A stretch of DNA of 64,000 bases, from positions 42,158 through 106,157 of the forward strand of contig JAUREI010000001.1 of NCBI GenBank assembly GCA_030827515.1, given 5' to 3'. Below the pieces are notes generated by a model. That model was not told the origin of the DNA. It worked only from the letters and a program-made list of their open reading frames with translations, and did no database searches. This stretch comes from Prosthecobacter sp. Its GTDB lineage: Bacteria > Verrucomicrobiota > Verrucomicrobiia > Verrucomicrobiales > Verrucomicrobiaceae. Made by a program: the position numbers and the translations under genes. Positions 1 through 64,000 of the stretch are shown here, piece by piece (position 1 is the stretch's first letter; every line of letters starts with the position of its first letter).

Positions 1-2463
1 ATCGAACTGGCCATGCCCGAGGCCAACGGCAAGAAAATCGGCTGGGGTTGGACCCACCTGCCGATTCTGCCACGCGAGTTCGAACTGAAGCCCATCGACG
101 ACAGCGCCGACCGTTACAAGGTGCTGATCCGCTTGATGAAACGGAAAGACGTCGACCGCCTCATCAACGCCTGCGATGCCGGCCGCGAGGGCGAACTGAT
201 CTTCCGTTACATTGTCGAGGCTGCCGGCATCAAGAAACCGGTTCAGCGACTTTGGATGCAGTCGATGACCCAGGGCGCCATTCTCGAAGCCTTCAAGAAA
301 CTGCGCAGCGACGACGAAATGCGCCCGTTGGCGGATGCCGCCAAGTGCCGCAGTGAATCCGACTGGCTGGTTGGCATCAATGCCACCCGCGCGCTCACCG
401 CTTTCAATTCCCGCAACGGCGGCTTTCGTCTGACTCCGGCCGGCCGTGTGCAGACACCCACCCTGACCATCCTCGCCAAGCGGGAACTGGAGATCCAGTC
501 GTTTGTGCCGCGCACCTACTATGAAGTGCACGCCCTCTTCGAGGTCCCTGCAGGACGGTATGAGGGGCGCTGGTTCGACGAGTCCTTCAAGAAGGACGAG
601 ACCGACGAGCACCGGAAGGCCGAGCGACTATGGGATGAAGCGCAGGCGCAGGCCATCGTCGATCGTTGCATCGGCAAGCCGGGCAGGATTGAGCAGACCA
701 CCAAGCCCACCAAGCAGGCCCCCCCGCTGCTCTACGACCTGACCAGTCTGCAGCGCGAGGCCAGCAACCGCTTTGGATTCTCCGCCCGCCGCACCCTGCA
801 AATCGCCCAGGCCCTGTATGAGAAGTACAAGGTTCTGACCTATCCGCGAACGGATTCCCGCTACCTTCCCGAGGATTACCTCGGCACCGTGAGCGACACC
901 CTGAAGACTTTCGCCAGCCACGACAGCCGCAAGCAGGATGCCCTGCCCCATGAACTTGGCACACATGCCGCCACCGCGCTTGACCAAGGCTGGGTGCGCC
1001 CCACCAAGCGTGTCTTCGACACTAGCAAGGTGAGCGACCACTTCGCCATCATCCCCACCGGCCTGATCCCGCCGAAGGAACTGCCTGAAGCCGAACAGAA
1101 GGTCTTCGACATGGTTTCCCGACGCTTTGTCGCCGTATTCTTCCCGCCCGCCGAGTTCGAGGTCACCACCCGAATCACCCGGGTCGGCCAGGACGCCTTC
1201 AAAAGCGATGGCAAGGTCATGATCGAGCCGGGTTGGCTCGCGGTCTATGGCCGTCGCGCCGCCGCCGAAGCTAGTGGCGAGGGCGACAACAAGGACCGCC
1301 TCATCGTTCAGGCCCGGGATGGCGACACCGCCAGCACGATCGACGCCAAAACCGAAGAACTGGCCACCAAGCCGCCGGCCCGCTTCAATGAAGCCACCCT
1401 GCTTTCTACGATGGAGAATGCCGGCAAATTCGTCGAGGACGAGGAACTGGCCGAGGCGATGAGCGAACGCGGCCTAGGCACGCCGGCAACTCGCGCGGCG
1501 ATCATCGAGGGATTGATCCAAGACAAGTACCTCGAACGCAACGGCCGCGAACTGTTCGTCACCGCCAAGGGCCTGGCCCTGATCGACCAGATCAGCCAGA
1601 TCGGCATCGAAGCGCTCAGCAGCCCGGAACTGACCGGCCAGTGGGAGTACAAGCTGCGCCAGATGGAGCATGCCCAGCTGGATCGAGCGAGTTTCATGCG
1701 CGACATCCGCAGCCTGACCACCGAGGTCGTCGAGAAAACGCGCGCCTATCTCAAAATTGCCAAGGATAAGGTCTATCCCGACTTCGAGGCCCGCTGCGGC
1801 CTGTGTGGCCAGCAGGGCTTCAAGCGAACCGAGGATCACCTCAGCTGCAAGAACCCGGACTGCAAGGTGCGCGTCTACAAGATCATCGCCGGCCGCACCC
1901 TCAGCGACGAGGAGATGCGTGACCTCCTGGAAAAACGCTTTCTGCCGCCCATGGAGGGTTTCCGCAGCCGCAAGGGCCAGGAGTTCACCGCCGGCATCGA
2001 GATCAAGGATGATGGCAAAACCGGGTTTGTCTTCGCCGGCGGCGAAAACGACCCCGACGCGCCACCGCCTTTCGACTTCAGCATCGCCACGCCGTTGGTG
2101 CCGACCTGCCCCGTCTGTGCCAAAAAGGGTCGAAAGGGCGCCATCTACGAAACTCCCGACAACTACGTCTGCAACGTGGCCGCCGGGGATCCCAAGGCCT
2201 GCAACGCCAAATTGCCCAAAACTCTCTGCCAAAAGGAGATCACGCCGGAGAACGCCATTCTGTTTTTCACCGACGGCAAGACTGGTCTGATCGAAGGAAT
2301 GATTTCCAAGCGCGGCCGTCCCTTCAAGGCCTTCCTGAGCTGCAAGGCCGGCGAAAAACGCCTGCTCGGCTGGGAGTTCCCGCCGCGCGAGGCCAAGCCG
2401 AAACCTGAAGGTGGCACCGCTCCCAAGCGCAAAAGCCGCTTCGGAAAAAAGGACCAGGCCTGA
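1..2463 (+). CDS. topB: DNA topoisomerase III (type IA), 5' end cut by window
   Basis: Type IA topoisomerase that relaxes or decatenates DNA through a transient 5'-phosphotyrosine link. The frame is open from base 1, so the start and roughly the first 60 residues of the TOPRIM domain lie upstream. Visible are the TOPRIM motif [11 protein letters not shown] (about residue 57), typical of TopB rather than TopA, and the active-site motif YPRTDSRYL with its tyrosine codon at 841. The C-terminal part carries cysteine clusters (CGLCGQQ near nt 1797, CPVC near nt 2107), which suggest zinc ribbons, and ends in a basic tail. At more than 816 residues it is longer than E. coli TopB, mainly because of this tail. 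It ends 18 bp before the AGE-family gene on the same strand. Confidence 0.93.
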
Positions 2464-2481
2464 CCCCCTCGCCACTCCGCC

Positions 2482-3699
2482 ATGAGCCCCTGCCCCAGCC
2501 TGACCACCGCGGAAGGACGGGAGCAACTCGCCGCATTCTACCGGGGGCAACTCGTCGACAACATTCTGCCGTTCTGGCTGCGCCACGGCATGGATGCCCG
2601 GCACGACGGCATTCTCACCTGCCTGGATCGCGACGGCAGCCTGGTCGACAGCGACAAGAGCATCTGGTTTCAGGGGCGATCCGCCTGGACATTCGCCACG
2701 CTTTACCAGCACGTCGAACCGCGCCGGGAGTGGATCGATGCGGCGGGTTCCTGCCTCAGTTTCCTGGACCGCCACGGTTATGCCACGGACGGCAAACTCT
2801 TCTTCACCGTCACCCGCGACGGTCACCCCCTGCGGATGCGTCGCTACGCCTTCAGCGAGGCCTTTGCGGCCATCGGGCACGCGGCCTATGCCCGGGCCAC
2901 GGGCGATCATCACTATCATGAGGCGGCCGTGCGCGACTTTGCCTCCTTTCTGAGGCTCTCCTTTGAGCCCGGCGGCATGAGCCCGAAGGTCAACGCCCAG
3001 ACCCGGCCCATGATCGGCATCGGCGCACCGATGATCGGCATCGCCACGGCCCAGGAACTGCGCGCCAACCTCGGCCATGTCGAGGTCGCCGGCCGCAGCG
3101 CCACCGAGTGGATCGACCGTTTCATCTACGAAATTGAGCGGCTATTCTTCAAGCCCGAACTCGATGCCCTCATGGAGACCGTGGCGCCGGACGGCAGCCT
3201 GATCGATCACTTCGACGGCCGCTGCCTGAACCCCGGCCACGCGATTGAGTGCGCCTGGTTCATCCTCCATGAGGGACGACTGCGCGGAGAAACCAGCTAC
3301 ATCCGCCTTGGGCTGCGCATTCTCGACGCCATGTGGCGGCGCGGCTGGGATGCCGAGCACGGCGGCTTTTTCTACTACCGCGATGTCTTCGACAAACCGG
3401 TGCAGGAATACTGGCAGGACATGAAGTTCTGGTGGCCCCACTGCGAAGCCCTCATCGCCGTCGCCCTGGCCTATCAGGTCAGTGGCGAGGACAAGTATGC
3501 GCGCCTGCACCAGCAGGTTCACGAATGGACTTTCAACCACTTCCCGGACCCGGAGTTTGGTGAATGGTACGGCTACCTGCATCGCGATGGCACTCCTTCC
3601 ACCCGACTCAAAGGCAACCTCTGGAAGGGGCCCTTCCACCTTCCGCGCATGCTCGACTACCTGTCACGTCTTCTGGCTGAGCCGGCGAACGCACGCTGA
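2482..3699 (+). CDS. N-acylglucosamine 2-epimerase (AGE) family protein
   Basis: A 405-residue protein of the AGE/RenBP (alpha/alpha)6-barrel family, whose members interconvert N-acetylglucosamine/N-acetylmannosamine, mannose/glucose or cellobiose-type sugars. Recognisable blocks are KSIWFQGRSAWTFA near residue 55, RRYAFSEAFAAIG near residue 117, a hairpin-rich centre with HAIECAWFI near residue 253, and the C-terminal catalytic-site block KFWWPHCEALIA near residue 315. No signal peptide is seen, so it is probably cytoplasmic. It follows topB by 18 bp and its stop lies 9 bp from the convergent sigma-factor stop. The substrate cannot be decided from sequence alone; sialic-acid-type catabolism is one option given the sialate O-acetylesterase at 12.5 kb, but that is inference. 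Confidence 0.85.
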   Translation: MSPCPSLTTAEGREQLAAFYRGQLVDNILPFWLRHGMDARHDGILTCLDRDGSLVDSDKSIWFQGRSAWTFATLYQHVEPRREWIDAAGSCLSFLDRHGYATDGKLFFTVTRDGHPLRMRRYAFSEAFAAIGHAAYARATGDHHYHEAAVRDFASFLRLSFEPGGMSPKVNAQTRPMIGIGAPMIGIATAQELRANLGHVEVAGRSATEWIDRFIYEIERLFFKPELDALMETVAPDGSLIDHFDGRCLNPGHAIECAWFILHEGRLRGETSYIRLGLRILDAMWRRGWDAEHGGFFYYRDVFDKPVQEYWQDMKFWWPHCEALIAVALAYQVSGEDKYARLHQQVHEWTFNHFPDPEFGEWYGYLHRDGTPSTRLKGNLWKGPFHLPRMLDYLSRLLAEPANAR

Positions 3700-3708
3700 G
3701 GGAGGAGC

Positions 3709-4374
3709 TTAGAGCATCGTGTGCTCTAGCGCCTGCACCTCTTTCTTCACCAGAGCACCGACACGGTGCTTGGCAAGGTAGACCTGGGCGGCGTTGATGC
3801 CGAGCGCCTCGCTGGTCTTCTTCACGCCCCAGCCCTTCATGACGTAACAGTCGAAGATCTGAAACTGACGGGGAGAGACCTTGGCCTTGACCCGCTCCAA
3901 GGCGGCGGCCGTGATGTTGTCGCGCCACTCGCGGTCCCAGATCTTTTCCAGCATGTTGTCCTTCTCGTTGGAAAGACGGTCGAGAGCTAGATTGCTGGAC
4001 TCCTCACTGTCGGCGTTGCCCTGGTCAGCCAGCGAGGGCTGGCGCTTGCGCGCACGAAAGACATCGAGCACACGCCAACGGGTCATCTGCAGAAGCCATG
4101 CCTTGAAGGAACCGGCGCGGGGGTCATACTGGCCCTTCTGGACCTGGCGGGCAATGGCAATGATGGTCTCCTGGATGACATCAAAGGCCTCTTCACGGGT
4201 CAGGCCGGCCTTGGTGGCCACACTGTAAATGAGGCGCCAGTAGGTCTGATAAAACTCATTCCAGGTGCGCTGATCCTCCCAATTGTTGAGACGCTCAATC
4301 AGGCTCTTGCGGGTCTTCTCCCACAGGCCTTTCTCTTTTTTGGCTTCTTCTGGAATGTCGGGCGTCTCCTCCAT
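3709..4374 (-). CDS. ECF-type RNA polymerase sigma factor
   Basis: A 221-residue sigma-70 family factor with only regions 2 and 4. Region 2 spans about residues 40-115 (DVIQETIIAIAR, FKAWLLQMTRWRVLD) and region 4 about 165-215 (SPRQFQIFDCYVMKGWGVKKTSEALG, a helix-turn-helix). A charged, gap-filled linker (residues 118-150) separates them. The unusually long basic N-terminus (residues 1-35) and this layout fit the sigma factors expanded in Verrucomicrobiota and Planctomycetota. No anti-sigma gene is adjacent: the neighbours are a convergent sugar epimerase and a divergent NAD-dependent epimerase. Control may therefore be by phosphorylation or by a distant partner; this is inference. Confidence 0.85.
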   Translation of the reverse strand: MEETPDIPEEAKKEKGLWEKTRKSLIERLNNWEDQRTWNEFYQTYWRLIYSVATKAGLTREEAFDVIQETIIAIARQVQKGQYDPRAGSFKAWLLQMTRWRVLDVFRARKRQPSLADQGNADSEESSNLALDRLSNEKDNMLEKIWDREWRDNITAAALERVKAKVSPRQFQIFDCYVMKGWGVKKTSEALGINAAQVYLAKHRVGALVKKEVQALEHTML

Positions 4375-4565
4375 TACTGGAATCCATAGTCACCGCTTGT
4401 CCGCCCATGTCAAACGGCGGATGCACCCCCTCCACCACCGTGAAAAAAAGGTTTTTCTATCGTTTTTCGCTTCTTTTCACCGCCCGACGCCTCCCGCGGT
4501 TGCACAGGCTCCGGCCCCGGTGCTAAAATGGGCTTTCCCATGCTCCGAACTGCCGGAACCCCTTC
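4375..4565. promoter_or_regulatory. Divergent promoter region between the sigma factor and nucleotide-sugar epimerase genes
   Basis: The longest intergenic region in the window (191 bp). For the plus-strand epimerase an extended -10 TGCTAAAAT is visible (TAAAAT at 4524-4529), with a weak -35 TTGCAC at 4500-4505 and 18-bp spacing, placing transcription about 30 nt before the ATG. For the minus-strand sigma gene a perfect TTGACA lies at 4414-4409, with only a poor -10 (GACTAT, 4391-4386) at 17-bp spacing. Between them an A/T-rich block at about 4440-4480 has outer arms GTGAAAA and TTTTCAC in inverted orientation, a possible operator. These are motif matches by eye only. Confidence 0.4.
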
Positions 4566-5537
4566 ATGAAGATCCTCGTCACCGGCGGCGCCGGATTCAT
4601 TGGCTCGCACACGGTCGAACGCCTGCTCCGCGATGGTGCCGGCGAGGTGACGGTGCTGGACAACTTCAACGACTACTACAATCCCGCCATCAAGCGGCGC
4701 AATCTGGCGGCAGCAGCCGACCGCATCAACCTGTGCGAAGGCGACCTCACCGACGCCGCCTTCGTCCGCGACGTGTTCGAAAAGGGTCGTTTCGACTCCG
4801 TCATCCACCTCGCGGCCCGTGCCGGGGTTCGTCCCTCGATCGCCGAACCCGAACTCTACATCGACACCAACATCAAGGGCACCTTCCATCTTTTGGAAAA
4901 CGCCCGCCGGACCGGCTGCACCCAGTTCGTTTTTGCCAGCAGTTCCTCGGTCTATGGCGTCAACACCAAGGTGCCCTTCAGCGAGGAGGACCCGATCCTG
5001 CAAACGATCAGTCCGTATGCCATGACCAAGATGGCCGGCGAACAGATGTGCTCGAACTACAGCCACTTGTATGGACTGCGCACCGTCTGCCTGCGCTTCT
5101 TCACGGTCTACGGCCCCCGCCAGCGCCCGGACCTGGCGATTTCCAAGTTCACCCGCCTCATCGAGGACGGCCTGCCCATCGACAAATACGGCAGCGGCGG
5201 CACCGCCCGCGACTACACCTACATTGACGACATCGTCGAGGGCGTCATTGGCGCCCTTCACCTGAGCAGCGGCCCGCTCTGCCAGATCGTCAACCTTGGC
5301 GGCTCCCAGACTGTGACCCTGAACGAACTCATTGCCACCCTCGAGTCCGCCGTCGGCAAACAGGCCCTCATCAACGCCTTGCCTGACCAACCGGGAGACG
5401 TGCCCCTCACCTCGGCCGACGTCAGCAAGGCGGCGCGACTGCTCGGATTCCGCCCGCAAACGCGCGTCGCCGAGGGAGTCGCCCGCTACGTCGAATGGTT
5501 CCGTCAGATGCGTCGCGACGGCGTGGTGGTCTGCTGA
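4566..5537 (+). CDS. NAD-dependent nucleotide-sugar epimerase/dehydratase (UDP-glucuronate 4-epimerase-like)
   Basis: A 323-residue extended short-chain dehydrogenase acting on a UDP- or GDP-sugar, most likely a 4-epimerase supplying activated sugars for surface polysaccharide. The NAD-binding motif TGGAGFIGS is at residues 6-14, the catalytic SSSVYG near 124, and the YxxxK pair at Tyr151/Lys155 (YAMTK). The block RFFTVYGPRQRPDLAI and the C-terminal DVSKAARLLGF pattern match UDP-glucuronate/UDP-glucose epimerase-like proteins. Length is normal for the family. It converges on hisS with 23 bp between the stops. Galactose, glucuronate and GDP-mannose specificities cannot be separated here. Confidence 0.85.
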   Translation: MKILVTGGAGFIGSHTVERLLRDGAGEVTVLDNFNDYYNPAIKRRNLAAAADRINLCEGDLTDAAFVRDVFEKGRFDSVIHLAARAGVRPSIAEPELYIDTNIKGTFHLLENARRTGCTQFVFASSSSVYGVNTKVPFSEEDPILQTISPYAMTKMAGEQMCSNYSHLYGLRTVCLRFFTVYGPRQRPDLAISKFTRLIEDGLPIDKYGSGGTARDYTYIDDIVEGVIGALHLSSGPLCQIVNLGGSQTVTLNELIATLESAVGKQALINALPDQPGDVPLTSADVSKAARLLGFRPQTRVAEGVARYVEWFRQMRRDGVVVC

Positions 5538-5560
5538 CGCCCGAGACCACGAGTCGCGAA

Positions 5561-6850
5561 TCAGGCAAGCAGGGGTCCACGCAGCGGTTCGGCCAGGGCC
5601 GACTGCACGCTGGTCACCACCGCCTCCGCCGCCACCTCGGACTGCTCGCGGCTGACCAGGTTTTTGACCATGACCTGCGGGTATTCGGCACCGAAGACCA
5701 CGGCAAATCGGGCATTCTGGTTTTCCGCAGCCTGGAACTGCTTGTTCACCTTTTGCGGGGCCATGCTGTAATCGGTCTTCACTCCTGCCCTGCGCAGGGC
5801 CTGCACAGCCGCCAGGGCCGGTGCCCGCTGCGCCTCATCGGCAACCACCACATAGACATCAACCCCCTGCGCAGCATTGAGGTAATCGGTCAGGCGGGCC
5901 TGGGCCGACGGGGTCTTGGAAAGCAGGATGCCCAGGACCACATCCCCCATGGCGAAGCCTGCGGCGGGCATGTCGACGCCACCATCACTGATCAGGGCGC
6001 AGAGACGGTCGTAGCGACCACCGCCTGCAACGGCACGCAGTCCATGCCTGACATCGAAGACCTCGAATACAGTGCCGGTATAGTAGGCCAGTCCCCGAAC
6101 GATGGAGGCGTCGATCTTGACGCAGTCCCACAAACCGCGCGCCGTAAGGTCGACACGCAGGTCGGTAAAGGCGGGATGGCTTTCATCGGTGCCGGCCATG
6201 AAGTCACGCACGACTTCCAACTGCAGGCCAATGGCGGTGAGTCTGGCAGCGGTTTCCTCGGGTTTGGCCCTTTCAATTTTGTCCACGATCTGCAGGAAGG
6301 CCGGCGCATGCTCATCGGCCACCCCCTGGTCGCGCAGGAACTGGTTCCAGATCTCGCGGTTGCTCAGACGGATGCGAAAATCTTCCCGCTGCAGCCCAAA
6401 GTCGAGCATCACCTCGACCGCTAGGGCGATCAATTCGGCGTCGGCCCCGGGCGAGGCATCCCCCAGGATGTCGGCGTTGAACTGGATGAACTCCCGGGTG
6501 CGCCCCTCCTGGGGTTCCTCATAGCGAAAGCAGGACCCAATCTGGAACCACTTGAGCGGCTTCTTGAAATCCCGCTGTCGGGCCGTGGCCATGCGCGCCA
6601 GTGATGGGGTCACTTCCGGGCGCAGGGCGATCTCGCGCTGGGCCTTGTCCTCGAAGCAAAACAACTGGCTGGTGATCTCATCGCCGCTTTTCTTGCGGTA
6701 CAGGTCGGTGCTTTCGATCACCGGTGCCTCGTATTCGAGAAAACCGCAGCGGCGAGCGGCGGCACGCCAGGTGTCGGTGACATAGTTGCGCAACGCGCAC
6801 TCCCGGGGGAAGAAGTCGCGAAAGCCTTTGACGGTGCGGAAGGAGGCCAT
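5561..6850 (-). CDS. hisS: Histidyl-tRNA synthetase
   Basis: A 429-residue class II aminoacyl-tRNA synthetase that charges tRNA-His in the cytoplasm. The start MASFRTVKGFRDFFP carries the typical motif-1 lead. Motif 2 is visible as CFRYEEPQEGRTREFIQFNADILG (two blocks near residues 113-135), the histidine-binding LAYYTGTVFEVF near residue 264 and GGGRYDRL near residue 282. The C-terminal anticodon-binding domain covers roughly residues 335-425 with ALRRAGVKTDY. Length matches the bacterial family. It is divergent from recF with a 53-bp gap and convergent with the epimerase. Confidence 0.95.
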   Translation of the reverse strand: MASFRTVKGFRDFFPRECALRNYVTDTWRAAARRCGFLEYEAPVIESTDLYRKKSGDEITSQLFCFEDKAQREIALRPEVTPSLARMATARQRDFKKPLKWFQIGSCFRYEEPQEGRTREFIQFNADILGDASPGADAELIALAVEVMLDFGLQREDFRIRLSNREIWNQFLRDQGVADEHAPAFLQIVDKIERAKPEETAARLTAIGLQLEVVRDFMAGTDESHPAFTDLRVDLTARGLWDCVKIDASIVRGLAYYTGTVFEVFDVRHGLRAVAGGGRYDRLCALISDGGVDMPAAGFAMGDVVLGILLSKTPSAQARLTDYLNAAQGVDVYVVVADEAQRAPALAAVQALRRAGVKTDYSMAPQKVNKQFQAAENQNARFAVVFGAEYPQVMVKNLVSREQSEVAAEAVVTSVQSALAEPLRGPLLA

Positions 6851-6903
6851 TAGAAGGGCCGGACTGATGCCCGCCAGGCCTGCAAGTTCAACCGTTTTTC
6901 CCG

Positions 6904-7965
6904 ATGCTGACCGAGCTGTTCGCGCGTGACTTCCGCTGCTTCGCGGAGTGCCGGCTGCAGCCTCACCCGGAACTGACGCTGCTGGTGGGGCGCAATGCCC
7001 AGGGAAAGACCTCCCTGCTGGAGGCGGCCTGCGTGCTGCTGCGCCTGCAGTCGCCGCGCACCACCACCCGGACCGAACTGATTCGCCTTGGCACGGCCAA
7101 CTGCCTGATCGAAGGCCGTTTCAGCGAACAAGGCCTGCGCTTCGCCCAGAATGAGCGCGTGCGGCGGGTGGCCGTGGATGGCGCACCCTGCCCGCGCACG
7201 GCCGACTACCTCGCACGCAGCGGGCGGGTGGTCTGGATGGATCACCGCGACATGGGCCTGCTGCGCGGCGGCGCTGAACAGCGGCGCCGCTACCTTGATT
7301 TTGCCGCCAGCCAGATTTTTGCCGATTACCTGCCCGCCCTGCGCGGCTACGAACGGGCACTGAGGGGCCGCAACCACGTGCTCAAACGTGATGCCACCAT
7401 CTCCTGGCGGCAGGCGGATGCCTTTGCCGGGGTCATGGACGGTTTTGCGCGCGTCCTGCGCGCCCGGCGAGCGGAGCTGACCGGAGCGCTCGCCCCTGAA
7501 ACCGCCCGTGCCCACGCCCACCTCTCCGCCAAAGCCGAAGCGGCGGAAATCGCCCACCTCTCCGGCCAGGAGCAGAACGATCTCGCGGCCCAGCTCGCCG
7601 GTCTTCGCGCCGAGGAACAGCGCCAGCGGGTCACCCTCGCCGGCCCCCATCGGGACGACCTTGCCCTGCGGCTCAACGGCCTCGATGCCACCGCCTTTGC
7701 CTCCGAAGGCCAGCAGCGCAGCCTGGCCGTGGCCCTCAAGGTCGCGCAGGCGCGCGTGCTGGAGGCGGCCTGCGGCATCCCTCCCCTGCTCTTGATCGAC
7801 GACGTCTTCGGCGAACTTGATGCCCATCGGCGCCGCGCCCTGCTCGAACTGCTGCCTGCCGGCACCCAGAAGATCCTGACCACCACGAGTCTGGAATGGG
7901 CATCGGCCGACGGCGTCAACGGCGACGTCTGGCGCGTTGAGGGCGCGCAGGTTTACCGGGATTGA
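6904..7965 (+). CDS. recF: DNA replication and repair protein RecF
   Basis: A 353-residue SMC-like ATPase that helps load RecA at single-strand gaps. The Walker A motif GRNAQGKTSLLEA is near residue 29, a coiled-coil-like arm spans about residues 150-260, the signature region FASEGQQRSLAVALK is near residue 262, and Walker B LLIDDVFGELD is near residue 297. Length is close to the usual 350-370. Unlike the classical dnaA-dnaN-recF arrangement, it sits between divergent hisS and convergent glgB, so it is probably monocistronic. Its stop is 9 bp from the glgB stop. Confidence 0.93.
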   Translation: MLTELFARDFRCFAECRLQPHPELTLLVGRNAQGKTSLLEAACVLLRLQSPRTTTRTELIRLGTANCLIEGRFSEQGLRFAQNERVRRVAVDGAPCPRTADYLARSGRVVWMDHRDMGLLRGGAEQRRRYLDFAASQIFADYLPALRGYERALRGRNHVLKRDATISWRQADAFAGVMDGFARVLRARRAELTGALAPETARAHAHLSAKAEAAEIAHLSGQEQNDLAAQLAGLRAEEQRQRVTLAGPHRDDLALRLNGLDATAFASEGQQRSLAVALKVAQARVLEAACGIPPLLLIDDVFGELDAHRRRALLELLPAGTQKILTTTSLEWASADGVNGDVWRVEGAQVYRD

Positions 7966-7974
7966 ACCCGCCCC

Positions 7975-10167
7975 CTAGGCCTGCCCGAGAAAGACCGTGC
8001 CAAGCGGGGGCAGGTCGATGAGGATGCTGTAAGGCCGCCCCTGCCAGGTGGTCTCGCCGGCCGGAAGCGGCAGCGGATTGATCATGCCACTGCCGGCGTA
8101 CCCCGGGGCATCCGTGTTGAGCAGTTCACGATAACTGCCCGGTTTGGCAACACCCACGCGGTAGCCCTTGCGCGGCACCGGCGTGGCATTGACGATGACA
8201 TAGACACTGCCGCCCTGCCGGTCGCGACGGACAAAGGCAAAGATGCTGTGATCGGCGTCACCCGCATCCAGCCATTCGAAACCCGCCGCCTCATGATCGG
8301 CCTCATGGAGGGCCGGGGTGGTTCGGTAGAGCCAGTTGAGATCCTGCACCAGTTTCTGTGCAGCCGCGTGCTCCTCGCCCAGGAACAGGTGCCAGTCGAG
8401 GCTCCGCGCGTGGTTCCATTCGTTCCACTGGGCAAATTCACCTCCCATGAAGAGCAGTTTTTTCCCGGGATGCGCCCACATCCATGCATAGAAGAGGCGG
8501 AGGTTGGCGAACTTCTGCCAGCGGTCCCCCGGCATCTTGTTGATCAGACTGCCCTTGCCATGCACCACCTCGTCGTGACTGAGGACGAGGATGAAGTTTT
8601 CATCGTAGGCGTAGAGCATGGAGAAAGTGGCTTCCCCGTGGTGATACTTCCGGTGGACCGGCTCCTCCTGCATGTAGTGAAGGCTGTCGTTCATCCAGCC
8701 CATGTTCCACTTGAAGCCGAAACCCAGTCCACCCGCATCCGTCGGTTTGGAAACCCCGGGCCAGGCCGTGCTCTCCTCGGCGATGATCGTGATGCCCGGG
8801 TGTTTCTCGTAGCAGACACGGTTGAGTTCGCGCAGGAAATCGATGGCCTCAAGGTTCTCGCGGCCTCCATACTTGTTCGGCACCCAGGCCCAGGGCTTGC
8901 GCGAATAGTCGAGGTAAAGCATTGATGCGACGGCGTCAACGCGCAGGCCGTCGATGTGGAATTCCTCCAGCCAGAACAGGGCGTTGGCGAATAGGAAGTT
9001 CTTCACCTCGGCACGACCGTAGTTGAAGATGAGAGTTCCCCAGTCCTGATGCTCGCCCTGGCGTGGGTCGGCGTGTTCATAGAGTGCGGTGCCGTCAAAC
9101 TTGGCGAGTCCGTGGGCATCCTTCGGGAAATGTCCGGGCACCCAATCGAGGATGACCCCAAGACCGGCCTGGTGGCAGCGGTCAACAAACTGACGAAACT
9201 CGTCGGGATTGCCGAAGCGACTGGTAGGCGCGAAGTAACCGGTGATCTGGTATCCCCACGAGCCGTCAAAGGGATGCTCGGCCACCGGCATCAATTCGAT
9301 GTGCGTGAAGTTGAGGGACTTGACGTAGGGGATGAGGTCATCCGCCAGTTCCAGGTAGGATTTGGGCCTGTTCCCCTGCTCTGGGATGCGCTTCCATGAA
9401 CCGAGATGCACCTCGTAAACGCTCATTGGGGCGCGATAGAGGTCGGTGCGGGCGCGCTTCTCCATCCACTCCTGATCGCTCCACTGGTAACGATCGAGGT
9501 CAAAGACCAGGCTGGCTGTCTGCACGCCATGCTGGCCAAAAAAGCCCACCGGGTCCGATTTCAGCAGAAGGTGGCCCTCGGCGGTGAGAACTTCGAACTT
9601 GTAGTGGCTCAGTTCGACGATGGCCGGCAGGAAGATTTCCCAGATGCCGCCTTCAATGCGGAGGCGCATGGGGTTGATGCGACCATCCCAGTCATTGAAG
9701 TCGCCAACCACCGAAACACGGCGGGCATTGGGCGCCCAGACCGCAAATTGCACGCCGCTGACACCGTCGATGGTGCGCGGCCGCGCCCCCAGGCATTCCC
9801 AGAGACGCTGATGGGTACCCTCCCGGAAAAAATAAATGTCCTGCTCGCCCAACAGCGGCGGAAATGAATAGGGATCGGCACTGCGGGTGACGCGACCGTC
9901 ATAACCGACCACTTCCAGCTCATAGGCAAGACAACCGGGAAGTTCCGCCACAAACAGGCCGTGATGATGTTCGCGACGCATCGGCCAGGCCCCGCTGCCA
10001 TCACGTGCCAGCACCCGAACCGCGTGAGCCTTGGGGAGGAAGGCTCGCACCGTCACGCCACCTCCGGGCTCCACCTGCGGGCCAAGAAACCCGAAGGGAT
10101 CTCCGTGACGGGCTTCCAGGAGGGCGAGGGCGTCAGTGGAGAAACCAGGCTCGTCGTTCAGGCTCAT
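7975..10167 (-). CDS. glgB: 1,4-alpha-glucan branching enzyme (GH13)
   Basis: A 730-residue glycogen branching enzyme that forms alpha-1,6 branches. The start at 10167 (MSLNDEPGF) is chosen because the conserved N-terminal carbohydrate-binding block RHGDPFGFLG follows about 20 residues later; the frame is open further upstream but that extension lies inside the glycosyltransferase gene. The catalytic domain shows DGLRVDAVASMLYLDYSR (nucleophile Asp), IIAEESTAWP (acid/base Glu) and VLSHDEVVHGKGS (third acid). It overlaps the upstream glycosyltransferase by 35 bp, indicating cotranscription and coupled translation. No glgA, glgC or glgP lies in the window. Confidence 0.95.
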   Translation of the reverse strand: MSLNDEPGFSTDALALLEARHGDPFGFLGPQVEPGGGVTVRAFLPKAHAVRVLARDGSGAWPMRREHHHGLFVAELPGCLAYELEVVGYDGRVTRSADPYSFPPLLGEQDIYFFREGTHQRLWECLGARPRTIDGVSGVQFAVWAPNARRVSVVGDFNDWDGRINPMRLRIEGGIWEIFLPAIVELSHYKFEVLTAEGHLLLKSDPVGFFGQHGVQTASLVFDLDRYQWSDQEWMEKRARTDLYRAPMSVYEVHLGSWKRIPEQGNRPKSYLELADDLIPYVKSLNFTHIELMPVAEHPFDGSWGYQITGYFAPTSRFGNPDEFRQFVDRCHQAGLGVILDWVPGHFPKDAHGLAKFDGTALYEHADPRQGEHQDWGTLIFNYGRAEVKNFLFANALFWLEEFHIDGLRVDAVASMLYLDYSRKPWAWVPNKYGGRENLEAIDFLRELNRVCYEKHPGITIIAEESTAWPGVSKPTDAGGLGFGFKWNMGWMNDSLHYMQEEPVHRKYHHGEATFSMLYAYDENFILVLSHDEVVHGKGSLINKMPGDRWQKFANLRLFYAWMWAHPGKKLLFMGGEFAQWNEWNHARSLDWHLFLGEEHAAAQKLVQDLNWLYRTTPALHEADHEAAGFEWLDAGDADHSIFAFVRRDRQGGSVYVIVNATPVPRKGYRVGVAKPGSYRELLNTDAPGYAGSGMINPLPLPAGETTWQGRPYSILIDLPPLGTVFLGQA

Positions 10168-11218
10168 GAATGTTTGCAAGTAGCAGAGGCTCAAGATGTT
10201 CCAAGCAGATTTTCGCCAGATCATGGATCCGCAGCAGGGTCTTGCGCGTTTGTCCGGCCGGGTCGGCCCTCCACCACTGCATGATTCGTGCCGAGACTTC
10301 CTCAGGCGACGCCGAAAGTTCAAAAAAATGCGCCCCGGAACCGAGAACTTCCCGATGCACCGGCAGGTCGGTGCACCACACCGGCAGGCGGTGCGCCACC
10401 GCCTCCAAGAGGGGCAGGCCAAAGCCCTCGCCTGAACTCGGAAAGAAAAGAGCGTCCGCAGCCTGGTACAGTCCTCGAACCTCCCCATCATCAAGCGGTG
10501 CCTGCTCGCCGAGAAAGTTCACCGCCGATCCGAGGCCCAGATCCTCCCGCAGGCTGCGCAATTCATTCAGGTAGCGAATGCCGTCGGCCTGGTGCGGATC
10601 GGGCGCGCCGGTGATGGCGCAGGCGGCATCGACCCCCGCATTTCTCAGCGCAGCCGTGACGCGGAGACTGAACTGAATGTTCTTGCGACGAATCAGGCGG
10701 GCGGGATGCGCCAGCACCAGTTCGTGTTCCCAGAGCGGCAGGGTGGCCACTTGTGCCGGCAGGCCAAGGACGGCCTGCAGGTCAATGCCGTTGGGAATCA
10801 CCCGCACCGCCTCAGGCGCCAAACCGGTCGCCTTCAGGTAGTCGCGCCGGCGCGCCTCCGACACCGCCACATGGCGGGCCGCAGGAACCGGTTCCTTCCA
10901 ACCGGCGGCGGCATACTGCGGATTCACCGCCGCGACGTCATGTACCCAGTTGATCCAGCACAGGTGCGGATGGGTCTCGGACAGGGTGGTCAGTTCACGC
11001 GTCCACTCCAGATCGAAGGGCATGGTGAAGACATTGTGGACCAGAACCGCCCCACCGGCCGGATTCTCCAGCCAGGCACGAAACTGGGAACGGTCCGTGC
11101 GACTGAACAGCGTCACGTCATGCCCGAGCAGCGTCAGCGCCCGGGCCTGATCTCCCACCAACCGCTCGACCCCGCCGATCACGGGCGGCAGGGTGTAGTG
11201 GAGCAGGGCCAGGCGCAT
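10133..11218 (-). CDS. Glycosyltransferase, GT4 family
   Basis: A 361-residue GT-B glycosyltransferase. The start at 11218 (MRLALLHYTLPP) has AAGGTGA a few bases upstream, and the N-terminal IGGVERLVGDQARAL loop is typical for a first Rossmann domain. The C-terminal donor-binding domain carries the block LFFPSSGEGFGLPLLEA near residue 270 with the E-x7-E pattern. The frame runs open far upstream to 12400, but that part is antisense to dhaK and is rejected. It overlaps glgB by 35 bp, so a role in glycogen or another alpha-glucan is plausible, though the actual acceptor is unknown. Confidence 0.85.
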   Translation of the reverse strand: MRLALLHYTLPPVIGGVERLVGDQARALTLLGHDVTLFSRTDRSQFRAWLENPAGGAVLVHNVFTMPFDLEWTRELTTLSETHPHLCWINWVHDVAAVNPQYAAAGWKEPVPAARHVAVSEARRRDYLKATGLAPEAVRVIPNGIDLQAVLGLPAQVATLPLWEHELVLAHPARLIRRKNIQFSLRVTAALRNAGVDAACAITGAPDPHQADGIRYLNELRSLREDLGLGSAVNFLGEQAPLDDGEVRGLYQAADALFFPSSGEGFGLPLLEAVAHRLPVWCTDLPVHREVLGSGAHFFELSASPEEVSARIMQWWRADPAGQTRKTLLRIHDLAKICLEHLEPLLLANIHEPERRAWFLH

Positions 11219-11353
11219 GGGTTCACCTTGGCGCGCCCCATGGCTCCGGCAAAAGAAAAAGGCCGGCATCGAATGCGCAGTTGCGCTTGCGGCGGGAAAT
11301 GCTCTCGTCCTGACTCCGGCCACGCGCCCCACCCTTCCAACCCGATCCCCGTC

Positions 11354-12364
11354 ATGAGCAAGAACACCGCGAAAAAAATCATCAACGACCCCCTCAAGTG
11401 CGCTGACGAACTCTTCGAAGGCCTGGTTCTCGCCTACGACGGCAAGGCCCGCCGGGTGGGCAAACGCTCGATCGTCATGAACGACCTCCGCCCGGACGCG
11501 CCCGCCCTGCTGATCGGCGGCGGAGCCGGCCATGAACCCATTTACCACGGCTTGGTTGGCAAGGGCATGGGCGATGGCGCCGCCGTCGGCGACATCTTCG
11601 CCGCCCCGCCCCCCGACATTGTTCTGGAAGCCACCCAGGCCGTGAACCGCGGCAAGGGCGTTCTCTACCTCTACGGCAACTACGCTGGAGACGTCATGAA
11701 CTTTGACATCGGCGCCGAACTCGCCGCCGACGAGGGCATTGAGGTCAAGACAGTCATCATCAACGACGACGTCTGCTCGGCGCCGCCGACCGAGAAGGGC
11801 AAGCGCCGCGGCATCGCCGGCCTGGTGCCCGTCGTCAAACTGGCTGGCGCCGCCGCCAGCCAGGTCGACAGCCTCGACGAACTCGCCCGCATCGCCCAGA
11901 AGGCCGTCGATATGACCCGCACGGTCGGCGTCTCCACCAAGCCCGGCTCCATCCCGGCCACCGGTGCACCAACCTTTGAACTGCCCGAAGAACTCATTGG
12001 CCTCGGCATGGGCATCCACGGTGAAAAAGGCGTCGGCCTGATTCCCATGTGCACTGCCGACGAACTCGCGGCCAAGCTCCTCGAACTGCTGTTCGCCGAT
12101 GACCTGGAACTCAATGCCGGTGATGAGATCGTCTTCTTCGTCAACAGCCTTGGCAGCACCCACCTCATGGAACTGCTCATCCTCCTGCGCGCCGCCCGCC
12201 CGATCCTCGAAGCCCGCGGCCTGAAGGTGCACCAGACAATCTGCGACAACATCGTCACCTGTCAGGAAATGGCCGGTGTCAGCTTCAGCGTCACCAAGCT
12301 CGACGCCGAACTGAAGCAACTCTGGGACCTGCCCTGCGAAAGCCTCGGCTACACAAAACTCTGA
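11354..12364 (+). CDS. dhaK: Dihydroxyacetone kinase, DhaK subunit (standalone)
   Basis: A 336-residue dihydroxyacetone-binding subunit. The N-terminal GGGAGHEPIYHGLVGKGM motif and GNYAGDVMNFD are canonical, and His222 in GMGIHGEKG corresponds to the histidine that binds dihydroxyacetone covalently as a hemiaminal. The nucleotide-binding DhaL domain is absent: the protein ends after the K domain at LGYTKL, and no dhaL or dhaM lies next to it, because the next gene downstream is convergent. It may pair with a distant DhaL or bind another short carbonyl substrate. It is divergent from the glycosyltransferase with a 135-bp gap in which I see no clear promoter. A strong hairpin follows the stop. 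Confidence 0.9.
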   Translation: MSKNTAKKIINDPLKCADELFEGLVLAYDGKARRVGKRSIVMNDLRPDAPALLIGGGAGHEPIYHGLVGKGMGDGAAVGDIFAAPPPDIVLEATQAVNRGKGVLYLYGNYAGDVMNFDIGAELAADEGIEVKTVIINDDVCSAPPTEKGKRRGIAGLVPVVKLAGAAASQVDSLDELARIAQKAVDMTRTVGVSTKPGSIPATGAPTFELPEELIGLGMGIHGEKGVGLIPMCTADELAAKLLELLFADDLELNAGDEIVFFVNSLGSTHLMELLILLRAARPILEARGLKVHQTICDNIVTCQEMAGVSFSVTKLDAELKQLWDLPCESLGYTKL

Positions 12365-12375
12365 TGACTCGCCCG

Positions 12376-12452
12376 GACCTGTGGATTCCGGCGAATCCAC
12401 AGGTCAAATCCAGCAAGTTAGCGGATGGGTTTGGCGATCACGATTCGTGATC
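12376..12452. terminator. Two inverted repeats between convergent dhaK and esterase genes
   Basis: The first is a perfect 13-bp stem (GACCTGTGGATTC at 12376-12388, complement at 12393-12405) with a 4-nt loop CGGC. The second is a 17-bp near-palindrome with 8-bp arms (GATCACGA, 12436-12443 and 12445-12452) around a single T. Both fall in the 98-bp gap between converging genes. The first is a convincing transcript-end hairpin for dhaK, although no T tract follows it. The second could serve the esterase transcript or be a protein-binding site. Confidence 0.6.
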
Positions 12453-12462
12453 ACGATGGCGG

Positions 12463-14241
12463 CTACTTCTGCCCCGCCCCGGCCTTGAACTTGGCCATGA
12501 GTTCGAGGAAGCGCTTCTGCTTGGCCTGATACTCGGGGGAACCGCGCGGGTGGCTGTCGCGCTCGACCGCCAGGGCCCGGATCTCGGCGCCGAGGGCGCG
12601 ACGGGCGGTAGCGGCAGCGTTGGCCTGGGCGGCGGCCGGGGCGACCTTGGGTTCAACATCATCCCAGTCATCCGTGCGGAAGACTGAAGCCGGAAGACCG
12701 GCGCTGTTGATGAGGTTGGCGCCCTCGGGGTTGGAAGCCCATGCATATCGCACCGCCACCGGGGCGGCAACGGCCGGGCTGCGCACGAGCAGGCTGTCCG
12801 GACCGGCAACTTCAGCCTCGCCCCAGTGCCAGACCTTGTCGGCCCCGGCGATCTCAAAGCGCTTCAGGGCAGCGCCGTCACGGGCACGCAGGCCCTTGCC
12901 GGCGTGATCGAACTGCACGCGCATGGAACCGCCCTCGACGCGGCTTTCCCGATAGAGCGGCCCGGAATAAATCATGTCGCGACCATAATCCTTGGCCAGG
13001 GCCCAGAGGGCGAGACGTTCCCCGGGATCCTTCTTGTTCTTCGGATGGATGTCATCCGCCTCGCCAACATCGTTGGTGACCGCCATGCCGGTCTTCGGGG
13101 TGGTGGCGAGTACGAGCCGCATGCGATCCTGCAGCAGCGGCCAGGGATCGGGTGTGCCGGGTGCAGTCGAAGGCGCACGGTAACCGGCGAGTTGGACATA
13201 GTAGAAGGAGAAGCTGTCGCCCCAGCGCTTTCGCCAGTCGCCGATCATCAGCGGCAGGGATTGATCGTAAGGCACCGCTCCGGCCTTGGCATTGCCCTCT
13301 CCCTGATACCAGATCGCCCCGCGCAGGCTGTAGCCGACAAAGGGGTGAATCATCGCATTGTAAAGAACGCCCGGCTTGCCTTCGGTGTCGAGCGGGCGCT
13401 TCGGAGGCATCGGTTTCTTGGGCAGACGGCGACGTTCCTCGGCCGACTTGCCCTTGGCGGCGGCCATGGTCGCCTGCCATTCCGCGAGTTTCGTTTCGTA
13501 GGCAGCCTGAGACTTCGCGGGATTGTAGACGGCATCCTCCTTCAGCAGCGCGTCGACAAGGGCCTTGGTGCCCGGCAGCGTGTTCAGGGCCTCCCGACTG
13601 GTGAAGGTTTCGACCGGCTTGCCACCCCAGGCGGTCTTCAGCACGCCGACCGGGACGCCGAGGTCGAGGTGGAGTTTACGGGCGAAGAAAAAGGCCACGG
13701 CCGACCAGCCTGGCACCGTTTCAGGCGTGGCCGAGGACCAACTGCCATCGATGTCCTCCTGCGGCTCCACCGCCGTCACCAGCGGCGCATTGAACATGCG
13801 CAGGCCCGGATGGTTCGACTTGGCGATCAGTTCGGCATAGTCGGGAACGCGATCCATGGTGAAAAACATGTTCGACTGGCCGGAGGCGATCCAGACCTCA
13901 CCGACAAGCACGTCGCGGAGGGTGCGTGTTTCCGTACCGGAAACGACCGTCAGTTCCGCACCGGAGGCATCGGCCGCGCCGGTTTCAATGGCAACGCGCC
14001 AGCGTCCGCCGGCATCCGCCTTGGCGGTGGCGGACCGCCCCTTGAAGTTGACGCTCACTTCTGCACTCGGAGCGGCCTTGCCCCAGACGGCGGCAGCGCG
14101 CTCGCGCTGGAGCACCATGTGGTCCGAAAAAAAGTGTGGCAGGCTGAGTTGGGCGGAAACGGAGCCGGCCAGGCTCAGCAGGAGAAGACAGAGGAAACGT
14201 TGCATGGTGGTGAAGAGCGAACGATGGACTGACGATTTCAT
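12463..14241 (-). CDS. Sialate O-acetylesterase-like SGNH hydrolase, exported
   Basis: A 592-residue exported esterase of the sialate O-acetylesterase family, expected to remove O-acetyl groups from sialic acid or from plant/algal polysaccharide. It begins LSLPHFFSDHMVLQRE after a signal peptide with hydrophobic core FLCLLLLSLAGSVSA. The SGNH block I motif VWIASGQSNM is near residue 115, GGKPVETF and IWYQGEGNA follow, and DDIHPKNK near the C-terminal third supplies the Asp-His pair. The start at 14241 gives an ATGA overlap with the upstream gene stop (14238-14240), implying coupling; an internal ATG at 14205 would also give a good signal peptide. The last 60 residues are Ala-rich and charged, possibly a coiled coil. 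Confidence 0.88.
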   Translation of the reverse strand: MKSSVHRSLFTTMQRFLCLLLLSLAGSVSAQLSLPHFFSDHMVLQRERAAAVWGKAAPSAEVSVNFKGRSATAKADAGGRWRVAIETGAADASGAELTVVSGTETRTLRDVLVGEVWIASGQSNMFFTMDRVPDYAELIAKSNHPGLRMFNAPLVTAVEPQEDIDGSWSSATPETVPGWSAVAFFFARKLHLDLGVPVGVLKTAWGGKPVETFTSREALNTLPGTKALVDALLKEDAVYNPAKSQAAYETKLAEWQATMAAAKGKSAEERRRLPKKPMPPKRPLDTEGKPGVLYNAMIHPFVGYSLRGAIWYQGEGNAKAGAVPYDQSLPLMIGDWRKRWGDSFSFYYVQLAGYRAPSTAPGTPDPWPLLQDRMRLVLATTPKTGMAVTNDVGEADDIHPKNKKDPGERLALWALAKDYGRDMIYSGPLYRESRVEGGSMRVQFDHAGKGLRARDGAALKRFEIAGADKVWHWGEAEVAGPDSLLVRSPAVAAPVAVRYAWASNPEGANLINSAGLPASVFRTDDWDDVEPKVAPAAAQANAAATARRALGAEIRALAVERDSHPRGSPEYQAKQKRFLELMAKFKAGAGQK

Positions 14242-16817
14242 TTCACATGGATCCAAAGCGGCGAAGACCAGGCCATGTTGCCGTCGGCCTGTTCGATGCG
14301 CAGGTAATAGCGGTTTTCACCCGCCAGCGGTGCCGGATCCGTCCAGACCGTGTCGACGGAAGGGGCTCCCGGCTCGAGCACGTGGTGATTCTGCTCGTTG
14401 CGCACGACGGTCAATCGCTTGACCGCGGCGGTGCCCTCGACACGGATGCGCAGTTCCGGCTTGCCGGTGACGTCAAATACCTCACCCATGAGGTGGTCGC
14501 CGCTGCTCAGTTCGACAAAGATCTTGTCGGTGGCGGCGCAGGTGCGCCGAGCCTTGAAGCCGGCAATCAGGCCTTCCCGCGTGAACTCCTCGACATAGAC
14601 GCCTCCAAACGAGGTGTGCGTGGCAATGTGGTCGCTGGAGGCGAACACCCCGAGCTTGTGACCGACAGCGAGCGCCTTCTGGTAGACGCCGTTGTTGTAG
14701 CCCTGCGGCTTTTTGAAACCGGCATCGAAGTCGGTGATGGCACCGGGAGGCTTGGGATGCTCGTCGCCGGCGAGCCTGTGCGGGGTGTAGTTTTCCCCCT
14801 GACGCAGACCCACCGTTGGCTGCGGCAGCCCAAGCCCCTCGTAACTGACACGCGCTCCTTGGAAGATTTCGACGGTGTTTTCATGGGTGCCGTCGATGCC
14901 GTTGTCGTAGCGGGTCCAGTCGGTGCCCATGCCCGTGGCTCCGGTGTGGCTGATGACCGCACAGGGCTTGTCATGCCGTTTGAGCAGATCCCAGAGTTCG
15001 GTCGGCTGAATGGGTTGAATGCCGGCGGCAACCGGCAAATCCTTCTGCCAGGGCGAGGCACGGTAGGTGGCACGGTTGATGTAGATCATGGGGCCGCCGC
15101 GCCGGGCGAAGACGATGTTGCGGTGGCCCCATGGGAAGGGCTGCTCGCGTTCATAGGCGTAGAGCGAGGCAAACCGGCCTGGGGCATGGAAGACATCGAC
15201 CTGGCGCTGGGTGTGCCACCATTCATAAGGCGAATAGATCTTGCCGATGTCGGTGTGATCGGATGTGCCGAGGAAATCCAGGCCGGCGAGGTCGTAAGCA
15301 TAGCGGTAGTGCTCGACGATGCAGCCGTCGAAACCGGTGCGGCAATTCGACAGATCGGTGTGCCGATGCAGGTCGCCCCAGACCAGGCGGTAGGTTTTGC
15401 CACCGATCGTCCAGGTGTGATGCTCGTCGAGGGCTCGTGGCGGCGTCTCGTCGTTGAAGTAGGCCTCCGGCTCGGGGCTGCGGGCAATCCCTGGCGCGGA
15501 CTCTTCGGGCAGCAGGGGCCAGTCGGCATCGTGCCGGAGCTGCGCAGTGTGGATTTCAGCGATGCCACTGGCCTTGCTGATGCGGCGATCCGTGGCCCAG
15601 GATATCCAGATGCCACCCTTGGGACCAACATGCAGTTCCTGACGACGATCCTGACCCATCGTGCTTTCCGGCAACGCCGCCGGTTCCGCCCAGCGGCCAG
15701 TGGCCGGGTCGTAACATGTCACCACGCCACGCCAAAACGTGTTGGCGAAGCTGCGATACCCCAGCCAGACCTGTCCCTCGCGGACGGCCACCGAAGGCAG
15801 ATTGACAGCGAAGCCCGGACTGGGATCCGGTGCCGGCGTCGGCCGACCTTTCTCAGGGACCGGAACCTCGGTGAACACCCCCGTCGCGGGATCATAACGA
15901 CCGAGCAGCAGGCGTTTGTGGGCATTGAGCCCCATGTCATTTTCATGGCCGCGTGAATCGAGCCCCCACTGGCGACGACCGCGTTCGGCGGCAATCCAGA
16001 GACCGCCCTTCTCATCGGCCGCAATGCTGGCACGGGCCTCGTATTCGGGGGTAGCCACCAGCACGCGGTCATCCACCGCGCCATCGAGGCCCACTCGGGC
16101 AAGCCGGAGGTTGAACTCACTGCCGGCTGAGCCGTCATAGACGATCCAGCCCCCCCTGGCATCGGTGAAGGCAAGGCGTGGCTCCCAGTTGCCGCCCTCG
16201 ACCGAGGTGGAAACACGGGTGGGCGGTGACCACAGGCGGGTGTCCGGACTCCAGTGGCGTGTCCAGACCTGCGAGGTGCCGGGGCGGATCTCCTGCCAGG
16301 TCACCCAGACCCGACCGGCGGAATCCGTGCCGGCGTCGGCAAAACTGTGCCCGGCATCTTCCGAGGCCGCCAACTCCACCACCGGACCCGTGACACCCTC
16401 CGCATGACGGCAGGCACGCAGGGTCATCACCTCGCGTTCATTCACCTGCCCCCAAAAGGCCCAGACCCCCTTGCCACCATCGGCCGCCAGCGTCGGCTGG
16501 TGAATGACACCGGGGGCGGACATGGCCGCGACAGGCTGCCAGCCCCCCTCAGCCCGAGTCAACAAGCGCACAATGTCAGACTTGCCGTCATGCTCCACAC
16601 AGACGGCCCAGAGTTTCAGGTCATCGGCGATGACGAAGTCGGGAAAGTCGCGGTGCAAGGCAGGGTCCGCCAACTTCAGGTGCTGGGCCAACGGCGCCTG
16701 CCACTGTGTTGCCACAGCTGCCACCCCGGCCTTTTTCTTTTTCGTGGCAGGTTTGTCCTGAGCCGGCAACATCAGCGGCGCGACCAGAAAAAGGGGAAGG
16801 AGAAAACGCAGCATCAT
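14238..16817 (-). CDS. Exported DUF3604-type protein: propeller-like N-terminus plus PHP-like metal-binding domain
   Basis: About 859 residues starting at one of two adjacent ATG codons (16817 or 16814), followed by hydrophobic LRFLLPLFLVAPLMLPA, a signal peptide. Residues 30-420 contain repeated strands such as GGVWAFWGQ, GRVWVTWQE and GGLWIAAER spaced like a beta-propeller. From about residue 478 a PHP-like motif GDLHRHTDLSNCRTG, then FLGTSDHTD, ICHTG-like AVISHTGATGMG and FASSDHIATH supply candidate metal-binding histidines and aspartates. This layout matches DUF3604 proteins, which are uncharacterised and often sit near sulfatases. It lies 99 bp downstream of the PhoD-like gene and overlaps the esterase start by 4 bp. 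Substrate unknown. Confidence 0.75.
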   Translation of the reverse strand: MMLRFLLPLFLVAPLMLPAQDKPATKKKKAGVAAVATQWQAPLAQHLKLADPALHRDFPDFVIADDLKLWAVCVEHDGKSDIVRLLTRAEGGWQPVAAMSAPGVIHQPTLAADGGKGVWAFWGQVNEREVMTLRACRHAEGVTGPVVELAASEDAGHSFADAGTDSAGRVWVTWQEIRPGTSQVWTRHWSPDTRLWSPPTRVSTSVEGGNWEPRLAFTDARGGWIVYDGSAGSEFNLRLARVGLDGAVDDRVLVATPEYEARASIAADEKGGLWIAAERGRRQWGLDSRGHENDMGLNAHKRLLLGRYDPATGVFTEVPVPEKGRPTPAPDPSPGFAVNLPSVAVREGQVWLGYRSFANTFWRGVVTCYDPATGRWAEPAALPESTMGQDRRQELHVGPKGGIWISWATDRRISKASGIAEIHTAQLRHDADWPLLPEESAPGIARSPEPEAYFNDETPPRALDEHHTWTIGGKTYRLVWGDLHRHTDLSNCRTGFDGCIVEHYRYAYDLAGLDFLGTSDHTDIGKIYSPYEWWHTQRQVDVFHAPGRFASLYAYEREQPFPWGHRNIVFARRGGPMIYINRATYRASPWQKDLPVAAGIQPIQPTELWDLLKRHDKPCAVISHTGATGMGTDWTRYDNGIDGTHENTVEIFQGARVSYEGLGLPQPTVGLRQGENYTPHRLAGDEHPKPPGAITDFDAGFKKPQGYNNGVYQKALAVGHKLGVFASSDHIATHTSFGGVYVEEFTREGLIAGFKARRTCAATDKIFVELSSGDHLMGEVFDVTGKPELRIRVEGTAAVKRLTVVRNEQNHHVLEPGAPSVDTVWTDPAPLAGENRYYLRIEQADGNMAWSSPLWIHVK

Positions 16818-16916
16818 GACCGCAGGGTGAACGGCGTGGGATGGAGGAGCTTGCGAAGGAATCCGCATCCTGCACCGCCTTTTGCACCTGAGACCGGCGA
16901 TCGAACTCACCCCGAC

Positions 16917-19259
16917 TCACTGCAGCACGTTTTCGCCACGATTCTCCTTCTGCTGGAGGGTCACCGGCCAGCCAGGAAACTGGTTCGACGGCTTGCCATC
17001 CGTGGCATCAATGAGGAAGCGGAAAGACTCGATGTGATAGGTCAGTTTTTCGGTGTCAAAGGTGATGAAACCGAAGCCACTGCCCTTCTCGTGCGCCTTG
17101 TCGTAGCGGTTGGGAGCCTGACCGACGAGCGGGTTGCCAACGGCATAGACGTAGGCCTTGTTGCCAAGACCCTCGATAAACTCGCCGGTGTCGGGCAGAC
17201 CGTGCCGAGGCCGGTTGGCGTGCGGCATCTTCAGGTCGTCGGGCCGCCACCAGCGCGGATAACCGGCGGCGATGGCCGGTGTGCAGAACGACCAGTTGCT
17301 GTCGCGCTGCTTTTCCACGCCATACTGCACCAGAGTGGTCAAGTGCTGGTCGCCGTTGATGTGCAGGGCCATGGAGGAACGCATCAGATCGATCGTGCGA
17401 TTGCGCGGAGTCTGCGGCCAACCGCCGGAATCGAGGTCGGCCTTCAGATAACCGTCGAAGCCGCCGTGATGGGTGGCGACGTTGGCCAGGACCGTCTGGC
17501 TCAGCACGGCCTTGAGCTTGTGCCCCCGCCAGTCGCCGGCCCATTCCTTGAGGAACTGCTCCTGGCGCTCGCCCAGCAGGACCAAGCCGAGTTGATCGAG
17601 TTTTGACGTGTCGAAATCGGCGTCCAGAACGTGGTCGGCGCGACCGCCGCCAGTGTCGACCTTCTCCGGACCACTTTTCCATTGGCGGTCGGCCAGGATG
17701 GCGAAGCTGACACCGCCATAGACCATGTCGCCGTAGTAGACGCTGATGTCCTGCAGCACCGGCTTGCTGTCATAGGGATCCGGGTGATGGGCGCAGTTCG
17801 TCTTGTGGACGGCATTGACCATGCGCGCCGGCTGAATGTAGCCCCCCTTCGAGGAGGCCCCGCTGTCGCCGACGTCCATCGGCTTGCCACCCTCTCCCCA
17901 GATGTTGCCCTGGAAGACGTCGTGATCGTCGGGCAGGCAGAGCGTGGGGGCGTTGCGCATCACCTCGCGGAAGGCCCAGCCGTGCTGGTAGAACTTGCGC
18001 AGGTAGTTCAGAATGGCGCGTTCGGCGTTGTCGCGAATGATGCCAAAACCGCCGTGGTTTTCATAGATCTGGTCTCCGGAAAAGAAGACCAAGTCGGGAT
18101 CGAGCCTGACCAGGTTTTCAGCGACCGGCGCATACGGGAAGCCATAGTCGTTCTGACAGGTGAGCGCCGCCATGCGCAGGGGTCGCCCCTCGGGATTGGC
18201 CTTGATGGTCCCGGCCCACTCGTGGTCGGTGTGGCTGCCGTCGGTGTGTTTTTCACGGTAGACAACCTTGTAGGGGGTGGCGCGTTTGGCGTCCCAGTTG
18301 GGGATGCGAAAGGTCGCCGTCCAGGCATCGGTGTCGAGCCGGGCGGTGCCGAGCGACTTCCATCCGCCGTCCTTTTCGATGCGCAACTCGACATCCGGAT
18401 GGTCCTTGGCACCGAGGGGGCCGGTGAGGGCACTGAGCTTCATGACGAACCCCTCCGCTCCCCGCGAGTCACTCAGCGAATACATGGTCCAGAGGATCGG
18501 ACCGAACCGGTTGGCCTCGTTGACGGTGAAGGCGTCCCCTTCGAGGGTCCAGTTCTGGAATCGGTATCGACCTCCGGTCGCATTGCCCCCGGCCTTGCCC
18601 TTCTTGCCCTTGGCGGCACCGGCGCCGCCGGCCGCGAAGTTGTTGGCAATCGAAATGTTGCCAAGCACCTTGTCAGCCGGGACTCGATGGCTGACGCTCG
18701 CGAGAGCCGTCCCACGATCGGCGTCGGAAGCCGTCAGGGTGAGCAAGCACTCCGCCCCCTCGGTCCTGCCCTGGAGGACCAGGCGCAGGCGCGGACGGGT
18801 CGCCCCATCGGCAACAGCCGCATTCTTCGGACCCAGAATGAGTTGCCCTCCCTGCCAGCCGGCGTTGATGCCGTTCTGCACAAAACAGTTGCTGCGATGC
18901 TCGTCGATTTCGCTGCGCAGGCCGATGCGAAAACCGGCTCCGCCGTCGCTTTTCAAGGTCTCCAACCGCGTCAGGGTGACAGCCATCGAGAAGGAACCGG
19001 CCTGCGTGACCTGATGGGTGAGCGAGTGAACGCTGCGTCCAGGTCCCGCATTGAGACATTCGGCGCCGCCGTCACGCACACACCAGTCCTCCATCGGATT
19101 GGCCCAGAATTCACCGCCGAGAAAGACGCGATCGTGGGTCCGCGCCCACGGATCCACGGACGGTGCCGCTGCGGAAAGTGGCTCGCGACCCGTGAAGCTG
19201 GCGAGGGTTCCGGCAGTGAAAAGCTTGAGGCTGGTGCGTCGGGTCAGGGGCGTGCTCAT
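16917..19259 (-). CDS. PhoD-like alkaline phosphatase with Tat signal
   Basis: A 780-residue metallophosphoesterase, predicted to cleave phosphomono- or diesters outside the cytoplasmic membrane. The N-terminus has a twin-arginine motif RRTSLKLF followed by a hydrophobic stretch, the expected export route for a metal-loaded PhoD. Metal-binding blocks are [10 protein letters not shown] near residue 393, [11 protein letters not shown] near 446 and [11 protein letters not shown] near 635. A lectin-like or beta-sandwich region occupies residues 40-260, with a Gly/Lys-rich linker near 215-225. The 100-residue insertion before the catalytic core is characteristic of the PVC version. Same-strand spacing (59 bp from the upstream gene) suggests an operon. 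Confidence 0.82.
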
Positions 19260-19318
19260 GAACCCCTGAAAACGTCCAAACCAGGCAAAACGATCAGCCT
19301 TTTTTGGTTGGATCGCTG

Positions 19319-21277
19319 TCAGGGTTCACAGAGCCTGCGCAGGGCCTCGATGTCGCCATACTTCACCGCGCCCGGCACAAAATGAACGCTCCAAGGATCG
19401 GTCAGATCGGCAAAACGAAAACCGTCCGTCTCCGCCTCCACATCCGTCAAACCGAGCAGGGCACCGGCAGCGAGGGCGATGGGGCCGGCCCCATGGGTGC
19501 CACGCAATTGCAGTTTCTTCAGGGGGTATTCGGCACGTCCTTGCATCATGGTGACCATCGTCATGGCGTCATGAACGCGCCGGGCGAACAAGCTGGGATT
19601 GTAGCCGAAGGTGTAACCGCTGAACTCGCGAAAATCGTTGGGCTTCGTGCGCAGGTTGTCGCCCGCCTTCGGCTGTTCGGTTGCACCCTGCAGGTACAGG
19701 ACCGGACAAGCCACCGCCTTGCCGTCATCCAAAAGGGCGCGCGCGGCCGGCGTCGGGCCCGATGCACCATGGATGCTTTCGCCCCCCTCCAGACTCAGCC
19801 AGAGCACGGCTTCGCCACGCCAATCTTTGGGGTAGAGAAAGGTTGCACGAACTTCCTCGCCCTGCGCCTTCAGGCGGGTGACGCCCTCCATGAGCAGATA
19901 ATCGCCGCGATCCTCCTTGCTGAGCAACTCGTACTCGACCTGGTCCGCGGCAGGGGCACCGCGGCCGATGAGAACCTCCCAGGCCGTCCCCACGGTGGCA
20001 CGCAGCGTCGCCTTGTCAGCCCCGTGCACGAGCGGCTCGATGCGGCTGGAATCCTGCTCACTCATCCAGGCGCAGATGGCCTCCTCGTGCGGAGTGCCAA
20101 CCTGGTCGCCCTTCGGCGCGGGATGACCACCGGTCCAGACTGACAACTCCTCACGACCGAGCACTCGGAACTCGCGCTCCTGCCCGGGGTTGTCCAGCCC
20201 GAGACGGAAATGGCGGTTGTAAAAGGCGTACATCGCCTTGCGTGAGGGCAGGTTGTAGTTGTGCGGAAACTGGGTCGCGATATGGGCGGTGATGCGGTCG
20301 GGGACACCCAGTTTTTGATACAAATCCTTCAGCTCCGGCAGGCCCTTGGTGGCAAGCTCCTTGGTCCAGTCATCAGCGGCCGTGACCCCAAGCGGGCGCG
20401 GGGCGACAAGAGCCGCGATGTCGATGTTACCCTGGCCGATGCGAAGGTGGTGGCTGTTCTCACAGGTGCAGCCCCCCTGCATGGCGGTGGAAACCATGAC
20501 GCAGGGAAAGGCTGCGGCCACACGCGGATCAAGACCGGCAATCATCATCGTCTGAGTGCCACCGCCACTGGCGCCGGTGCAGCCGATGCGGTCCGGATCA
20601 ACCCCATCGAGGGTGAGAAGGAAGTCAACCGCACGCAGTCCATTCCAGGTCTGCAATCCAAAGTAGGTCTGCAGGCGAAGGTCGGCCGACGGGCTGAGGA
20701 AACCTGTTTTGGCGGCACCATGGCGGTGTGCGGTGAACTGCACGGAGTCGGCATAACCGAGCATGTCATACAGAAAGGCCGCGCAGCCCATGCGCGCGAG
20801 CTGGATACAGCGTGCCTGAAGGGGCGAACGCGCGGCGCACTCCAATTCCTCGGCACCGGTGTCGAGTTCCTTCTTCGTCGCCGGCGAACCCGCACCGCGG
20901 TCCATGAAACGGCCGTCCGGCCAATGGCCATGCGGACAGAGCACGGCGGGCATCTTCGCCGGCCGCTTTTTCGGCAGATACAGGCTGCCGGTGACAAAAT
21001 GTCCCGGCAGACTCTCGAAGAACACCCGGTCGACCGTGTAGTCATCTTCCTCGACACGACCGTGGATGACGGCGTTGAGCGGGGTTTTTTCCGGCATGGG
21101 CCAGAGACCCGCGGCGACGGCCACTCGGCGCTCAATCTCGGTGCGGCGCGCCGGCCAGGCCTCCTTCGAGGCGACCGGGGTCATGGGGAAGTAGCCGTTG
21201 AGGTCGCGCATTTCGCGCGTGGGCGTCTGGGCCTCGGCAAGACCGGCGGCGAAGAGAAAGAGGAGGAAGGGCTTCAT
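19319..21277 (-). CDS. Exported alpha/beta hydrolase (acetyl-xylan-esterase/dienelactone-hydrolase-like)
   Basis: A 652-residue protein with signal peptide [13 protein letters not shown]. The core has a typical esterase pattern: [11 protein letters not shown] near residue 110, the nucleophile elbow [10 protein letters not shown] near residue 237, and a candidate catalytic acid/His pair further on (AADDW near 300, [11 protein letters not shown] near 330). Residues 340-640 form a second region containing [13 protein letters not shown]-like and [13 protein letters not shown] blocks, ending with an Asp/His-bearing [14 protein letters not shown]. This architecture resembles secreted acetyl esterases of PVC bacteria. 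Substrate unknown; deacetylation or deacylation of polysaccharide is inferred from the neighbours. Confidence 0.75.
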
Positions 21278-21351
21278 GGAGGCAGATCAACCCCATACGC
21301 CGGCCGCCGCACCGATTCATCAGCGCGACGCAGAAGTTCTGCGCCACCGGC

Positions 21352-22449
21352 TCAGTTGAGCGGCTTCAACTCGGGCAGAACGAACTTGCCATCCTTGCGG
21401 ATCAGCTTGCCATCGAAGCGAATTTCGCCGCCCCCATATTCGGGGCGCTGGATGCAAACGAGGTCCCAGTGCACCTGGCTGCGATTGCCGTTGTCGGCAA
21501 TGCCCTCGTAGGCCTGCCCCGGAGTGAAATGGAAGCTGCCACCGATCTTTTCGTCGAAAAGGATGTCGCGCATCGGCTCGCGGATTTCGCGATTGAAGCC
21601 GATGGCGAACTCGCCGATGTAGCGGGCGCCCTCGTCGCTGTCGAGGATGCGGTTGATCGCCTCGGTGTTGTTGGCCGTGGCCTTGACGATGCGGCCCTTG
21701 CTGAATTCCAGGCGCACGGAGTCGAAGGCGATTCCCTGGTAGATGGTCGGCGCGTTGTAACTGATGATCCCCTCGACACTGTCGCGCACCGGCGCGCTGA
21801 AGCATTCACCGTCGGGGATGTTGTGGCGGCCGCCGCAGGCGATGGCCTTCAGACCCTTGAGGCTGAAACGAAGGTCGGTGCCCGGCCCCTTGATGTGGAC
21901 TTCGCGGGCCTTGTCCATGAGCTTCTTGAGGGCATTCATCGCCGGCTGCAGGGCGGCGTAATCGAGCAGGCAGACCTTGAAATAAAAGTCCTCAAAGGCC
22001 TGGGTGCTCATGCCGGCCTGCTGGGCCATGGCCGACGTGGGCCAGCGCAGCACGCACCAGCGCGTGTCGTTGACCCTCTGGTTCTGCACGGGTCGCATCA
22101 GAGACATCACCATCTTCATCTTCTCGGCCGGCACATCACTGTGTTCGGTGATGTTATGGCTGCCGCGCACGGCAATGTAGCAGTCCATCCGCTTCATCAA
22201 GGCCAAGTCGCTGTCGGCTATGGCCCCAATCTGGGCGGGGTCGGCGAGGCGCATCAATTCACGGCTGACCGTGGTGTCATGCAGGCGCACCACCGGCCGG
22301 CCCTTGGCCTCGACCACGGCGCGGATCAGGGCCTGGGGGACGCAGGCGGGAACATCAAAGCAGTCAATCCAGACGAAGTCGCCCTTCTTCACCTTGGTCG
22401 AGTAACGGACGAGCTGGCGGGCGAGTTGGTCAACGCGGGGGTCGTGCAT
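21352..22449 (-). CDS. M29 family aminopeptidase
   Basis: A 365-residue metallo-aminopeptidase of the AmpS/PepS/aminopeptidase T family, cytoplasmic. The N-terminal Rossmann-like half begins [19 protein letters not shown], and the C-terminal catalytic half carries [11 protein letters not shown] (metal-binding Glu) near residue 213, [14 protein letters not shown] near residue 289, HFTPGQAYE and VHWDLVCI (His and Asp ligands) near residue 335. Length is slightly short of the usual 400-410. It lies within a run of exported hydrolases but has no signal peptide, so it may release amino acids from imported peptides, or may simply be carried in the same transcript. Confidence 0.85.
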
Positions 22450-22508
22450 GACCGCAGCTTGGGCGGCGGCGAACGACTGGCAAAGGGATTTTTCGGTCCG
22501 CCACCGGC

Positions 22509-24800
22509 TCAGCGGACCGCTCGCGGATCGCCCAGATGGCGGCGCAGGAAGTCGAAAGTGCCGACCCCGTGAATCGTGTGAGGACCGTCAAAGTGCTCTA
22601 TCTCGGCGCGTTCACCGACACCGAGCTTGTTGTAAAGCCGGCGCACCTTGGCAAACTCGTAATTCACCCACTCGTCGATGCCGACGCCATCATTGTGGCC
22701 GCGCTCGACCATGAAGGGCCGCGGGGCGATGAGCGCGGCCATCTCGGCATAGTTGAAGGTGCCGCCCAGATTCCATTCCCAGATTTCATACTCGTGGGTG
22801 AACACATAGCTCAGCGGCAGGTCGGTCGTGGCACACTTGCGCACCCACTCGTTGAAGTCGCCCGAGCAGATGCTCAGGCAGTAGTCGGTCAGCACCGCCG
22901 GCGTGCGCATGGCCGATTTGCCACCGTAGCTGAGCCCGTAGAAGGCGATCTTGTCGGGCCGGGTGAAGGGCTGGCCCTTCAACCATTCGAGGATGCGCTG
23001 GTGTTGACCGTTGATGACCGAGTAAAGGCTCAGCCCCAGCGGGTTGAGCTTGCGCTGCAGGCTACGGAAGGCGTCCATGCCGCGGTAGAGATTGTGCGGT
23101 GCAAAGGTGACATAGCCCTGCTCGGCCAGGCGCAGAGCGAAGGCCTTGTAGGCGGCAAAGGCGCGCCCGGAGGAATCGGTTTCAAAGCAGTGTTCCGGCA
23201 GGCCTTCCAACCCATGCTGGCAGACCACCACCGGTCGACGCTCCCCCGGCTTCAGATCCCTGGGAAGAGCGAGCCATCCCCAGGCAAAGACATCGTCCCA
23301 GACATCGAGCACGACCTCGTAGATCGCGACCGTGTCGGTCTCGCGCACCAGGCGGCTGCGGGGATTCGCCGGTCGATCCGGGTCCGGCAGGCGACCAATG
23401 ACCTCGTTCCAGAAGCGCTCGCGCTCGCTGGCCGTGCGTGTTTCAAACGCGTCGAGCGGTTGCAGGGGCAGCGGCTTCCAAAAGCTCTCGTTGCGTTCGG
23501 TCTCGACGATGGCGAGACGGCGCTGGGCGAAGGCTTCCAACTCGCGCACCTGTCGGCGTTGACGCTCACGCACGGACTCGGGCGAGGTCGGTGCGAGGAC
23601 TGTCACCGCGGGTGTCTCCTGGGACATGCGCGCCGCCACTGCCTCGGCGGTTGATGCAGGCAGCAGATGCCGCAGCATTTCCACCGGGGCTGCGTTGGCT
23701 TCAAAGAGCCGAACCCAGCCGGGATCAAGTCCACGCGTCAAGTCGAGCGCGCGTTGCAGTTCGGCCTGCACGGCCGCGAGCGACGGCGCGCTGAGCACCC
23801 CCGGGGCCGCCACGGCACGCAGCCCCTGCCCCGGCGACGGCGGTCCACTGACCTCCGGGTAGCCGTCATGCAGGAGGGCCAGGCGCCGCGGCGCGATCAG
23901 GCTGGCGAGTTCGGCGTCGCCAAACTCTCGCAGCAGACCGAAGACACTGCGTTCGAGCGGCTCTCGCCAAAGGGCCTCGCGCGGCGCAAAGTGACCGGCA
24001 ACAAGGACCGAGCCGACACGCTCGTCAACGGCACCGGCGTAGAGCGCCAGCAACCCGCCCTCTCCCGTGCCACTGACAGTGATCGGCACCTGCTCAGGCT
24101 GTGCGGTGAACCAGTCGATCAAGGCCAGCACCTTCTGGATTTCATCGCCGATGACATGTCGCCCCAGAATGAAGGACTGACGGTAAATCCATTCGCGGTG
24201 GGTCACATTGGTCCATCGCTTGAGCCGCTCGCTGCCGGAAAACTCGGCCTCCCGGCTGAGCAGAACCGGAATGACCACCTGGACACCGGCTTGCAAAAAT
24301 GCAGGATCTGGCTTGCCGCCCTCAAGTCCCAACCATCGTTCCGGGGTCATGCCGGCATCGGGCAGGCTCACCACCCGCGCCAGCACCCTGCCCTTGGGTT
24401 GGATGAGCAGACCCTCGCCATGAACGCCCTCGAAGACCGGCCAGCGCACGCGGTGAATGCTGGCATCAGCGGTCTCGGCAACGAGCGAGGGTGAACCGGT
24501 GCCGCCGACGAAATCCAGTTCCCGCACCGACAGGCGGGGATCGACCACCCCAAGTTGGCGCGCCAGTCGCTCACGGTTCGGCTTCACGGAGGCGGCGTGA
24601 GCGGCGATCGAGGTGGTGTCGCGCATCCAGAAAGCTGCACGGCCAGCCGCGGAGGCCTCGGTGGCGCGATCCAGGTAGCGATGGACACCGGCGACCATCG
24701 TCGCTGAGAAATCCGGGTCCGGGGCAAGTGGCTGAGTTCCGGGCAACTGAGCGGCTGCGGCGGCAAGAAGGACGGGCAGGAGCATGAGGCCACTACGCAT
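22509..24800 (-). CDS. Exported protein with two alpha/beta-hydrolase domains, the first with a degenerate nucleophile elbow
   Basis: A 763-residue protein starting [18 protein letters not shown], a signal peptide (a second ATG at 24785 also works). The first hydrolase-like domain (about residues 60-390) has the elbow TVSGTGEGG near residue 245, where the usual serine is replaced by glycine, and an [15 protein letters not shown] block. The second domain (about 450-763) is acetyl-xylan-esterase-like: [11 protein letters not shown], an intact elbow [11 protein letters not shown] near residue 623, [13 protein letters not shown], and a final [10 protein letters not shown] with the likely catalytic histidine. 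The N-terminal half is probably non-catalytic. The gene heads the minus-strand hydrolase run and is divergent from metK. Substrate unknown. Confidence 0.75.
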
Positions 24801-24893
24801 CCTGAAGGACGCATCACACGATCCGGCCGAAATCCGCATTGACGACCGGACAGGCGGCGATAACTTCAAACTTCGCATCAACGCATCAGCATT

Positions 24894-24915
24894 TATCAAT
24901 ACAAACACGCTCCTC
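24894..24915 (+). promoter_or_regulatory. Leader and weak promoter upstream of metK
   Basis: The 115 bp between the divergent hydrolase and metK hold a weak sigma70-like pair, TTCGCA at 24872-24877 and TATCAA at 24894-24899 with 16-bp spacing, each matching four of six consensus bases. The region is AT-richer than its surroundings. I looked for a SAM riboswitch fold and did not recognise one. Low confidence. Confidence 0.25.
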
Positions 24916-26118
24916 ATGTCCCGCTCGTTCATTTTCTCCTCGGAATCCGTCGGTGAAGGCCACCCCGACAAGGTTTGTGACACCATCTCGGATGCCGTGC
25001 TTGACGCCTGCCTCACCATCGACACGAAGTCCCGTGTCGCCTGCGAAACCTTTGCCAAGAGCAACATCGTCGTCGTTGGCGGTGAAATCACCATCCCGAA
25101 GATCGGCCAGAAGCCGATCGGTGACGTCATCAACATCGACAAGGTGATCCGCGACGCCGTGCGCGGCATCGGCTACGTCAATGACGATGACATTTTCCAT
25201 GCCGACCGCATCTTCATCAACAACTACCTGACCACGCAGAGCCCGGACATCGCGCAGGGTGTTGACGCCAAGAAGGCGGAAGGCAAGAAGCACGCCGAAC
25301 AGGGCGCCGGCGACCAGGGCATCATGTTTGGTTACGCCTGCGACGAGACGCCCGAGCTGATGCCGGCGCCGATCATGTTCGCCCACCGCCTCGGCCGTGA
25401 ACTGACCCGCATCCGCAAGGCCGGCAAGCTCGCCAAGTGGCTGCGCCCGGACGCCAAGTCCCAGGTCTCGGTCGAATACGTCGATGGCCGGCCGACCCGC
25501 ATCGTCAATGTCGTCATCTCGACCCAGCATGCCGCGGACGTCAAGCACGCCGCGATCGAGAAGTTCTGCATCGAGCAGGTCATCCGGAAGGTGCTGCCGA
25601 AGAACATGCTCACCAAGCAGACCGAATTCCTCATCAACCCGACCGGCAAGTTTGTCGTCGGCGGCCCGCAGGGCGACAGCGGCCTGACCGGACGCAAGAT
25701 CATCGTCGACACCTACGGCGGCATGGGCCGCCACGGTGGCGGTGCCTTCTCGGGCAAGGACCCCTCGAAGGTGGACCGCAGCGCCGCCTACATGGGCCGC
25801 TGGGTGGCCAAGAACGTCGTCGCCGCCGGCCTCGCCTCGAAATGCGAGGTGCAGTTTGCCTATGCCATCGGTCACCCCCTGCCGGTGAGCGTGCACATCG
25901 ACACCTTCGGCACCGGCAAAATCAGCGACGAAAAAATTCTCGCCGCCGTGCTCAAGGTCTTTTCGTTCAAGCCGGCCGACATCGTCAAGCAGCTCAACCT
26001 GCTGCGCCCGATCTACTCGAAGAGCACGAACTACGGCCACTTCGGCAAGATCGACGACGCCGACCTGACCTGGGAAGGCACCACCAAGGCGACCGCTCTC
26101 AAGAAGGCAGCGAAGTAA
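24916..26118 (+). CDS. metK: S-adenosylmethionine synthetase
   Basis: A 400-residue enzyme making S-adenosylmethionine from methionine and ATP. The start at 24916 ([19 protein letters not shown]) fits the conserved N-terminus with the ATP-binding SVGEGHPDK; upstream in-frame codons belong to the leader. Further signatures are [12 protein letters not shown] near residue 134 and [16 protein letters not shown] near residue 277 for phosphate and metal binding. The insert [22 protein letters not shown] is typical of the family flexible loop. Length is normal. It is followed by a strong hairpin and then frr on the same strand. Confidence 0.96.
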
Positions 26119-26161
26119 GCAATTCCAGGGTGGACAGCCGCCCACCCCACTGGCAACTTCA

Positions 26162-26202
26162 GGCGCCGCATGTTCCGGACAGCGCTCCGGTCCTGCGGCG
26201 CC
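26162..26202 (+). terminator. Hairpin between metK and frr
   Basis: Outer arms GGCGCCGCA (26162-26170) and TGCGGCGCC (26194-26202) pair perfectly over 9 bp, with an inner CCGGA/TCCGG stem (26175-26179 and 26186-26190). No run of T follows directly; CTTTT appears about 15 bases later. It may be an attenuating or Rho-assisted transcript end for metK, leaving a frr promoter unaccounted for, or an RNA-processing stem within one transcript. Confidence 0.45.
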
Positions 26203-26232
26203 GCTTGTTGCCAACCTTTTCCCGACCCCTTT

Positions 26233-26799
26233 ATGGATCCTGAAATGACCCTGCTGGAATGCGATGACGCGATGACCCGCGCTGTCGAGCATGCCATCCA
26301 CGAATTCGCCGCCGTCCGCACCGGCAAGGCCTCGCCGACCCTGGTCGAGGGCCTGGATGTTCATGTCATGAGCTACGGCTCGCACATGAAGCTCAAGCAG
26401 TTGGCGATGATCACCACGCCGGACCCCCGTCTGATCCGCATCGAGCCCTTCGACCCGGCAACCCTGCAGGACATCGACCGCGCCATCCGCGAGTCCAGGC
26501 TCGGTCTCAACGGCAGCATTGAGGGCAAGGTCATCCGCCTGCCCATCCCCGTGCTTTCGCAGGAACGACGCGAGCAGATGGTCAAGCTGGTCCGCCAGAT
26601 GGGCGAGGAGGCCAAGGTCCGGGTTCGCTCCGCGCGCCGCGACGCCATCGAGGCCCTCAAGAAGGGCCAGAAGGACGGCCTCATCACCGAGGATGACCTG
26701 CACCGCCGTGAAAAGGAGGTTCAGACGCTGACCGACAAGAAAGTGACCGAACTCGACCAGCACGTTGCCTCCAAGGAAAAGGAAGTCCTGACTGTCTGA
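26233..26799 (+). CDS. frr: Ribosome recycling factor
   Basis: A 188-residue factor that, with EF-G, splits post-termination ribosomes. The start at 26233 gives the expected N-terminus (MDPEMTLLECDDAM) and length of about 185. The hallmark tract is RTGKASPTLVEGLDVH near residue 32; the three-helix bundle includes RLPIPVLSQERREQMVKL near residue 98 and the C-terminal TDKKVTELDQHVASKEKE. The usual partner pyrH is not adjacent; the upstream neighbour is metK and the downstream one an acyltransferase-like gene after 17 bp. Confidence 0.95.
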   Translation: MDPEMTLLECDDAMTRAVEHAIHEFAAVRTGKASPTLVEGLDVHVMSYGSHMKLKQLAMITTPDPRLIRIEPFDPATLQDIDRAIRESRLGLNGSIEGKVIRLPIPVLSQERREQMVKLVRQMGEEAKVRVRSARRDAIEALKKGQKDGLITEDDLHRREKEVQTLTDKKVTELDQHVASKEKEVLTV

Positions 26800-26816
26800 G
26801 CACGGGGCCCGCTGCC

Positions 26817-27491
26817 ATGCATCGCGCGACCGACTACCTCGACCTGAACCGAACCCGGCACGGGATCCTGTTCCCGCCGGATGAGCCGGTTTGGACGGCG
26901 CTGTCGCGCATCGATTCCTACCTGGAATTCCGCCTGCAGCGCGAGGTTCGCGCGCAAATCCCGCCCGGGGCGCACATTGGCGAGGATGTCTTCATCGACG
27001 AAGGCACCATCATCGAACCGGGGGCCCTCATTCTGGGTCCCGCCTGGATCGGCCGCAACTGCATGATCCGCGCCGGCTGCTACATCCGCGGCAATGTCCT
27101 CGTCGGCGACGGCTGTGTTCTGGGCAACTCCTGCGAATTCAAGAACTGCATCCTCTTCGACCACTGCGAGGTGCCCCACTACAACTACGTCGGAGACGCC
27201 ATCCTCGGCCACCGCGCCCACCTCGGGGCGGGTGCGGTGCTCTCCAACGTTCGCCTCGACCGCGGCGAGGTGGTCGTCCAGGACCCGGGCGGCGCCATCG
27301 CCACCGGCCTGCGCAAGTTCAGCGCCGTCATTGGCGACCACGCCGAAATCGGGTGCAACAGCGTCATCAATCCGGGTTCGCTGATCGGGCGGCGCAGCCT
27401 CGTCTATCCGTTGAGCAGCTACGCTGGGGTCCTGCCGGCCGACAGCATCCTGAAAACGCGGCAAACGCAGCAGGTGGTCCGCCGAACCTGA
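26817..27491 (+). CDS. Left-handed beta-helix acyltransferase-like protein (GlmU C-terminal-like)
   Basis: A 224-residue protein made largely of hexapeptide repeats (IGEDVFIDEGTIIEPGALI, IRGNVLVGDGCVLG, IGDHAEIGCNSVI), the left-handed parallel beta-helix of sugar-nucleotide N-acetyltransferases. It resembles the C-terminal half of GlmU-type proteins but lacks the pyrophosphorylase half. A candidate active-site histidine sits in AILGHRAHLGAGAVLSN near residue 136. It may acetylate an amino sugar phosphate or be a carbonic-anhydrase-like hexapeptide protein; sequence alone does not decide. Its 17-bp distance to frr suggests cotranscription. Confidence 0.75.
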   Translation: MHRATDYLDLNRTRHGILFPPDEPVWTALSRIDSYLEFRLQREVRAQIPPGAHIGEDVFIDEGTIIEPGALILGPAWIGRNCMIRAGCYIRGNVLVGDGCVLGNSCEFKNCILFDHCEVPHYNYVGDAILGHRAHLGAGAVLSNVRLDRGEVVVQDPGGAIATGLRKFSAVIGDHAEIGCNSVINPGSLIGRRSLVYPLSSYAGVLPADSILKTRQTQQVVRRT

Positions 27492-29234
27492 TCAGGCGCG
27501 CTCCAGCTTGGCGCGCAAGGCCAGTTCCACCCTGCCAAGTGGCAGGCAGTTGACGATGTCGCGCCGGGTCAGCCAGCCCTTGCGTGCGGCACGCACGCCG
27601 AACAGGACATCCTGCAGGCCGCGAGTGCTGTGGGCATCGGGATTGATGCTGCAACGCACCCCCTTTTCCTTCGCCAGCCGCCACCAGCGCCAGTCCATGT
27701 CCAGGCGCCAGGCGCTGGCGTTCAATTCAATGATCGTGCCGGTGGCCGCCGCCGCCTCAATGACGGCGGGCACGTCGACCGCGTAGGCGGGACGCTGCAG
27801 CAACAACCGGCCGGTGAGATGGCCGAGCATGGTGACATGGGGATTTTCGATCGCCCGGATGAGGCGACGGGTCATCTCCGCCTCCGGCAGATTGAAGACA
27901 TTGTGCACGCTGGCGACGCAGTAATCGAGTTCGGCCAGCACCTCGTCGGCAAAATCCAGCGAACCATCCTTGAGGATGTCCACCTCCGTGCCGGCAAACA
28001 CGCGAAACTCGCCCTCGAATTCGTCATTGAGCTCGCGGATGGCCCGCACCTGGGCGCGCAGGCGGCGCTCGTCGAGACCGTTAGCCTGAAAACTGCTCTT
28101 GCTGTGGTCGGCGATGCCAAGGTATTGCAGGCCGAGGTCGCGGGCCGCATCCGCCATTTCGCGCAGGCTGGCCCGCCCGTCGCTCGCCGTCGTGTGGTTG
28201 TGAAAGACGCCGCGCAGGTTCTCGAGCCTGACCAGTTCGGGCAACCGGCCGGCTTCGGCCGCCTCCAGTTCGCCGGCGTTCTCGCGCAACTCCGGCTCGA
28301 TGAAGTCGAGTCCGAGCGCGCGATGGACATCGGCCTCCTCATGGACCGGCGGCACTCCCTCCCCAGACCCGCCGTCAACCGGCGTGAAGGCGTATTCGTT
28401 GAGCGACCAGCCCCGGGCCAGGGCACGCTGTCGCAGGGCGACATTGTGTTCCTTGCTGCCCGTGAAGTAAACCAGCGCGAAGGGAAACTCCGCATTGCTA
28501 ACCACGCGCAGGTCGCACTGGAGGCCATCCTCGAGGTGAACACTCGCCTTGGTGTCACCACGGGCGATCACCGATTGCACCTGCGGCAGGGCGATGAAAG
28601 CGTCGATCACCTCCAGGGGCCGCTTGGAGGCGGCAAGAAAATCGAGATCGTGCACCGTTTCCTTGCCGCGCCGGAAGCTGCCGCAGACGTCCGCCCGAGC
28701 CACCTGCGGCAGAGCGCGCAGGGCTTCCAGCAGGGTCATTGCCGGCCCGCAAACCTGGTCGATCCGAAACTCCGAGGCGTGCTCCTCCCGGAAGGCGATG
28801 CTGGCAAGAATCTTCACCACCGTCTTGTCGCCAAAGCCGGAGAGGCGCGCCGCCTCGCCGCTCTCGCAGACACGGCGCAGATCGGCGACACTGCCAACGC
28901 CAAGTTCGCGGTGCAGAGCGGCGATCTTTTTCGGGCCGAGCCCCTGAATTTCAAAAAGCTCGGGCAATCCCTCCGGGAACTCCCCGCGCAGCTGCTCATA
29001 AAACTCCAGGCGGCCGGTCGTCGCCAGTTCATGCAGCTTGTCACGCAGGGCCTCGCCCAGCCCCTTGACCCCGTCGAGCTGATTCTCCCGAGCCAGGCGC
29101 ATGATATCCTCCGGGTGGCTCTCGACAATCTCCGCCCCCGTCCGATAGGCGCGAATTTTGAACGGGTTGTCGCCCCTGAGTTCCATCAGCAGAGCGATGT
29201 TCTCGAAGATCTGGGCAGCGGCTTCACGGGTCAT
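27492..29234 (-). CDS. polX: DNA polymerase/3'-5' exonuclease PolX
   Basis: A 580-residue family X polymerase with a C-terminal PHP domain, a base-excision-repair-type enzyme. Helix-hairpin-helix blocks LDGVKGLGEALRDKLHEL (near residue 55) and FEIQGLGPKKIAALH precede the nucleotidyltransferase core CGSFRRGKETVHDLDF near residue 186, where Asp-x-Asp supplies metal ligands; CDLRVV gives the third carboxylate. The PHP exonuclease domain starts near residue 343 with HNHTTASDGRA and continues with GIADHSKS, EVDILKDGSLD, ASVHN and GHLTGRLLL. Length is normal. It is convergent with the beta-helix gene and divergent from the L,D-transpeptidase. Confidence 0.93.
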   Translation of the reverse strand: MTREAAAQIFENIALLMELRGDNPFKIRAYRTGAEIVESHPEDIMRLARENQLDGVKGLGEALRDKLHELATTGRLEFYEQLRGEFPEGLPELFEIQGLGPKKIAALHRELGVGSVADLRRVCESGEAARLSGFGDKTVVKILASIAFREEHASEFRIDQVCGPAMTLLEALRALPQVARADVCGSFRRGKETVHDLDFLAASKRPLEVIDAFIALPQVQSVIARGDTKASVHLEDGLQCDLRVVSNAEFPFALVYFTGSKEHNVALRQRALARGWSLNEYAFTPVDGGSGEGVPPVHEEADVHRALGLDFIEPELRENAGELEAAEAGRLPELVRLENLRGVFHNHTTASDGRASLREMADAARDLGLQYLGIADHSKSSFQANGLDERRLRAQVRAIRELNDEFEGEFRVFAGTEVDILKDGSLDFADEVLAELDYCVASVHNVFNLPEAEMTRRLIRAIENPHVTMLGHLTGRLLLQRPAYAVDVPAVIEAAAATGTIIELNASAWRLDMDWRWWRLAKEKGVRCSINPDAHSTRGLQDVLFGVRAARKGWLTRRDIVNCLPLGRVELALRAKLERA

Positions 29235-29331
29235 GCCTGCACGATGGCGAGATGGTCGAAAAACTCAATGCCGGTCGTCCTGGCACGGAAAGAGCGCTGC
29301 GGCAGGCGCTGTTTGATTGGCAGTCACGATT

Positions 29332-29359
29332 TTGCATTGCAATTTGATTAACATACATT
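29332..29359 (+). promoter_or_regulatory. Candidate promoter for the L,D-transpeptidase gene
   Basis: In the 135-bp divergent gap an AT-rich tract starts near 29320. TTGCAT (29332-29337) and TACATT (29354-29359) are 16 bp apart and resemble -35 and -10 elements. Transcription would start about 4-8 nt before the ATG at 29370, so the message would be almost leaderless. Low confidence; a later GTG at 29373 is also possible as start. Confidence 0.3.
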
Positions 29360-29369
29360 AACTTTCATC

Positions 29370-30446
29370 ATGGTGAGCTTATTGACGCCCATCCGCCTAC
29401 TGACGATTGCCACCGGACTGCTTGCCAGCTGCAGTTCCCCGGAGTCGTCCTCGGAAGTGGTGGTCAGTGTGAAGGACCAGAAAATGGGCATTTATTCCGA
29501 GGGCACGCTCAAGAAGGAATATGCCATTTCCACGTCCAAGTTCGGCCTTGGCGACGAACCCAACAGCTACCGAACGCCGCTTGGCAAGCACGAGGTGATA
29601 GCCAAGATCGGCCACGGACTGCCACCGGGTGCGGTCCTGAAAAGCCGCCACTGGAATGGCGAGGTGCTCAAGCCCAACGCCCCGGGTCGCGATCCCATCG
29701 TATCGCGCATCCTGTGGTTGAACGGGCTTGAAAACGGCAATTCCAATGCCCGCCAGCGCTTCATCTACATTCATGGCACCCCCGAGGAAAGCCGCCTCGG
29801 CCAACCGGCAAGCTACGGCTGCATTCGCATGGGCATGAAGGATGTGGTGGATGCCTTCAACGAAGTGAGCATTGGCGACAAGGTGGTGATCACCAAAAAG
29901 CCCCTGCCTGCAGGCAAGGCCCCGCCCACTCCGCCGGAAACGGCTCCGGAGGAGAAGGTGGAATCCCCCGCGGCTTTGACGCCCGAGCCTGCAGTGATCG
30001 CAAAGACCCCGGCACCCGCTGCGGATCCCGCCCCGACCGCCGAACCTGTCAAAGTGGCCGAAGCATCCCCCAGGGAAGCCTTTCCCGCCTTTTTCAGGCG
30101 CCTGTTCTATGGCCCTGTAACGGAACCGGCCACACCCACTGAACCGTCGTCCGCCACGACGGCCGTTGTCGCCTCCGAACCGTTGCCAGCCAGCGCCGAG
30201 GCACCGGTCCCGTCAACCGAGGCCGTCCCTGGCTCCGAAAAACGCTCTTTCCTTTCGCGCCTGCGCATCAGCAGGAAATCTGCTCCCCCCGCCTCCGAAC
30301 CACCCGCTGAAACAGGCAGCGATGTCCGGGTCGGTCCTGAAAAACCGGCGGAAGTGGCCAAACAGCGCGGCATTCGCGAAGCACGCGCCGATTCCCTGTC
30401 GTCGACACGCCCCCATCAGGCCACAACCGCCAGCAGCCGCGCCTGA
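29370..30446 (+). CDS. L,D-transpeptidase (YkuD) lipoprotein with long Pro/Ala-rich tail
   Basis: A 358-residue lipoprotein: the lipobox LLASC ends a short signal peptide near residue 21. The YkuD catalytic domain (about residues 30-170) carries YIHGTPEE and SYGCIRMG, with Cys151 as nucleophile; such enzymes make or rearrange 3-3 peptidoglycan crosslinks or attach proteins to the wall. From residue 175 onward the protein is a low-complexity Pro/Ala/Glu tail with basic patches (FFRRLF, FLSRLRISRK). The tail has no recognisable domain and could thread through or bind the wall. A second YkuD lipoprotein lies 1.4 kb downstream on the other strand. Confidence 0.87.
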   Translation: MVSLLTPIRLLTIATGLLASCSSPESSSEVVVSVKDQKMGIYSEGTLKKEYAISTSKFGLGDEPNSYRTPLGKHEVIAKIGHGLPPGAVLKSRHWNGEVLKPNAPGRDPIVSRILWLNGLENGNSNARQRFIYIHGTPEESRLGQPASYGCIRMGMKDVVDAFNEVSIGDKVVITKKPLPAGKAPPTPPETAPEEKVESPAALTPEPAVIAKTPAPAADPAPTAEPVKVAEASPREAFPAFFRRLFYGPVTEPATPTEPSSATTAVVASEPLPASAEAPVPSTEAVPGSEKRSFLSRLRISRKSAPPASEPPAETGSDVRVGPEKPAEVAKQRGIREARADSLSSTRPHQATTASSRA

Positions 30447-31403
30447 TCAGAACTTGTTTGCCTGGATCACATCCGGCGCACCCTGGAGGAAATTCACCAG
30501 ATTGAGGGTGGCACGCATCGCCTGCCGTGGCACGCTCTCGTAGGTGCGCGAGCCGATGTGCGGGGTAATCAGGGCACGCGGATGGCGCAGCAGAGGGTGG
30601 TCCGCCGGCGGCGGCTCCTCATCGAGCACGTCGGTCGCATAACCGCCAACGGTGCCGGCGTCGAGCGCAGCCAGCATGTCGGGCATGTGGACCAGTTCGG
30701 CACGCGAGGTGTTGACGACCAGCAGTCCCGGCCGCGCGAGGGCAATGCGATCGGCACGAACCAGATGGCGTGTGCTTTCGCTGAGGTTGGCATGCAGGCT
30801 GAGCACGTCGACGGCGGTGATCAGGCTGTCGATGGTTTCATGCCGGACGACACCTTGTTCGTTGGCAAACGCCTCGGGCCAGTAGAGGTCCATGGCATGC
30901 ACTTCCATGCCAAAGGCGAGCGCACGTTTGGCCACCTCCTGGCCGATTCGCCCCAGCCCGACGATGCCCATCTTCTTGTTCCAGATTTCATGCCCGGTGA
31001 CACGCTTCCACTCGCCGTTGCGAACGGCATTGGCACTGTCGACCAAGTTGCGGACGAGGGCCAGCAGCAGGCAGAAGGTGTGTTCGGCGACCGTGGTGTG
31101 ATTGACACCCGGCGTGAACAACACCGGCAACTTGCGCCGGGTGCACTCCATAACATCGATCTTGTCGAGGCCGATGCCGTACTTGCTGATGACCCGGAGT
31201 CGCGGCTGGGCCTTGTCGAGCACGGCTTGGGTGATTTCATCGTCGCCACAGAGGAAGGCATCAAAATCACCGGCAAGTTGGAGCATGCGCGCCTCAGGAA
31301 GAGGTCCACGTTCGCGGTGAATGTCAAATCCCTGCGACTCGAGCAGGGCATGATGGTCTCCGGGAGTGTCTTGGTAGCTGGTGGTGGTGAGCAGGACGCG
31401 CAT
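30447..31403 (-). CDS. D-isomer-specific 2-hydroxyacid dehydrogenase (phosphoglycerate dehydrogenase-like)
   Basis: A 318-residue NAD-dependent dehydrogenase. The start at 31403 (MRVLLTTTSYQDTPG) gives the normal N-terminus. The Rossmann motif MGIVGLGRIGQEVAKRA is near residue 146, and the catalytic Arg in NTSRAELVH (near 225), Glu in LDEEPPP (near 253) and His in ITPHIGSRTYES (near 278) are present. No C-terminal ACT domain, so it is shorter than classical SerA and may be a relative acting on another 2-hydroxyacid. Its stop abuts the L,D-transpeptidase stop head to head. Confidence 0.85.
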   Translation of the reverse strand: MRVLLTTTSYQDTPGDHHALLESQGFDIHRERGPLPEARMLQLAGDFDAFLCGDDEITQAVLDKAQPRLRVISKYGIGLDKIDVMECTRRKLPVLFTPGVNHTTVAEHTFCLLLALVRNLVDSANAVRNGEWKRVTGHEIWNKKMGIVGLGRIGQEVAKRALAFGMEVHAMDLYWPEAFANEQGVVRHETIDSLITAVDVLSLHANLSESTRHLVRADRIALARPGLLVVNTSRAELVHMPDMLAALDAGTVGGYATDVLDEEPPPADHPLLRHPRALITPHIGSRTYESVPRQAMRATLNLVNFLQGAPDVIQANKF

Positions 31404-31458
31404 GCAATTCCTAGCATGAGCGGTTCCGGCGCTCGGGCAAGCAGGAATGGACGCCAGG

Positions 31459-31773
31459 CTACTTGAGCTTGGTCCAGACAATCTCCCCTGCCAGATCACC
31501 ATGGTTGTCGATCTGCACCTGGGCCAGCCAGGGATCGAAGCCCAGCATCATGGCCCGTGAGCAGATGCTGTCATGGTCGTGCTGGGAAATCTCCTCGGCA
31601 TGCTGCGGAGCGATGGCGGTGTTGACGTAGACGAGCAGGTTGTTCTCGCCGCCGCGCGCCTCGAAGTTCTTGATTCCCTGACGCTGCTGATGGTGACAGT
31701 GGTATCCCTGTGCCGTCAGCCACTTTTCCGCGTGGCGCTCCCCGTATTCCGCGATGTCGGTTGGTCTCAACAT
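31459..31773 (-). CDS. Hypothetical protein with restriction-endonuclease-fold-like pattern
   Basis: A 104-residue cytoplasmic protein not recognised with confidence. The opening YGERHAEKWLTAQGYHC, then ARGGENNLLVYVNTAI, parallels the order seen in YraN-like and other PD-(D/E)xK folds (Glu helix, GY strand, then an acidic and hydrophobic strand followed by a conserved basic or polar residue), but the catalytic Asp and final Lys are not clearly kept, so it could be an inactive relative. The C-terminal half (AMMLGFDPWLAQVQID) is unassigned. It lies 55 bp upstream of the dehydrogenase on the same strand and may share its transcript. Confidence 0.5.
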   Translation of the reverse strand: MLRPTDIAEYGERHAEKWLTAQGYHCHHQQRQGIKNFEARGGENNLLVYVNTAIAPQHAEEISQHDHDSICSRAMMLGFDPWLAQVQIDNHGDLAGEIVWTKLK

Positions 31774-31867
31774 GGCCTGACAAGGTAAAGTTCGCCCGCA
31801 CCACCATGGCTCGGGAATTAATCGTTTTTAACAAACTCCGCCGCCCAGGGCAAGCCTGCCGGGGTCA

Positions 31868-33010
31868 TTAAGGCAGAATCTCAACGGGCGTCCCTATCGG
31901 GGTCTCGCGAAAGAAAATTTCCGCCATGCGCGCCGGAAGGCGTATGCAGCCATGCGAGGCAGGAAAACCAGGAAGGTAACCCGTGTGCATGCCCGTGGCC
32001 CCGGTGATGCGCATGAAATGTCGCATGTCGGCCCCGTCAAAGCGGGCACCGGCCGGTCGCGGATCTTTGCGGACATCGACATCCCCCTTCAAGACATTGC
32101 CATCGGCATCAACATAGTCGCCATAGAGCGAAGACTCGTGATCGATGTCCTTTTCACAGACGGCGAAGCGTCCGGTCACCGTCTGGAAACCCTCGCGACC
32201 CGAGGACATGGGCGATTCGCCAACGAGTTGATCCCCCCGGTAGTAACGCACCTTTTGCTCGCTCAGCCGAATCTGAATTCGGGGACTGCCCATCACCCCC
32301 TCGCCACGCCAGAACGAGGTCTCCACCTTGGGTTCAACGGTACGTCGCCCCCAAGGCCACCAGGAGGAACGACGCCGAACCACCGTAAGTTCGGCCACCG
32401 GCTTGTCCTCGGAGGTTGCAGCGACCGCTCGCCGACGACTCCACCAGGAAGCTTTCGATTCCGGCCTGGGGGGCGGATCCACTGGAGCGACGGACGACTC
32501 GGCGACCGCTTCAGGTCGAGCCGAATGGCGCGGCTGACGAATCCACCAAGGAGATTTAGGAGCCTGATCGGGCTTCGATGAATCTGCCGGAATCGCATTC
32601 GGGACAGGCCTCGGGCGGGGCGGTGCCGGCATGGCCGCCACCCGTTTACGACTCCACCAGGACGCTTTCGGTTCCGGCCTGGGGGGCGCATCCACTGGAG
32701 CGACGGACGACTCGGCGACCGCTTCAGGTTGAGCCGAATGGCGCGGCTGACGAATCCACCAAGGAGATTTAGGAGCCTGATCGGGCTTCGATGAATCTGC
32801 CGGAATCGCATTCGGGACAGGCCTCGGGCGGGGTGGTGCCGGCATGGCCGCCACTCGTTTCCTTTCCGACGAACGGTCCACCCGGATACGTTCCACATAG
32901 GTGCCGCCGCCCGGGGCGGGCCGGCGAATTTCCTGATAGGAAGGGCCTGAACAACTGGTGATCATCACCACGGCTAGAAACGATGAAACGGCATGGGAGG
33001 AGGAAGTCAT
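31868..33010 (-). CDS. L,D-transpeptidase (YkuD) lipoprotein with tandem 71-residue repeats
   Basis: A 380-residue lipoprotein with lipobox MITSC near residue 20. Residues 51-192 are two near-identical 71-residue units rich in Pro, Arg and Trp (each containing PKSPWWIRQPRHSA), followed by a degenerate third unit to about 235. The YkuD domain covers about 240-380, with MHTGYLPGFPASHGCIRLP and nucleophile Cys355. The basic, Pro-rich spacer probably extends from the anchored lipid to the peptidoglycan. It shares its enzymatic type with the lipoprotein at 29.4 kb, but the non-catalytic parts differ completely. Upstream lies tatD on the same strand (63-bp gap). Confidence 0.85.
   Translation of the reverse strand: MTSSSHAVSSFLAVVMITSCSGPSYQEIRRPAPGGGTYVERIRVDRSSERKRVAAMPAPPRPRPVPNAIPADSSKPDQAPKSPWWIRQPRHSAQPEAVAESSVAPVDAPPRPEPKASWWSRKRVAAMPAPPRPRPVPNAIPADSSKPDQAPKSPWWIRQPRHSARPEAVAESSVAPVDPPPRPESKASWWSRRRAVAATSEDKPVAELTVVRRRSSWWPWGRRTVEPKVETSFWRGEGVMGSPRIQIRLSEQKVRYYRGDQLVGESPMSSGREGFQTVTGRFAVCEKDIDHESSLYGDYVDADGNVLKGDVDVRKDPRPAGARFDGADMRHFMRITGATGMHTGYLPGFPASHGCIRLPARMAEIFFRETPIGTPVEILP
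32435..32860 (-). repeat. Two 213-bp direct repeats within the L,D-transpeptidase gene
   Basis: Units at 32648-32860 and 32435-32647 encode residues 51-121 and 122-192. The encoded units differ at only 3 of 71 positions (Gln/Arg, Ala/Pro, Pro/Ser), and the DNA is nearly identical. The unit length is a multiple of three, so unit gain or loss keeps the frame. This suggests a recent tandem duplication and likely length variation between strains. Confidence 0.9.
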
Positions 33011-33073
33011 GAGAGTCTAGGGAGACGAGGAAGTGAAGCACAGACCGGCCGCTGCGCCAAGAAAAAGCCGGCT

Positions 33074-33880
33074 TCAAGCCGTTCCGCCAGAGGCAAAGCC
33101 ACGAAAAAAACCGAGGGCTGTCCGGGTCGTGGTCCGCGCGGTTTCCTCAAGGGTCTGGCCGCGCAGTGTGGCAATGGCTCGCGCCGTGTCGGCCACATGC
33201 GCCGGTTCGCAGCGCCGCCCGCGATAAGGCACCGGCGCCAGATAAGGCGCATCCGTCTCAAGCATGTAGCCGCCATCCGGCACTAGGCGCGCCGTCTCGG
33301 CAGCCGGGCCTGGATTCTTGAACGTGACAATGCCGGTGAAGGAGATCAGGTGACCGGCCTCAAGCAGCGGTCGCGCCTGCTCCAGAGTTCCGGTATAACA
33401 GTGAAAGACCGCGCGCAAGCGCGCCTGAAAGGGTCTCACCTCGCTGACAAGATCGTCCCAACTCTCGCGATTGTGCAGGACAACGTTGAGACCGAGTTCA
33501 ACGGCCAACTCAAGCTGGAGGCGCAGACAGCGCACCTGCCTGGCTTTCCATCCCTCCACTGTGAAGCCAGCCGGCGGCGCATGAAAATAGTCGAGACCTA
33601 TTTCGCCAATCGCCGCCACTTGGGGCCGGCACGCCAACTCGCGCAATTCATCCACCCAGCCATCCCCCTCCACAGAATCAACATCACAGGGATGGATGCC
33701 GGCGGCGACACGAACGTCGGGCTCGTTCTCCGCCAGGACCAGCAGCCGGCGCGTGCTCTCGAGATCGACCGCAGGTGCGAGAAAACGGGTCACGCCAGCG
33801 GCACGCGCCCGTGCCAGCACCTGCGGCAGATCGTTCTCGAACTGGCGGCTTGCCAGGTGGGTGTGGGTGTCAAACAGCAT
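33074..33880 (-). CDS. tatD: TatD family metal-dependent deoxyribonuclease
   Basis: A 268-residue TIM-barrel hydrolase. The start at 33880 gives MLFDTHTHLASRQF, with the first metal ligands in DTHTH. Further signatures are AAGIHPCDVD near residue 60, IGEIGLDYFHAP near residue 89, VVLHNRESWDD near residue 126, FHCYTGTL near residue 150 and LETDAPYLAP near residue 202. Length is normal. The frame runs open upstream to 34021, but that extension lies opposite the divergent sulfatase and lacks homology, so it is rejected. Confidence 0.92.
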   Translation of the reverse strand: MLFDTHTHLASRQFENDLPQVLARARAAGVTRFLAPAVDLESTRRLLVLAENEPDVRVAAGIHPCDVDSVEGDGWVDELRELACRPQVAAIGEIGLDYFHAPPAGFTVEGWKARQVRCLRLQLELAVELGLNVVLHNRESWDDLVSEVRPFQARLRAVFHCYTGTLEQARPLLEAGHLISFTGIVTFKNPGPAAETARLVPDGGYMLETDAPYLAPVPYRGRRCEPAHVADTARAIATLRGQTLEETARTTTRTALGFFRGFASGGTA

Positions 33881-33944
33881 ACCCGCAGCTTGGCGGAGCG
33901 TGCCGGCACGCGCAAGAGCGCCCTGGCCGTTGCGTTCACCACCC

Positions 33945-35570
33945 ATGCTTCGTTTCCTGCTTCCATGGTTCGCCCTGCTCCTGTCCGCCGCTGGGGCCAA
34001 CAAGCCCAATCTGATGTTCATTCTAGCCGATGACCTGGGCTGGTCGGATCTTGGCTGCTATGGGGGCGAAATTGCGACTCCCGAGCTGGACGAGCTTGCG
34101 GAAAACGGCCTGCGGTTCACCCAATTCTACAATACCGCCCGCTGCTGGCCAACGCGAGGGGCCCTGCTCAGTGGTTATTACGCGCAGCAGATTCATCGCG
34201 ATGAACTGCCCGGAGTCGGAGGCGGCGGGCGCGGGGTTCGCCAACCTTGGGCGCAACTGCTTCCCGAACTGCTCAAACCGGCCGGCTATCGTAGCTACCA
34301 CAGCGGCAAGTGGCACATCGATGGCAAGGTCCTCGATGCAGGCTTCAATCGATCGCTCGACGTGCGCAATCAGGGCAACTTTTTCACGGCTGCCGGCAAC
34401 TCCCTCGATGATGTGCCCGTCAAACCAACCGACGACGAGGCCGGCTATTATGCCACCACCGCCACCGCCGACCATGCGATCGAGTGCCTCAGAGATCATG
34501 CCAGCAACCACCGCGACCGCCCCTTTTTTCACTACATTGCCTTCATTGCCCCGCACTTCCCCCTGCACGCACCGCCCGAGGACATCGCCCTCTACCGCGA
34601 CCGCTATCTCGAGGGCTGGGACAAACTTCGCGAGGGCCGCCACGCCCGTCAGCTCAAGCTCGGTCTGCATCACAGCGAATTGTCAGCGCTTGAACCCCGG
34701 GTGGGGCCCCCGTACGACTTCCCCGACGCCTTTGAGAAACTCGGCCCCGGTGAGGTTAATTATCCCCTGCCCTGGGACAGCCTGAACGAAGAACAACGGC
34801 GCTTCCAGGCCACCAAGATGGCGATTCACGCCGCCATGGTGGATCGTATGGATCGTGAAATCGGGCGGGTCATCGAGCAACTCAAGAGGATGGGTGCCTT
34901 AGAAAATACCCTCATTCTGTTTGCCTCGGACAACGGTGCAAGCGCTGAAATCATGGTCCGCAGTGGTGGCCACGACCCCGCCTCCCCTCCCGGCAGTGCC
35001 GCCAGCTACCTCTGCCTCGGCCCGGGATTTTCCAGCGCCAGTAACACCCCCTTTCGCCGACACAAGACCTGGGTACACGAAGGCGGCATCAGCACCCCGC
35101 TCATCGCCCACTGGCCGGCCGGCATCCCCGCCCGTGGCGAACTGCGTCAAACACCGGCGCATGTGGTTGACTTCGTGCCCACGGCCCTGGAACTCGCCGG
35201 ACTGCCCCGCCCACAACAATGGCAGGGCGAGCCGCTGCCGCCCGCGCCAGGCCGGAGCCTGATTCCAGCCTTTGCGGCCGACGTCACCCTTGGGCGTGAT
35301 TCCCTCTGGTGGCTGCATGAGGGCAACCGCGCGATCCGGGTTGGCGACTGGAAACTCGTCGCGGTGAAGGACGGCCCGTGGGAACTCTACAATCTCGCCG
35401 AAGATCGTGCCGAGCAGCATGACCTCGCCGCCCGCGAACCGGACAGGGTGCGGGAACTCTCCGCGGCCTGGCAGCGCCAGACCGAAAGCTTCACCGAACT
35501 GGCCCGCAAGACCCTGCACCTGCAGCCCGCACCGGCAGCCGGCAAGAAAAAGAAGCCCAAGCAGCCCTGA
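33945..35570 (+). CDS. Exported sulfatase (alkaline-phosphatase superfamily)
   Basis: A 541-residue arylsulfatase-type enzyme, expected to remove sulfate from carbohydrate or aryl esters in the periplasm. A signal peptide (MLRFLLPWFALLLSAAGA) leads into MFILADDLGWSDLGCYGG with the paired Asp metal ligands. The formylglycine site is CWPTRGALLSG with Cys67, the C-x-P-x-R form. YHSGKWHID near residue 115, FASDNGASAE near 325, and a C-terminal ELYNLAEDRAEQHDLA motif complete the pattern. An anaerobic or aerobic formylglycine-generating enzyme must act on it, but none lies in the window. Lysine-rich C-terminal end (KKKKPKQP). Confidence 0.92.
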   Translation: MLRFLLPWFALLLSAAGANKPNLMFILADDLGWSDLGCYGGEIATPELDELAENGLRFTQFYNTARCWPTRGALLSGYYAQQIHRDELPGVGGGGRGVRQPWAQLLPELLKPAGYRSYHSGKWHIDGKVLDAGFNRSLDVRNQGNFFTAAGNSLDDVPVKPTDDEAGYYATTATADHAIECLRDHASNHRDRPFFHYIAFIAPHFPLHAPPEDIALYRDRYLEGWDKLREGRHARQLKLGLHHSELSALEPRVGPPYDFPDAFEKLGPGEVNYPLPWDSLNEEQRRFQATKMAIHAAMVDRMDREIGRVIEQLKRMGALENTLILFASDNGASAEIMVRSGGHDPASPPGSAASYLCLGPGFSSASNTPFRRHKTWVHEGGISTPLIAHWPAGIPARGELRQTPAHVVDFVPTALELAGLPRPQQWQGEPLPPAPGRSLIPAFAADVTLGRDSLWWLHEGNRAIRVGDWKLVAVKDGPWELYNLAEDRAEQHDLAAREPDRVRELSAAWQRQTESFTELARKTLHLQPAPAAGKKKKPKQP

Positions 35571-35617
35571 GGCATCCGGGCCGCAACGCCCCGCTTTACT
35601 TCCCGACGCGGCTGGGC

Positions 35618-36877
35618 ATGGGTCGAGCTGTCCGCATGCCCCGCCCCCACGATACCTCCCGCCGCCCCCGACCGCCCGCCGTCAAAGACCCGCCCCCCGG
35701 CAGCGAGTCCTGGGAACGTCCTTGGGCACAGCTGAAATATTACACCTTCCACCCGGCCATTTTCCCGAACATGGTCGGCGCAACCTCCGCCGATGCGGGC
35801 GCCGGCGATCTGGTCCGGGTTTACGACAAGGAGGGCAAGCCCTTCGGTGCCGGCTGGTATAATCCCAAGGCCCGCGTGCCGCTGCGGGTTCTCCACCATG
35901 GCGGGGAGGCGTTTGGCGAAGGCGACCTTGATGCTCGCCTGCGTGCCGCCGCGCAGTTGCGCACCCGGATTCTGAAGCTGGGTGAAACCGGCGACGCCTA
36001 CCGCGTCGTCCATTCCGATGCCGACGGCCTCAGTGGCTTGGTGGTCGACCGCTATGACGACACCCTTTCCGTGGAGGTCACCTCGCTCGGCGCCTGGCGC
36101 AGGCTGCGCCGCTGGCTTCCGCTCCTGCATGAGGAACTCGGCACGAACCGTCAGGTCATCCACACGGACCCCGACATTGCGCTCATCGAATCCATGAGGC
36201 GGGCCGACGTGCCCGAAGCCGATGAACCCGCACCGGCTTCGGTCAAAATTCGCGAGCATGGCATTCGCTACCTCGTCAATTTTGCCGAAGGCCACAAGAC
36301 TGGCTTCTTTTGTGACCAGCGCGAAAACCGCTTGCGCCTCGGCAGGCTAGCGCGCGGCCGGGTGCTGGATCTCTGCAGCTACACCGGCGGCTTCGCCCTC
36401 GCCGCACGAATGCTCGCCGGTTGCGAGGACGTCATCGGTGTGGATCTTGACGAAAAGGCGGTCGCCCAGGCACGCCAAAACGCCAACCTGAACCAAACCC
36501 GCATCCAATGGACCCACGCCGATGCCTTTGGCTGGTCCAGGCAGATGATCCGCAACGGAGAACAGTGGGACACCCTCGTGCTGGATCCGCCCAAGTTCAT
36601 TCATCATCGCGACCGGCAGGAGGAGGGGATTTTCAAATACCGCGACCTCAATGGACTCGCACTGCAGTTGGTGCGCCGCGGCGGTCTGTTCGTCTCCTGT
36701 TCCTGCTCCGGCCTGCTGAACACCGAGGACTTCGAGCAACTCGTCATCGGTGCCGCCCACCGACAAGGCCGCAAGCTGCAGATCCTTGACCGGACCGGCC
36801 CCGGCATGGATCATCCCGTAATGTCCAACTGCCCGGAAAGCCGTTACCTCAAGGTCGTCTGGGCGATCGTCCACTGA
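35618..36877 (+). CDS. rlmI: Class I SAM-dependent rRNA methyltransferase (RlmI-like, C5-cytosine)
   Basis: A 419-residue predicted 23S rRNA cytosine-C5 methyltransferase. A PUA-like domain lies around residues 40-100; an RlmI insertion follows; the methyltransferase domain has RVLDLCSYTGGFALAA near residue 248, VIGVDLDEKAVAQA, and the LVLDPPKF motif near 325. The catalytic cysteine pattern SCSCSGLLN is near residue 362. The start is uncertain between 35618 and 35636 because the first 40 residues are low-complexity. It follows the sulfatase by 47 bp and is convergent with the glucosyltransferase. Confidence 0.87.
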   Translation: MGRAVRMPRPHDTSRRPRPPAVKDPPPGSESWERPWAQLKYYTFHPAIFPNMVGATSADAGAGDLVRVYDKEGKPFGAGWYNPKARVPLRVLHHGGEAFGEGDLDARLRAAAQLRTRILKLGETGDAYRVVHSDADGLSGLVVDRYDDTLSVEVTSLGAWRRLRRWLPLLHEELGTNRQVIHTDPDIALIESMRRADVPEADEPAPASVKIREHGIRYLVNFAEGHKTGFFCDQRENRLRLGRLARGRVLDLCSYTGGFALAARMLAGCEDVIGVDLDEKAVAQARQNANLNQTRIQWTHADAFGWSRQMIRNGEQWDTLVLDPPKFIHHRDRQEEGIFKYRDLNGLALQLVRRGGLFVSCSCSGLLNTEDFEQLVIGAAHRQGRKLQILDRTGPGMDHPVMSNCPESRYLKVVWAIVH

Positions 36878-36883
36878 GGCGGC

Positions 36884-38095
36884 TCAGAGGGCCGCCTCCA
36901 GAATCTGGGCGGCAAATCCCGGCAATTCCTCGAGGGCCTGCGCCGGTGGCGGCCGCATGCCGGGCATGTGCAGTCCCGCGCTGCTGACATCGGCATGCAG
37001 CGCGTCCAGGGCCGCGGTGAAAGTCTGCAGGGCATGCTCCTCCTCGGCGCGATCAAAGACCAGTCCGTTGAGCAGGGCGACGTGTTCGTAGCGGCATAGC
37101 CATTCCGGCGCTCGCGTTTCCCGGTAGCAGCGGAGGGCCTTCTCCAGGGGCGCGGCGCGATCCTTGACCGGCAGATCCAGGAGGATCTGCCAGGCCAGGC
37201 AGCGGGCGACATCCGCCGCGGCGGCGACCAACCCGTGCTCGATGCCGGGAACCAGCAACTGGCGATGGCGGTGTTCGTAGTGAAAGCCCAGATCGACCTG
37301 ACATTGCGACTCAAGGGGCAGGTGCCGGTGTGCCTCGCCCAGCATGGCCACCTCCAGACCCCAGGCCGAAGGCAGGCTGAAGCGGGCGAGTGAATCGAGG
37401 TCACCGGCAAACTCACCGGAAAGCGGGTAGCGATAACTCTCCAAGTGGTGCAGTAGGGGCTGCGGGCCCAGCACGTCCTGAAAGGCCCGGATGAGGGGAA
37501 AAACGAGCAGCCGTGTCACCCGGCCAAACAAACGGTCACGAACCCGGCTGTAATAGCCCTTGGCAAAGCGGTAGCCCATGCCTGAATGCAAGACCGGGTG
37601 GCAGAGGCGCGCCGGCACCGAAGCCTCGTAGTTGAGGATGTCGGTGTCATGGCTGATGACGACGCGCGCCTTTCCGGCTGCCTTGAGGTACGCCAGTCCC
37701 ATCCAGATGTTGGCTCCTTTCCCGCCACTGCCACCATCCCAGCCCATCTCCGCGAGACGACCGTGAGCCGCCTGCAGGGCCGGACCGTCATTCCACAGAA
37801 TGCGCACCGGCTTGCCGGATGCCCATTCCCTGCACCAACGGGCCGCCTCCTGGGCCTGCTCCGCGTTCATGACGTTCATGCTGAGCACGATCTCCCCGAC
37901 GTAGGGTGCCTCGGCCAGAGTGCCTAGAATCAACGGCAGTGCCGGGCGCTGCGTCTCCACAAAAAGAGCCGGCAGTAGTACGGCCACCGGGCGGTTCCGC
38001 GACAGTTCGGCGAGTTCTTCATCCCGCGCAGCCGGGTCGGGCGTCGCCAGATGATGCAGGGTGGGAAGCTGCGAGTGCTGATAAAAATCCGCCAT
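36884..38095 (-). CDS. Glucosyl-3-phosphoglycerate synthase-like glycosyltransferase (GT81-like)
   Basis: A 403-residue GT-A glycosyltransferase starting MADFYQHSQLPTLHHL, typical of retaining glucosyl-3-phosphoglycerate synthases that make the precursor of glucosylglycerate, a compatible solute. Features are VAVLLPALFVE near residue 41, GGSGGKGANIWMGL near residue 122, a DxD-like SHDTDILNYE near residue 147, and the C-terminal GFHYEHRHRQ near 265, a histidine cluster found in this family. The usual phosphatase partner gpgP is absent nearby. It lies 25 bp behind pssA on the same strand, so the two are probably cotranscribed. Confidence 0.72.
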   Translation of the reverse strand: MADFYQHSQLPTLHHLATPDPAARDEELAELSRNRPVAVLLPALFVETQRPALPLILGTLAEAPYVGEIVLSMNVMNAEQAQEAARWCREWASGKPVRILWNDGPALQAAHGRLAEMGWDGGSGGKGANIWMGLAYLKAAGKARVVISHDTDILNYEASVPARLCHPVLHSGMGYRFAKGYYSRVRDRLFGRVTRLLVFPLIRAFQDVLGPQPLLHHLESYRYPLSGEFAGDLDSLARFSLPSAWGLEVAMLGEAHRHLPLESQCQVDLGFHYEHRHRQLLVPGIEHGLVAAAADVARCLAWQILLDLPVKDRAAPLEKALRCYRETRAPEWLCRYEHVALLNGLVFDRAEEEHALQTFTAALDALHADVSSAGLHMPGMRPPPAQALEELPGFAAQILEAAL

Positions 38096-38120
38096 CCTGA
38101 TGAACCTCTCAATCGCTCGC

Positions 38121-38981
38121 TTACTGCCGGATGGCGGCCTCATCCCCAGCTTCGCCGTGAACATTCCGGCGCGGCACCTCAGACTCCTCGGTGAGTTCCC
38201 CGTTTTCGCACTCAATCTCGATCTCCTGCCTCCAGCGACGGGAGATCCATGGCCTGGCAAGGCCGTAAAGCAGGTAACTGACAAAGAGAACCGACGGCAT
38301 CCACTGCCAGTTGCGAACCGAGAAGGCGAGCAGGATGATCGACACCAGCACCCAAGCCGGCGAGCGACGGGTCCGCCAGTTGATCGACTTGAAGCTCGGG
38401 TATTCCAGATCGCTCATCATCAGCACCGACAGCAACACCATCAACACGGCGAGACCGTACTTCCACGGACCGATCTCCTTGTTGCCCTCGTCCAACCAGA
38501 GCATGAGCAGGGTGAGCGAGGCAATCACCCCGGCAGCCGCGGGGATCGGACAGCCGCGGAAATGCTTGCTGGCCGTCTTGTCATCCGTGGCGGCAAGGCA
38601 GTTGAAGCGCGCCAGCCGCATGGCTCCGCAGACCAGATAGACGCTGGCGATCAGCCAGCCAATGCCGGCGGGTCTCTCGATGCTGGACAACACGATGTCG
38701 TGCACAAGAAGGGCCGGCGCCACACCAAAGCTGACAATATCAGCAATGGAGTCCAACTCACGGCCAAAGGGTGACTCCTGACCGCCAAGACGGGCCACAC
38801 GACCGTCAAGGACGTCAAACAGGCAGGCGGCGAGGATAGCGATGATGGCCCAGTAATAGTGCTCGGTCACCATGCCCTCGCGTCCCTTGAAAATCTGCAG
38901 GATGGCCACGAATCCGGACAGGATGTTGCCGGCCGTCATCAGGGTCGGCAAAACGTAAATGCGTGGTTCGCGATCGATCAT
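38121..38981 (-). CDS. pssA: CDP-diacylglycerol-serine O-phosphatidyltransferase
   Basis: A 286-residue integral membrane enzyme of the CDP-alcohol phosphatidyltransferase family. The catalytic signature D-G-x2-A-R-x8-G-x3-D-x3-D reads DGRVARLGGQESPFGRELDS across residues 59-82. About six to eight hydrophobic helices follow, with the C-terminus charged (about 25 acidic or basic residues). The start at 38981 gives MIDREPRIYVLPTLMTAGN, typical for the type-II PssA N-terminus. It precedes the glucosyltransferase on the same strand and is divergent from the rhodanese-like gene. Confidence 0.88.
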   Translation of the reverse strand: MIDREPRIYVLPTLMTAGNILSGFVAILQIFKGREGMVTEHYYWAIIAILAACLFDVLDGRVARLGGQESPFGRELDSIADIVSFGVAPALLVHDIVLSSIERPAGIGWLIASVYLVCGAMRLARFNCLAATDDKTASKHFRGCPIPAAAGVIASLTLLMLWLDEGNKEIGPWKYGLAVLMVLLSVLMMSDLEYPSFKSINWRTRRSPAWVLVSIILLAFSVRNWQWMPSVLFVSYLLYGLARPWISRRWRQEIEIECENGELTEESEVPRRNVHGEAGDEAAIRQ

Positions 38982-39065
38982 CGAGCCACTCTAGAACGAC
39001 CCGACGACGATTGCACCCCCGAACTTTGCGGTTTCCTCGCCGTCAACCCGCGCTATCCGTTCATC

Positions 39066-39629
39066 ATGCCCGCCCCGGACGCCCCCCCGCTGACGCCCGA
39101 CACCACGCTTGCCCAGGTGCTGCAGAGCTACCCGGGTGCGCGCCGTTCGCTGTTTGCCCGCTACCACATTGGCGGCTGCAGTGCCTGCGCATTCAGCCCG
39201 ACCGAAACACTGACCGAACTCTGCGCACGCAACGGCGCCATTCCGGTCGACGAGCTGATCGAACACATCCGCAGCAGCCACGAGGAGGACGTCAAACTGC
39301 AGATCACGCCGGCCGAACTCGCTGACTGGCTGTCCCGGGATTCAAGGGTCCGCCTGCTCGATGCCCGCACCCGCGAGGAACACGAGGCCGTCTGCATTCC
39401 CGGCTCCCAGCTTGTCACCCAGGAGCTTGTGCAGGAAGCCTTCAATTACTGGGACAAAAACGCCCCCCTGGTCATTTACGACCACACCGGCAGCCGCAGT
39501 CTCGACATCGTCGCCTACTTCATCGGTCATGGCTTTGACAACGCCCGCGGCCTGGCCGGCGGCATCGACGCCTACAGCGCCGAGGTCGATCCCAGCCTGC
39601 CCCGGTATCGCGTCGAACTCGAGGACTGA
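39066..39629 (+). CDS. DUF1858-like plus rhodanese-fold protein with no catalytic cysteine
   Basis: A 187-residue protein. Residues 1-70 resemble the DUF1858/ScdA-N helical module with a CxxC pair (GGCSACAF, near residue 37). Residues 78-180 are a rhodanese domain, but the position normally holding the sulfur-accepting cysteine is Asp139 in VIYDHTGSRS, so sulfurtransferase activity is not expected. The remaining fold blocks (LLDARTREEHE, ARGLAGGIDAYS) are intact. It may act as a protein-protein or redox adaptor, perhaps for Fe-S or nitric-oxide-damage repair by analogy with ScdA-type modules; this is inference. It ends 4 bp before the fusion gene. Confidence 0.75.
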   Translation: MPAPDAPPLTPDTTLAQVLQSYPGARRSLFARYHIGGCSACAFSPTETLTELCARNGAIPVDELIEHIRSSHEEDVKLQITPAELADWLSRDSRVRLLDARTREEHEAVCIPGSQLVTQELVQEAFNYWDKNAPLVIYDHTGSRSLDIVAYFIGHGFDNARGLAGGIDAYSAEVDPSLPRYRVELED

Positions 39630-39633
39630 GCCC

Positions 39634-40710
39634 ATGAGTGCAGCCGACTTTCAACCCCTGAGTGTCGCCGAAGCCGCCCTCTGGCGCGATGAACTCGACG
39701 CCCGCGGCCACCGTCTGGTTTTCACCAACGGCTGCTTCGACCTGCTTCACGCCGGCCACGTCCGCTATCTGAATCAGGCGCGAGCCCTCGGCGATGCTCT
39801 GCTGGTCGCCGTCAATTCCGACGCCTCGGTGCGCGCCCTCAAGGGGCCTAGCCGGCCGGTCAACCCGGAGCATGACCGCGCCGAGGTGCTGGCGGCCCTG
39901 CGCGCCGTCGACGGCGTTGTCATCTTTGGCGAGGAGCGCGCCACCCGCCTCATCGAAGCCATCCGCCCTCACGTCTATGCCAAGGGCGGGGATTACACGA
40001 TCGATTCGCTCAATCCCGAGGAACGTGCCGCGCTGGCGGAGGCCGGCAGCGCCATTCGCATCCTGCCACTTGTCCCGGGTCGCTCCACGACAGCCACCCT
40101 GCAGCGCGCAGCCATACCGGAAGGCGGCCCTCGCCGGCTACGACTCGGCGTTCTCGGCTCCGGCCAGGGCTCGAATTTCCGCGCCATCCTTGACGCCATC
40201 GCCGCCGGCAGCCTCGACGCCGAAGTCGCGCTCGCCATCTCGGATCAGGCCGATTGCGCGTTTCTGGAAACGGCGCGCGTGGCCGGCATCGAGGCACGCC
40301 ATGTGGACCCCGGCCCGCAAGCCCGTCGTTTGGGCGACGCAGCCCAAAAGGAAATCGCCGAGCACCTGCGCCGCGCCCGTGTGGATCTCGTCGTGCTCGC
40401 CGGTTTCATGAAAATCCTGCGTGACCCCGTGTTGAACACCTTCGACGGACGCATCATCAACGTCCACCCCTCCCTGCTGCCGAAGTTCAAAGGTGTTAAC
40501 GCCCCCCGCCAGGCCCTGGAAGCTGGTGAACGCGAATCGGGTTGCACGGTCCATCTCGTCGCCGCCGAAATCGACGCAGGCCGAATCCTTGGCCAGGCCC
40601 GTGTTCCCATTCTGCCGGATGACACTCCGGACAGCCTACATGAGCGCATCAAACGGGCCGAGCACGAACTGCTTCCCACAATCCTTGCGTCATGGTCGCC
40701 CGAAACTTGA
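39634..40710 (+). CDS. Fusion of heptose-1-phosphate adenylyltransferase (HldE-C/RfaE2) with phosphoribosylglycinamide formyltransferase (PurN)
   Basis: A 358-residue single reading frame joining two enzymes of unrelated pathways. Residues 1-155 are the nucleotidyltransferase that makes ADP-heptose for LPS, with FTNGCFDLLHAGHVRYL (HxGH) near residue 30 and ending at GRSTTATLQRA. A linker of about 12 residues leads to a full PurN starting RLRLGVLGSGQGSNF near residue 168. Asn276, His278 (NVHPSLLPKF) and Asp314 (EIDAGRI) match the catalytic trio and even its 38-residue spacing in E. coli PurN. No internal Met separates the parts and there is no frameshift. Translation follows the rhodanese-like gene by 4 bp. 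Confidence 0.87.
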   Translation: MSAADFQPLSVAEAALWRDELDARGHRLVFTNGCFDLLHAGHVRYLNQARALGDALLVAVNSDASVRALKGPSRPVNPEHDRAEVLAALRAVDGVVIFGEERATRLIEAIRPHVYAKGGDYTIDSLNPEERAALAEAGSAIRILPLVPGRSTTATLQRAAIPEGGPRRLRLGVLGSGQGSNFRAILDAIAAGSLDAEVALAISDQADCAFLETARVAGIEARHVDPGPQARRLGDAAQKEIAEHLRRARVDLVVLAGFMKILRDPVLNTFDGRIINVHPSLLPKFKGVNAPRQALEAGERESGCTVHLVAAEIDAGRILGQARVPILPDDTPDSLHERIKRAEHELLPTILASWSPET

Positions 40711-40740
40711 ATTCCGGCCCGTCTCCCGGGGCCTTCATGC

Positions 40741-40814
40741 ACTAATGCAAATATTTTGCTTTTTTGCTTGCAGCGTTAATGCAATTGTATTGTATTTGCA
40801 GCACCTCGCTGACC
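40741..40814 (+). promoter_or_regulatory. AT-rich regulatory region with inverted repeats upstream of the zinc-type module
   Basis: In an otherwise GC-rich neighbourhood this 74-bp stretch is strongly AT-rich. GCAAA-TAT-TTTGC (40747-40759) is an inverted repeat with 5-bp arms. A second site spans about 40778-40800 with outer TGCAA and TTGCA arms. Several TTGCA words recur. The arrangement looks like a Fur-family operator (Zur would fit the genes) overlapping a promoter; a possible -35 TTGCTT lies at 40764-40769 but no confident -10. Operator identity is inference. Confidence 0.45.
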
Positions 40815-42071
40815 ATGAAGCACCGCCTCCTCCTTCTGAGCTCACTCTCTGCCTGCAGCCTGACTCTTCAGGGTCACGATCAATTCGAACAGTTGCGTCA
40901 GGGGCGCTACGCCTACACGCCCTTCACCGCCCTTTCTTCTCCCGTGGTCCTGCCCATGGACGGCAAGGTTGAAGAGGCCGACTGGCTGACAGGTTTGGAT
41001 GTCAGCGTGGCCGACCTGATCTTTCCCCATGTCCACATGGACACTGCCTATGGCACCGCCTCGCTCCCTCAGGAGGAACTTGCCGCCGGTCATCATGACC
41101 CGATTCGCCGCGACAAGTTCACCGTGCAGAATCTCGAATTCTCCCTTTCCGGCCGGCTCAATGAGTACAACGAGTTCTTTGTCACCTATGCCGGCCCGTT
41201 CGGCGAGGGGGATGTTTATGACGGAATTTTCGAGGAATGGTTCTGGAAGCTGAAGAACCTTCCGGGGGGCTTCGAAGTGCGCGGAGGCCGGGTTTACAAC
41301 CGCTTTGGCATCCAAAACACCTATCATGTTCACGGATTCGACTGGGTTGACCAGTATCTCGTCAACACGCGCATGTTTGGCGACGACTCCCTGACAACGA
41401 TCGGCGCCGAAATCACCTGGCTGGCCCCCCTACCCTGGACCTCGCAGTTCGATGTCGCCATCGGCGTCGCTCCCGGCCATGACGAGCACGATCACGGCGT
41501 CTTTGGTGGTCGCTTCAATCCCGATGAATCCCACTTTGCCGAGGACGAAACCGTGGCCGTCGCCAACTGGACCAACGTCTGGAACTGGAATGACTTCCAT
41601 CAGTTCCGTGGTGGCGTCTCCGGCGCCTGGGGTGAGAATCATTCAGGCTTCGACACCAGCGTTTACGGGGCACACTTTGAGTACCAGTGGCGCCAAAACG
41701 GCTTCGATCCCGGCGGTCGCTATTTCCGCGTCCGTTCCGAGGCGATGCTCAGCGATTTCCAGGTCGAGGATGAATTCGGCCTGACCGACCACCCGTCCGC
41801 CCAGCGCGACTTCGGCGCCTACCTCAGCCTGCTCTACGGATTTGCCGACAACTTTGAACTCGGCCTGCGCGGCGACATGGTCTCCGGCAACTGGGAGACC
41901 GGACAGGACACGCGATTCCGTGTCAGCCCCGGCCTCACTTGGTATGCCAACACCGCGCGCACCCTGCGCCTCCGCCTGCAATACAACTGTGACCAATCCA
42001 ACCAGCGCGGTACCGACCACTCCGTCTGGGCCCAATGCAGCCTGACCTGGGGTGGCCCGGAGGTGCGGTGA
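40815..42071 (+). CDS. Exported beta-rich, histidine-containing protein, putative outer-membrane channel
   Basis: A 418-residue protein with signal peptide HRLLLLSSLSACSLTLQG (start at 40815). The body alternates aromatic and polar residues in long strands with loops, the look of an outer-membrane beta-barrel (for example YNEFFVTYAGPFGEGD, FEVRGGRVYNRFG and repeated strand-turn patterns to the end). Histidine-rich loops occur: PHVHMDTAYG near 72, AAGHHDPIR near 94 and GHDEHDHG near 221. Together with the adjacent ZnuA-type gene this suggests zinc uptake across the outer membrane. No close family is recognised. C-terminus ends WAQCSLTWGGPEVR, not the usual terminal Phe. Confidence 0.6.
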   Translation: MKHRLLLLSSLSACSLTLQGHDQFEQLRQGRYAYTPFTALSSPVVLPMDGKVEEADWLTGLDVSVADLIFPHVHMDTAYGTASLPQEELAAGHHDPIRRDKFTVQNLEFSLSGRLNEYNEFFVTYAGPFGEGDVYDGIFEEWFWKLKNLPGGFEVRGGRVYNRFGIQNTYHVHGFDWVDQYLVNTRMFGDDSLTTIGAEITWLAPLPWTSQFDVAIGVAPGHDEHDHGVFGGRFNPDESHFAEDETVAVANWTNVWNWNDFHQFRGGVSGAWGENHSGFDTSVYGAHFEYQWRQNGFDPGGRYFRVRSEAMLSDFQVEDEFGLTDHPSAQRDFGAYLSLLYGFADNFELGLRGDMVSGNWETGQDTRFRVSPGLTWYANTARTLRLRLQYNCDQSNQRGTDHSVWAQCSLTWGGPEVR

Positions 42072-42123
42072 TGCCGGGAGAAGGATTTCGCCCGCACCTC
42101 CGTTGTTGAACCTGAATTACCTG

Positions 42124-43017
42124 ATGAAACTGACTCTACTGATCGTCCTGGCCGCCGTGTTCAGCCTGCCCGCCCAGGCCGCGCTCAAGGTCGCCACCCT
42201 GCACCCCCTGCTCGCCGACCTCGCCCGCCAAGTCGGCGGCGAGCGCGTGGAGGTGGTGGAAATTCTCAAGGCGGGTTCCGACATCCACCATTTCGAACCG
42301 GGTGGCCGTGACATTGCCGCGATGCGCGGCGCCCGCTACATCCTTGCCTGCGGCAAACATCTGGAATCGTATCTTGACAAGTTGCGCGACAGCGTGGGTT
42401 CAAGCATCGAGGTGATCGAGGTGGGCCGCACCATTCCCTCGCTCAAGATGGAACCTGGCCAGGAAATCTTCCTGTGCTGCCCGCACCATGCCCACAGCAG
42501 CATTGATCCCCACTGGTGGCACAGTGCCGACAACATGCGCCGGGCTGCGCGTGTCCTCGCCGCGGTCTTTGCCGAAGCCGACCCGGACGGCGAAAAGGCT
42601 TACGAGCATGCCGCCAAGGCCGCCGGCGACCGCTTTTCCCAGCTGAAAAAATGGGCACAGAACGAGATTGCGGCGATTCCGCGCGGCGATCGCAAGCTGG
42701 TCACGGCCCACGCCGCCTTCGGCTACTTTTGCAAGGAGTATGGTTTCAAGAGCCTGCCGGTTCTGGGCATCGGACGCAGCGACGACATCTCCGCCCAGTA
42801 CATCGCCCAGGCGATCCAGATCATCCGCGACAACCAGATTCGCGCCGTCTTTCCGGAGGACCAGGCCAATCCCAAGGTCATGGCGGAAATTGTCCGCAGC
42901 ACCGGCGCCAGAACCGGACGCCCGCTCATTGCCGATGGCACGGCAAGTGAGGCACACACCTTCGAGACCATGCTTGCGCACAACGTCCGCGCCATTGTGG
43001 AGGCCCTGAAACCCTGA
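42124..43017 (+). CDS. znuA: Zinc/manganese ABC transporter substrate-binding protein (ZnuA/TroA family)
   Basis: A 297-residue periplasmic metal-binding protein with signal peptide LTLLIVLAAVFSLPAQA. Candidate metal ligands are the histidine in DIHHFEPGGRD (near residue 60), a histidine in SIDPHWWHSADN (near 128), one in TAHAAFGYF (near 197) and the acidic LIADGTASEAH (near 277). The family usually has a His-rich loop; here it is reduced to CCPHHAHS. Zinc rather than manganese is inferred from the Fur-family-like upstream sites and His-rich neighbours. It is 52 bp downstream of the barrel-like gene. Confidence 0.87.
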   Translation: MKLTLLIVLAAVFSLPAQAALKVATLHPLLADLARQVGGERVEVVEILKAGSDIHHFEPGGRDIAAMRGARYILACGKHLESYLDKLRDSVGSSIEVIEVGRTIPSLKMEPGQEIFLCCPHHAHSSIDPHWWHSADNMRRAARVLAAVFAEADPDGEKAYEHAAKAAGDRFSQLKKWAQNEIAAIPRGDRKLVTAHAAFGYFCKEYGFKSLPVLGIGRSDDISAQYIAQAIQIIRDNQIRAVFPEDQANPKVMAEIVRSTGARTGRPLIADGTASEAHTFETMLAHNVRAIVEALKP

Positions 43018-43065
43018 TGGCGCCCGCTTGACGCCGGCGGCTTCCACCCCGACATCTCGCCTGAC

Positions 43066-43494
43066 GTGCGCGGTTCCCCTCCCATCCAGCTCTTCCTTCT
43101 GGCACTCGCCTTTGCCCTGCTGGCCTTTCCGCTCGCGCACCTGACAGGTGACGCGGAGGCGTCGGCACCGGTGTCCGCCGCAATGCCCGCGAAGTCAGAA
43201 CTTCCCGCCTTGATTCGCCTGCGTTTTGCCCACCCGCCCCGCTCGGTGAGCCTAACCCAGGAGGGTCGCGAACTGCTCACCGGTGCGGACCTGGCCACTT
43301 CACCCGTCGAACTGGAAGCGCGCCTGCGACTCGGAAGCGATGGCGAGGAGCTGCGACTGGAGGCCGCCTGGCCGGAGGGAACTCCCGACACGGCCATCAC
43401 CGTCGAAATCGAACCCGAGGGCCACGAGGCGCGCGAACAGACTCGCTGGTCCGTGGGACCGGAACTCAACGAACTGCTGCTCTTCCAATGGTAA
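43066..43494 (+). CDS. Small membrane-anchored orphan protein in the zinc module
   Basis: A 142-residue protein starting at a GTG (43066). One hydrophobic segment near residues 8-26 (IQLFLLALAFALLAFPLAHL) is followed by an exposed region with alternating charged and hydrophobic strands ending LNELLLFQW. No domain is recognised. It overlaps the ATP-binding gene by 7 bp and lies 48 bp after the binding protein, so it probably belongs to the same transcript. It has too few membrane helices to be a permease. A role as a membrane-bound accessory to the transporter is inference only. Confidence 0.55.
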   Translation: MRGSPPIQLFLLALAFALLAFPLAHLTGDAEASAPVSAAMPAKSELPALIRLRFAHPPRSVSLTQEGRELLTGADLATSPVELEARLRLGSDGEELRLEAAWPEGTPDTAITVEIEPEGHEAREQTRWSVGPELNELLLFQW

Positions 43495-44252
43495 AGCCCG
43501 AGGACCATGTCTGCTGGGGTGCCGGTCTCGCCCATCCCCATCACCACCGGCTGGAAGTGCGCGACCTGCAGGTCAGCTACCAGCGCGTGATGGCTCTTGA
43601 AGGCATCGGTTTCTCCAGCGAATGCGGACGCAGCATCGCCCTCATTGGCCCGAACGGCGCCGGCAAGAGCACTCTGCTCAAGTCCCTGGCGGGCCTCCTG
43701 CGGGCCGACGGGGGCAGCATCCTCTGGCGGGGCCGTCCGCTGACCCGCAGCAGCCACGAGATCGCCTATCTGCCGCAGCGCGGAGAAGTGGACTGGAATT
43801 TTCCCATCACCGTGCGCGGTCTGGTGGAAATGGGCCGCTACCCCAACCTCGGCTGGTGGCGTCCGTACTCGCGCCATGATGGCGACATCGTCCAGCGCGC
43901 CCTGCGCGCCATGAACCTGCTGGACCTTGAAGACCGGCAGATCAGCGCCCTCTCCGGCGGCCAGCAACAACGCGCCTTCATCGCCCGTGCACTCGCCCAG
44001 GAGGCCCATGTCCTGCTGCTCGACGAACCCTTCACTGGCCTCGACAAGCCCGCCCAGGAAAACCTGGCAAGGCTCTTCCGCGAACTGACCGCCGAAGGCC
44101 GACTCCTGATCGCCAGCCACCATGACCTGCAGACCGTCGGAGGGATCTTTGACGATGTCCTGCTCATCAAGCGCCGACAGATTGCCTTTGGCTCGGTGGC
44201 CGGGGCGTTCACGAAGGCCAATATCGAACTCGCCTACGAGACGGCGCCCTGA
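43488..44252 (+). CDS. znuC: ABC transporter ATP-binding protein (ZnuC-like)
   Basis: A 254-residue ATPase for a metal importer. Walker A GPNGAGKSTLL is near residue 54, the signature LSGGQQQRAFIARAL near 153, Walker B HVLLLDEPFTGLDKP near 175 and the switch His in ASHHD near 208. The N-terminus has an unusual HPHHH patch near residue 17. It overlaps the orphan membrane gene by 7 bp. No permease gene of the ZnuB type follows; the next gene is on the opposite strand and overlaps its end by 19 bp. A distant permease, or a different permease pairing, must be assumed. Confidence 0.87.
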   Translation: MVKPEDHVCWGAGLAHPHHHRLEVRDLQVSYQRVMALEGIGFSSECGRSIALIGPNGAGKSTLLKSLAGLLRADGGSILWRGRPLTRSSHEIAYLPQRGEVDWNFPITVRGLVEMGRYPNLGWWRPYSRHDGDIVQRALRAMNLLDLEDRQISALSGGQQQRAFIARALAQEAHVLLLDEPFTGLDKPAQENLARLFRELTAEGRLLIASHHDLQTVGGIFDDVLLIKRRQIAFGSVAGAFTKANIELAYETAP

Positions 44253-44989
44253 GTCTCGGCCGCCGCAAGCTCACCCCGAAGCCGGCGCACAAAGGCCGCA
44301 CAGGCCGTGCCCGAACGGCGGCGAAAATCGGAGGTCGTCACGCCAAGGACACGCAGGCAATGCCGGTGATCCCAGGCCACCGCCACCGCGGTGACGGCAT
44401 GCACGGCCACGAACTGCCAACACCAGAGCCTCTGCGCCGCCGGCGTCAGCCTCAGCAGTCGCGCGGCCAGAAACTCGCGCTGAAAGGCGAGGTGGCTGAC
44501 CTCGTCACGAAGGATTTTGCCGGCAACCCTCCGCACCGCGGGGTCTCCGGCGCGCAGGTACAGCATGCCGTAGTAGACCTCGGCCACCAACTCCGCAGTA
44601 AGCAGCATCTGAATGGCGAACTCCAGTCCTGCCAGACCGCGCAGTTGGCGGAAAAGGCCGTTGCTCCACTGCTTCCGCCGCAGGCTTCCGCCAAGATGAG
44701 CGACGAGTCGCGCCAGCAGGCGGCCGTGCGATTGTTCCTCGGCAATGAAGCGGTCAATCGCTTGCGGGTAACCGCTCCAGCCGGCCTCGGCGGCCAGGCC
44801 GGCGGCGTGGCGTCGCAGGCGCGTGCCCCCGCCGGTTTCACCGAGCTGGAAAACCGCGAGCGACTCAGCTAGGGGCCGGCGCACCGATTCGGGCAACAGG
44901 CAGGCGGATCCCGGCAACGTCAGGGCATCGTTGAGCGGGGTGTTCTCTTCAAAATGGCGGGTCCAACGAATTGCATTCATGGTGGTCAT
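44234..44989 (-). CDS. Ferritin-like diiron protein
   Basis: A 251-residue, mostly helical protein with paired carboxylate-histidine motifs: FIAEEQSHGRLLARL near residue 84, ELVAEVYYG near residue 132 and RDEVSHLAFQREFLA near residue 161. That is the four-helix bundle with two E..ExxH-like sites seen in ferritin-like and AurF/ribonucleotide-reductase-like di-iron proteins. No known subfamily is recognised with confidence, so it may be a hydroxylase, desaturase or iron-storage relative. It lies 20 bp downstream of ispH on the same strand and is probably cotranscribed with that Fe-S enzyme. Its end overlaps znuC by 19 bp. Confidence 0.7.
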   Translation of the reverse strand: MTTMNAIRWTRHFEENTPLNDALTLPGSACLLPESVRRPLAESLAVFQLGETGGGTRLRRHAAGLAAEAGWSGYPQAIDRFIAEEQSHGRLLARLVAHLGGSLRRKQWSNGLFRQLRGLAGLEFAIQMLLTAELVAEVYYGMLYLRAGDPAVRRVAGKILRDEVSHLAFQREFLAARLLRLTPAAQRLWCWQFVAVHAVTAVAVAWDHRHCLRVLGVTTSDFRRRSGTACAAFVRRLRGELAAAETQGAVS

Positions 44990-45008
44990 GGCGTTTGTTC
45001 GGGATTGA

Positions 45009-45845
45009 TCAGGAAAAGGTTTTCAGTCGCTCGACGACGGCGGCGACGGTTTCATCCAGGGTCGACGTGCCGGCGGTGACGCCCACCTCGGCAAGGCCCG
45101 CGAACCATCCGACCTGCAATTCATCGGCGGTCTCGACCGCGAAAACCTGCACACCGAGGCCGCGCGCCTTGTCGGCAAGCTGCCGGGTGTTGTTGCTGTT
45201 GCGACCCCCAACCACGACGATGGCCTGGCAGTAACCGGCCAACTCCTCAAGGGCCGCCTGACGCTGCTTGGTTGGCCGGCAGACCGTGTCAAAAAAGCGA
45301 ACCTCGGCCGAGGGACGGGATCGTTTCAATGCGTCCAGGAGACTCAGCACCCGTTCCAGCGGCTGGGTCGTTTGTGCGACAACCCCAAAACGCGGAGTCG
45401 TTGTGGGCAGACCCGCCAAATCCTCCAGCGTGTCGATCACACAGGCAACTGGGTGATCCCCGATCAGCCCGCGCACTTCAGCATGGCCCGCCTGCCCAAT
45501 GACCACCGGGTGACAGCCCTCCGCCACCAGCAGGGCCAGCGCCTCATGCGCCTTGCGCACCAGCGGACAGGTCGTGTCGGTGATCGTATGCCCGGCCGCC
45601 AGCCAGCGGTCGCGCTCGACAGCGGCAACCCCGTGGGCGGTGATGACCACCCGCGAGGTGGCCGCCGGCGCATCCAGCGCTCCGCGTCTCACACCGACGG
45701 CCCTGAGATGGCGGTCAACGACCGGATTGTGGACGAGTTGACCGAGGACCGTGACGGGTTCCTGCGAGGCGGCGACGTGGGTGGCACGCAGGGCGTCACG
45801 GACGCCGAAACACATGCCTTGGTGACGGGCGAGATGGAGGTTCAT
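45009..45845 (-). CDS. ispH: 4-hydroxy-3-methylbut-2-enyl diphosphate reductase
   Basis: A 278-residue [4Fe-4S] enzyme completing the methylerythritol phosphate pathway to IPP and DMAPP. Start at 45845 (MNLHLARHQGMCFG), giving Cys12 as in E. coli; the other two cluster cysteines are in DTTCPLVRKAHE (near 91) and FDTVCRPTKQRQ (near 186). Active-site histidines occur in VITAHGV and GQAGHAEVRG. The frame opens 19 residues earlier without homology. An ACTTTG-type inverted repeat lies 44 bp upstream (45889-45905), so expression may be controlled by the adjacent winged-helix regulator. Confidence 0.93.
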   Translation of the reverse strand: MNLHLARHQGMCFGVRDALRATHVAASQEPVTVLGQLVHNPVVDRHLRAVGVRRGALDAPAATSRVVITAHGVAAVERDRWLAAGHTITDTTCPLVRKAHEALALLVAEGCHPVVIGQAGHAEVRGLIGDHPVACVIDTLEDLAGLPTTTPRFGVVAQTTQPLERVLSLLDALKRSRPSAEVRFFDTVCRPTKQRQAALEELAGYCQAIVVVGGRNSNNTRQLADKARGLGVQVFAVETADELQVGWFAGLAEVGVTAGTSTLDETVAAVVERLKTFS

Positions 45846-45888
45846 GCGGTTGATGGGGTGGGTGTCTTGCTTGTGGTTGTGGGTTTTT

Positions 45889-45905
45889 ACTTTGTAATAC
45901 AAAGC
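45889..45905. promoter_or_regulatory. Inverted-repeat operator candidate upstream of ispH
   Basis: A nearly perfect palindrome, CTTTGTA-A-TACAAAG (45890-45904), with 7-bp arms around one base, preceded by A and followed by C. It sits between the regulator stop (45922) and the ispH start (45845). The same ACTTTG...CAAAGT layout occurs twice upstream of the membrane-protein/regulator pair, suggesting one regulator for all three sites. Confidence 0.6.
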
Positions 45906-45921
45906 TTAAAGGCAAAAAAGG

Positions 45922-46221
45922 TCAGCCGCGGGACGACCGCACAATCTGTTCGAGCAGGTCGAGGTAGCCCGTGAAGGCGCGCCGGCCGGAGGCGCTCAGC
46001 CGGTAACTGGTGCGGGGACGCGATCCGCTCTCATCACGGTGCTCAAGCACGTAACCTGCAGCCGCCAGGGTGCGCAGGTGGGTGATCAGGTTGCCGTCGC
46101 TCATGCCCAGTTCTGCCTTGAGATCCTGGAACGACCAGTCGCCGCGCCCGGCAAGCAGGGTCATAATCGACAGGCGACCCTTTTCATGGATCGTCTTGTC
46201 GAGTTGGCTGAAATCAATCAT
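45922..46221 (-). CDS. Winged-helix transcriptional regulator
   Basis: A 99-residue DNA-binding protein resembling the short winged-helix family PF13601: hydrophobic helix IHEKGRLSIMTLLAG, recognition segment FQDLKAELGMSDGNLITHLRTLAAAGYVLEHRD and wing-like RPRTSYRLSASGRRAF, ending in a helix (YLDLLEQIV) for dimerisation. No ligand or metal site is seen. It overlaps the membrane-protein gene by 8 bp and is probably an autoregulator through the inverted repeats upstream of that gene. Start at 46221 by homology-like N-terminus. Confidence 0.82.
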   Translation of the reverse strand: MIDFSQLDKTIHEKGRLSIMTLLAGRGDWSFQDLKAELGMSDGNLITHLRTLAAAGYVLEHRDESGSRPRTSYRLSASGRRAFTGYLDLLEQIVRSSRG

Positions 46222-46864
46222 CGGAAGCCGGGGCGGTTGGACGACGAAGAAACACGGCGACCGCATAAGCCACGTGCAGCAGTCCGAAGGTGAGGCCCAT
46301 GACCACCGCCGCCGGCGCCTCGTCGGAGGGCAACTGGCGCACGCGGTCATCAGCCACCCAAGCGAGGAAGAGGACCAGACCCGTGACCACGAAGGCCCAA
46401 CCAAGACGAGTCAGCGAACGTGGCGAGAAACTCGCCGTCGCCAGCAGGCCTAGACCATGGCAGAGCGCCCAGATCAGCGCCCCCAGCGTGAGATTGTGCA
46501 AGCCAAGCATGAGGCCGAGTCCGAGCACCCCACCCACTCCCAGCGGCGGACACAGGGCCCGCAGCGCCGCCCGCATTCCCGGTGAAACGAACGGCCGCCC
46601 GTGGCGCAATGCCTCGCGTCGCAGCAGCGCCGTGTTGAGCGCCGAGACCAGGATCAGCAACCCCAGCCAAGACAGCACAAAGCCCTCCGGCCGGGACGCA
46701 TCGACAAGGGCCATTCCCTCGCGCAACTGCAATGTCGAGAGAGCGACGGCCAGCAGACCTCCCGCCATTGCGGCCGGGGCTGAAATGGCGCGGTAGACGT
46801 GGGCCCGCTCCATCAGTGAGCGGATGACCCGCAGGTTCTCAAGTGCATCGTCTTGGTGGCTCAT
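46214..46864 (-). CDS. Polytopic membrane protein paired with the winged-helix regulator
   Basis: A 216-residue protein starting at 46864 (MSHQDDALENLRVIRS), with a soluble N-terminus followed by five or six hydrophobic segments (starting near residues 32, 63, 101, 126, 153 and 183). Arg/His-rich loops (LRREALRHGRP) suggest cytoplasmic faces. No family named with confidence; two-gene units of a small membrane protein with a winged-helix regulator occur in several phyla, function unknown. Its stop overlaps the regulator start by 8 bp, indicating translational coupling, and two operator-like repeats lie just upstream. Confidence 0.7.
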   Translation of the reverse strand: MSHQDDALENLRVIRSLMERAHVYRAISAPAAMAGGLLAVALSTLQLREGMALVDASRPEGFVLSWLGLLILVSALNTALLRREALRHGRPFVSPGMRAALRALCPPLGVGGVLGLGLMLGLHNLTLGALIWALCHGLGLLATASFSPRSLTRLGWAFVVTGLVLFLAWVADDRVRQLPSDEAPAAVVMGLTFGLLHVAYAVAVFLRRPTAPASDD

Positions 46865-46870
46865 GAATTC

Positions 46871-46921
46871 ACTTTGTAACAAAAAGTAAAACCGCGCAAC
46901 AAAAACTTTGCTTCACAAAGT
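46871..46921. promoter_or_regulatory. Two operator-like inverted repeats upstream of the membrane protein/regulator pair
   Basis: ACTTTGTAACAAAAAGT (46871-46887, imperfect) and ACTTTGCTTCACAAAGT (46905-46921, 6-bp arms ACTTTG/CAAAGT) are 34 bp centre to centre, about three helical turns. They share layout with the site at 45889-45905; the first matches it at 13 of the central 15 bases. They lie within the 56-bp promoter gap. Autoregulation by the adjacent winged-helix gene is the simplest reading, by inference. Confidence 0.6.
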
Positions 46922-48459
46922 CAGATTTTCTCCCGTCCGGCAAAGGCCGGTGTCAGTTGGATCCCGGAGGCTCGTTCAAAAACGTCACCGTAGGCCAGCA
47001 GCCTCGCCTCCGACCAGGCATCCCCCATGAACGACAGACCCACAGGCAACCCATCCACCGCGCCCATCGGCACGGTCAGGTGCGGCCAGCCGGCAACCGC
47101 GGCAGGGGTCGATGCCGTACGCCCACCCCGATCGCCCTCGGCAAGCCGGATCGGCGTTGCCGGATCATTGGTGGCGCAGATCAGTGCGTCGAGACGGTGT
47201 TCCCTGAGAGTCGCGCCAATGCCCTTCGGACCTGCGAGTTCAATCGCCAGTTGTCGCGCCTCGGCGGCCTGTTCCTCGCGCCCCGCACGGCTCTCGGCCT
47301 CCTGAAAGAATTCCTGACCAAAATAAGTCAGTTCCCGATCCGCATGACTGGTGTTGTAGGCAATCACCTCGGCCAGCGAGCGAACCCTCCCGCCACGACG
47401 CTCCAGATAGGCATTGAGATCGCCGCGGAACTCGGTGAGCAACGCAAGCCAGGCCAAACCCGAAGCCTCGCGCTGATGAGGGATCTCCACGCCTTCCACC
47501 ACCACGGCGCCGGCGGCACGCAACTGACCCAGCGCCTGCTCGAGGATCTCATGCACCCTGGGGTCCTTGCCGCAGAGCGAGCGCACGACCCCGAGACGGA
47601 CGCCGCGGAGGGCGTCACCTCCCAGTCCTGCGGCATAATCGGTTTCGCGCCGCTCATCGACTCCCCCGGTCTGGGGATCCAGGGAATCCTCCCCGGCGAG
47701 GGCATTCAGCAGCAGGGCGGCATCACGAACGGTACGGGTCATCGGCCCGGCGCTGTCCTGCCAGCGGCTGAGGGGAATGATGCCGGCACGGCTGATCAAT
47801 CCCACGGTCGGCTTCAGGCCGACAATGCCACAGCAGGATGCCGGACTGACAATCGAGCCGTTGGTTTCCGTGCCAAGCGCCGCCGGTACCAGCCCAGCCG
47901 CCACCGCCGCCGCGGACCCTGAACTGGAACCGCTGGCCGTGCGACGCAGGTCGTGCGGATTGCGGGTCAGTCCGCCGCGGGCACTCCAGCCGCTGGTCGA
48001 GCGCGGGGACCGCAGGTTGGCCCACTCGCTCAGATTCGTTTTGCCAATCAGGACCGCCCCGGCCGCACGCAGTCGGGCGGCGACGGTGGCATCCCGTGCC
48101 GGTGTTGGCGCCTCCACCATGGCCAGCGAACCGGCGGTCGTGAGCATGCGATCCGCCGTGTCGATGTTGTCCTTCAGCAGGATCGGCACGCCGTGCAGGG
48201 GCGCGCGATACGCCCGCCTATCGAGTCGGCGGGCGATCTCGGCGGCGTCGGGATTGCGCTCCACCACCGCGCGCAGGGCCGGCGCTACTTGCTCGCAGGC
48301 GTCCATGCGCCTCAGGGCGTCGGCCACAAGATCCATGGCACCCCAGTCACCCGCCCTCATCCCCGCCAAATCGAGTCCTCCTTCCGGAATGCGCCGGCAC
48401 CCGGCCAACGGCGCGGCCAGGACAGCGGCGCCAGCGGAGAGGACGGCTCGCCTTTTCAT
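46921..48459 (-). CDS. Amidase-signature-family lipoprotein
   Basis: A 512-residue amidase with the Ser-cisSer-Lys triad: KDNIDT (Lys near residue 105), [10 protein letters not shown] (cis-Ser near 183) and [13 protein letters not shown] (nucleophile near 207). The N-terminus [21 protein letters not shown] ends in a lipobox, so it is probably membrane-anchored and exported, and amidase activity on small amides or peptides outside the cytoplasm is expected. The start at 48459 makes an ATGA overlap with the upstream redoxin stop, supporting translational coupling. Substrate unknown. Confidence 0.85.
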
Positions 48460-49010
48460 GGCGTCGGCAGACCGCTGATCTTGCAACCCTCGGCCCGATG
48501 CTGGGTTTCCGCCACGGCACGACCGGCCAGCACGGCTTCGAGAGCGTCGCGCAGGTCGCGGGTGGTGGCAGTGCGCTGTCGCTTTGTCGGCCCAAGATAG
48601 AGATCGTTGATGCGCCCGCGGTATTGAATGACACCCCGGGCAAAAACGACCGCCTCGGGAGTGGTCCGCGCGCCCGTCTCGGCGGCGAGCTTCTGGCCGT
48701 GATCCAGCAACACCGGCATCGTCACCTGAAACAGGTCGGCATGCTGCAGGGCGACCTCCGGCGTGACGGCGGGATCAGCGTGAACGAGATAGAAGCGTGC
48801 GGACCCGGCATGATCGGCCGCGATGCGGACGATCTCGGGCATGAAGGAACGCACGGTCGGACAGAACGGCGAGACGAAAAACAGCACCGCCGGCTGCGCA
48901 TTGGCGGCCAGTGGTGCATGCAGCCTGGAGTCGGTGTCGGGAAGCTGCAAATCGGCGGCGATCGCGCAGCCCGCAACCAGCAGGAGGAGAGAGAGAATCT
49001 TGGCCATCAT
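48456..49010 (-). CDS. Redoxin/thioredoxin-like lipoprotein
   Basis: About 184 residues, with start at 49010 or 49007 and a hydrophobic leader reaching LLVAGCAIA, which can be read as a lipobox. The thioredoxin-like fold appears as [17 protein letters not shown] near residue 44, with a single cysteine in the place of the usual active-site pair, then [18 protein letters not shown] near 128, a pattern of exported redoxins in PVC bacteria. A second cysteine occurs late, in AEGCKI. It may reduce or reseat periplasmic disulfides or a metal centre. Divergent from the sulfatase. Confidence 0.7.
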
Positions 49011-49115
49011 CGCACTCACCATCCCCCGCCCCGGGCCGGCTTGCAACGCCGGCTGGAGGGTCCCCGTGGGAAAATTGCGATTGCAAGAACGCCACCTCCG
49101 TGCGTTTTGGCGAAC

Positions 49116-50609
49116 ATGCACCGACTGCAAATCACCCTGCTGTCCGCCGTCTTCAGCCTCGGCCTGGTTCTAACCACCGCCGCCGCCCCACGGCCCAACA
49201 TCCTTTTCATCCTGACCGACGACCAGCGCTGGGATGCCCTGGGACTTGGTGGCAGCCGGCACCTGAAGACGCCCCACATGGACCGTCTTGGCCGTGAAGG
49301 CGTGCATTTCCGCAATGCCTTCTGCACGACCTCCCTATGCTCGCCCAGCCGCGCCAGCATTCTCAGCGGCCTGTATGCCCACAAGCACGGAGTCGTGAAC
49401 AATTTCACCGAGTATCCCGCCGGATTCAAAAGCTTCCCCATGGTGCTGCAGGAGCAGGGCTATGACACGGCCTACATCGGCAAGTGGCACATGGGTGAAA
49501 ACAACGATGAGCCCCGGCCGGGCTTCAACTGGTTTGTCACCCACAAGGGACAGGGCAGCTACTTCGATACCGAATTCAACTTCAACGGCACCCGCCGGGA
49601 AGTCGTCAAAGGCTACTACACCCATGTCGTCACCGGCATGGCCGAGGAATGGCTGGGCCGCAAACGCGGCGACAAACCCTGGTGCCTGATGATCGGTCAC
49701 AAGGCCCCGCATAGCTTCTATTACCCGGAACCGAAATATGAGAAGTCCTTCGAGGGCGTTCGTATCCCCTACCCCGAGTCGGCCTTCCATCTGGAGGACA
49801 AGCCAGAATGGATCACCGACCGCCTGCGCACTTGGCACGGCATCTATGGACCTCTCTTCGACTGGCGCAAGCAGTTCCCGGACGACAGCCCGGAAGCCGT
49901 CAAGGACTTCGAAGCCATGACCCGCGCTTACTGGGGAACCCTGCTTTCCGTGGACGACAGCGTCGGCCACCTCTACCAGCTTCTCCAGCAGCGCGGTGAA
50001 CTCGACAACACCGTCATCGTCTTCATGGCCGACAACGGCATCCTCAATGGCGAGCACGGCATGGTCGACAAGCGCACGATGCACGAGCCCAGCATCCGCA
50101 TCCCCCTTCTCGTCCGCTATCCAGGCCTGACGCCACCCGACCAGCCCAGAGTCATTGACCAGCAGGTTCTCACCCTGGACATGGCCCCCAGCCTGCTTGA
50201 ACTCTGCGGCGCTCCAGCGCTTCCCGACGTTCATGGCAAGTCCTGGGTCAAGCTTGTGAAATCAGGCGATCCGGACTGGCGCAAGAGCTGGCTGTATCAC
50301 TACAATTACGAAAAGCAGTTCCCCTACACCCCGAACGTTCGCGGCGTGCGCACCGAGTCCTGGAAATATGTCCATTATCCCCATGGCGACGGGAGCCCCG
50401 ACCGTCACAAGGCCGAACTCTACAACGTCGAGTTCGATCCCGAGGAACGTCACAACCTCATCGACAACCCAAAGTATGCCGGCATCGTCGCCGAACTGAA
50501 GGTTGAACTGAATCGGTTGATGACCGAAGCCGGTCTGCCCGAAGGGACTGACCGCATGCCGCTTGACGAGGGAATCAAGTCCGAACTGCCCGACAAGACC
50601 ATCCGTTAA
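49116..50609 (+). CDS. Exported sulfatase
   Basis: A 497-residue sulfatase. Signal peptide [20 protein letters not shown] precedes [16 protein letters not shown] with the metal-binding Asp pair. The formylglycine motif is [11 protein letters not shown] with Cys75, and [11 protein letters not shown] near 125, [13 protein letters not shown] near 305 and [19 protein letters not shown] near the end complete the family pattern. This is a different subgroup from the sulfatase at 33.9 kb (CWPTR). The start at 49116 is set by the signal peptide. The gap to the next gene holds a strong promoter. Confidence 0.92.
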
Positions 50610-50652
50610 TTGTCCCGCGTCTGGCTGGCCGGGCCAACCGGAAGAAAAGGCG

Positions 50653-50681
50653 GTGACAAGCTTTGGCCGCCAATGTATAAT
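50653..50681 (+). promoter_or_regulatory. Near-consensus sigma70-type promoter
   Basis: GTGACA (50653-50658) and TATAAT (50676-50681) are separated by 17 bp: five of six and six of six matches to the -35 and -10 consensus. Transcription would begin about 7-9 bases before the response-regulator ATG (50697), so the message has almost no leader. The strongest such match I saw in the window. Confidence 0.7.
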
Positions 50682-50696
50682 TAGGCATTCGAATCA

Positions 50697-51566
50697 ATGA
50701 TGCCGCCCCCCAGTCGACCCTCCGTTTCGCCGACAAGCGGCTGCAGTGTTCTCGTCGGCGGCATCGAAGACCGCCTGCGCGTTCTGGGCAGCCGTCTCCC
50801 TGACCTTAGCCTGCAATTCTGCACTGCGGATGCCGGCTATGCGGAACAGGTCAGCCTGCTCAAGGAAGCGGACTTTGGCGTATTCGTGCACTCGGCACCC
50901 ATCCATGACGCCGCCATTGGCGCTCTCACTGCAGCCCTGGAGAAGGCCGCCGGCCCGGAACTTCATGTCCTTCTGCTTGTGGACCAGCCGGAAAACCTGA
51001 AACCCTGGCGTGAGCGTCTCGACTTCCTCGGCAACCGCCTCCTGGTCGTGGCGGAACCTCTGCATGAACTGGAACTCATCCAGCTGCTCAACTTGCTGAG
51101 CGACAAACGTCGCCTCGAGCAGGCCGCCACGCTGGTTTCTGGAGGACGTAATCCCCCTCCCGCGGAGAGCGCCCCGTACATCGATGCCGCCCAGGAATTC
51201 ATCCTCGTCGTGGACGACGATGAAACCATCACCCAGATCATGTCTCAGGTGCTGGTCGCCCATCAACACGCCACGATCACAGCCCACAATGCCGACGAGG
51301 CCTGGCGGCTTTGGCGCAGGCACCTCGATCGCATCTGTCTGGTCATCACCGACATCAACATGCCGGGCGGCGCCAATGGCGTGGAACTGGCCAGAGCCAT
51401 CCAGCAGGACCGCCCCAACATTCCCGTGATTTACACGAGCGGCCAGCGGGCCACGGCCGCCCACTCCACCCTCAAGGCGGGCGTCAACTACCTGCCGAAA
51501 CCCTTTGGCATGAACGACCTGCTTCATGTCGTGCAACTGAATCTCGGCGCGGACAAGCCGCAGTGA
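50697..51566 (+). CDS. Response regulator with two receiver-like domains
   Basis: A 289-residue protein. Residues 160-285 are an intact receiver domain: FILVVDDDETI, phosphoacceptor Asp in LVITDINMPGG (near 220), VIYTSGQ and the Lys in NYLPKPFG (near 264). Residues 15-145 have a similar alternating fold (VLVGGIEDRL, FGVFVHS, VLLLVDQ) without the acidic pair, so a degenerate receiver is likely. There is no output domain; it may act by protein contact. It begins 16 bp after a consensus promoter and its stop overlaps the next GTG start by GTGA. Confidence 0.8.
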   Translation: MMPPPSRPSVSPTSGCSVLVGGIEDRLRVLGSRLPDLSLQFCTADAGYAEQVSLLKEADFGVFVHSAPIHDAAIGALTAALEKAAGPELHVLLLVDQPENLKPWRERLDFLGNRLLVVAEPLHELELIQLLNLLSDKRRLEQAATLVSGGRNPPPAESAPYIDAAQEFILVVDDDETITQIMSQVLVAHQHATITAHNADEAWRLWRRHLDRICLVITDINMPGGANGVELARAIQQDRPNIPVIYTSGQRATAAHSTLKAGVNYLPKPFGMNDLLHVVQLNLGADKPQ

Positions 51567-51703
51567 GCGCGGACAGCGCTCCCTCCACCCATCCCCCTCA
51601 CTCGCCGACCGAGGAAGCAGCCCGCCTTGAGGCCCTACACACCTACGGGGTGCTGGACACGCCGCCGGCACCCGCCTTCGGCACGCTCAAACCCTCGGGC
51701 TAA
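51563..51703 (+). pseudogene. Remnant of a histidine kinase N-terminus (GAF-type lead)
   Basis: A GTG at 51563 overlaps the response-regulator stop, and its 46-residue frame contains RLEALHTYGVLDTPPAPAF, the hallmark opening of GAF-domain sensor kinases, and then stops at 51701-51703. The GAF body, dimerisation and ATPase domains are missing. From about 51697 another frame reads GLSLSEVTD before the receiver protein that follows, as expected after an internal deletion of a hybrid kinase. Confidence 0.65.
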
Positions 51704-51753
51704 GCCTGAGCGAAGTCACCGACAAGCCCGTGCGCTCCGGCAGGGGTGCGGTG

Positions 51754-52125
51754 ATGCTCCTCATCGACGACGAAGAACCCGCCGTGACCAAGATCACAAG
51801 CCGCACCCTTGAGGCTCACGGCTACCATTTGCTGACCGCGGGAGACGGGGCCGAGGCGGTTGCCCTCCATGCCAGACACCAGCCCAGCATTCAGCTTGTC
51901 CTGACCGATATGATGATGCCCATAATGGACGGCGCCATCACCATTCAGGTGCTCAAGTGCGTCAATCCGAAGGTGCAAATCATTGCCGCGAGTGGACTTA
52001 GCGACGCAAGCACCCCGGAAAAGGCCCTGCATTTCGGCGCAAGGCGCTTCCAGCCCAAGCCCTGCTACACCGAAGCCCTGCTCGGTGCCATTCGCGAGAT
52101 TCTCGACGAGCGCCGAAGAGGCTGA
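51754..52125 (+). CDS. Single-domain receiver protein, probable C-terminal remnant of a hybrid kinase
   Basis: A 123-residue receiver domain with start at 51754 supported by AGGGG seven bases upstream (a GTG at 51730 in the same frame is the alternative). It has MLLIDDEEPAVTK (acidic pair), phosphoacceptor Asp in VLTDMMMPIMDG near residue 52, a Ser in IIAASGLS and Lys in FQPKPCYTEALL, all intact, so it could still be phosphorylated. It probably represents the receiver end of the kinase whose N-terminus lies just upstream, now free-standing. Convergent with the large ABC transporter gene (38 bp). Confidence 0.7.
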   Translation: MLLIDDEEPAVTKITSRTLEAHGYHLLTAGDGAEAVALHARHQPSIQLVLTDMMMPIMDGAITIQVLKCVNPKVQIIAASGLSDASTPEKALHFGARRFQPKPCYTEALLGAIREILDERRRG

Positions 52126-52163
52126 CGGCCACCCGGCGAAATCCAGCAAACGCTCGGCCGGAC

Positions 52164-55100
52164 TCAGACGCGGGTGAGTTGGCGGCGCAGGGAGATCTCC
52201 AAGATCGTAATGAAAGCTCCCAGGCTCAACAGGATGACCATGCTGTTGATCCACACAGTCTCAAATTCGGTGCCAAAGTAGGTCTTCGAGGTGCCAAAAA
52301 AAACATTGGGACTGCTCTTCCGCCGGTAGTCGGTGCGCTCCATCTCGGCTTTGGTGACCAGGTCCAGGACCTTGCGGTTGACGTAAATTTCCTCCGCGCT
52401 GACCCCATCCTGCTGGGCAAGGGCGCGCTCCAGCAGTTCGGGGGTCAACCGACCCCGCAGAGTGGCATCCCAGATTTCGCCGAGCATGCCGGCCGCGGCG
52501 GCACTGTTCTGCGCGTACAACCCCGAGACCACGGCCAACCCCTGCTTGGCGGCGTCGAGTTCACGCTGCTGGGCCGGAGTCATCTTGACTTCCGGCGGCA
52601 GGTTGACGAGTTGCTGGATGCGCGACTCCAGAAGATCCTGGGCGCGTGTCAGCGGGTTGAGCTTGGCCTGGGAAATCAGCATGGCCTCATAGCTCCAGCG
52701 GAGCGGCATGAACTGGCAGATGAAGGGGACCTTGAGCTTGGTCTTGCTGTCCTCCTCGGCGCCGACGCCGGCCTTGGCCAACCAGGGCCTCAGCGAGTAA
52801 ATGAGGTCGAGATTGCGGTTCATCTCCTCGTACTTGATGAGGGCCCCTCCAAGGATGATCTGCGGAATCAGCAACAGTGGAATGGTGTTGATGGCGGTGC
52901 GGCTGTCGTTGACCAGGCTTGAAACCAGCAAGCCCAGGCAGGCGCCCGTCAGGGCGGTCAGGAACATCCACCAAAGGTGGACAAAAAACATGTCGCGCAC
53001 CTCCAGCATCCAGTTGCCAATGAGCAGGTAAATGAAGCACTGGACGAGAGCGAAGGCACTGAGCGAGAGGATCTTGCCGCAGAGGTAGTAGAAGGTGCGC
53101 AGGTTGTGGTTCCGCTCCCGGTTGAGCAGGTGGCGGTCGCGGATGATCTCGTCGGCACTGTTGGTGAGGCCGAGGAACATGGCCACCACCAGGCTCATGA
53201 AAAGCCAGGTGGGTATGTGAAAGGCGGTGGCAAAGGTGTAGCTGTCCTCCTCGCTGTACTTGAGCACGCTCGAAATCAGGAAGGCCAGCAGCGGTGCCTC
53301 GAGAAGCGTTGTCAGCAGGTTGGTGCGGTTGCGCAGCTTCGAAAGGAAGGCGCGCTTGAGCATGGTGTAAAAGAGAATGCTCTCCTCGCGCACGGTGTGC
53401 CGGGGCGGCCGCGGCACGGTTCTGGCACGACTGCCCGTCTGGGTGTCCTCGCGCGGGCGGGCGATCAGGTTCGTACTGCCCGGGGCTGACTGCGCCTTGG
53501 CCATGCTTTCCAGCAGCAGATGGCTCTGGTAGCGGTCACGCCAGAAGTTGGGCGGGAAGCGGCGGGCCGCCACCAGGTGTCCGTCGGCGCTCCGCTCCTG
53601 AATGATGTCGCCGCCAATGTCGCGCAAAGGCGTCTCGAGCACGTCAAATACAAAATCCGGCGTGAGGTTGGCGGGCAACTCCGCTTCGGGTTGGCCGGTC
53701 TCGTCATTGTAGGCCTTCCAGAAATACTCGATCATCGCCTGGGGCGTGCCGAAGAAGGCCATGCGGCCGCCTTTGTCGAGCAGCAGGGCCTTGTCGAACA
53801 TCTGAAGCAGCTTCATGCTCGGCTGATGGATCGAGCAGATGACGATCTTGTGCCGGGCCAGGCTGCGGATGATCTCAAGGACGTGCTCGCTGTCCTTTGA
53901 GGAAAGGCCCGAGGTCGGCTCGTCAAACAGGTACACGTCCGAGATGCCGATCATGTCGAGACCAGCATTCAGGCGCTTGCTCTCGCCGCCCGAGAGAAAT
54001 TTTTGCTGAGGCGTCCCGGCCAAGCGTTTGCGCAGATCTGCGAGGCCAAGTTCCGCGAGCTTGGCCTCGACCCGCTTGCGCCGCTCTTCAGTTTTCAGGT
54101 GCGGGCAGCGCACGGCCACCGAGAAGTCGAGGTTTTCCTGAACCTTGAGCAGGGGGTCGAAGGCGTCCTCCTGGGGAATGTAGGCGATGTAAGGCGTCAG
54201 GTTCGGTAAGTTCTGGTAGAGCGACAACCCGTTCATGCGGATCTCGCCGGAACGGGTGCGCAGATGGCCGCCGAGGGCCCTCAGCAGGGTGCTCTTGCCG
54301 CAACCGCTAGGACCCATGACACAAATCATCTCACCACGCCGTGCCTGAAAGCTGATGCCGTCGAGCGCGGTGTCCTTGCTGTCGTACCGATGCGCCAGTT
54401 CACGCACCTCAATCTGGCGGATGATGTTGCGCTCCTCCTCAATGATGCGATCGGCGAAATGGCAGCGCAGGAACTGACCCTCGCCGAGTGTGATTGTGTC
54501 GCCGTCGCTCAGCGCGATGCGGTCACGCACAAGCACCTGGCCGACGTGCACCGGCCGCGAGGCACGCAGCAGTTCAAGGGCGCCGGTCTTGTGGGCATAG
54601 TTGCACTCGATGCGCAGGAGAATCTCCCCCTCGGTGTCCTGGGAGAGCAGAATGTCGCCCTCGTCGAGCAACTCGGGGTTGTTGGAGACCAGGTAGGTGT
54701 TGCGGCTGCCCTCGAGGCGAAACTGACCGCCGAATTCCTGGGCACGCACCCGCAGGTCGCGCAGGGAGATCTCGATTTCCCCCTTGGCGATGAGACTGTC
54801 CTCAATCGACGCCTCGACGCGGGTGCCGGCCCGCAGCGGCACCCCATTTAGGGAGGCATCCGTGTTGCGCAGTGCCTCGACCGTGACCCCCAGTCCGAAA
54901 CTGATGCGCAGCTCGGTCCCACGCGCCCGCTGTGGCGCGATTTCGGCGTCACCCGTGTCGGTGAGGGTCAGGTAAAGCTGGGTGCCGGCAACGGTCTTCT
55001 TCGCGTTGAAATAGGCGATCAGGTCGTTGTAATCCAGGGTAACGTCCTCCAGCAGCACCCGCTCGCCGGGATACAGGCGGGAAAAGTCCCCCGCGGCCAG

Positions 55101-55808
55101 GCGGCGGCTGCGCACCAGCACCGGCAGTTCGCCCGTGTTCTTCAGCAGCACGAGCGTCTGGTAACGAAAGGCCATCACGGAACAGCCCGATGAAAGCGAG
55201 CGAAGCAGGACGTCACAGCCCTCCCCCGAACCGATGCGCAGCGTCTCCAGCGGTTGGCCCGATTTGGAGGCAAAGTCCTCATCGGCGGGCCGGTCGCCGG
55301 AATTGAGCTGGTAAACGATGTCAATCGCCTGGGCGGCAATGCCCAGGTTGGTCGTGAAGAGGTAGAACTCGACCATCATGCGCTGGTCGGTGAGCGAGCG
55401 GGAGATCAGAAGATAAAGCTGCACGCAGAGCAGCACCTTCTGCTCGAGGGTGAGTTCGTCGCTCAGTTCGTTGGCTCGTTTGTTGAGATCCTGAGGCTGC
55501 TGCAGCGCCTCGAAATACAGGCGGCGCAGGTCCGCGTAGAGAGCTCCGCTGTAATCGTAGCGCAGGTACCCGAGGGAGGATTCAATTTCATCCTCCTCCA
55601 CCGAGCCATCGAGCTTGGAAAAGCCGGCAAACACCTCAATCAGCACAGGCAGCATGGCATTGCCATCGCGCGCGGCCAGCCCCGCCCCGGCGGGCTCGCC
55701 ACCCCGCCCCATCCAGCGGGCCACCCTGCGCAGGATTCCCTCGGGACCGTCCGGCGTCGTCTCGGGACGCCGTGTCAGGCTCGGGCGTGGCAGTTGGGAG
55801 GTGCTCAT
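52164..55808 (-). CDS. Large ABCG-type ABC transporter with TerB-like and FHA-like N-terminal regions
   Basis: A 1214-residue protein starting at 55808. Residues about 45-190 form an acidic helical region resembling TerB domains (LPVLIEVFAGFSKLDGSVEE). Residues about 190-460 contain repeated beta segments with FHA-like motifs (RIGSGEGCDVLL, ISFGLGVTVEA, DGDTITLGEGQFLRC). An ABC ATPase follows: Walker A GPSGCGKSTLL near residue 500, LSGGESKRLNAG near 608 and LFDEPTSGLS near 632. The rest (about 800-1214) carries membrane helices of the ABC-2/ABCG type (WLFMSLVVAMFLGL, FIYLLIGNWML, LIPQIILGGALI). ATPase and membrane parts are one chain, as in eukaryotic White-type half-transporters. Substrate unknown; export or signalling is inferred. 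Confidence 0.8.
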   Translation of the reverse strand: MSTSQLPRPSLTRRPETTPDGPEGILRRVARWMGRGGEPAGAGLAARDGNAMLPVLIEVFAGFSKLDGSVEEDEIESSLGYLRYDYSGALYADLRRLYFEALQQPQDLNKRANELSDELTLEQKVLLCVQLYLLISRSLTDQRMMVEFYLFTTNLGIAAQAIDIVYQLNSGDRPADEDFASKSGQPLETLRIGSGEGCDVLLRSLSSGCSVMAFRYQTLVLLKNTGELPVLVRSRRLAAGDFSRLYPGERVLLEDVTLDYNDLIAYFNAKKTVAGTQLYLTLTDTGDAEIAPQRARGTELRISFGLGVTVEALRNTDASLNGVPLRAGTRVEASIEDSLIAKGEIEISLRDLRVRAQEFGGQFRLEGSRNTYLVSNNPELLDEGDILLSQDTEGEILLRIECNYAHKTGALELLRASRPVHVGQVLVRDRIALSDGDTITLGEGQFLRCHFADRIIEEERNIIRQIEVRELAHRYDSKDTALDGISFQARRGEMICVMGPSGCGKSTLLRALGGHLRTRSGEIRMNGLSLYQNLPNLTPYIAYIPQEDAFDPLLKVQENLDFSVAVRCPHLKTEERRKRVEAKLAELGLADLRKRLAGTPQQKFLSGGESKRLNAGLDMIGISDVYLFDEPTSGLSSKDSEHVLEIIRSLARHKIVICSIHQPSMKLLQMFDKALLLDKGGRMAFFGTPQAMIEYFWKAYNDETGQPEAELPANLTPDFVFDVLETPLRDIGGDIIQERSADGHLVAARRFPPNFWRDRYQSHLLLESMAKAQSAPGSTNLIARPREDTQTGSRARTVPRPPRHTVREESILFYTMLKRAFLSKLRNRTNLLTTLLEAPLLAFLISSVLKYSEEDSYTFATAFHIPTWLFMSLVVAMFLGLTNSADEIIRDRHLLNRERNHNLRTFYYLCGKILSLSAFALVQCFIYLLIGNWMLEVRDMFFVHLWWMFLTALTGACLGLLVSSLVNDSRTAINTIPLLLIPQIILGGALIKYEEMNRNLDLIYSLRPWLAKAGVGAEEDSKTKLKVPFICQFMPLRWSYEAMLISQAKLNPLTRAQDLLESRIQQLVNLPPEVKMTPAQQRELDAAKQGLAVVSGLYAQNSAAAAGMLGEIWDATLRGRLTPELLERALAQQDGVSAEEIYVNRKVLDLVTKAEMERTDYRRKSSPNVFFGTSKTYFGTEFETVWINSMVILLSLGAFITILEISLRRQLTRV

Positions 55809-55941
55809 GCGGGACGTGCGATCCAGCCTTCGGCGCGGGGGTCTGCGCTTGCAAGTTTCAAGTTGGGGCATTCACGACCGCCTCCCCCGGTTTTTTGCAG
55901 ATGCGTCTCGCCAAGCCGCCCGATTTCAGGTTGAATGGAGC

Positions 55942-56187
55942 ATGCTACTTGAGGCCGCCATTCCCGCCCTTTGCCTCCTCTGGGCCCTACTTTGCCTGCG
56001 TTTTTACACCCTGATCAGTCGCGACAACATCTGGCAGCGCCGCCTCATCGCCATAGGTGCCGGCCTCGGTGCCGGTCTGATCTGGCTGCTCGGCTCCATG
56101 CTCCTGCCCTTTCTGTGTCACACGGAACCCCCGCCATCGAGCGCGATCGAGTCCGCCGACGAAGTTCGCATCCGACCCGCCCAGTGA
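55942..56187 (+). CDS. Small membrane protein, hypothetical
   Basis: An 81-residue protein starting at 55942, with GGAG one base upstream. Two hydrophobic segments (AAIPALCLLWALLCL and LIAIGAGLGAGLIWLLGSMLLPFL, near residues 5-19 and 35-58) are separated by a basic loop, with the acidic C-terminus free. No family recognised. It sits between the divergent ABC gene and the acyltransferase (65-bp gap) on the acyltransferase strand, so a lipid- or transport-related role is conceivable but unsupported. Confidence 0.5.
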   Translation: MLLEAAIPALCLLWALLCLRFYTLISRDNIWQRRLIAIGAGLGAGLIWLLGSMLLPFLCHTEPPPSSAIESADEVRIRPAQ

Positions 56188-56251
56188 CGGATCCGCCCCT
56201 TTTTGCGCCTTGCCAGCGCGCTCCAAGTCGTCACTGTGCCGGCAGCCAACC

Positions 56252-58069
56252 ATGACCCTTGACCTCGGCGCCCGGCTGCCGCGTTCCTATCAGCGCCAAC
56301 TTTACCGCCTGCTTGCGCCCGCCATCGAGGGTGCGCTCGGGCTGCGCGGTCTCGAATCCATCTATCAGCGTGCGGTCGCCCTGCAGGAATCGCACCCGGA
56401 TGGAAGCAACTGCCGCACCTGGTTCGAATCCGTGCTCGGCGCCATGGATGCCGCCGGTGAATTTGAGGAACCGGCAGACTTCGAATTCCCCGGCACCGGC
56501 CCGCTCGTCATCTTCGCCAACCACCCGTTTGGCATTCTTGATCCGGTCATCCTCGCCCACTATGCCGCCCGTCACCGGCCCGACGTCAAGGTGATGACCA
56601 ACGCCCTGCTTGGCGCCTTTGAGCATCTCCGTCCGCACATCATCCCGGTGAACCCCTTTGGCGGACCCACCGCCGCGAAGGAAAACCTCGCCGGCATGAA
56701 GGAAGCACTCTCGCACCTTCGACGCGGGGGGGCTCTGGTGATCTTTCCCTCCGGCGAAGTCTCCCGCTACCGCCCCGGCCGGGGCATTGAGGATCCCGTC
56801 TGGAGCAGCCACGTCGGTTCCCTGGTCCGCCGCACCCAGGCCACCGTGCTGCCGGTGTTCTTCCCCGGTCGAAACAGCGCCCTGTTCCATGCCGCCGGAC
56901 TGATCCACCCGCGCCTGCGCACCGGACTGCTGCTGCGCGAATTCTGCAACCAGCGTGGCACCCGGGCGCCCATGCGCGTCGGCACGCCCCTGCCCTTCGC
57001 GCGCTTGAAGAAGTTCGCGGACGACGAGGCCCTCACCAAGTTCCTGCGCATTCACACCTTCGTTCTTTCGGGCCGGCGAGCCGGGACGGAGGAAGTTCCC
57101 GCCCCACCCGCCAACGCCGCAACTCAGCGCCTGGAACCGGGCAGGCGGGACATCCTGGATGAAGTCACCCGGCTGCGCGAGAAGGGATCCCGCCTCGTCC
57201 ATCAGGGGGGCTTTGGCGTCTACATCGCGCACTGCCATGAAATCCCGACCACCCTTCAGGAGATCGGCCGACTTCGCGAGCAGACCTTCCGCCAGGTCGG
57301 CGAGGGCACCGGTCTGGAGGTCGATCTCGACCGCTTTGACCGCCATTACGAGCACCTGTTTCTTTGGGACGAGACCCAGGGCCGGATTGCCGGCGCCTAC
57401 CGCCTGGGACGGGCCGATCTCATCCTGCGCGAGTACGGACCGTCCGGTCTTTACACCAGCACCCTGTTCAAGTTCGAGAAACCCTTCCTCGCCAGCCTCG
57501 GCAGTGCCGTGGAAATGGGGCGCAGCTTCATCACCCGGGACTACCAGCGCAACCTGAGCTCCCTGCCCCTTCTGTGGCGCGGCATCGCCCAGTGGATGGC
57601 CCGCAACGAGCGCTACACCAAACTGTTCGGACCGGTCAGCATCAGCAAGGACTACGACAGCCTGAGCCGGAAGATGATGGTCGAGTTCCTCCAGGAAAAC
57701 TGCCTGCACGAAGACCTCGCCAGCTATGTCAAACCGCGCAACCCCTTCCGCTACCTGCGCGGGCGGCGCATGATGCGCGAGTTCATCAGCGCCAATCTGC
57801 GCGATGTCGACGACTGCTCGGCGCTGATCTCCAGTGTGGAAACCGATGGCAAGGGCATCCCGGTGCTGCTCAAGCATTACCTTCGCCTGAACGGCACCAT
57901 CCTCAGTTTCAACGTCGACAAGGATTTCTCCTCCGTCATCGACGGCCTCATCCTCGTCGACCTCACCGAGACTGAACCGCGCCTGCTGGCCAAATACATG
58001 GGCGAGGAACAGTGCCGCGCCTGGCTTGCCCGGCATCGCCCCGACGTGGACGACACCATCCGCGCTTGA
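56252..58069 (+). CDS. Bifunctional acyltransferase, OlsF-like (PlsC-type plus GNAT/OlsB-type)
   Basis: A 605-residue protein with two acyltransferase modules. Residues about 80-260 are a PlsC/LPLAT domain with FANHPFGILDPV (a His-x5-Asp active site as in hemolysin-type lysophospholipid acyltransferases) and the FPSGEVSRYRPG block. Residues about 320-560 resemble OlsB-type GNAT/autoinducer-synthase folds (IGRLREQTFRQVGEGTGLEVD, GAYRLGRADLIL). The order PlsC-type then OlsB-type matches OlsF, which makes ornithine lipids in one chain, so this is the likely role; membrane-associated. Start at 56252 by N-terminal pattern MTLDLGARLPRSYQR. Confidence 0.75.
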   Translation: MTLDLGARLPRSYQRQLYRLLAPAIEGALGLRGLESIYQRAVALQESHPDGSNCRTWFESVLGAMDAAGEFEEPADFEFPGTGPLVIFANHPFGILDPVILAHYAARHRPDVKVMTNALLGAFEHLRPHIIPVNPFGGPTAAKENLAGMKEALSHLRRGGALVIFPSGEVSRYRPGRGIEDPVWSSHVGSLVRRTQATVLPVFFPGRNSALFHAAGLIHPRLRTGLLLREFCNQRGTRAPMRVGTPLPFARLKKFADDEALTKFLRIHTFVLSGRRAGTEEVPAPPANAATQRLEPGRRDILDEVTRLREKGSRLVHQGGFGVYIAHCHEIPTTLQEIGRLREQTFRQVGEGTGLEVDLDRFDRHYEHLFLWDETQGRIAGAYRLGRADLILREYGPSGLYTSTLFKFEKPFLASLGSAVEMGRSFITRDYQRNLSSLPLLWRGIAQWMARNERYTKLFGPVSISKDYDSLSRKMMVEFLQENCLHEDLASYVKPRNPFRYLRGRRMMREFISANLRDVDDCSALISSVETDGKGIPVLLKHYLRLNGTILSFNVDKDFSSVIDGLILVDLTETEPRLLAKYMGEEQCRAWLARHRPDVDDTIRA

Positions 58070-58104
58070 CCTGCGCCGCTTGCTTTCCTAGGTCGGGAGC
58101 GCGC

Positions 58105-58878
58105 ATGACCCGCTTCCGCCCCTGCATCGACCTCCACGAAGGCAAGGTCAAACAAATCGTCGGTTCCACCCTCCGCGACCACGGTCCCGGTCCGCGTGTC
58201 AATTTCGTCAGCGATCGGGATCCGGCCTGGTTTGCGGAATTGTACCGCCGAGACGGCATCACGGGCGGGCACGTCATCCTCCTCGGCCCCGGAAACGAAA
58301 CCGCCGCCAGGGCCGCGCTTGCCGCCTGGCCGGGCGGACTGCAGGTCGGTGGCGGCATCCGGCCTGAAAACGCGTCGCACTACCTGGAGGCCGGCGCCAG
58401 CCATGTCATCGTCACCAGCCATCTTTTCGAGGCCGACGGTCATTTTTCCGAGGCCCGGCTCGACGCCATGGTGCGCGCCACCGGTCGGGAACGGTTGGTC
58501 ATCGATCTCAGTTGCAAAACCGTCGACGACGGCTGGACCGTGGCGATGAACCGCTGGCAGACCCTCACCGACCTCGAGATCACGCCCGCCACCCTGCAGC
58601 ACCTGGCCGGCAACTGCAGCGAATTCCTCATCCACGCCGTTGATGTCGAGGGTAAGTGCGAGGGCATGGACGAGGCCCTGGTGCGATTCCTCGCCGAACA
58701 CAGTCCGGTGCCCGCCACCTACGCCGGCGGGATCCGCCACCTCGATGACCTGCACCGTCTCGACGAACTCAGCGGCGGTCGCCTCGACGGCACCATCGGC
58801 AGTGCCCTCGACCTGTTTGGCGGTTCGGGCGCGCGCTACGAAGACTGTGTTGCCTTCAACCGCCGCCCCGTGCCATAA
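58105..58878 (+). CDS. hisA: Phosphoribosylformimino-5-aminoimidazole carboxamide ribotide isomerase (eukaryote-like HIS6 type)
   Basis: A 257-residue TIM barrel catalysing the fourth step of histidine synthesis. The pattern FRPCIDLHEGKVKQIVG at the start, LQVGGGIRPENA near 90, HAVDVEGKCEGMDE near 180 and TYAGGIRHLDDL near 212 correspond to the HIS6 form found in plants, fungi and a minority of bacteria rather than to E. coli HisA. Catalytic Asp in CIDLHEG and Asp in VDVEGK are kept. It stands alone, not with other his genes, and is followed by the FAH gene after 12 bp. Confidence 0.85.
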   Translation: MTRFRPCIDLHEGKVKQIVGSTLRDHGPGPRVNFVSDRDPAWFAELYRRDGITGGHVILLGPGNETAARAALAAWPGGLQVGGGIRPENASHYLEAGASHVIVTSHLFEADGHFSEARLDAMVRATGRERLVIDLSCKTVDDGWTVAMNRWQTLTDLEITPATLQHLAGNCSEFLIHAVDVEGKCEGMDEALVRFLAEHSPVPATYAGGIRHLDDLHRLDELSGGRLDGTIGSALDLFGGSGARYEDCVAFNRRPVP

Positions 58879-58890
58879 AGCCTTTCCCCC

Positions 58891-59691
58891 ATGCGAATCC
58901 TCCGTCACCTCGATTCCACCGGCAAGACCGCCTACGCCGCGCTGCAACCCGACGGCCGTGCGCTTGCCATCGAAGGCTGCATCTTCAGCGAGCACACCGT
59001 CACCGATCGCGAGGCGGACATCGTCAAGCCGCTCGCTCCGCTGAAGCCGCGCGCCATTCTCTGCATTGGACTGAACTACAGGTTCCATGCCGAGGAAAGC
59101 GGCGCCGCCATCCCGGAGAACCCGGTGCTGTTCATGAAGCTGCCCGGTTCCGTGCAGAATCCCGGCGACCCCATTCTGATCCCCACCCACCTGAAGAGCG
59201 ACCGTGTCGACTACGAGTGCGAACTCGCCGTCGTCATCGGCAAGACCGCCAAAAACGTCAGCCGTGAGGAGGCCCTGGATCACGTGCTTGGCTACACGTG
59301 CGCCAACGACGTTAGCGCCCGCGACTGGCAAAAGAGTGGCGGTGGTGGCCAGTGGTGCAGGGGCAAGACCTTCGACACCTTCTGCCCGCTTGGCCCCGTG
59401 CTGGTCACCCGCGACGAGATCCCAAATCCGAATGCACTCGCCATCAAGACCGTGCTCAACGGCGAGACGGTCCAGAACTGGAACACGAACGACATGATCT
59501 TCGACGTGCCCACCCTGATTGCCTTCCTCAGTGGCAGCACGACCCTTGAGGCCGGCACCGTCATCCTGACCGGCACACCGCACGGCGTCGGCATGGCGCG
59601 CAAACCCCCGCTCTGGATGAAGGATGGCGACACCGTCACGGTCGAAATCGAAGGCATTGGCACCCTCACCAACCCTGTCCACAACGAATAG
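58891..59691 (+). CDS. Fumarylacetoacetate hydrolase family protein
   Basis: A 266-residue FAH-fold protein. Metal-binding carboxylates lie in DYECELAVVIGK (near residue 110) and the block GYTCANDVSARDWQ (near 138); substrate loop KTFDTFCPLGPVLVT and TGTPHGVGMARKPP are typical of the C-terminal FAH domain of hydrolases and decarboxylases such as acylpyruvate hydrolase or 2-hydroxyhepta-2,4-diene-1,7-dioate isomerase. Exact activity unknown. It lies 12 bp after hisA and 4 bp before the carboxypeptidase, so the three are almost certainly one transcript. Confidence 0.83.
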   Translation: MRILRHLDSTGKTAYAALQPDGRALAIEGCIFSEHTVTDREADIVKPLAPLKPRAILCIGLNYRFHAEESGAAIPENPVLFMKLPGSVQNPGDPILIPTHLKSDRVDYECELAVVIGKTAKNVSREEALDHVLGYTCANDVSARDWQKSGGGGQWCRGKTFDTFCPLGPVLVTRDEIPNPNALAIKTVLNGETVQNWNTNDMIFDVPTLIAFLSGSTTLEAGTVILTGTPHGVGMARKPPLWMKDGDTVTVEIEGIGTLTNPVHNE

Positions 59692-59695
59692 CCGC

Positions 59696-61192
59696 ATGCC
59701 CGCCTCCGCCTACGGCCAACTCGTCGCGCTTGCCCGCGAGATCGCCCTGCTTACTTCAACCGAGGCCCTGCTCTCCTGGGACCAGGAGACTTACATGCCG
59801 GCCGGCGCGCTCGACCATCGCGCGCGCCAGCTCGCCTACCTCAACGGCAAGGCCCATGGCCTCGCCACCTCGAACGCCTTCCGACGCCTGCTCGACAAGG
59901 CCGAAGGTCAGACATCGGAAACCCCCTATCATGCCGGCAACCTCCGTGAGCTCCGACGCCAGCACGAGCGCGCGGCCCGCCTGCCCCAGCTTCTGGTTCA
60001 GGAGGAGAGCGCCGCCTGCGCCCATGCCAAGGCCGCCTGGACGGAGGCCCGACGCAAGACCGACTTCACGAACTTCGCCCCGCATCTGCAGGTTCTGGTC
60101 GACCTCGCCCGCCGCAAGGCGGACCTTTGGGGCTACACCGACGAACCCTATGACGCCCTGCTCGAAACCTATGAGCGCGGCGCCCGCACCCGCGCCATCG
60201 CGGAACTTTTCGACCGACTGCGACCGGAACTGGCGGCCATCGCCCAGGAGGCCGTGGCGCGCAGCGCCGGACGCAAATCCGCCCTGCCCGGCGGTCGTTA
60301 CCCGGTGGCAAAGCAGCAGCAGCTCAATGCCGAAATCGCCGCCAGCATCGGCTTCGATCTCGACTGTGGCCGCATCGACACCACCGCTCACCCCTTCTGC
60401 ACGACCCTCGGCCCGCGCGACGTGCGCCTGACAACCCGCTACGACGAGCGTGATTTCACCTCCTCCCTCTTCGGCGTTCTCCATGAGGCGGGTCACGGAC
60501 TCTACGAGCAGGGTCTGCCGCCCGGTGACTTCGGCCTGCCCTCCGGCACCTCCTGTTCGCTGGGCATCCACGAGTCCCAGAGCCGGCTCTGGGAAAACCA
60601 CGTCGGCCGCTCGCGCCCCTTCTGGGAAAAATGGCTGCCGCGCGCCCGGGAGCTTTTCCCACAGCTGCGCAAGGTGCGCCTGAACGATTTTCTGCGCCAC
60701 CTGCACCGCGCCCGCTACTCCTACATTCGGGTGGAGGCCGACGAGGCCACGTACGATCTGCACATCCTGCTGCGTTTCGACATTGAGCGACGCCTCATCC
60801 TCGGTGAACTGCCGGTGGCACAGGTGCCCGAGGCCTGGAACGCGGGATTCCGCGAGCTCTTTGGCATGACTCCCCCGGATGCCGCCCGCGGCTGCCTGCA
60901 GGACATCCACTGGAGCATGGGCGGACTTGGCTACTTTGCCACCTACACCCTCGGCAACCTCAATGCCGCCCAGTTATTCGCCACGGCCCGGCGTCAGCGC
61001 CGGATTGCCGCGGGTCTGGAGAAGGCCGATTACGCCCCCCTGCTGGCTTGGCTGCGCGAAAAAGTCCACAACCAGGGGGGCGCCCTCCTTCCCGGCGAAA
61101 TCATGGCAAACGCCACCGGCAAGCCCACCCAGGCCCAGTGGCACCTGAAGCACCTGCGCGCCCGCTTTTTGCAAAACGCAAAAAAATCGTGA
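59696..61192 (+). CDS. Carboxypeptidase Taq (M32)
   Basis: A 498-residue zinc carboxypeptidase. The active-site HExxH appears as VLHEAGHGLYEQG with first His at residue 263; the family helical framework includes LSWDQETYMPAGALDHR near 26, HESQSRLWENHVG near 294 (third zinc ligand region) and YIRVEADEATYDLHI near 345. No signal peptide, so cytoplasmic. Length is normal. Its start is 4 bp after the FAH stop. Confidence 0.92.
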   Translation: MPASAYGQLVALAREIALLTSTEALLSWDQETYMPAGALDHRARQLAYLNGKAHGLATSNAFRRLLDKAEGQTSETPYHAGNLRELRRQHERAARLPQLLVQEESAACAHAKAAWTEARRKTDFTNFAPHLQVLVDLARRKADLWGYTDEPYDALLETYERGARTRAIAELFDRLRPELAAIAQEAVARSAGRKSALPGGRYPVAKQQQLNAEIAASIGFDLDCGRIDTTAHPFCTTLGPRDVRLTTRYDERDFTSSLFGVLHEAGHGLYEQGLPPGDFGLPSGTSCSLGIHESQSRLWENHVGRSRPFWEKWLPRARELFPQLRKVRLNDFLRHLHRARYSYIRVEADEATYDLHILLRFDIERRLILGELPVAQVPEAWNAGFRELFGMTPPDAARGCLQDIHWSMGGLGYFATYTLGNLNAAQLFATARRQRRIAAGLEKADYAPLLAWLREKVHNQGGALLPGEIMANATGKPTQAQWHLKHLRARFLQNAKKS

Positions 61193-61285
61193 AACTGCCG
61201 ACAGGGCTCCGCGTTTAAGGCGCATCGCACAGGGTTGGCCCCCGCCAAAACCCGGCGCTTTCAAACCAAACACACCAACGAGAAC

Positions 61286-61558
61286 ATGAAATCCATCGCA
61301 ACCCTCCTCGCCCTTCTGGCCTTCGCCGGCATCGCCCTGGACGCCTCCGCCCAGGAAAAGAAGAAGCAGGATCCTGAAAAGGTCTTCGCCAAAAAGGACG
61401 CCAATGGCGACGGCAAACTCAGCAAGGAAGAATTCGCCAAGGGCGCCAAGGACGCCGCCATGGCCGAAAAAGCCTTCGGTGCCAAGGACAAGGACAAGGA
61501 CGGCAGCCTGAGCAAGGAAGAGTTCGCCGCTGCTCCGAAAAAGAAGAAGGGCGCCTGA
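61286..61558 (+). CDS. Small exported EF-hand protein
   Basis: A 90-residue protein with signal peptide ATLLALLAFAGIALDASA and two calcium-binding loops, DANGDGKLSKEEF near residue 38 and DKDKDGSLSKEEF near residue 67. Lys/Ala-rich spacers and a KKKKG tail. Such calcium-binding secreted proteins are common in PVC genomes, function unknown; perhaps a sensor or calcium buffer near the outer surface. A terminator follows 23 bp after the stop. Confidence 0.8.
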   Translation: MKSIATLLALLAFAGIALDASAQEKKKQDPEKVFAKKDANGDGKLSKEEFAKGAKDAAMAEKAFGAKDKDKDGSLSKEEFAAAPKKKKGA

Positions 61559-61580
61559 TCCTTCCTCAAAATCCAACCCG

Positions 61581-61617
61581 ACACCGCACCCGCCCCGCGC
61601 GTGTGCGGTGTTTTTTT
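61581..61617 (+). terminator. Intrinsic terminator after the EF-hand gene
   Basis: A perfect 9-bp stem (ACACCGCAC 61581-61589, GTGCGGTGT 61603-61611) with a C-rich loop is followed by a run of T residues to 61617. This is the clearest Rho-independent terminator in the window. Confidence 0.88.
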
Positions 61618-61669
61618 GTAACTCCACCCCCTGAAAGCCCGGCCACGGAAGCGACGAAATAATCTGTTC

Positions 61670-63994
61670 ATGCGCCTGCCCGCCCTCCTGCCCTGCGTTC
61701 TCCTGCTCGTTCCCTCCGCCCTGCCGGCGGCGGTCGACTACCTGGCGCAGATCAAACCCCTGCTTCAGACCCACTGTGTGAAGTGTCACGGCACCAGCAC
61801 TCAAAAGGCCGGTCTCCGTCTCGACACCGCCGCAGCGGCACGCAAGGGGGGCGGTCGCGGGAGCGCCTTCATTCCGGGCCGGCCCGAAGACAGCCTGCTT
61901 TTTCAGGCCGTCACCGGTACCCATGCGGAAATCGCCCAGATGCCCTACAAGCGCGGTCCGCTCGATTCCTCGCAGCTGGATCTCCTTCGCCTGTGGCTCC
62001 AGGAGGGAGCCACCGCTCCCGCAGAGGAAACGCCCAGTGACGACCGTCACTGGGCCTACATCGTTCCGGTTCGACCGCCGGTTCCTGAACGTGCCGATGC
62101 CCCGCACCCCATTGATGCCTTCCTGCGCACCCGCCTCGACCAGGCCGGCCTGAAACCCTCCCCGCCCGCCGCGCCGGAAACCCGCCTGCGCCGGCTTGCC
62201 CTTGATCTGACCGGCCTGCCTCCAACGCCGGAGGAAATCGAGCGTTCCCTCACCGGCGGCGATGAGGCGGCGGAAATCGAACGCCTGCTTGCCAGCCCCG
62301 CCTACGGCGAGCGATGGGGGCGCTGGTGGCTCGACCAGGCACGCTACGCCGACAGCAACGGATACAGCATTGATGCCCCGCGCAGCATCTGGCCCTGGCG
62401 CGACTGGGTGGTCCGCGCCTTCAACGCCGACCTGCCCTTCGATCAGTTCACCGTCGAGCAACTGGCCGGCGACCTGCTGCCCGGGGCCACACGCGAGCAA
62501 CGGATCGCCACCGGCTTCCACCGCAACACCCAGATCAATCAGGAGGGCGGCATCGACAAGGAACAGTTTCGCATCGAGAGCGTCTTCGACCGGGTCGCCA
62601 CCACCGGCACGGTCTGGCTGGGTCTCACCGTCGGCTGCGCCCAGTGCCATGACCACAAGTTCGACGCCCTGAGCCAGCGCGAATTCTACCAGTTCTTTGC
62701 CTTCTTCAACAATCAGGACGAGCCCACCCTGCCCGTCCCGGATCCCGGCCAGGATCCCGAGCGCCAGAGGGCCGAACTCAGGGAGGTTCAAGCCCGTCTC
62801 GATGCCCACATTGCGGCACGACGCGACGCGCTTGTGGCTTGGGAAAAGGACCTCAACGCCACCGCCCGCAAGGCCCTGCCCGCCGCCGCCGCCAAGAGCC
62901 TTGCCAAGCCTTCGGCGAAACGCTCAGCCGCTGATCAGCGGCTTCTGTTCAAGGCCATGACCGGCACCGGTGACCCGGTGTTCAACCCCCTCTTCGACCG
63001 GCAACTGCAGATTGAGGACGCGCTTGCCAAGGGGCCAACCACCCTCGTCCTCAGTGAACGGTCCGAACCCCGCCGAACCACGGTCTACGTGAAGGGCGAC
63101 TTCACGCGACCAGCCGAGGAGGTGACCCCGGCCACGCCGGCGGTCCTGCCTCCCCTGCAGGCGAAACAACCCACCCGTCTGGATTTTGCCCGCTGGCTGG
63201 TGCGCCGCGATCACCCGCTCACCGCCCGTGTGCTCGTCAACCGCGTCTGGCAGCAATACTTCGGCCGGGGCCTCGTCGAAACTGAGAACGACTTCGGCAC
63301 CATGGGCACCCTTCCCTCGCATCCCGAACTGCTCGACTGGCTCGCCGTCGAGTTCATGGACAAGGGCTGGAGCCTGAAAAACCTGCATCGTCTCATCGTC
63401 AGCAGTGATGCCTACCGTCAGTCCAGTGCCGTGACCCCTGAGGCACGCAAGGCGGCCGCCGGTGTCGATCCCGACAATCGTCTGCTCTGGCGACAAAACC
63501 GCCTGCGCCTCGACGCGGAAATCGTCCGCGACGTCGGCCTTGCCGCCAGCGGCCTGCTCTCGCCCAAACTCGGCGGTCCTCCCGTGTATCCTCCCATCCC
63601 CGAGGGCGTGATGTCCCTTGGACAGGTCAAGCGAGCCTGGCCGGTCAGTCAGGGGGAAGACCGCTACCGGCGGGGGCTCTACACCTTTGTTTTCCGGGCC
63701 ACCCCGCCGCCGGGTCTGAGTGTCTTCGACGCCCCCGACGGCTTCAGCACCTGCACCCGCCGCCTGCGCAGCAACACACCCCTTCAGGCGCTGACCCTGC
63801 TCAATGACGCCGCCTTCGTCGAGTTCGCCAAGGCCCTCGAAAAACGCATCGCAAGCGAAGGCCTGGAAACGGCCTTTCGCCGCTGCACCGGACGCCGGCC
63901 CTCCGCCGAGGAAATGACTTCCCTGGCAGCCCTGACGTCCTTCGAGGCGGCGCGGGTGCTGCTCAACCTCGATGAAACCATCACGCGGGAGTGA
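61670..63994 (+). CDS. Exported cytochrome-c/DUF1549/DUF1553 protein (PVC type)
   Basis: A 774-residue protein with signal peptide [16 protein letters not shown] single heme-attachment motif CVKCHG near residue 37 (planctomycete cytochrome C, PSCyt1 type) is followed by the DUF1549 region (residues about 145-350: [47 protein letters not shown]) and the DUF1553 region (about 500-760: [46 protein letters not shown]), ending [13 protein letters not shown], the usual end of the family. The second CAQCHDH may be another heme or metal site. The length of 774 is on the short side because no LamG or carbohydrate-binding insert is present. A DUF1501 partner would be expected just beyond the window. 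Function unknown. Confidence 0.87.
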
Positions 63995-64000
63995 ACCCGA

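Follow-up and report, generated by a model that had tools for sequence, protein, structure and literature searches.

In the window, that is, the whole 64,000-nucleotide stretch of DNA that was analysed, positions 39634-40710 encode a single 358-residue chain in which an HldC-like nucleotidyltransferase is followed by a complete PurN. We consider it probable (roughly 0.8), judging from sequence comparisons, that this is a bifunctional polypeptide of two independently working enzymes, which would have arisen by stop loss in an ancient hldC-purN pair. No account of an hldC-purN fusion was found in the open literature searched, and the fusion is apparently undescribed, representing a new domain architecture of which both component enzymes are already known. 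Its features are as follows.

39634..40710, + strand: fused hldC-purN coding sequence, 358 aa (open frame, Pfam/NCBIfam domains, fused homologues)
39621..39625, + strand: putative ribosome-binding site GAGGA, within the 3' end of the upstream gene (read from the sequence)
39691..40110, + strand: HldC-like (RfaE domain II) nucleotidyltransferase domain, residues 20-159 (TIGR02199; Foldseek to 5xf2)
39748..39759, + strand: HxGH motif (HAGH, residues 39-42), of which H39, G41 and H42 are invariant in 41 fused proteins
40087..40113, + strand: C-terminal helix of the HldC domain, residues 152-160, after which PurN is attached (AlphaFold2 model)
40114..40137, + strand: inter-domain linker, residues 161-168 (~8, flexible; AlphaFold2 pLDDT dip, codons listed)
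40141..40689, + strand: PurN (GAR transformylase) domain, residues 170-352 (TIGR00639; Foldseek, including E. coli 1cde)
40459..40467, + strand: PurN catalytic Asn276 and His278 (align to E. coli N106/H108; invariant in 41 fused proteins)
40573..40575, + strand: PurN catalytic Asp314 (aligns to E. coli D144; D in 40 of 41 fused proteins)

Between ATG 39634 and the stop codon (40708-40710) the frame is uninterrupted. It stays open further upstream, where the first ATG is at 39361, but ATG 39634 is preceded by GAGGA at 39621-39625 and has the stop of the upstream gene 4 nt before it. Pfam matches were obtained to CTP_transf_like at residues 30-129 (64.5 bits) and to Formyl_trans_N at residues 170-350 (175 bits). 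The open frame and these domains, together with the NCBIfam matches described below, bear out the first-pass annotation, which had described a one-frame fusion of a heptose nucleotidyltransferase with PurN.

The N-terminal half scored 178.3 or 180.5 bits against rfaE_dom_II (NCBIfam TIGR02199), 1-3 bits below the curated equivalog cut-off of 181.5, and we therefore refer to it as HldC-like. Its predicted fold was matched by Foldseek to Burkholderia HldC (5xf2; TMt 0.82-0.87, 48% identity). The HxGH motif previously read from LLHAGH is indeed present, and the residues invariant across the 41 fused proteins comprise H39, G41, H42, K70, K117-G119, S151 and T152, corresponding to the HxGH and KGG/STT motifs. 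Two features of Burkholderia HldC are absent here: EXTP is replaced by an ERAT-type sequence, and the ATP-stacking Phe (Phe143) by Leu146. The HldC-like half is predicted to act as an adenylyltransferase on heptose-1-phosphate; in view of these replacements, its exact nucleotide specificity is only putative. A profile search found no second HldC in the genome that contains the window. A second, partial HldC copy (L181, G020:C73:12806-13324; 78% identity), with a TAG stop inside, was seen in another genome about 15 kb from its fused gene.

The C-terminal half scored 201.6 bits against the NCBIfam PurN model TIGR00639, above the curated equivalog cut-off of 150.1, and its Foldseek matches were GAR transformylases, including that of E. 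coli (1cde). Alignment to E. coli K-12 PurN places N276, H278 and D314 opposite N106, H108 and D144, in agreement with the earlier claim that the catalytic residues keep the 38-residue spacing. This half is thus expected, from its residues and fold, to carry out the PurN step of purine synthesis, in which glycinamide ribonucleotide is formylated. No second PurN was found in the same genome, as the two other Formyl_trans_N matches read by sequence as PurU and Fmt.

Elsewhere in this genome, HldD scored above its cut-off, while HldA (343 bits versus a cut-off of 345, 2 short) and GmhA (178 bits versus 209, 31 short) fell below theirs; the HldA and GmhA genes adjoin on a contig other than that of the fused gene, and the genome also encodes a glycosyltransferase-9 (heptosyltransferase family) protein. 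The profile matches indicate that the ADP-heptose pathway is present, with its HldC step encoded together with purN.

Roughly 100 genomes of the order carry the fused frame, for the most part at 52-74% identity, so that the survey of the architecture proposed in the first-pass annotation shows the fusion not to be confined to one genome. Most of the 68 family genomes have a full-length fused match, as does the majority within the genus; four other families of the order (f3, f4, f5 and f6) contain fused frames too. Across the class as a whole, hldC usually adjoins purN, with a stop codon, a few bases or a short overlap at the boundary; the junctions there (L141-L155) include hldC-stop-few bases-ATG-purN in one frame, and overlaps of the ATGA or GTGA kind with purN in another frame. 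In some families of the class (f19; G533 and G615) and in many genomes elsewhere in the phylum, the genes are apart or only one was detected. Of 74 other HldC loci in the genome collection, almost all of them outside the phylum, none had PurN within its flanks. The statement that both halves normally stand alone therefore holds across bacteria and fails within the class, where they are usually neighbours. Overall, adjacency of hldC and purN is characteristic of the class, and their fusion chiefly of the order. A fused locus in Spartobacteria (L042) is probably a separate fusion event. The PurN domain of one locus in the window's genus (L023) is identical to that of L043 (Prosthecobacter sp., Verrucomicrobiaceae), which makes the organism Prosthecobacter-like.

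Beyond the fused gene, no conserved neighbourhood was found in the relatives examined. The upstream gene (window 39066-39629), which ends 4 nt ahead of the fused start, encodes a hybrid-cluster-associated disulfide-type domain and a rhodanese domain; at this position it was found only in the window's own locus, and not in the relatives examined. Downstream, an AT-rich segment (window 40746-40800) separates the fused gene from a probable outer-membrane protein gene, which is followed by genes for a ZnuA-type metal-binding protein and an ABC ATPase. This segment contains a 90% palindrome at 40778-40791 and an 8-nt inverted repeat, and resembles a metal-regulator operator, for which it is a candidate.

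In the phylogenetic tree of PurN, the members of the order group together (SH-aLRT 92), and the relatives with adjacent genes fall outside. Inside this group are also found split pairs (L121-L123) and the PurN-only members of families f3 and f4, and the split pairs L122 and L123 cluster with the fused L180 (SH-aLRT 94). A topology in which all fused members of the order form one clade, with every split or single copy outside, was rejected (p-AU 1.6e-59), and the fused state has therefore been broken, or gained, more than once. Separate genes in close relatives had been named beforehand as evidence against the fusion; some close relatives do have them (L121-L123), from which it follows that the architecture can change; the fusion itself is not thereby refuted. 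For family f2, which has only PurN, a position outside the fused group is possible (p-AU 0.68), and a firm placement inside the fused clade was not supported by this test; both a single and a repeated origin of the fusion are compatible with these results. The HldC tree is broadly similar to the PurN tree and weakly resolved.

Either half can be lost or decay independently of the other, in cases that are few and not independent in their ancestry, and that stem in part from incomplete genomes; HldA, HldD and PurT were compared with the state of each half in 23 genomes. Six of the eight f2 genomes tested have neither HldA nor an HldC match and keep PurN, in the other two (g12) the frame of an HldA domain is longer and extends into a distant HldC, making the gene HldE-like, and a ninth genome (G144) has a separate HldC. 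Three genomes of genus g24 have neither half of the fused gene, nor HldA, and have PurT. A member of the window's own genus (G044, locus L128) keeps the reading frame, the length and an intact HldC (69% identity). Its PurN half, however, no longer has the phosphate-loop sequence, shows N to C and D to Q changes at the catalytic Asn and Asp, and scored 25.7 bits against the cut-off of 150. This half is possibly a pseudoenzyme domain. PurT is present in G044; a candidate for a second, compensating PurN, on contig C211, was rejected as it reads as Fmt.

The two domains appear to be flexibly joined. The AlphaFold2 model comprises two confident domains (mean pLDDT 92.9, pTM 0.66), with pLDDT of 64-79 in blocks covering residues 141-170 and the lowest confidence at about 151-170. 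The low confidence of the linker, together with a pTM of only 0.66, suggests that the domains have no fixed arrangement. Across the fused loci the linker varies from 3 to 135 residues (median 11), which argues against a fixed interface or channelling. In two loci (L126 and L127, in G060 and G061) it is unusually long, at about 120-135 residues, and Pro/Ala-rich with repeated TQGIP/TQSIP-like segments. The window's linker contains no in-frame ATG, GTG or TTG, and an internal start giving free PurN was therefore rejected for this gene. By contrast, an in-frame ATG lies close to the junction in 46 of the 70 fused loci, and in these relatives a second start for PurN may be possible.

Taken together, these observations are consistent with a history that began with tightly adjacent hldC and purN genes, probably co-translated. 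An ancestor inside the order, or at its root, would then have lost the stop codon or small overlap between the two genes, and the fusion may have been kept mainly because one chain supplies an equal dose of both enzymes at little cost, with no substrate passing between the halves. The ADP-heptose and purine pathways have no common intermediate. The first-pass annotation had left the choice between a tolerated accident and a coupling of the two pathways. The tight unfused pairs, the variable linkers, the repeated splitting and loss of halves and the second route through PurT favour the tolerated and inherited joining of an adjacent pair, and no evidence of coupling was found. The functional meaning of the fusion is most likely modest, although its retention across most of the order could mean that it has some selective value.

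An unlikely explanation is that only one half matters catalytically in this organism, with PurN being largely redundant with PurT and kept as a passenger or for the folding or oligomer stability of HldC. The genome encodes PurT, the formate-dependent GAR transformylase (619 bits), as do the other family members tested, and PurN is therefore not the sole route for GAR formylation; the decay of the PurN half in G044, in a retained frame, also fits. However, the catalytic residues are conserved in the window's protein and in nearly all fused relatives, implying continued selection, and two fused members (G072 and G086) had no PurT above the cut-off.

Somewhat less probable again, and in our view unlikely, is that the fusion ties the supply of purines to the synthesis of ADP-heptose, for instance by mutual regulation of the active sites or by an action of PurN on the mobile C-terminal helix of HldC. 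The hldC-purN pairing is old and widely kept, and adenine nucleotide is a currency shared by both pathways, but the halves are split or lost independently (in G044 PurN has decayed and HldC is kept), the linker spans 3 to 135 residues, the pTM for the relative domain orientation is low, and the family members tested have a further GAR transformylase, PurT. The C-terminal helix of Burkholderia HldC reportedly moves during catalysis (PMC7993394), and in the AlphaFold2 model PurN follows directly after this helix, which leaves a narrow possibility of allosteric influence. It is conceivable, if rather improbable, that ligand binding or helix movement in HldC alters PurN activity, or the reverse, and that purine and LPS precursor supply are in this way co-adjusted in Verrucomicrobiales. 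An assembly or sequencing artefact at the junction, a concern raised in the first-pass annotation for which the fragmented draft (4.05 Mb in 315 contigs) might speak, is practically ruled out by the same fused frame in many independent assemblies, including the single-contig genomes G061, G067 and G072.

Our preferred reading is of two independently working enzymes on one chain. The fusion is a clear, order-wide example of enzymes of unrelated pathways joined together, with the intermediates visible as adjacent, overlapping, fused, split and half-decayed genes. The value of the fusion lies in this clear evolutionary series and in the caution that it advises when linkage is deduced from fusion: whether domain fusion indicates functional linkage ("Rosetta stone" inference) or is a mere consequence of gene adjacency becomes a testable question. 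A further caution for Verrucomicrobiota is that hldC or purN may be overlooked when a gene is annotated by whichever half scores best.

Compared with known systems, the HldC-like half resembles HldE of E. coli and HldC of Burkholderia pseudomallei (5X9Q/5XF2) in having an HxGH domain with TNG, NSD, KG and KGG motifs, and it shares with HldC systems a partner kinase, HldA, that is encoded elsewhere in the genome. It differs from the Burkholderia enzyme in not retaining the EXTP motif and the ATP-stacking Phe, and from HldE in its order: in HldE the nucleotidyltransferase is C-terminal to the HldA kinase, whereas here it is N-terminal and joined to PurN. The PurN half is like E. coli PurN (1CDE, 3AUF) in its full-length domain, its Asn-His-Asp at identical spacing and its close fold match; however, E. 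coli PurN is free-standing and encoded beside purM, whereas the window's PurN has an N-terminal HldC domain attached. A PurN within a multi-enzyme chain is also found in the vertebrate trifunctional GART (PurD-PurM-PurN; in the PDB, trifunctional adenosine-3). The domains of GART all belong to one pathway, whereas the partner of PurN in the window belongs to lipopolysaccharide synthesis.
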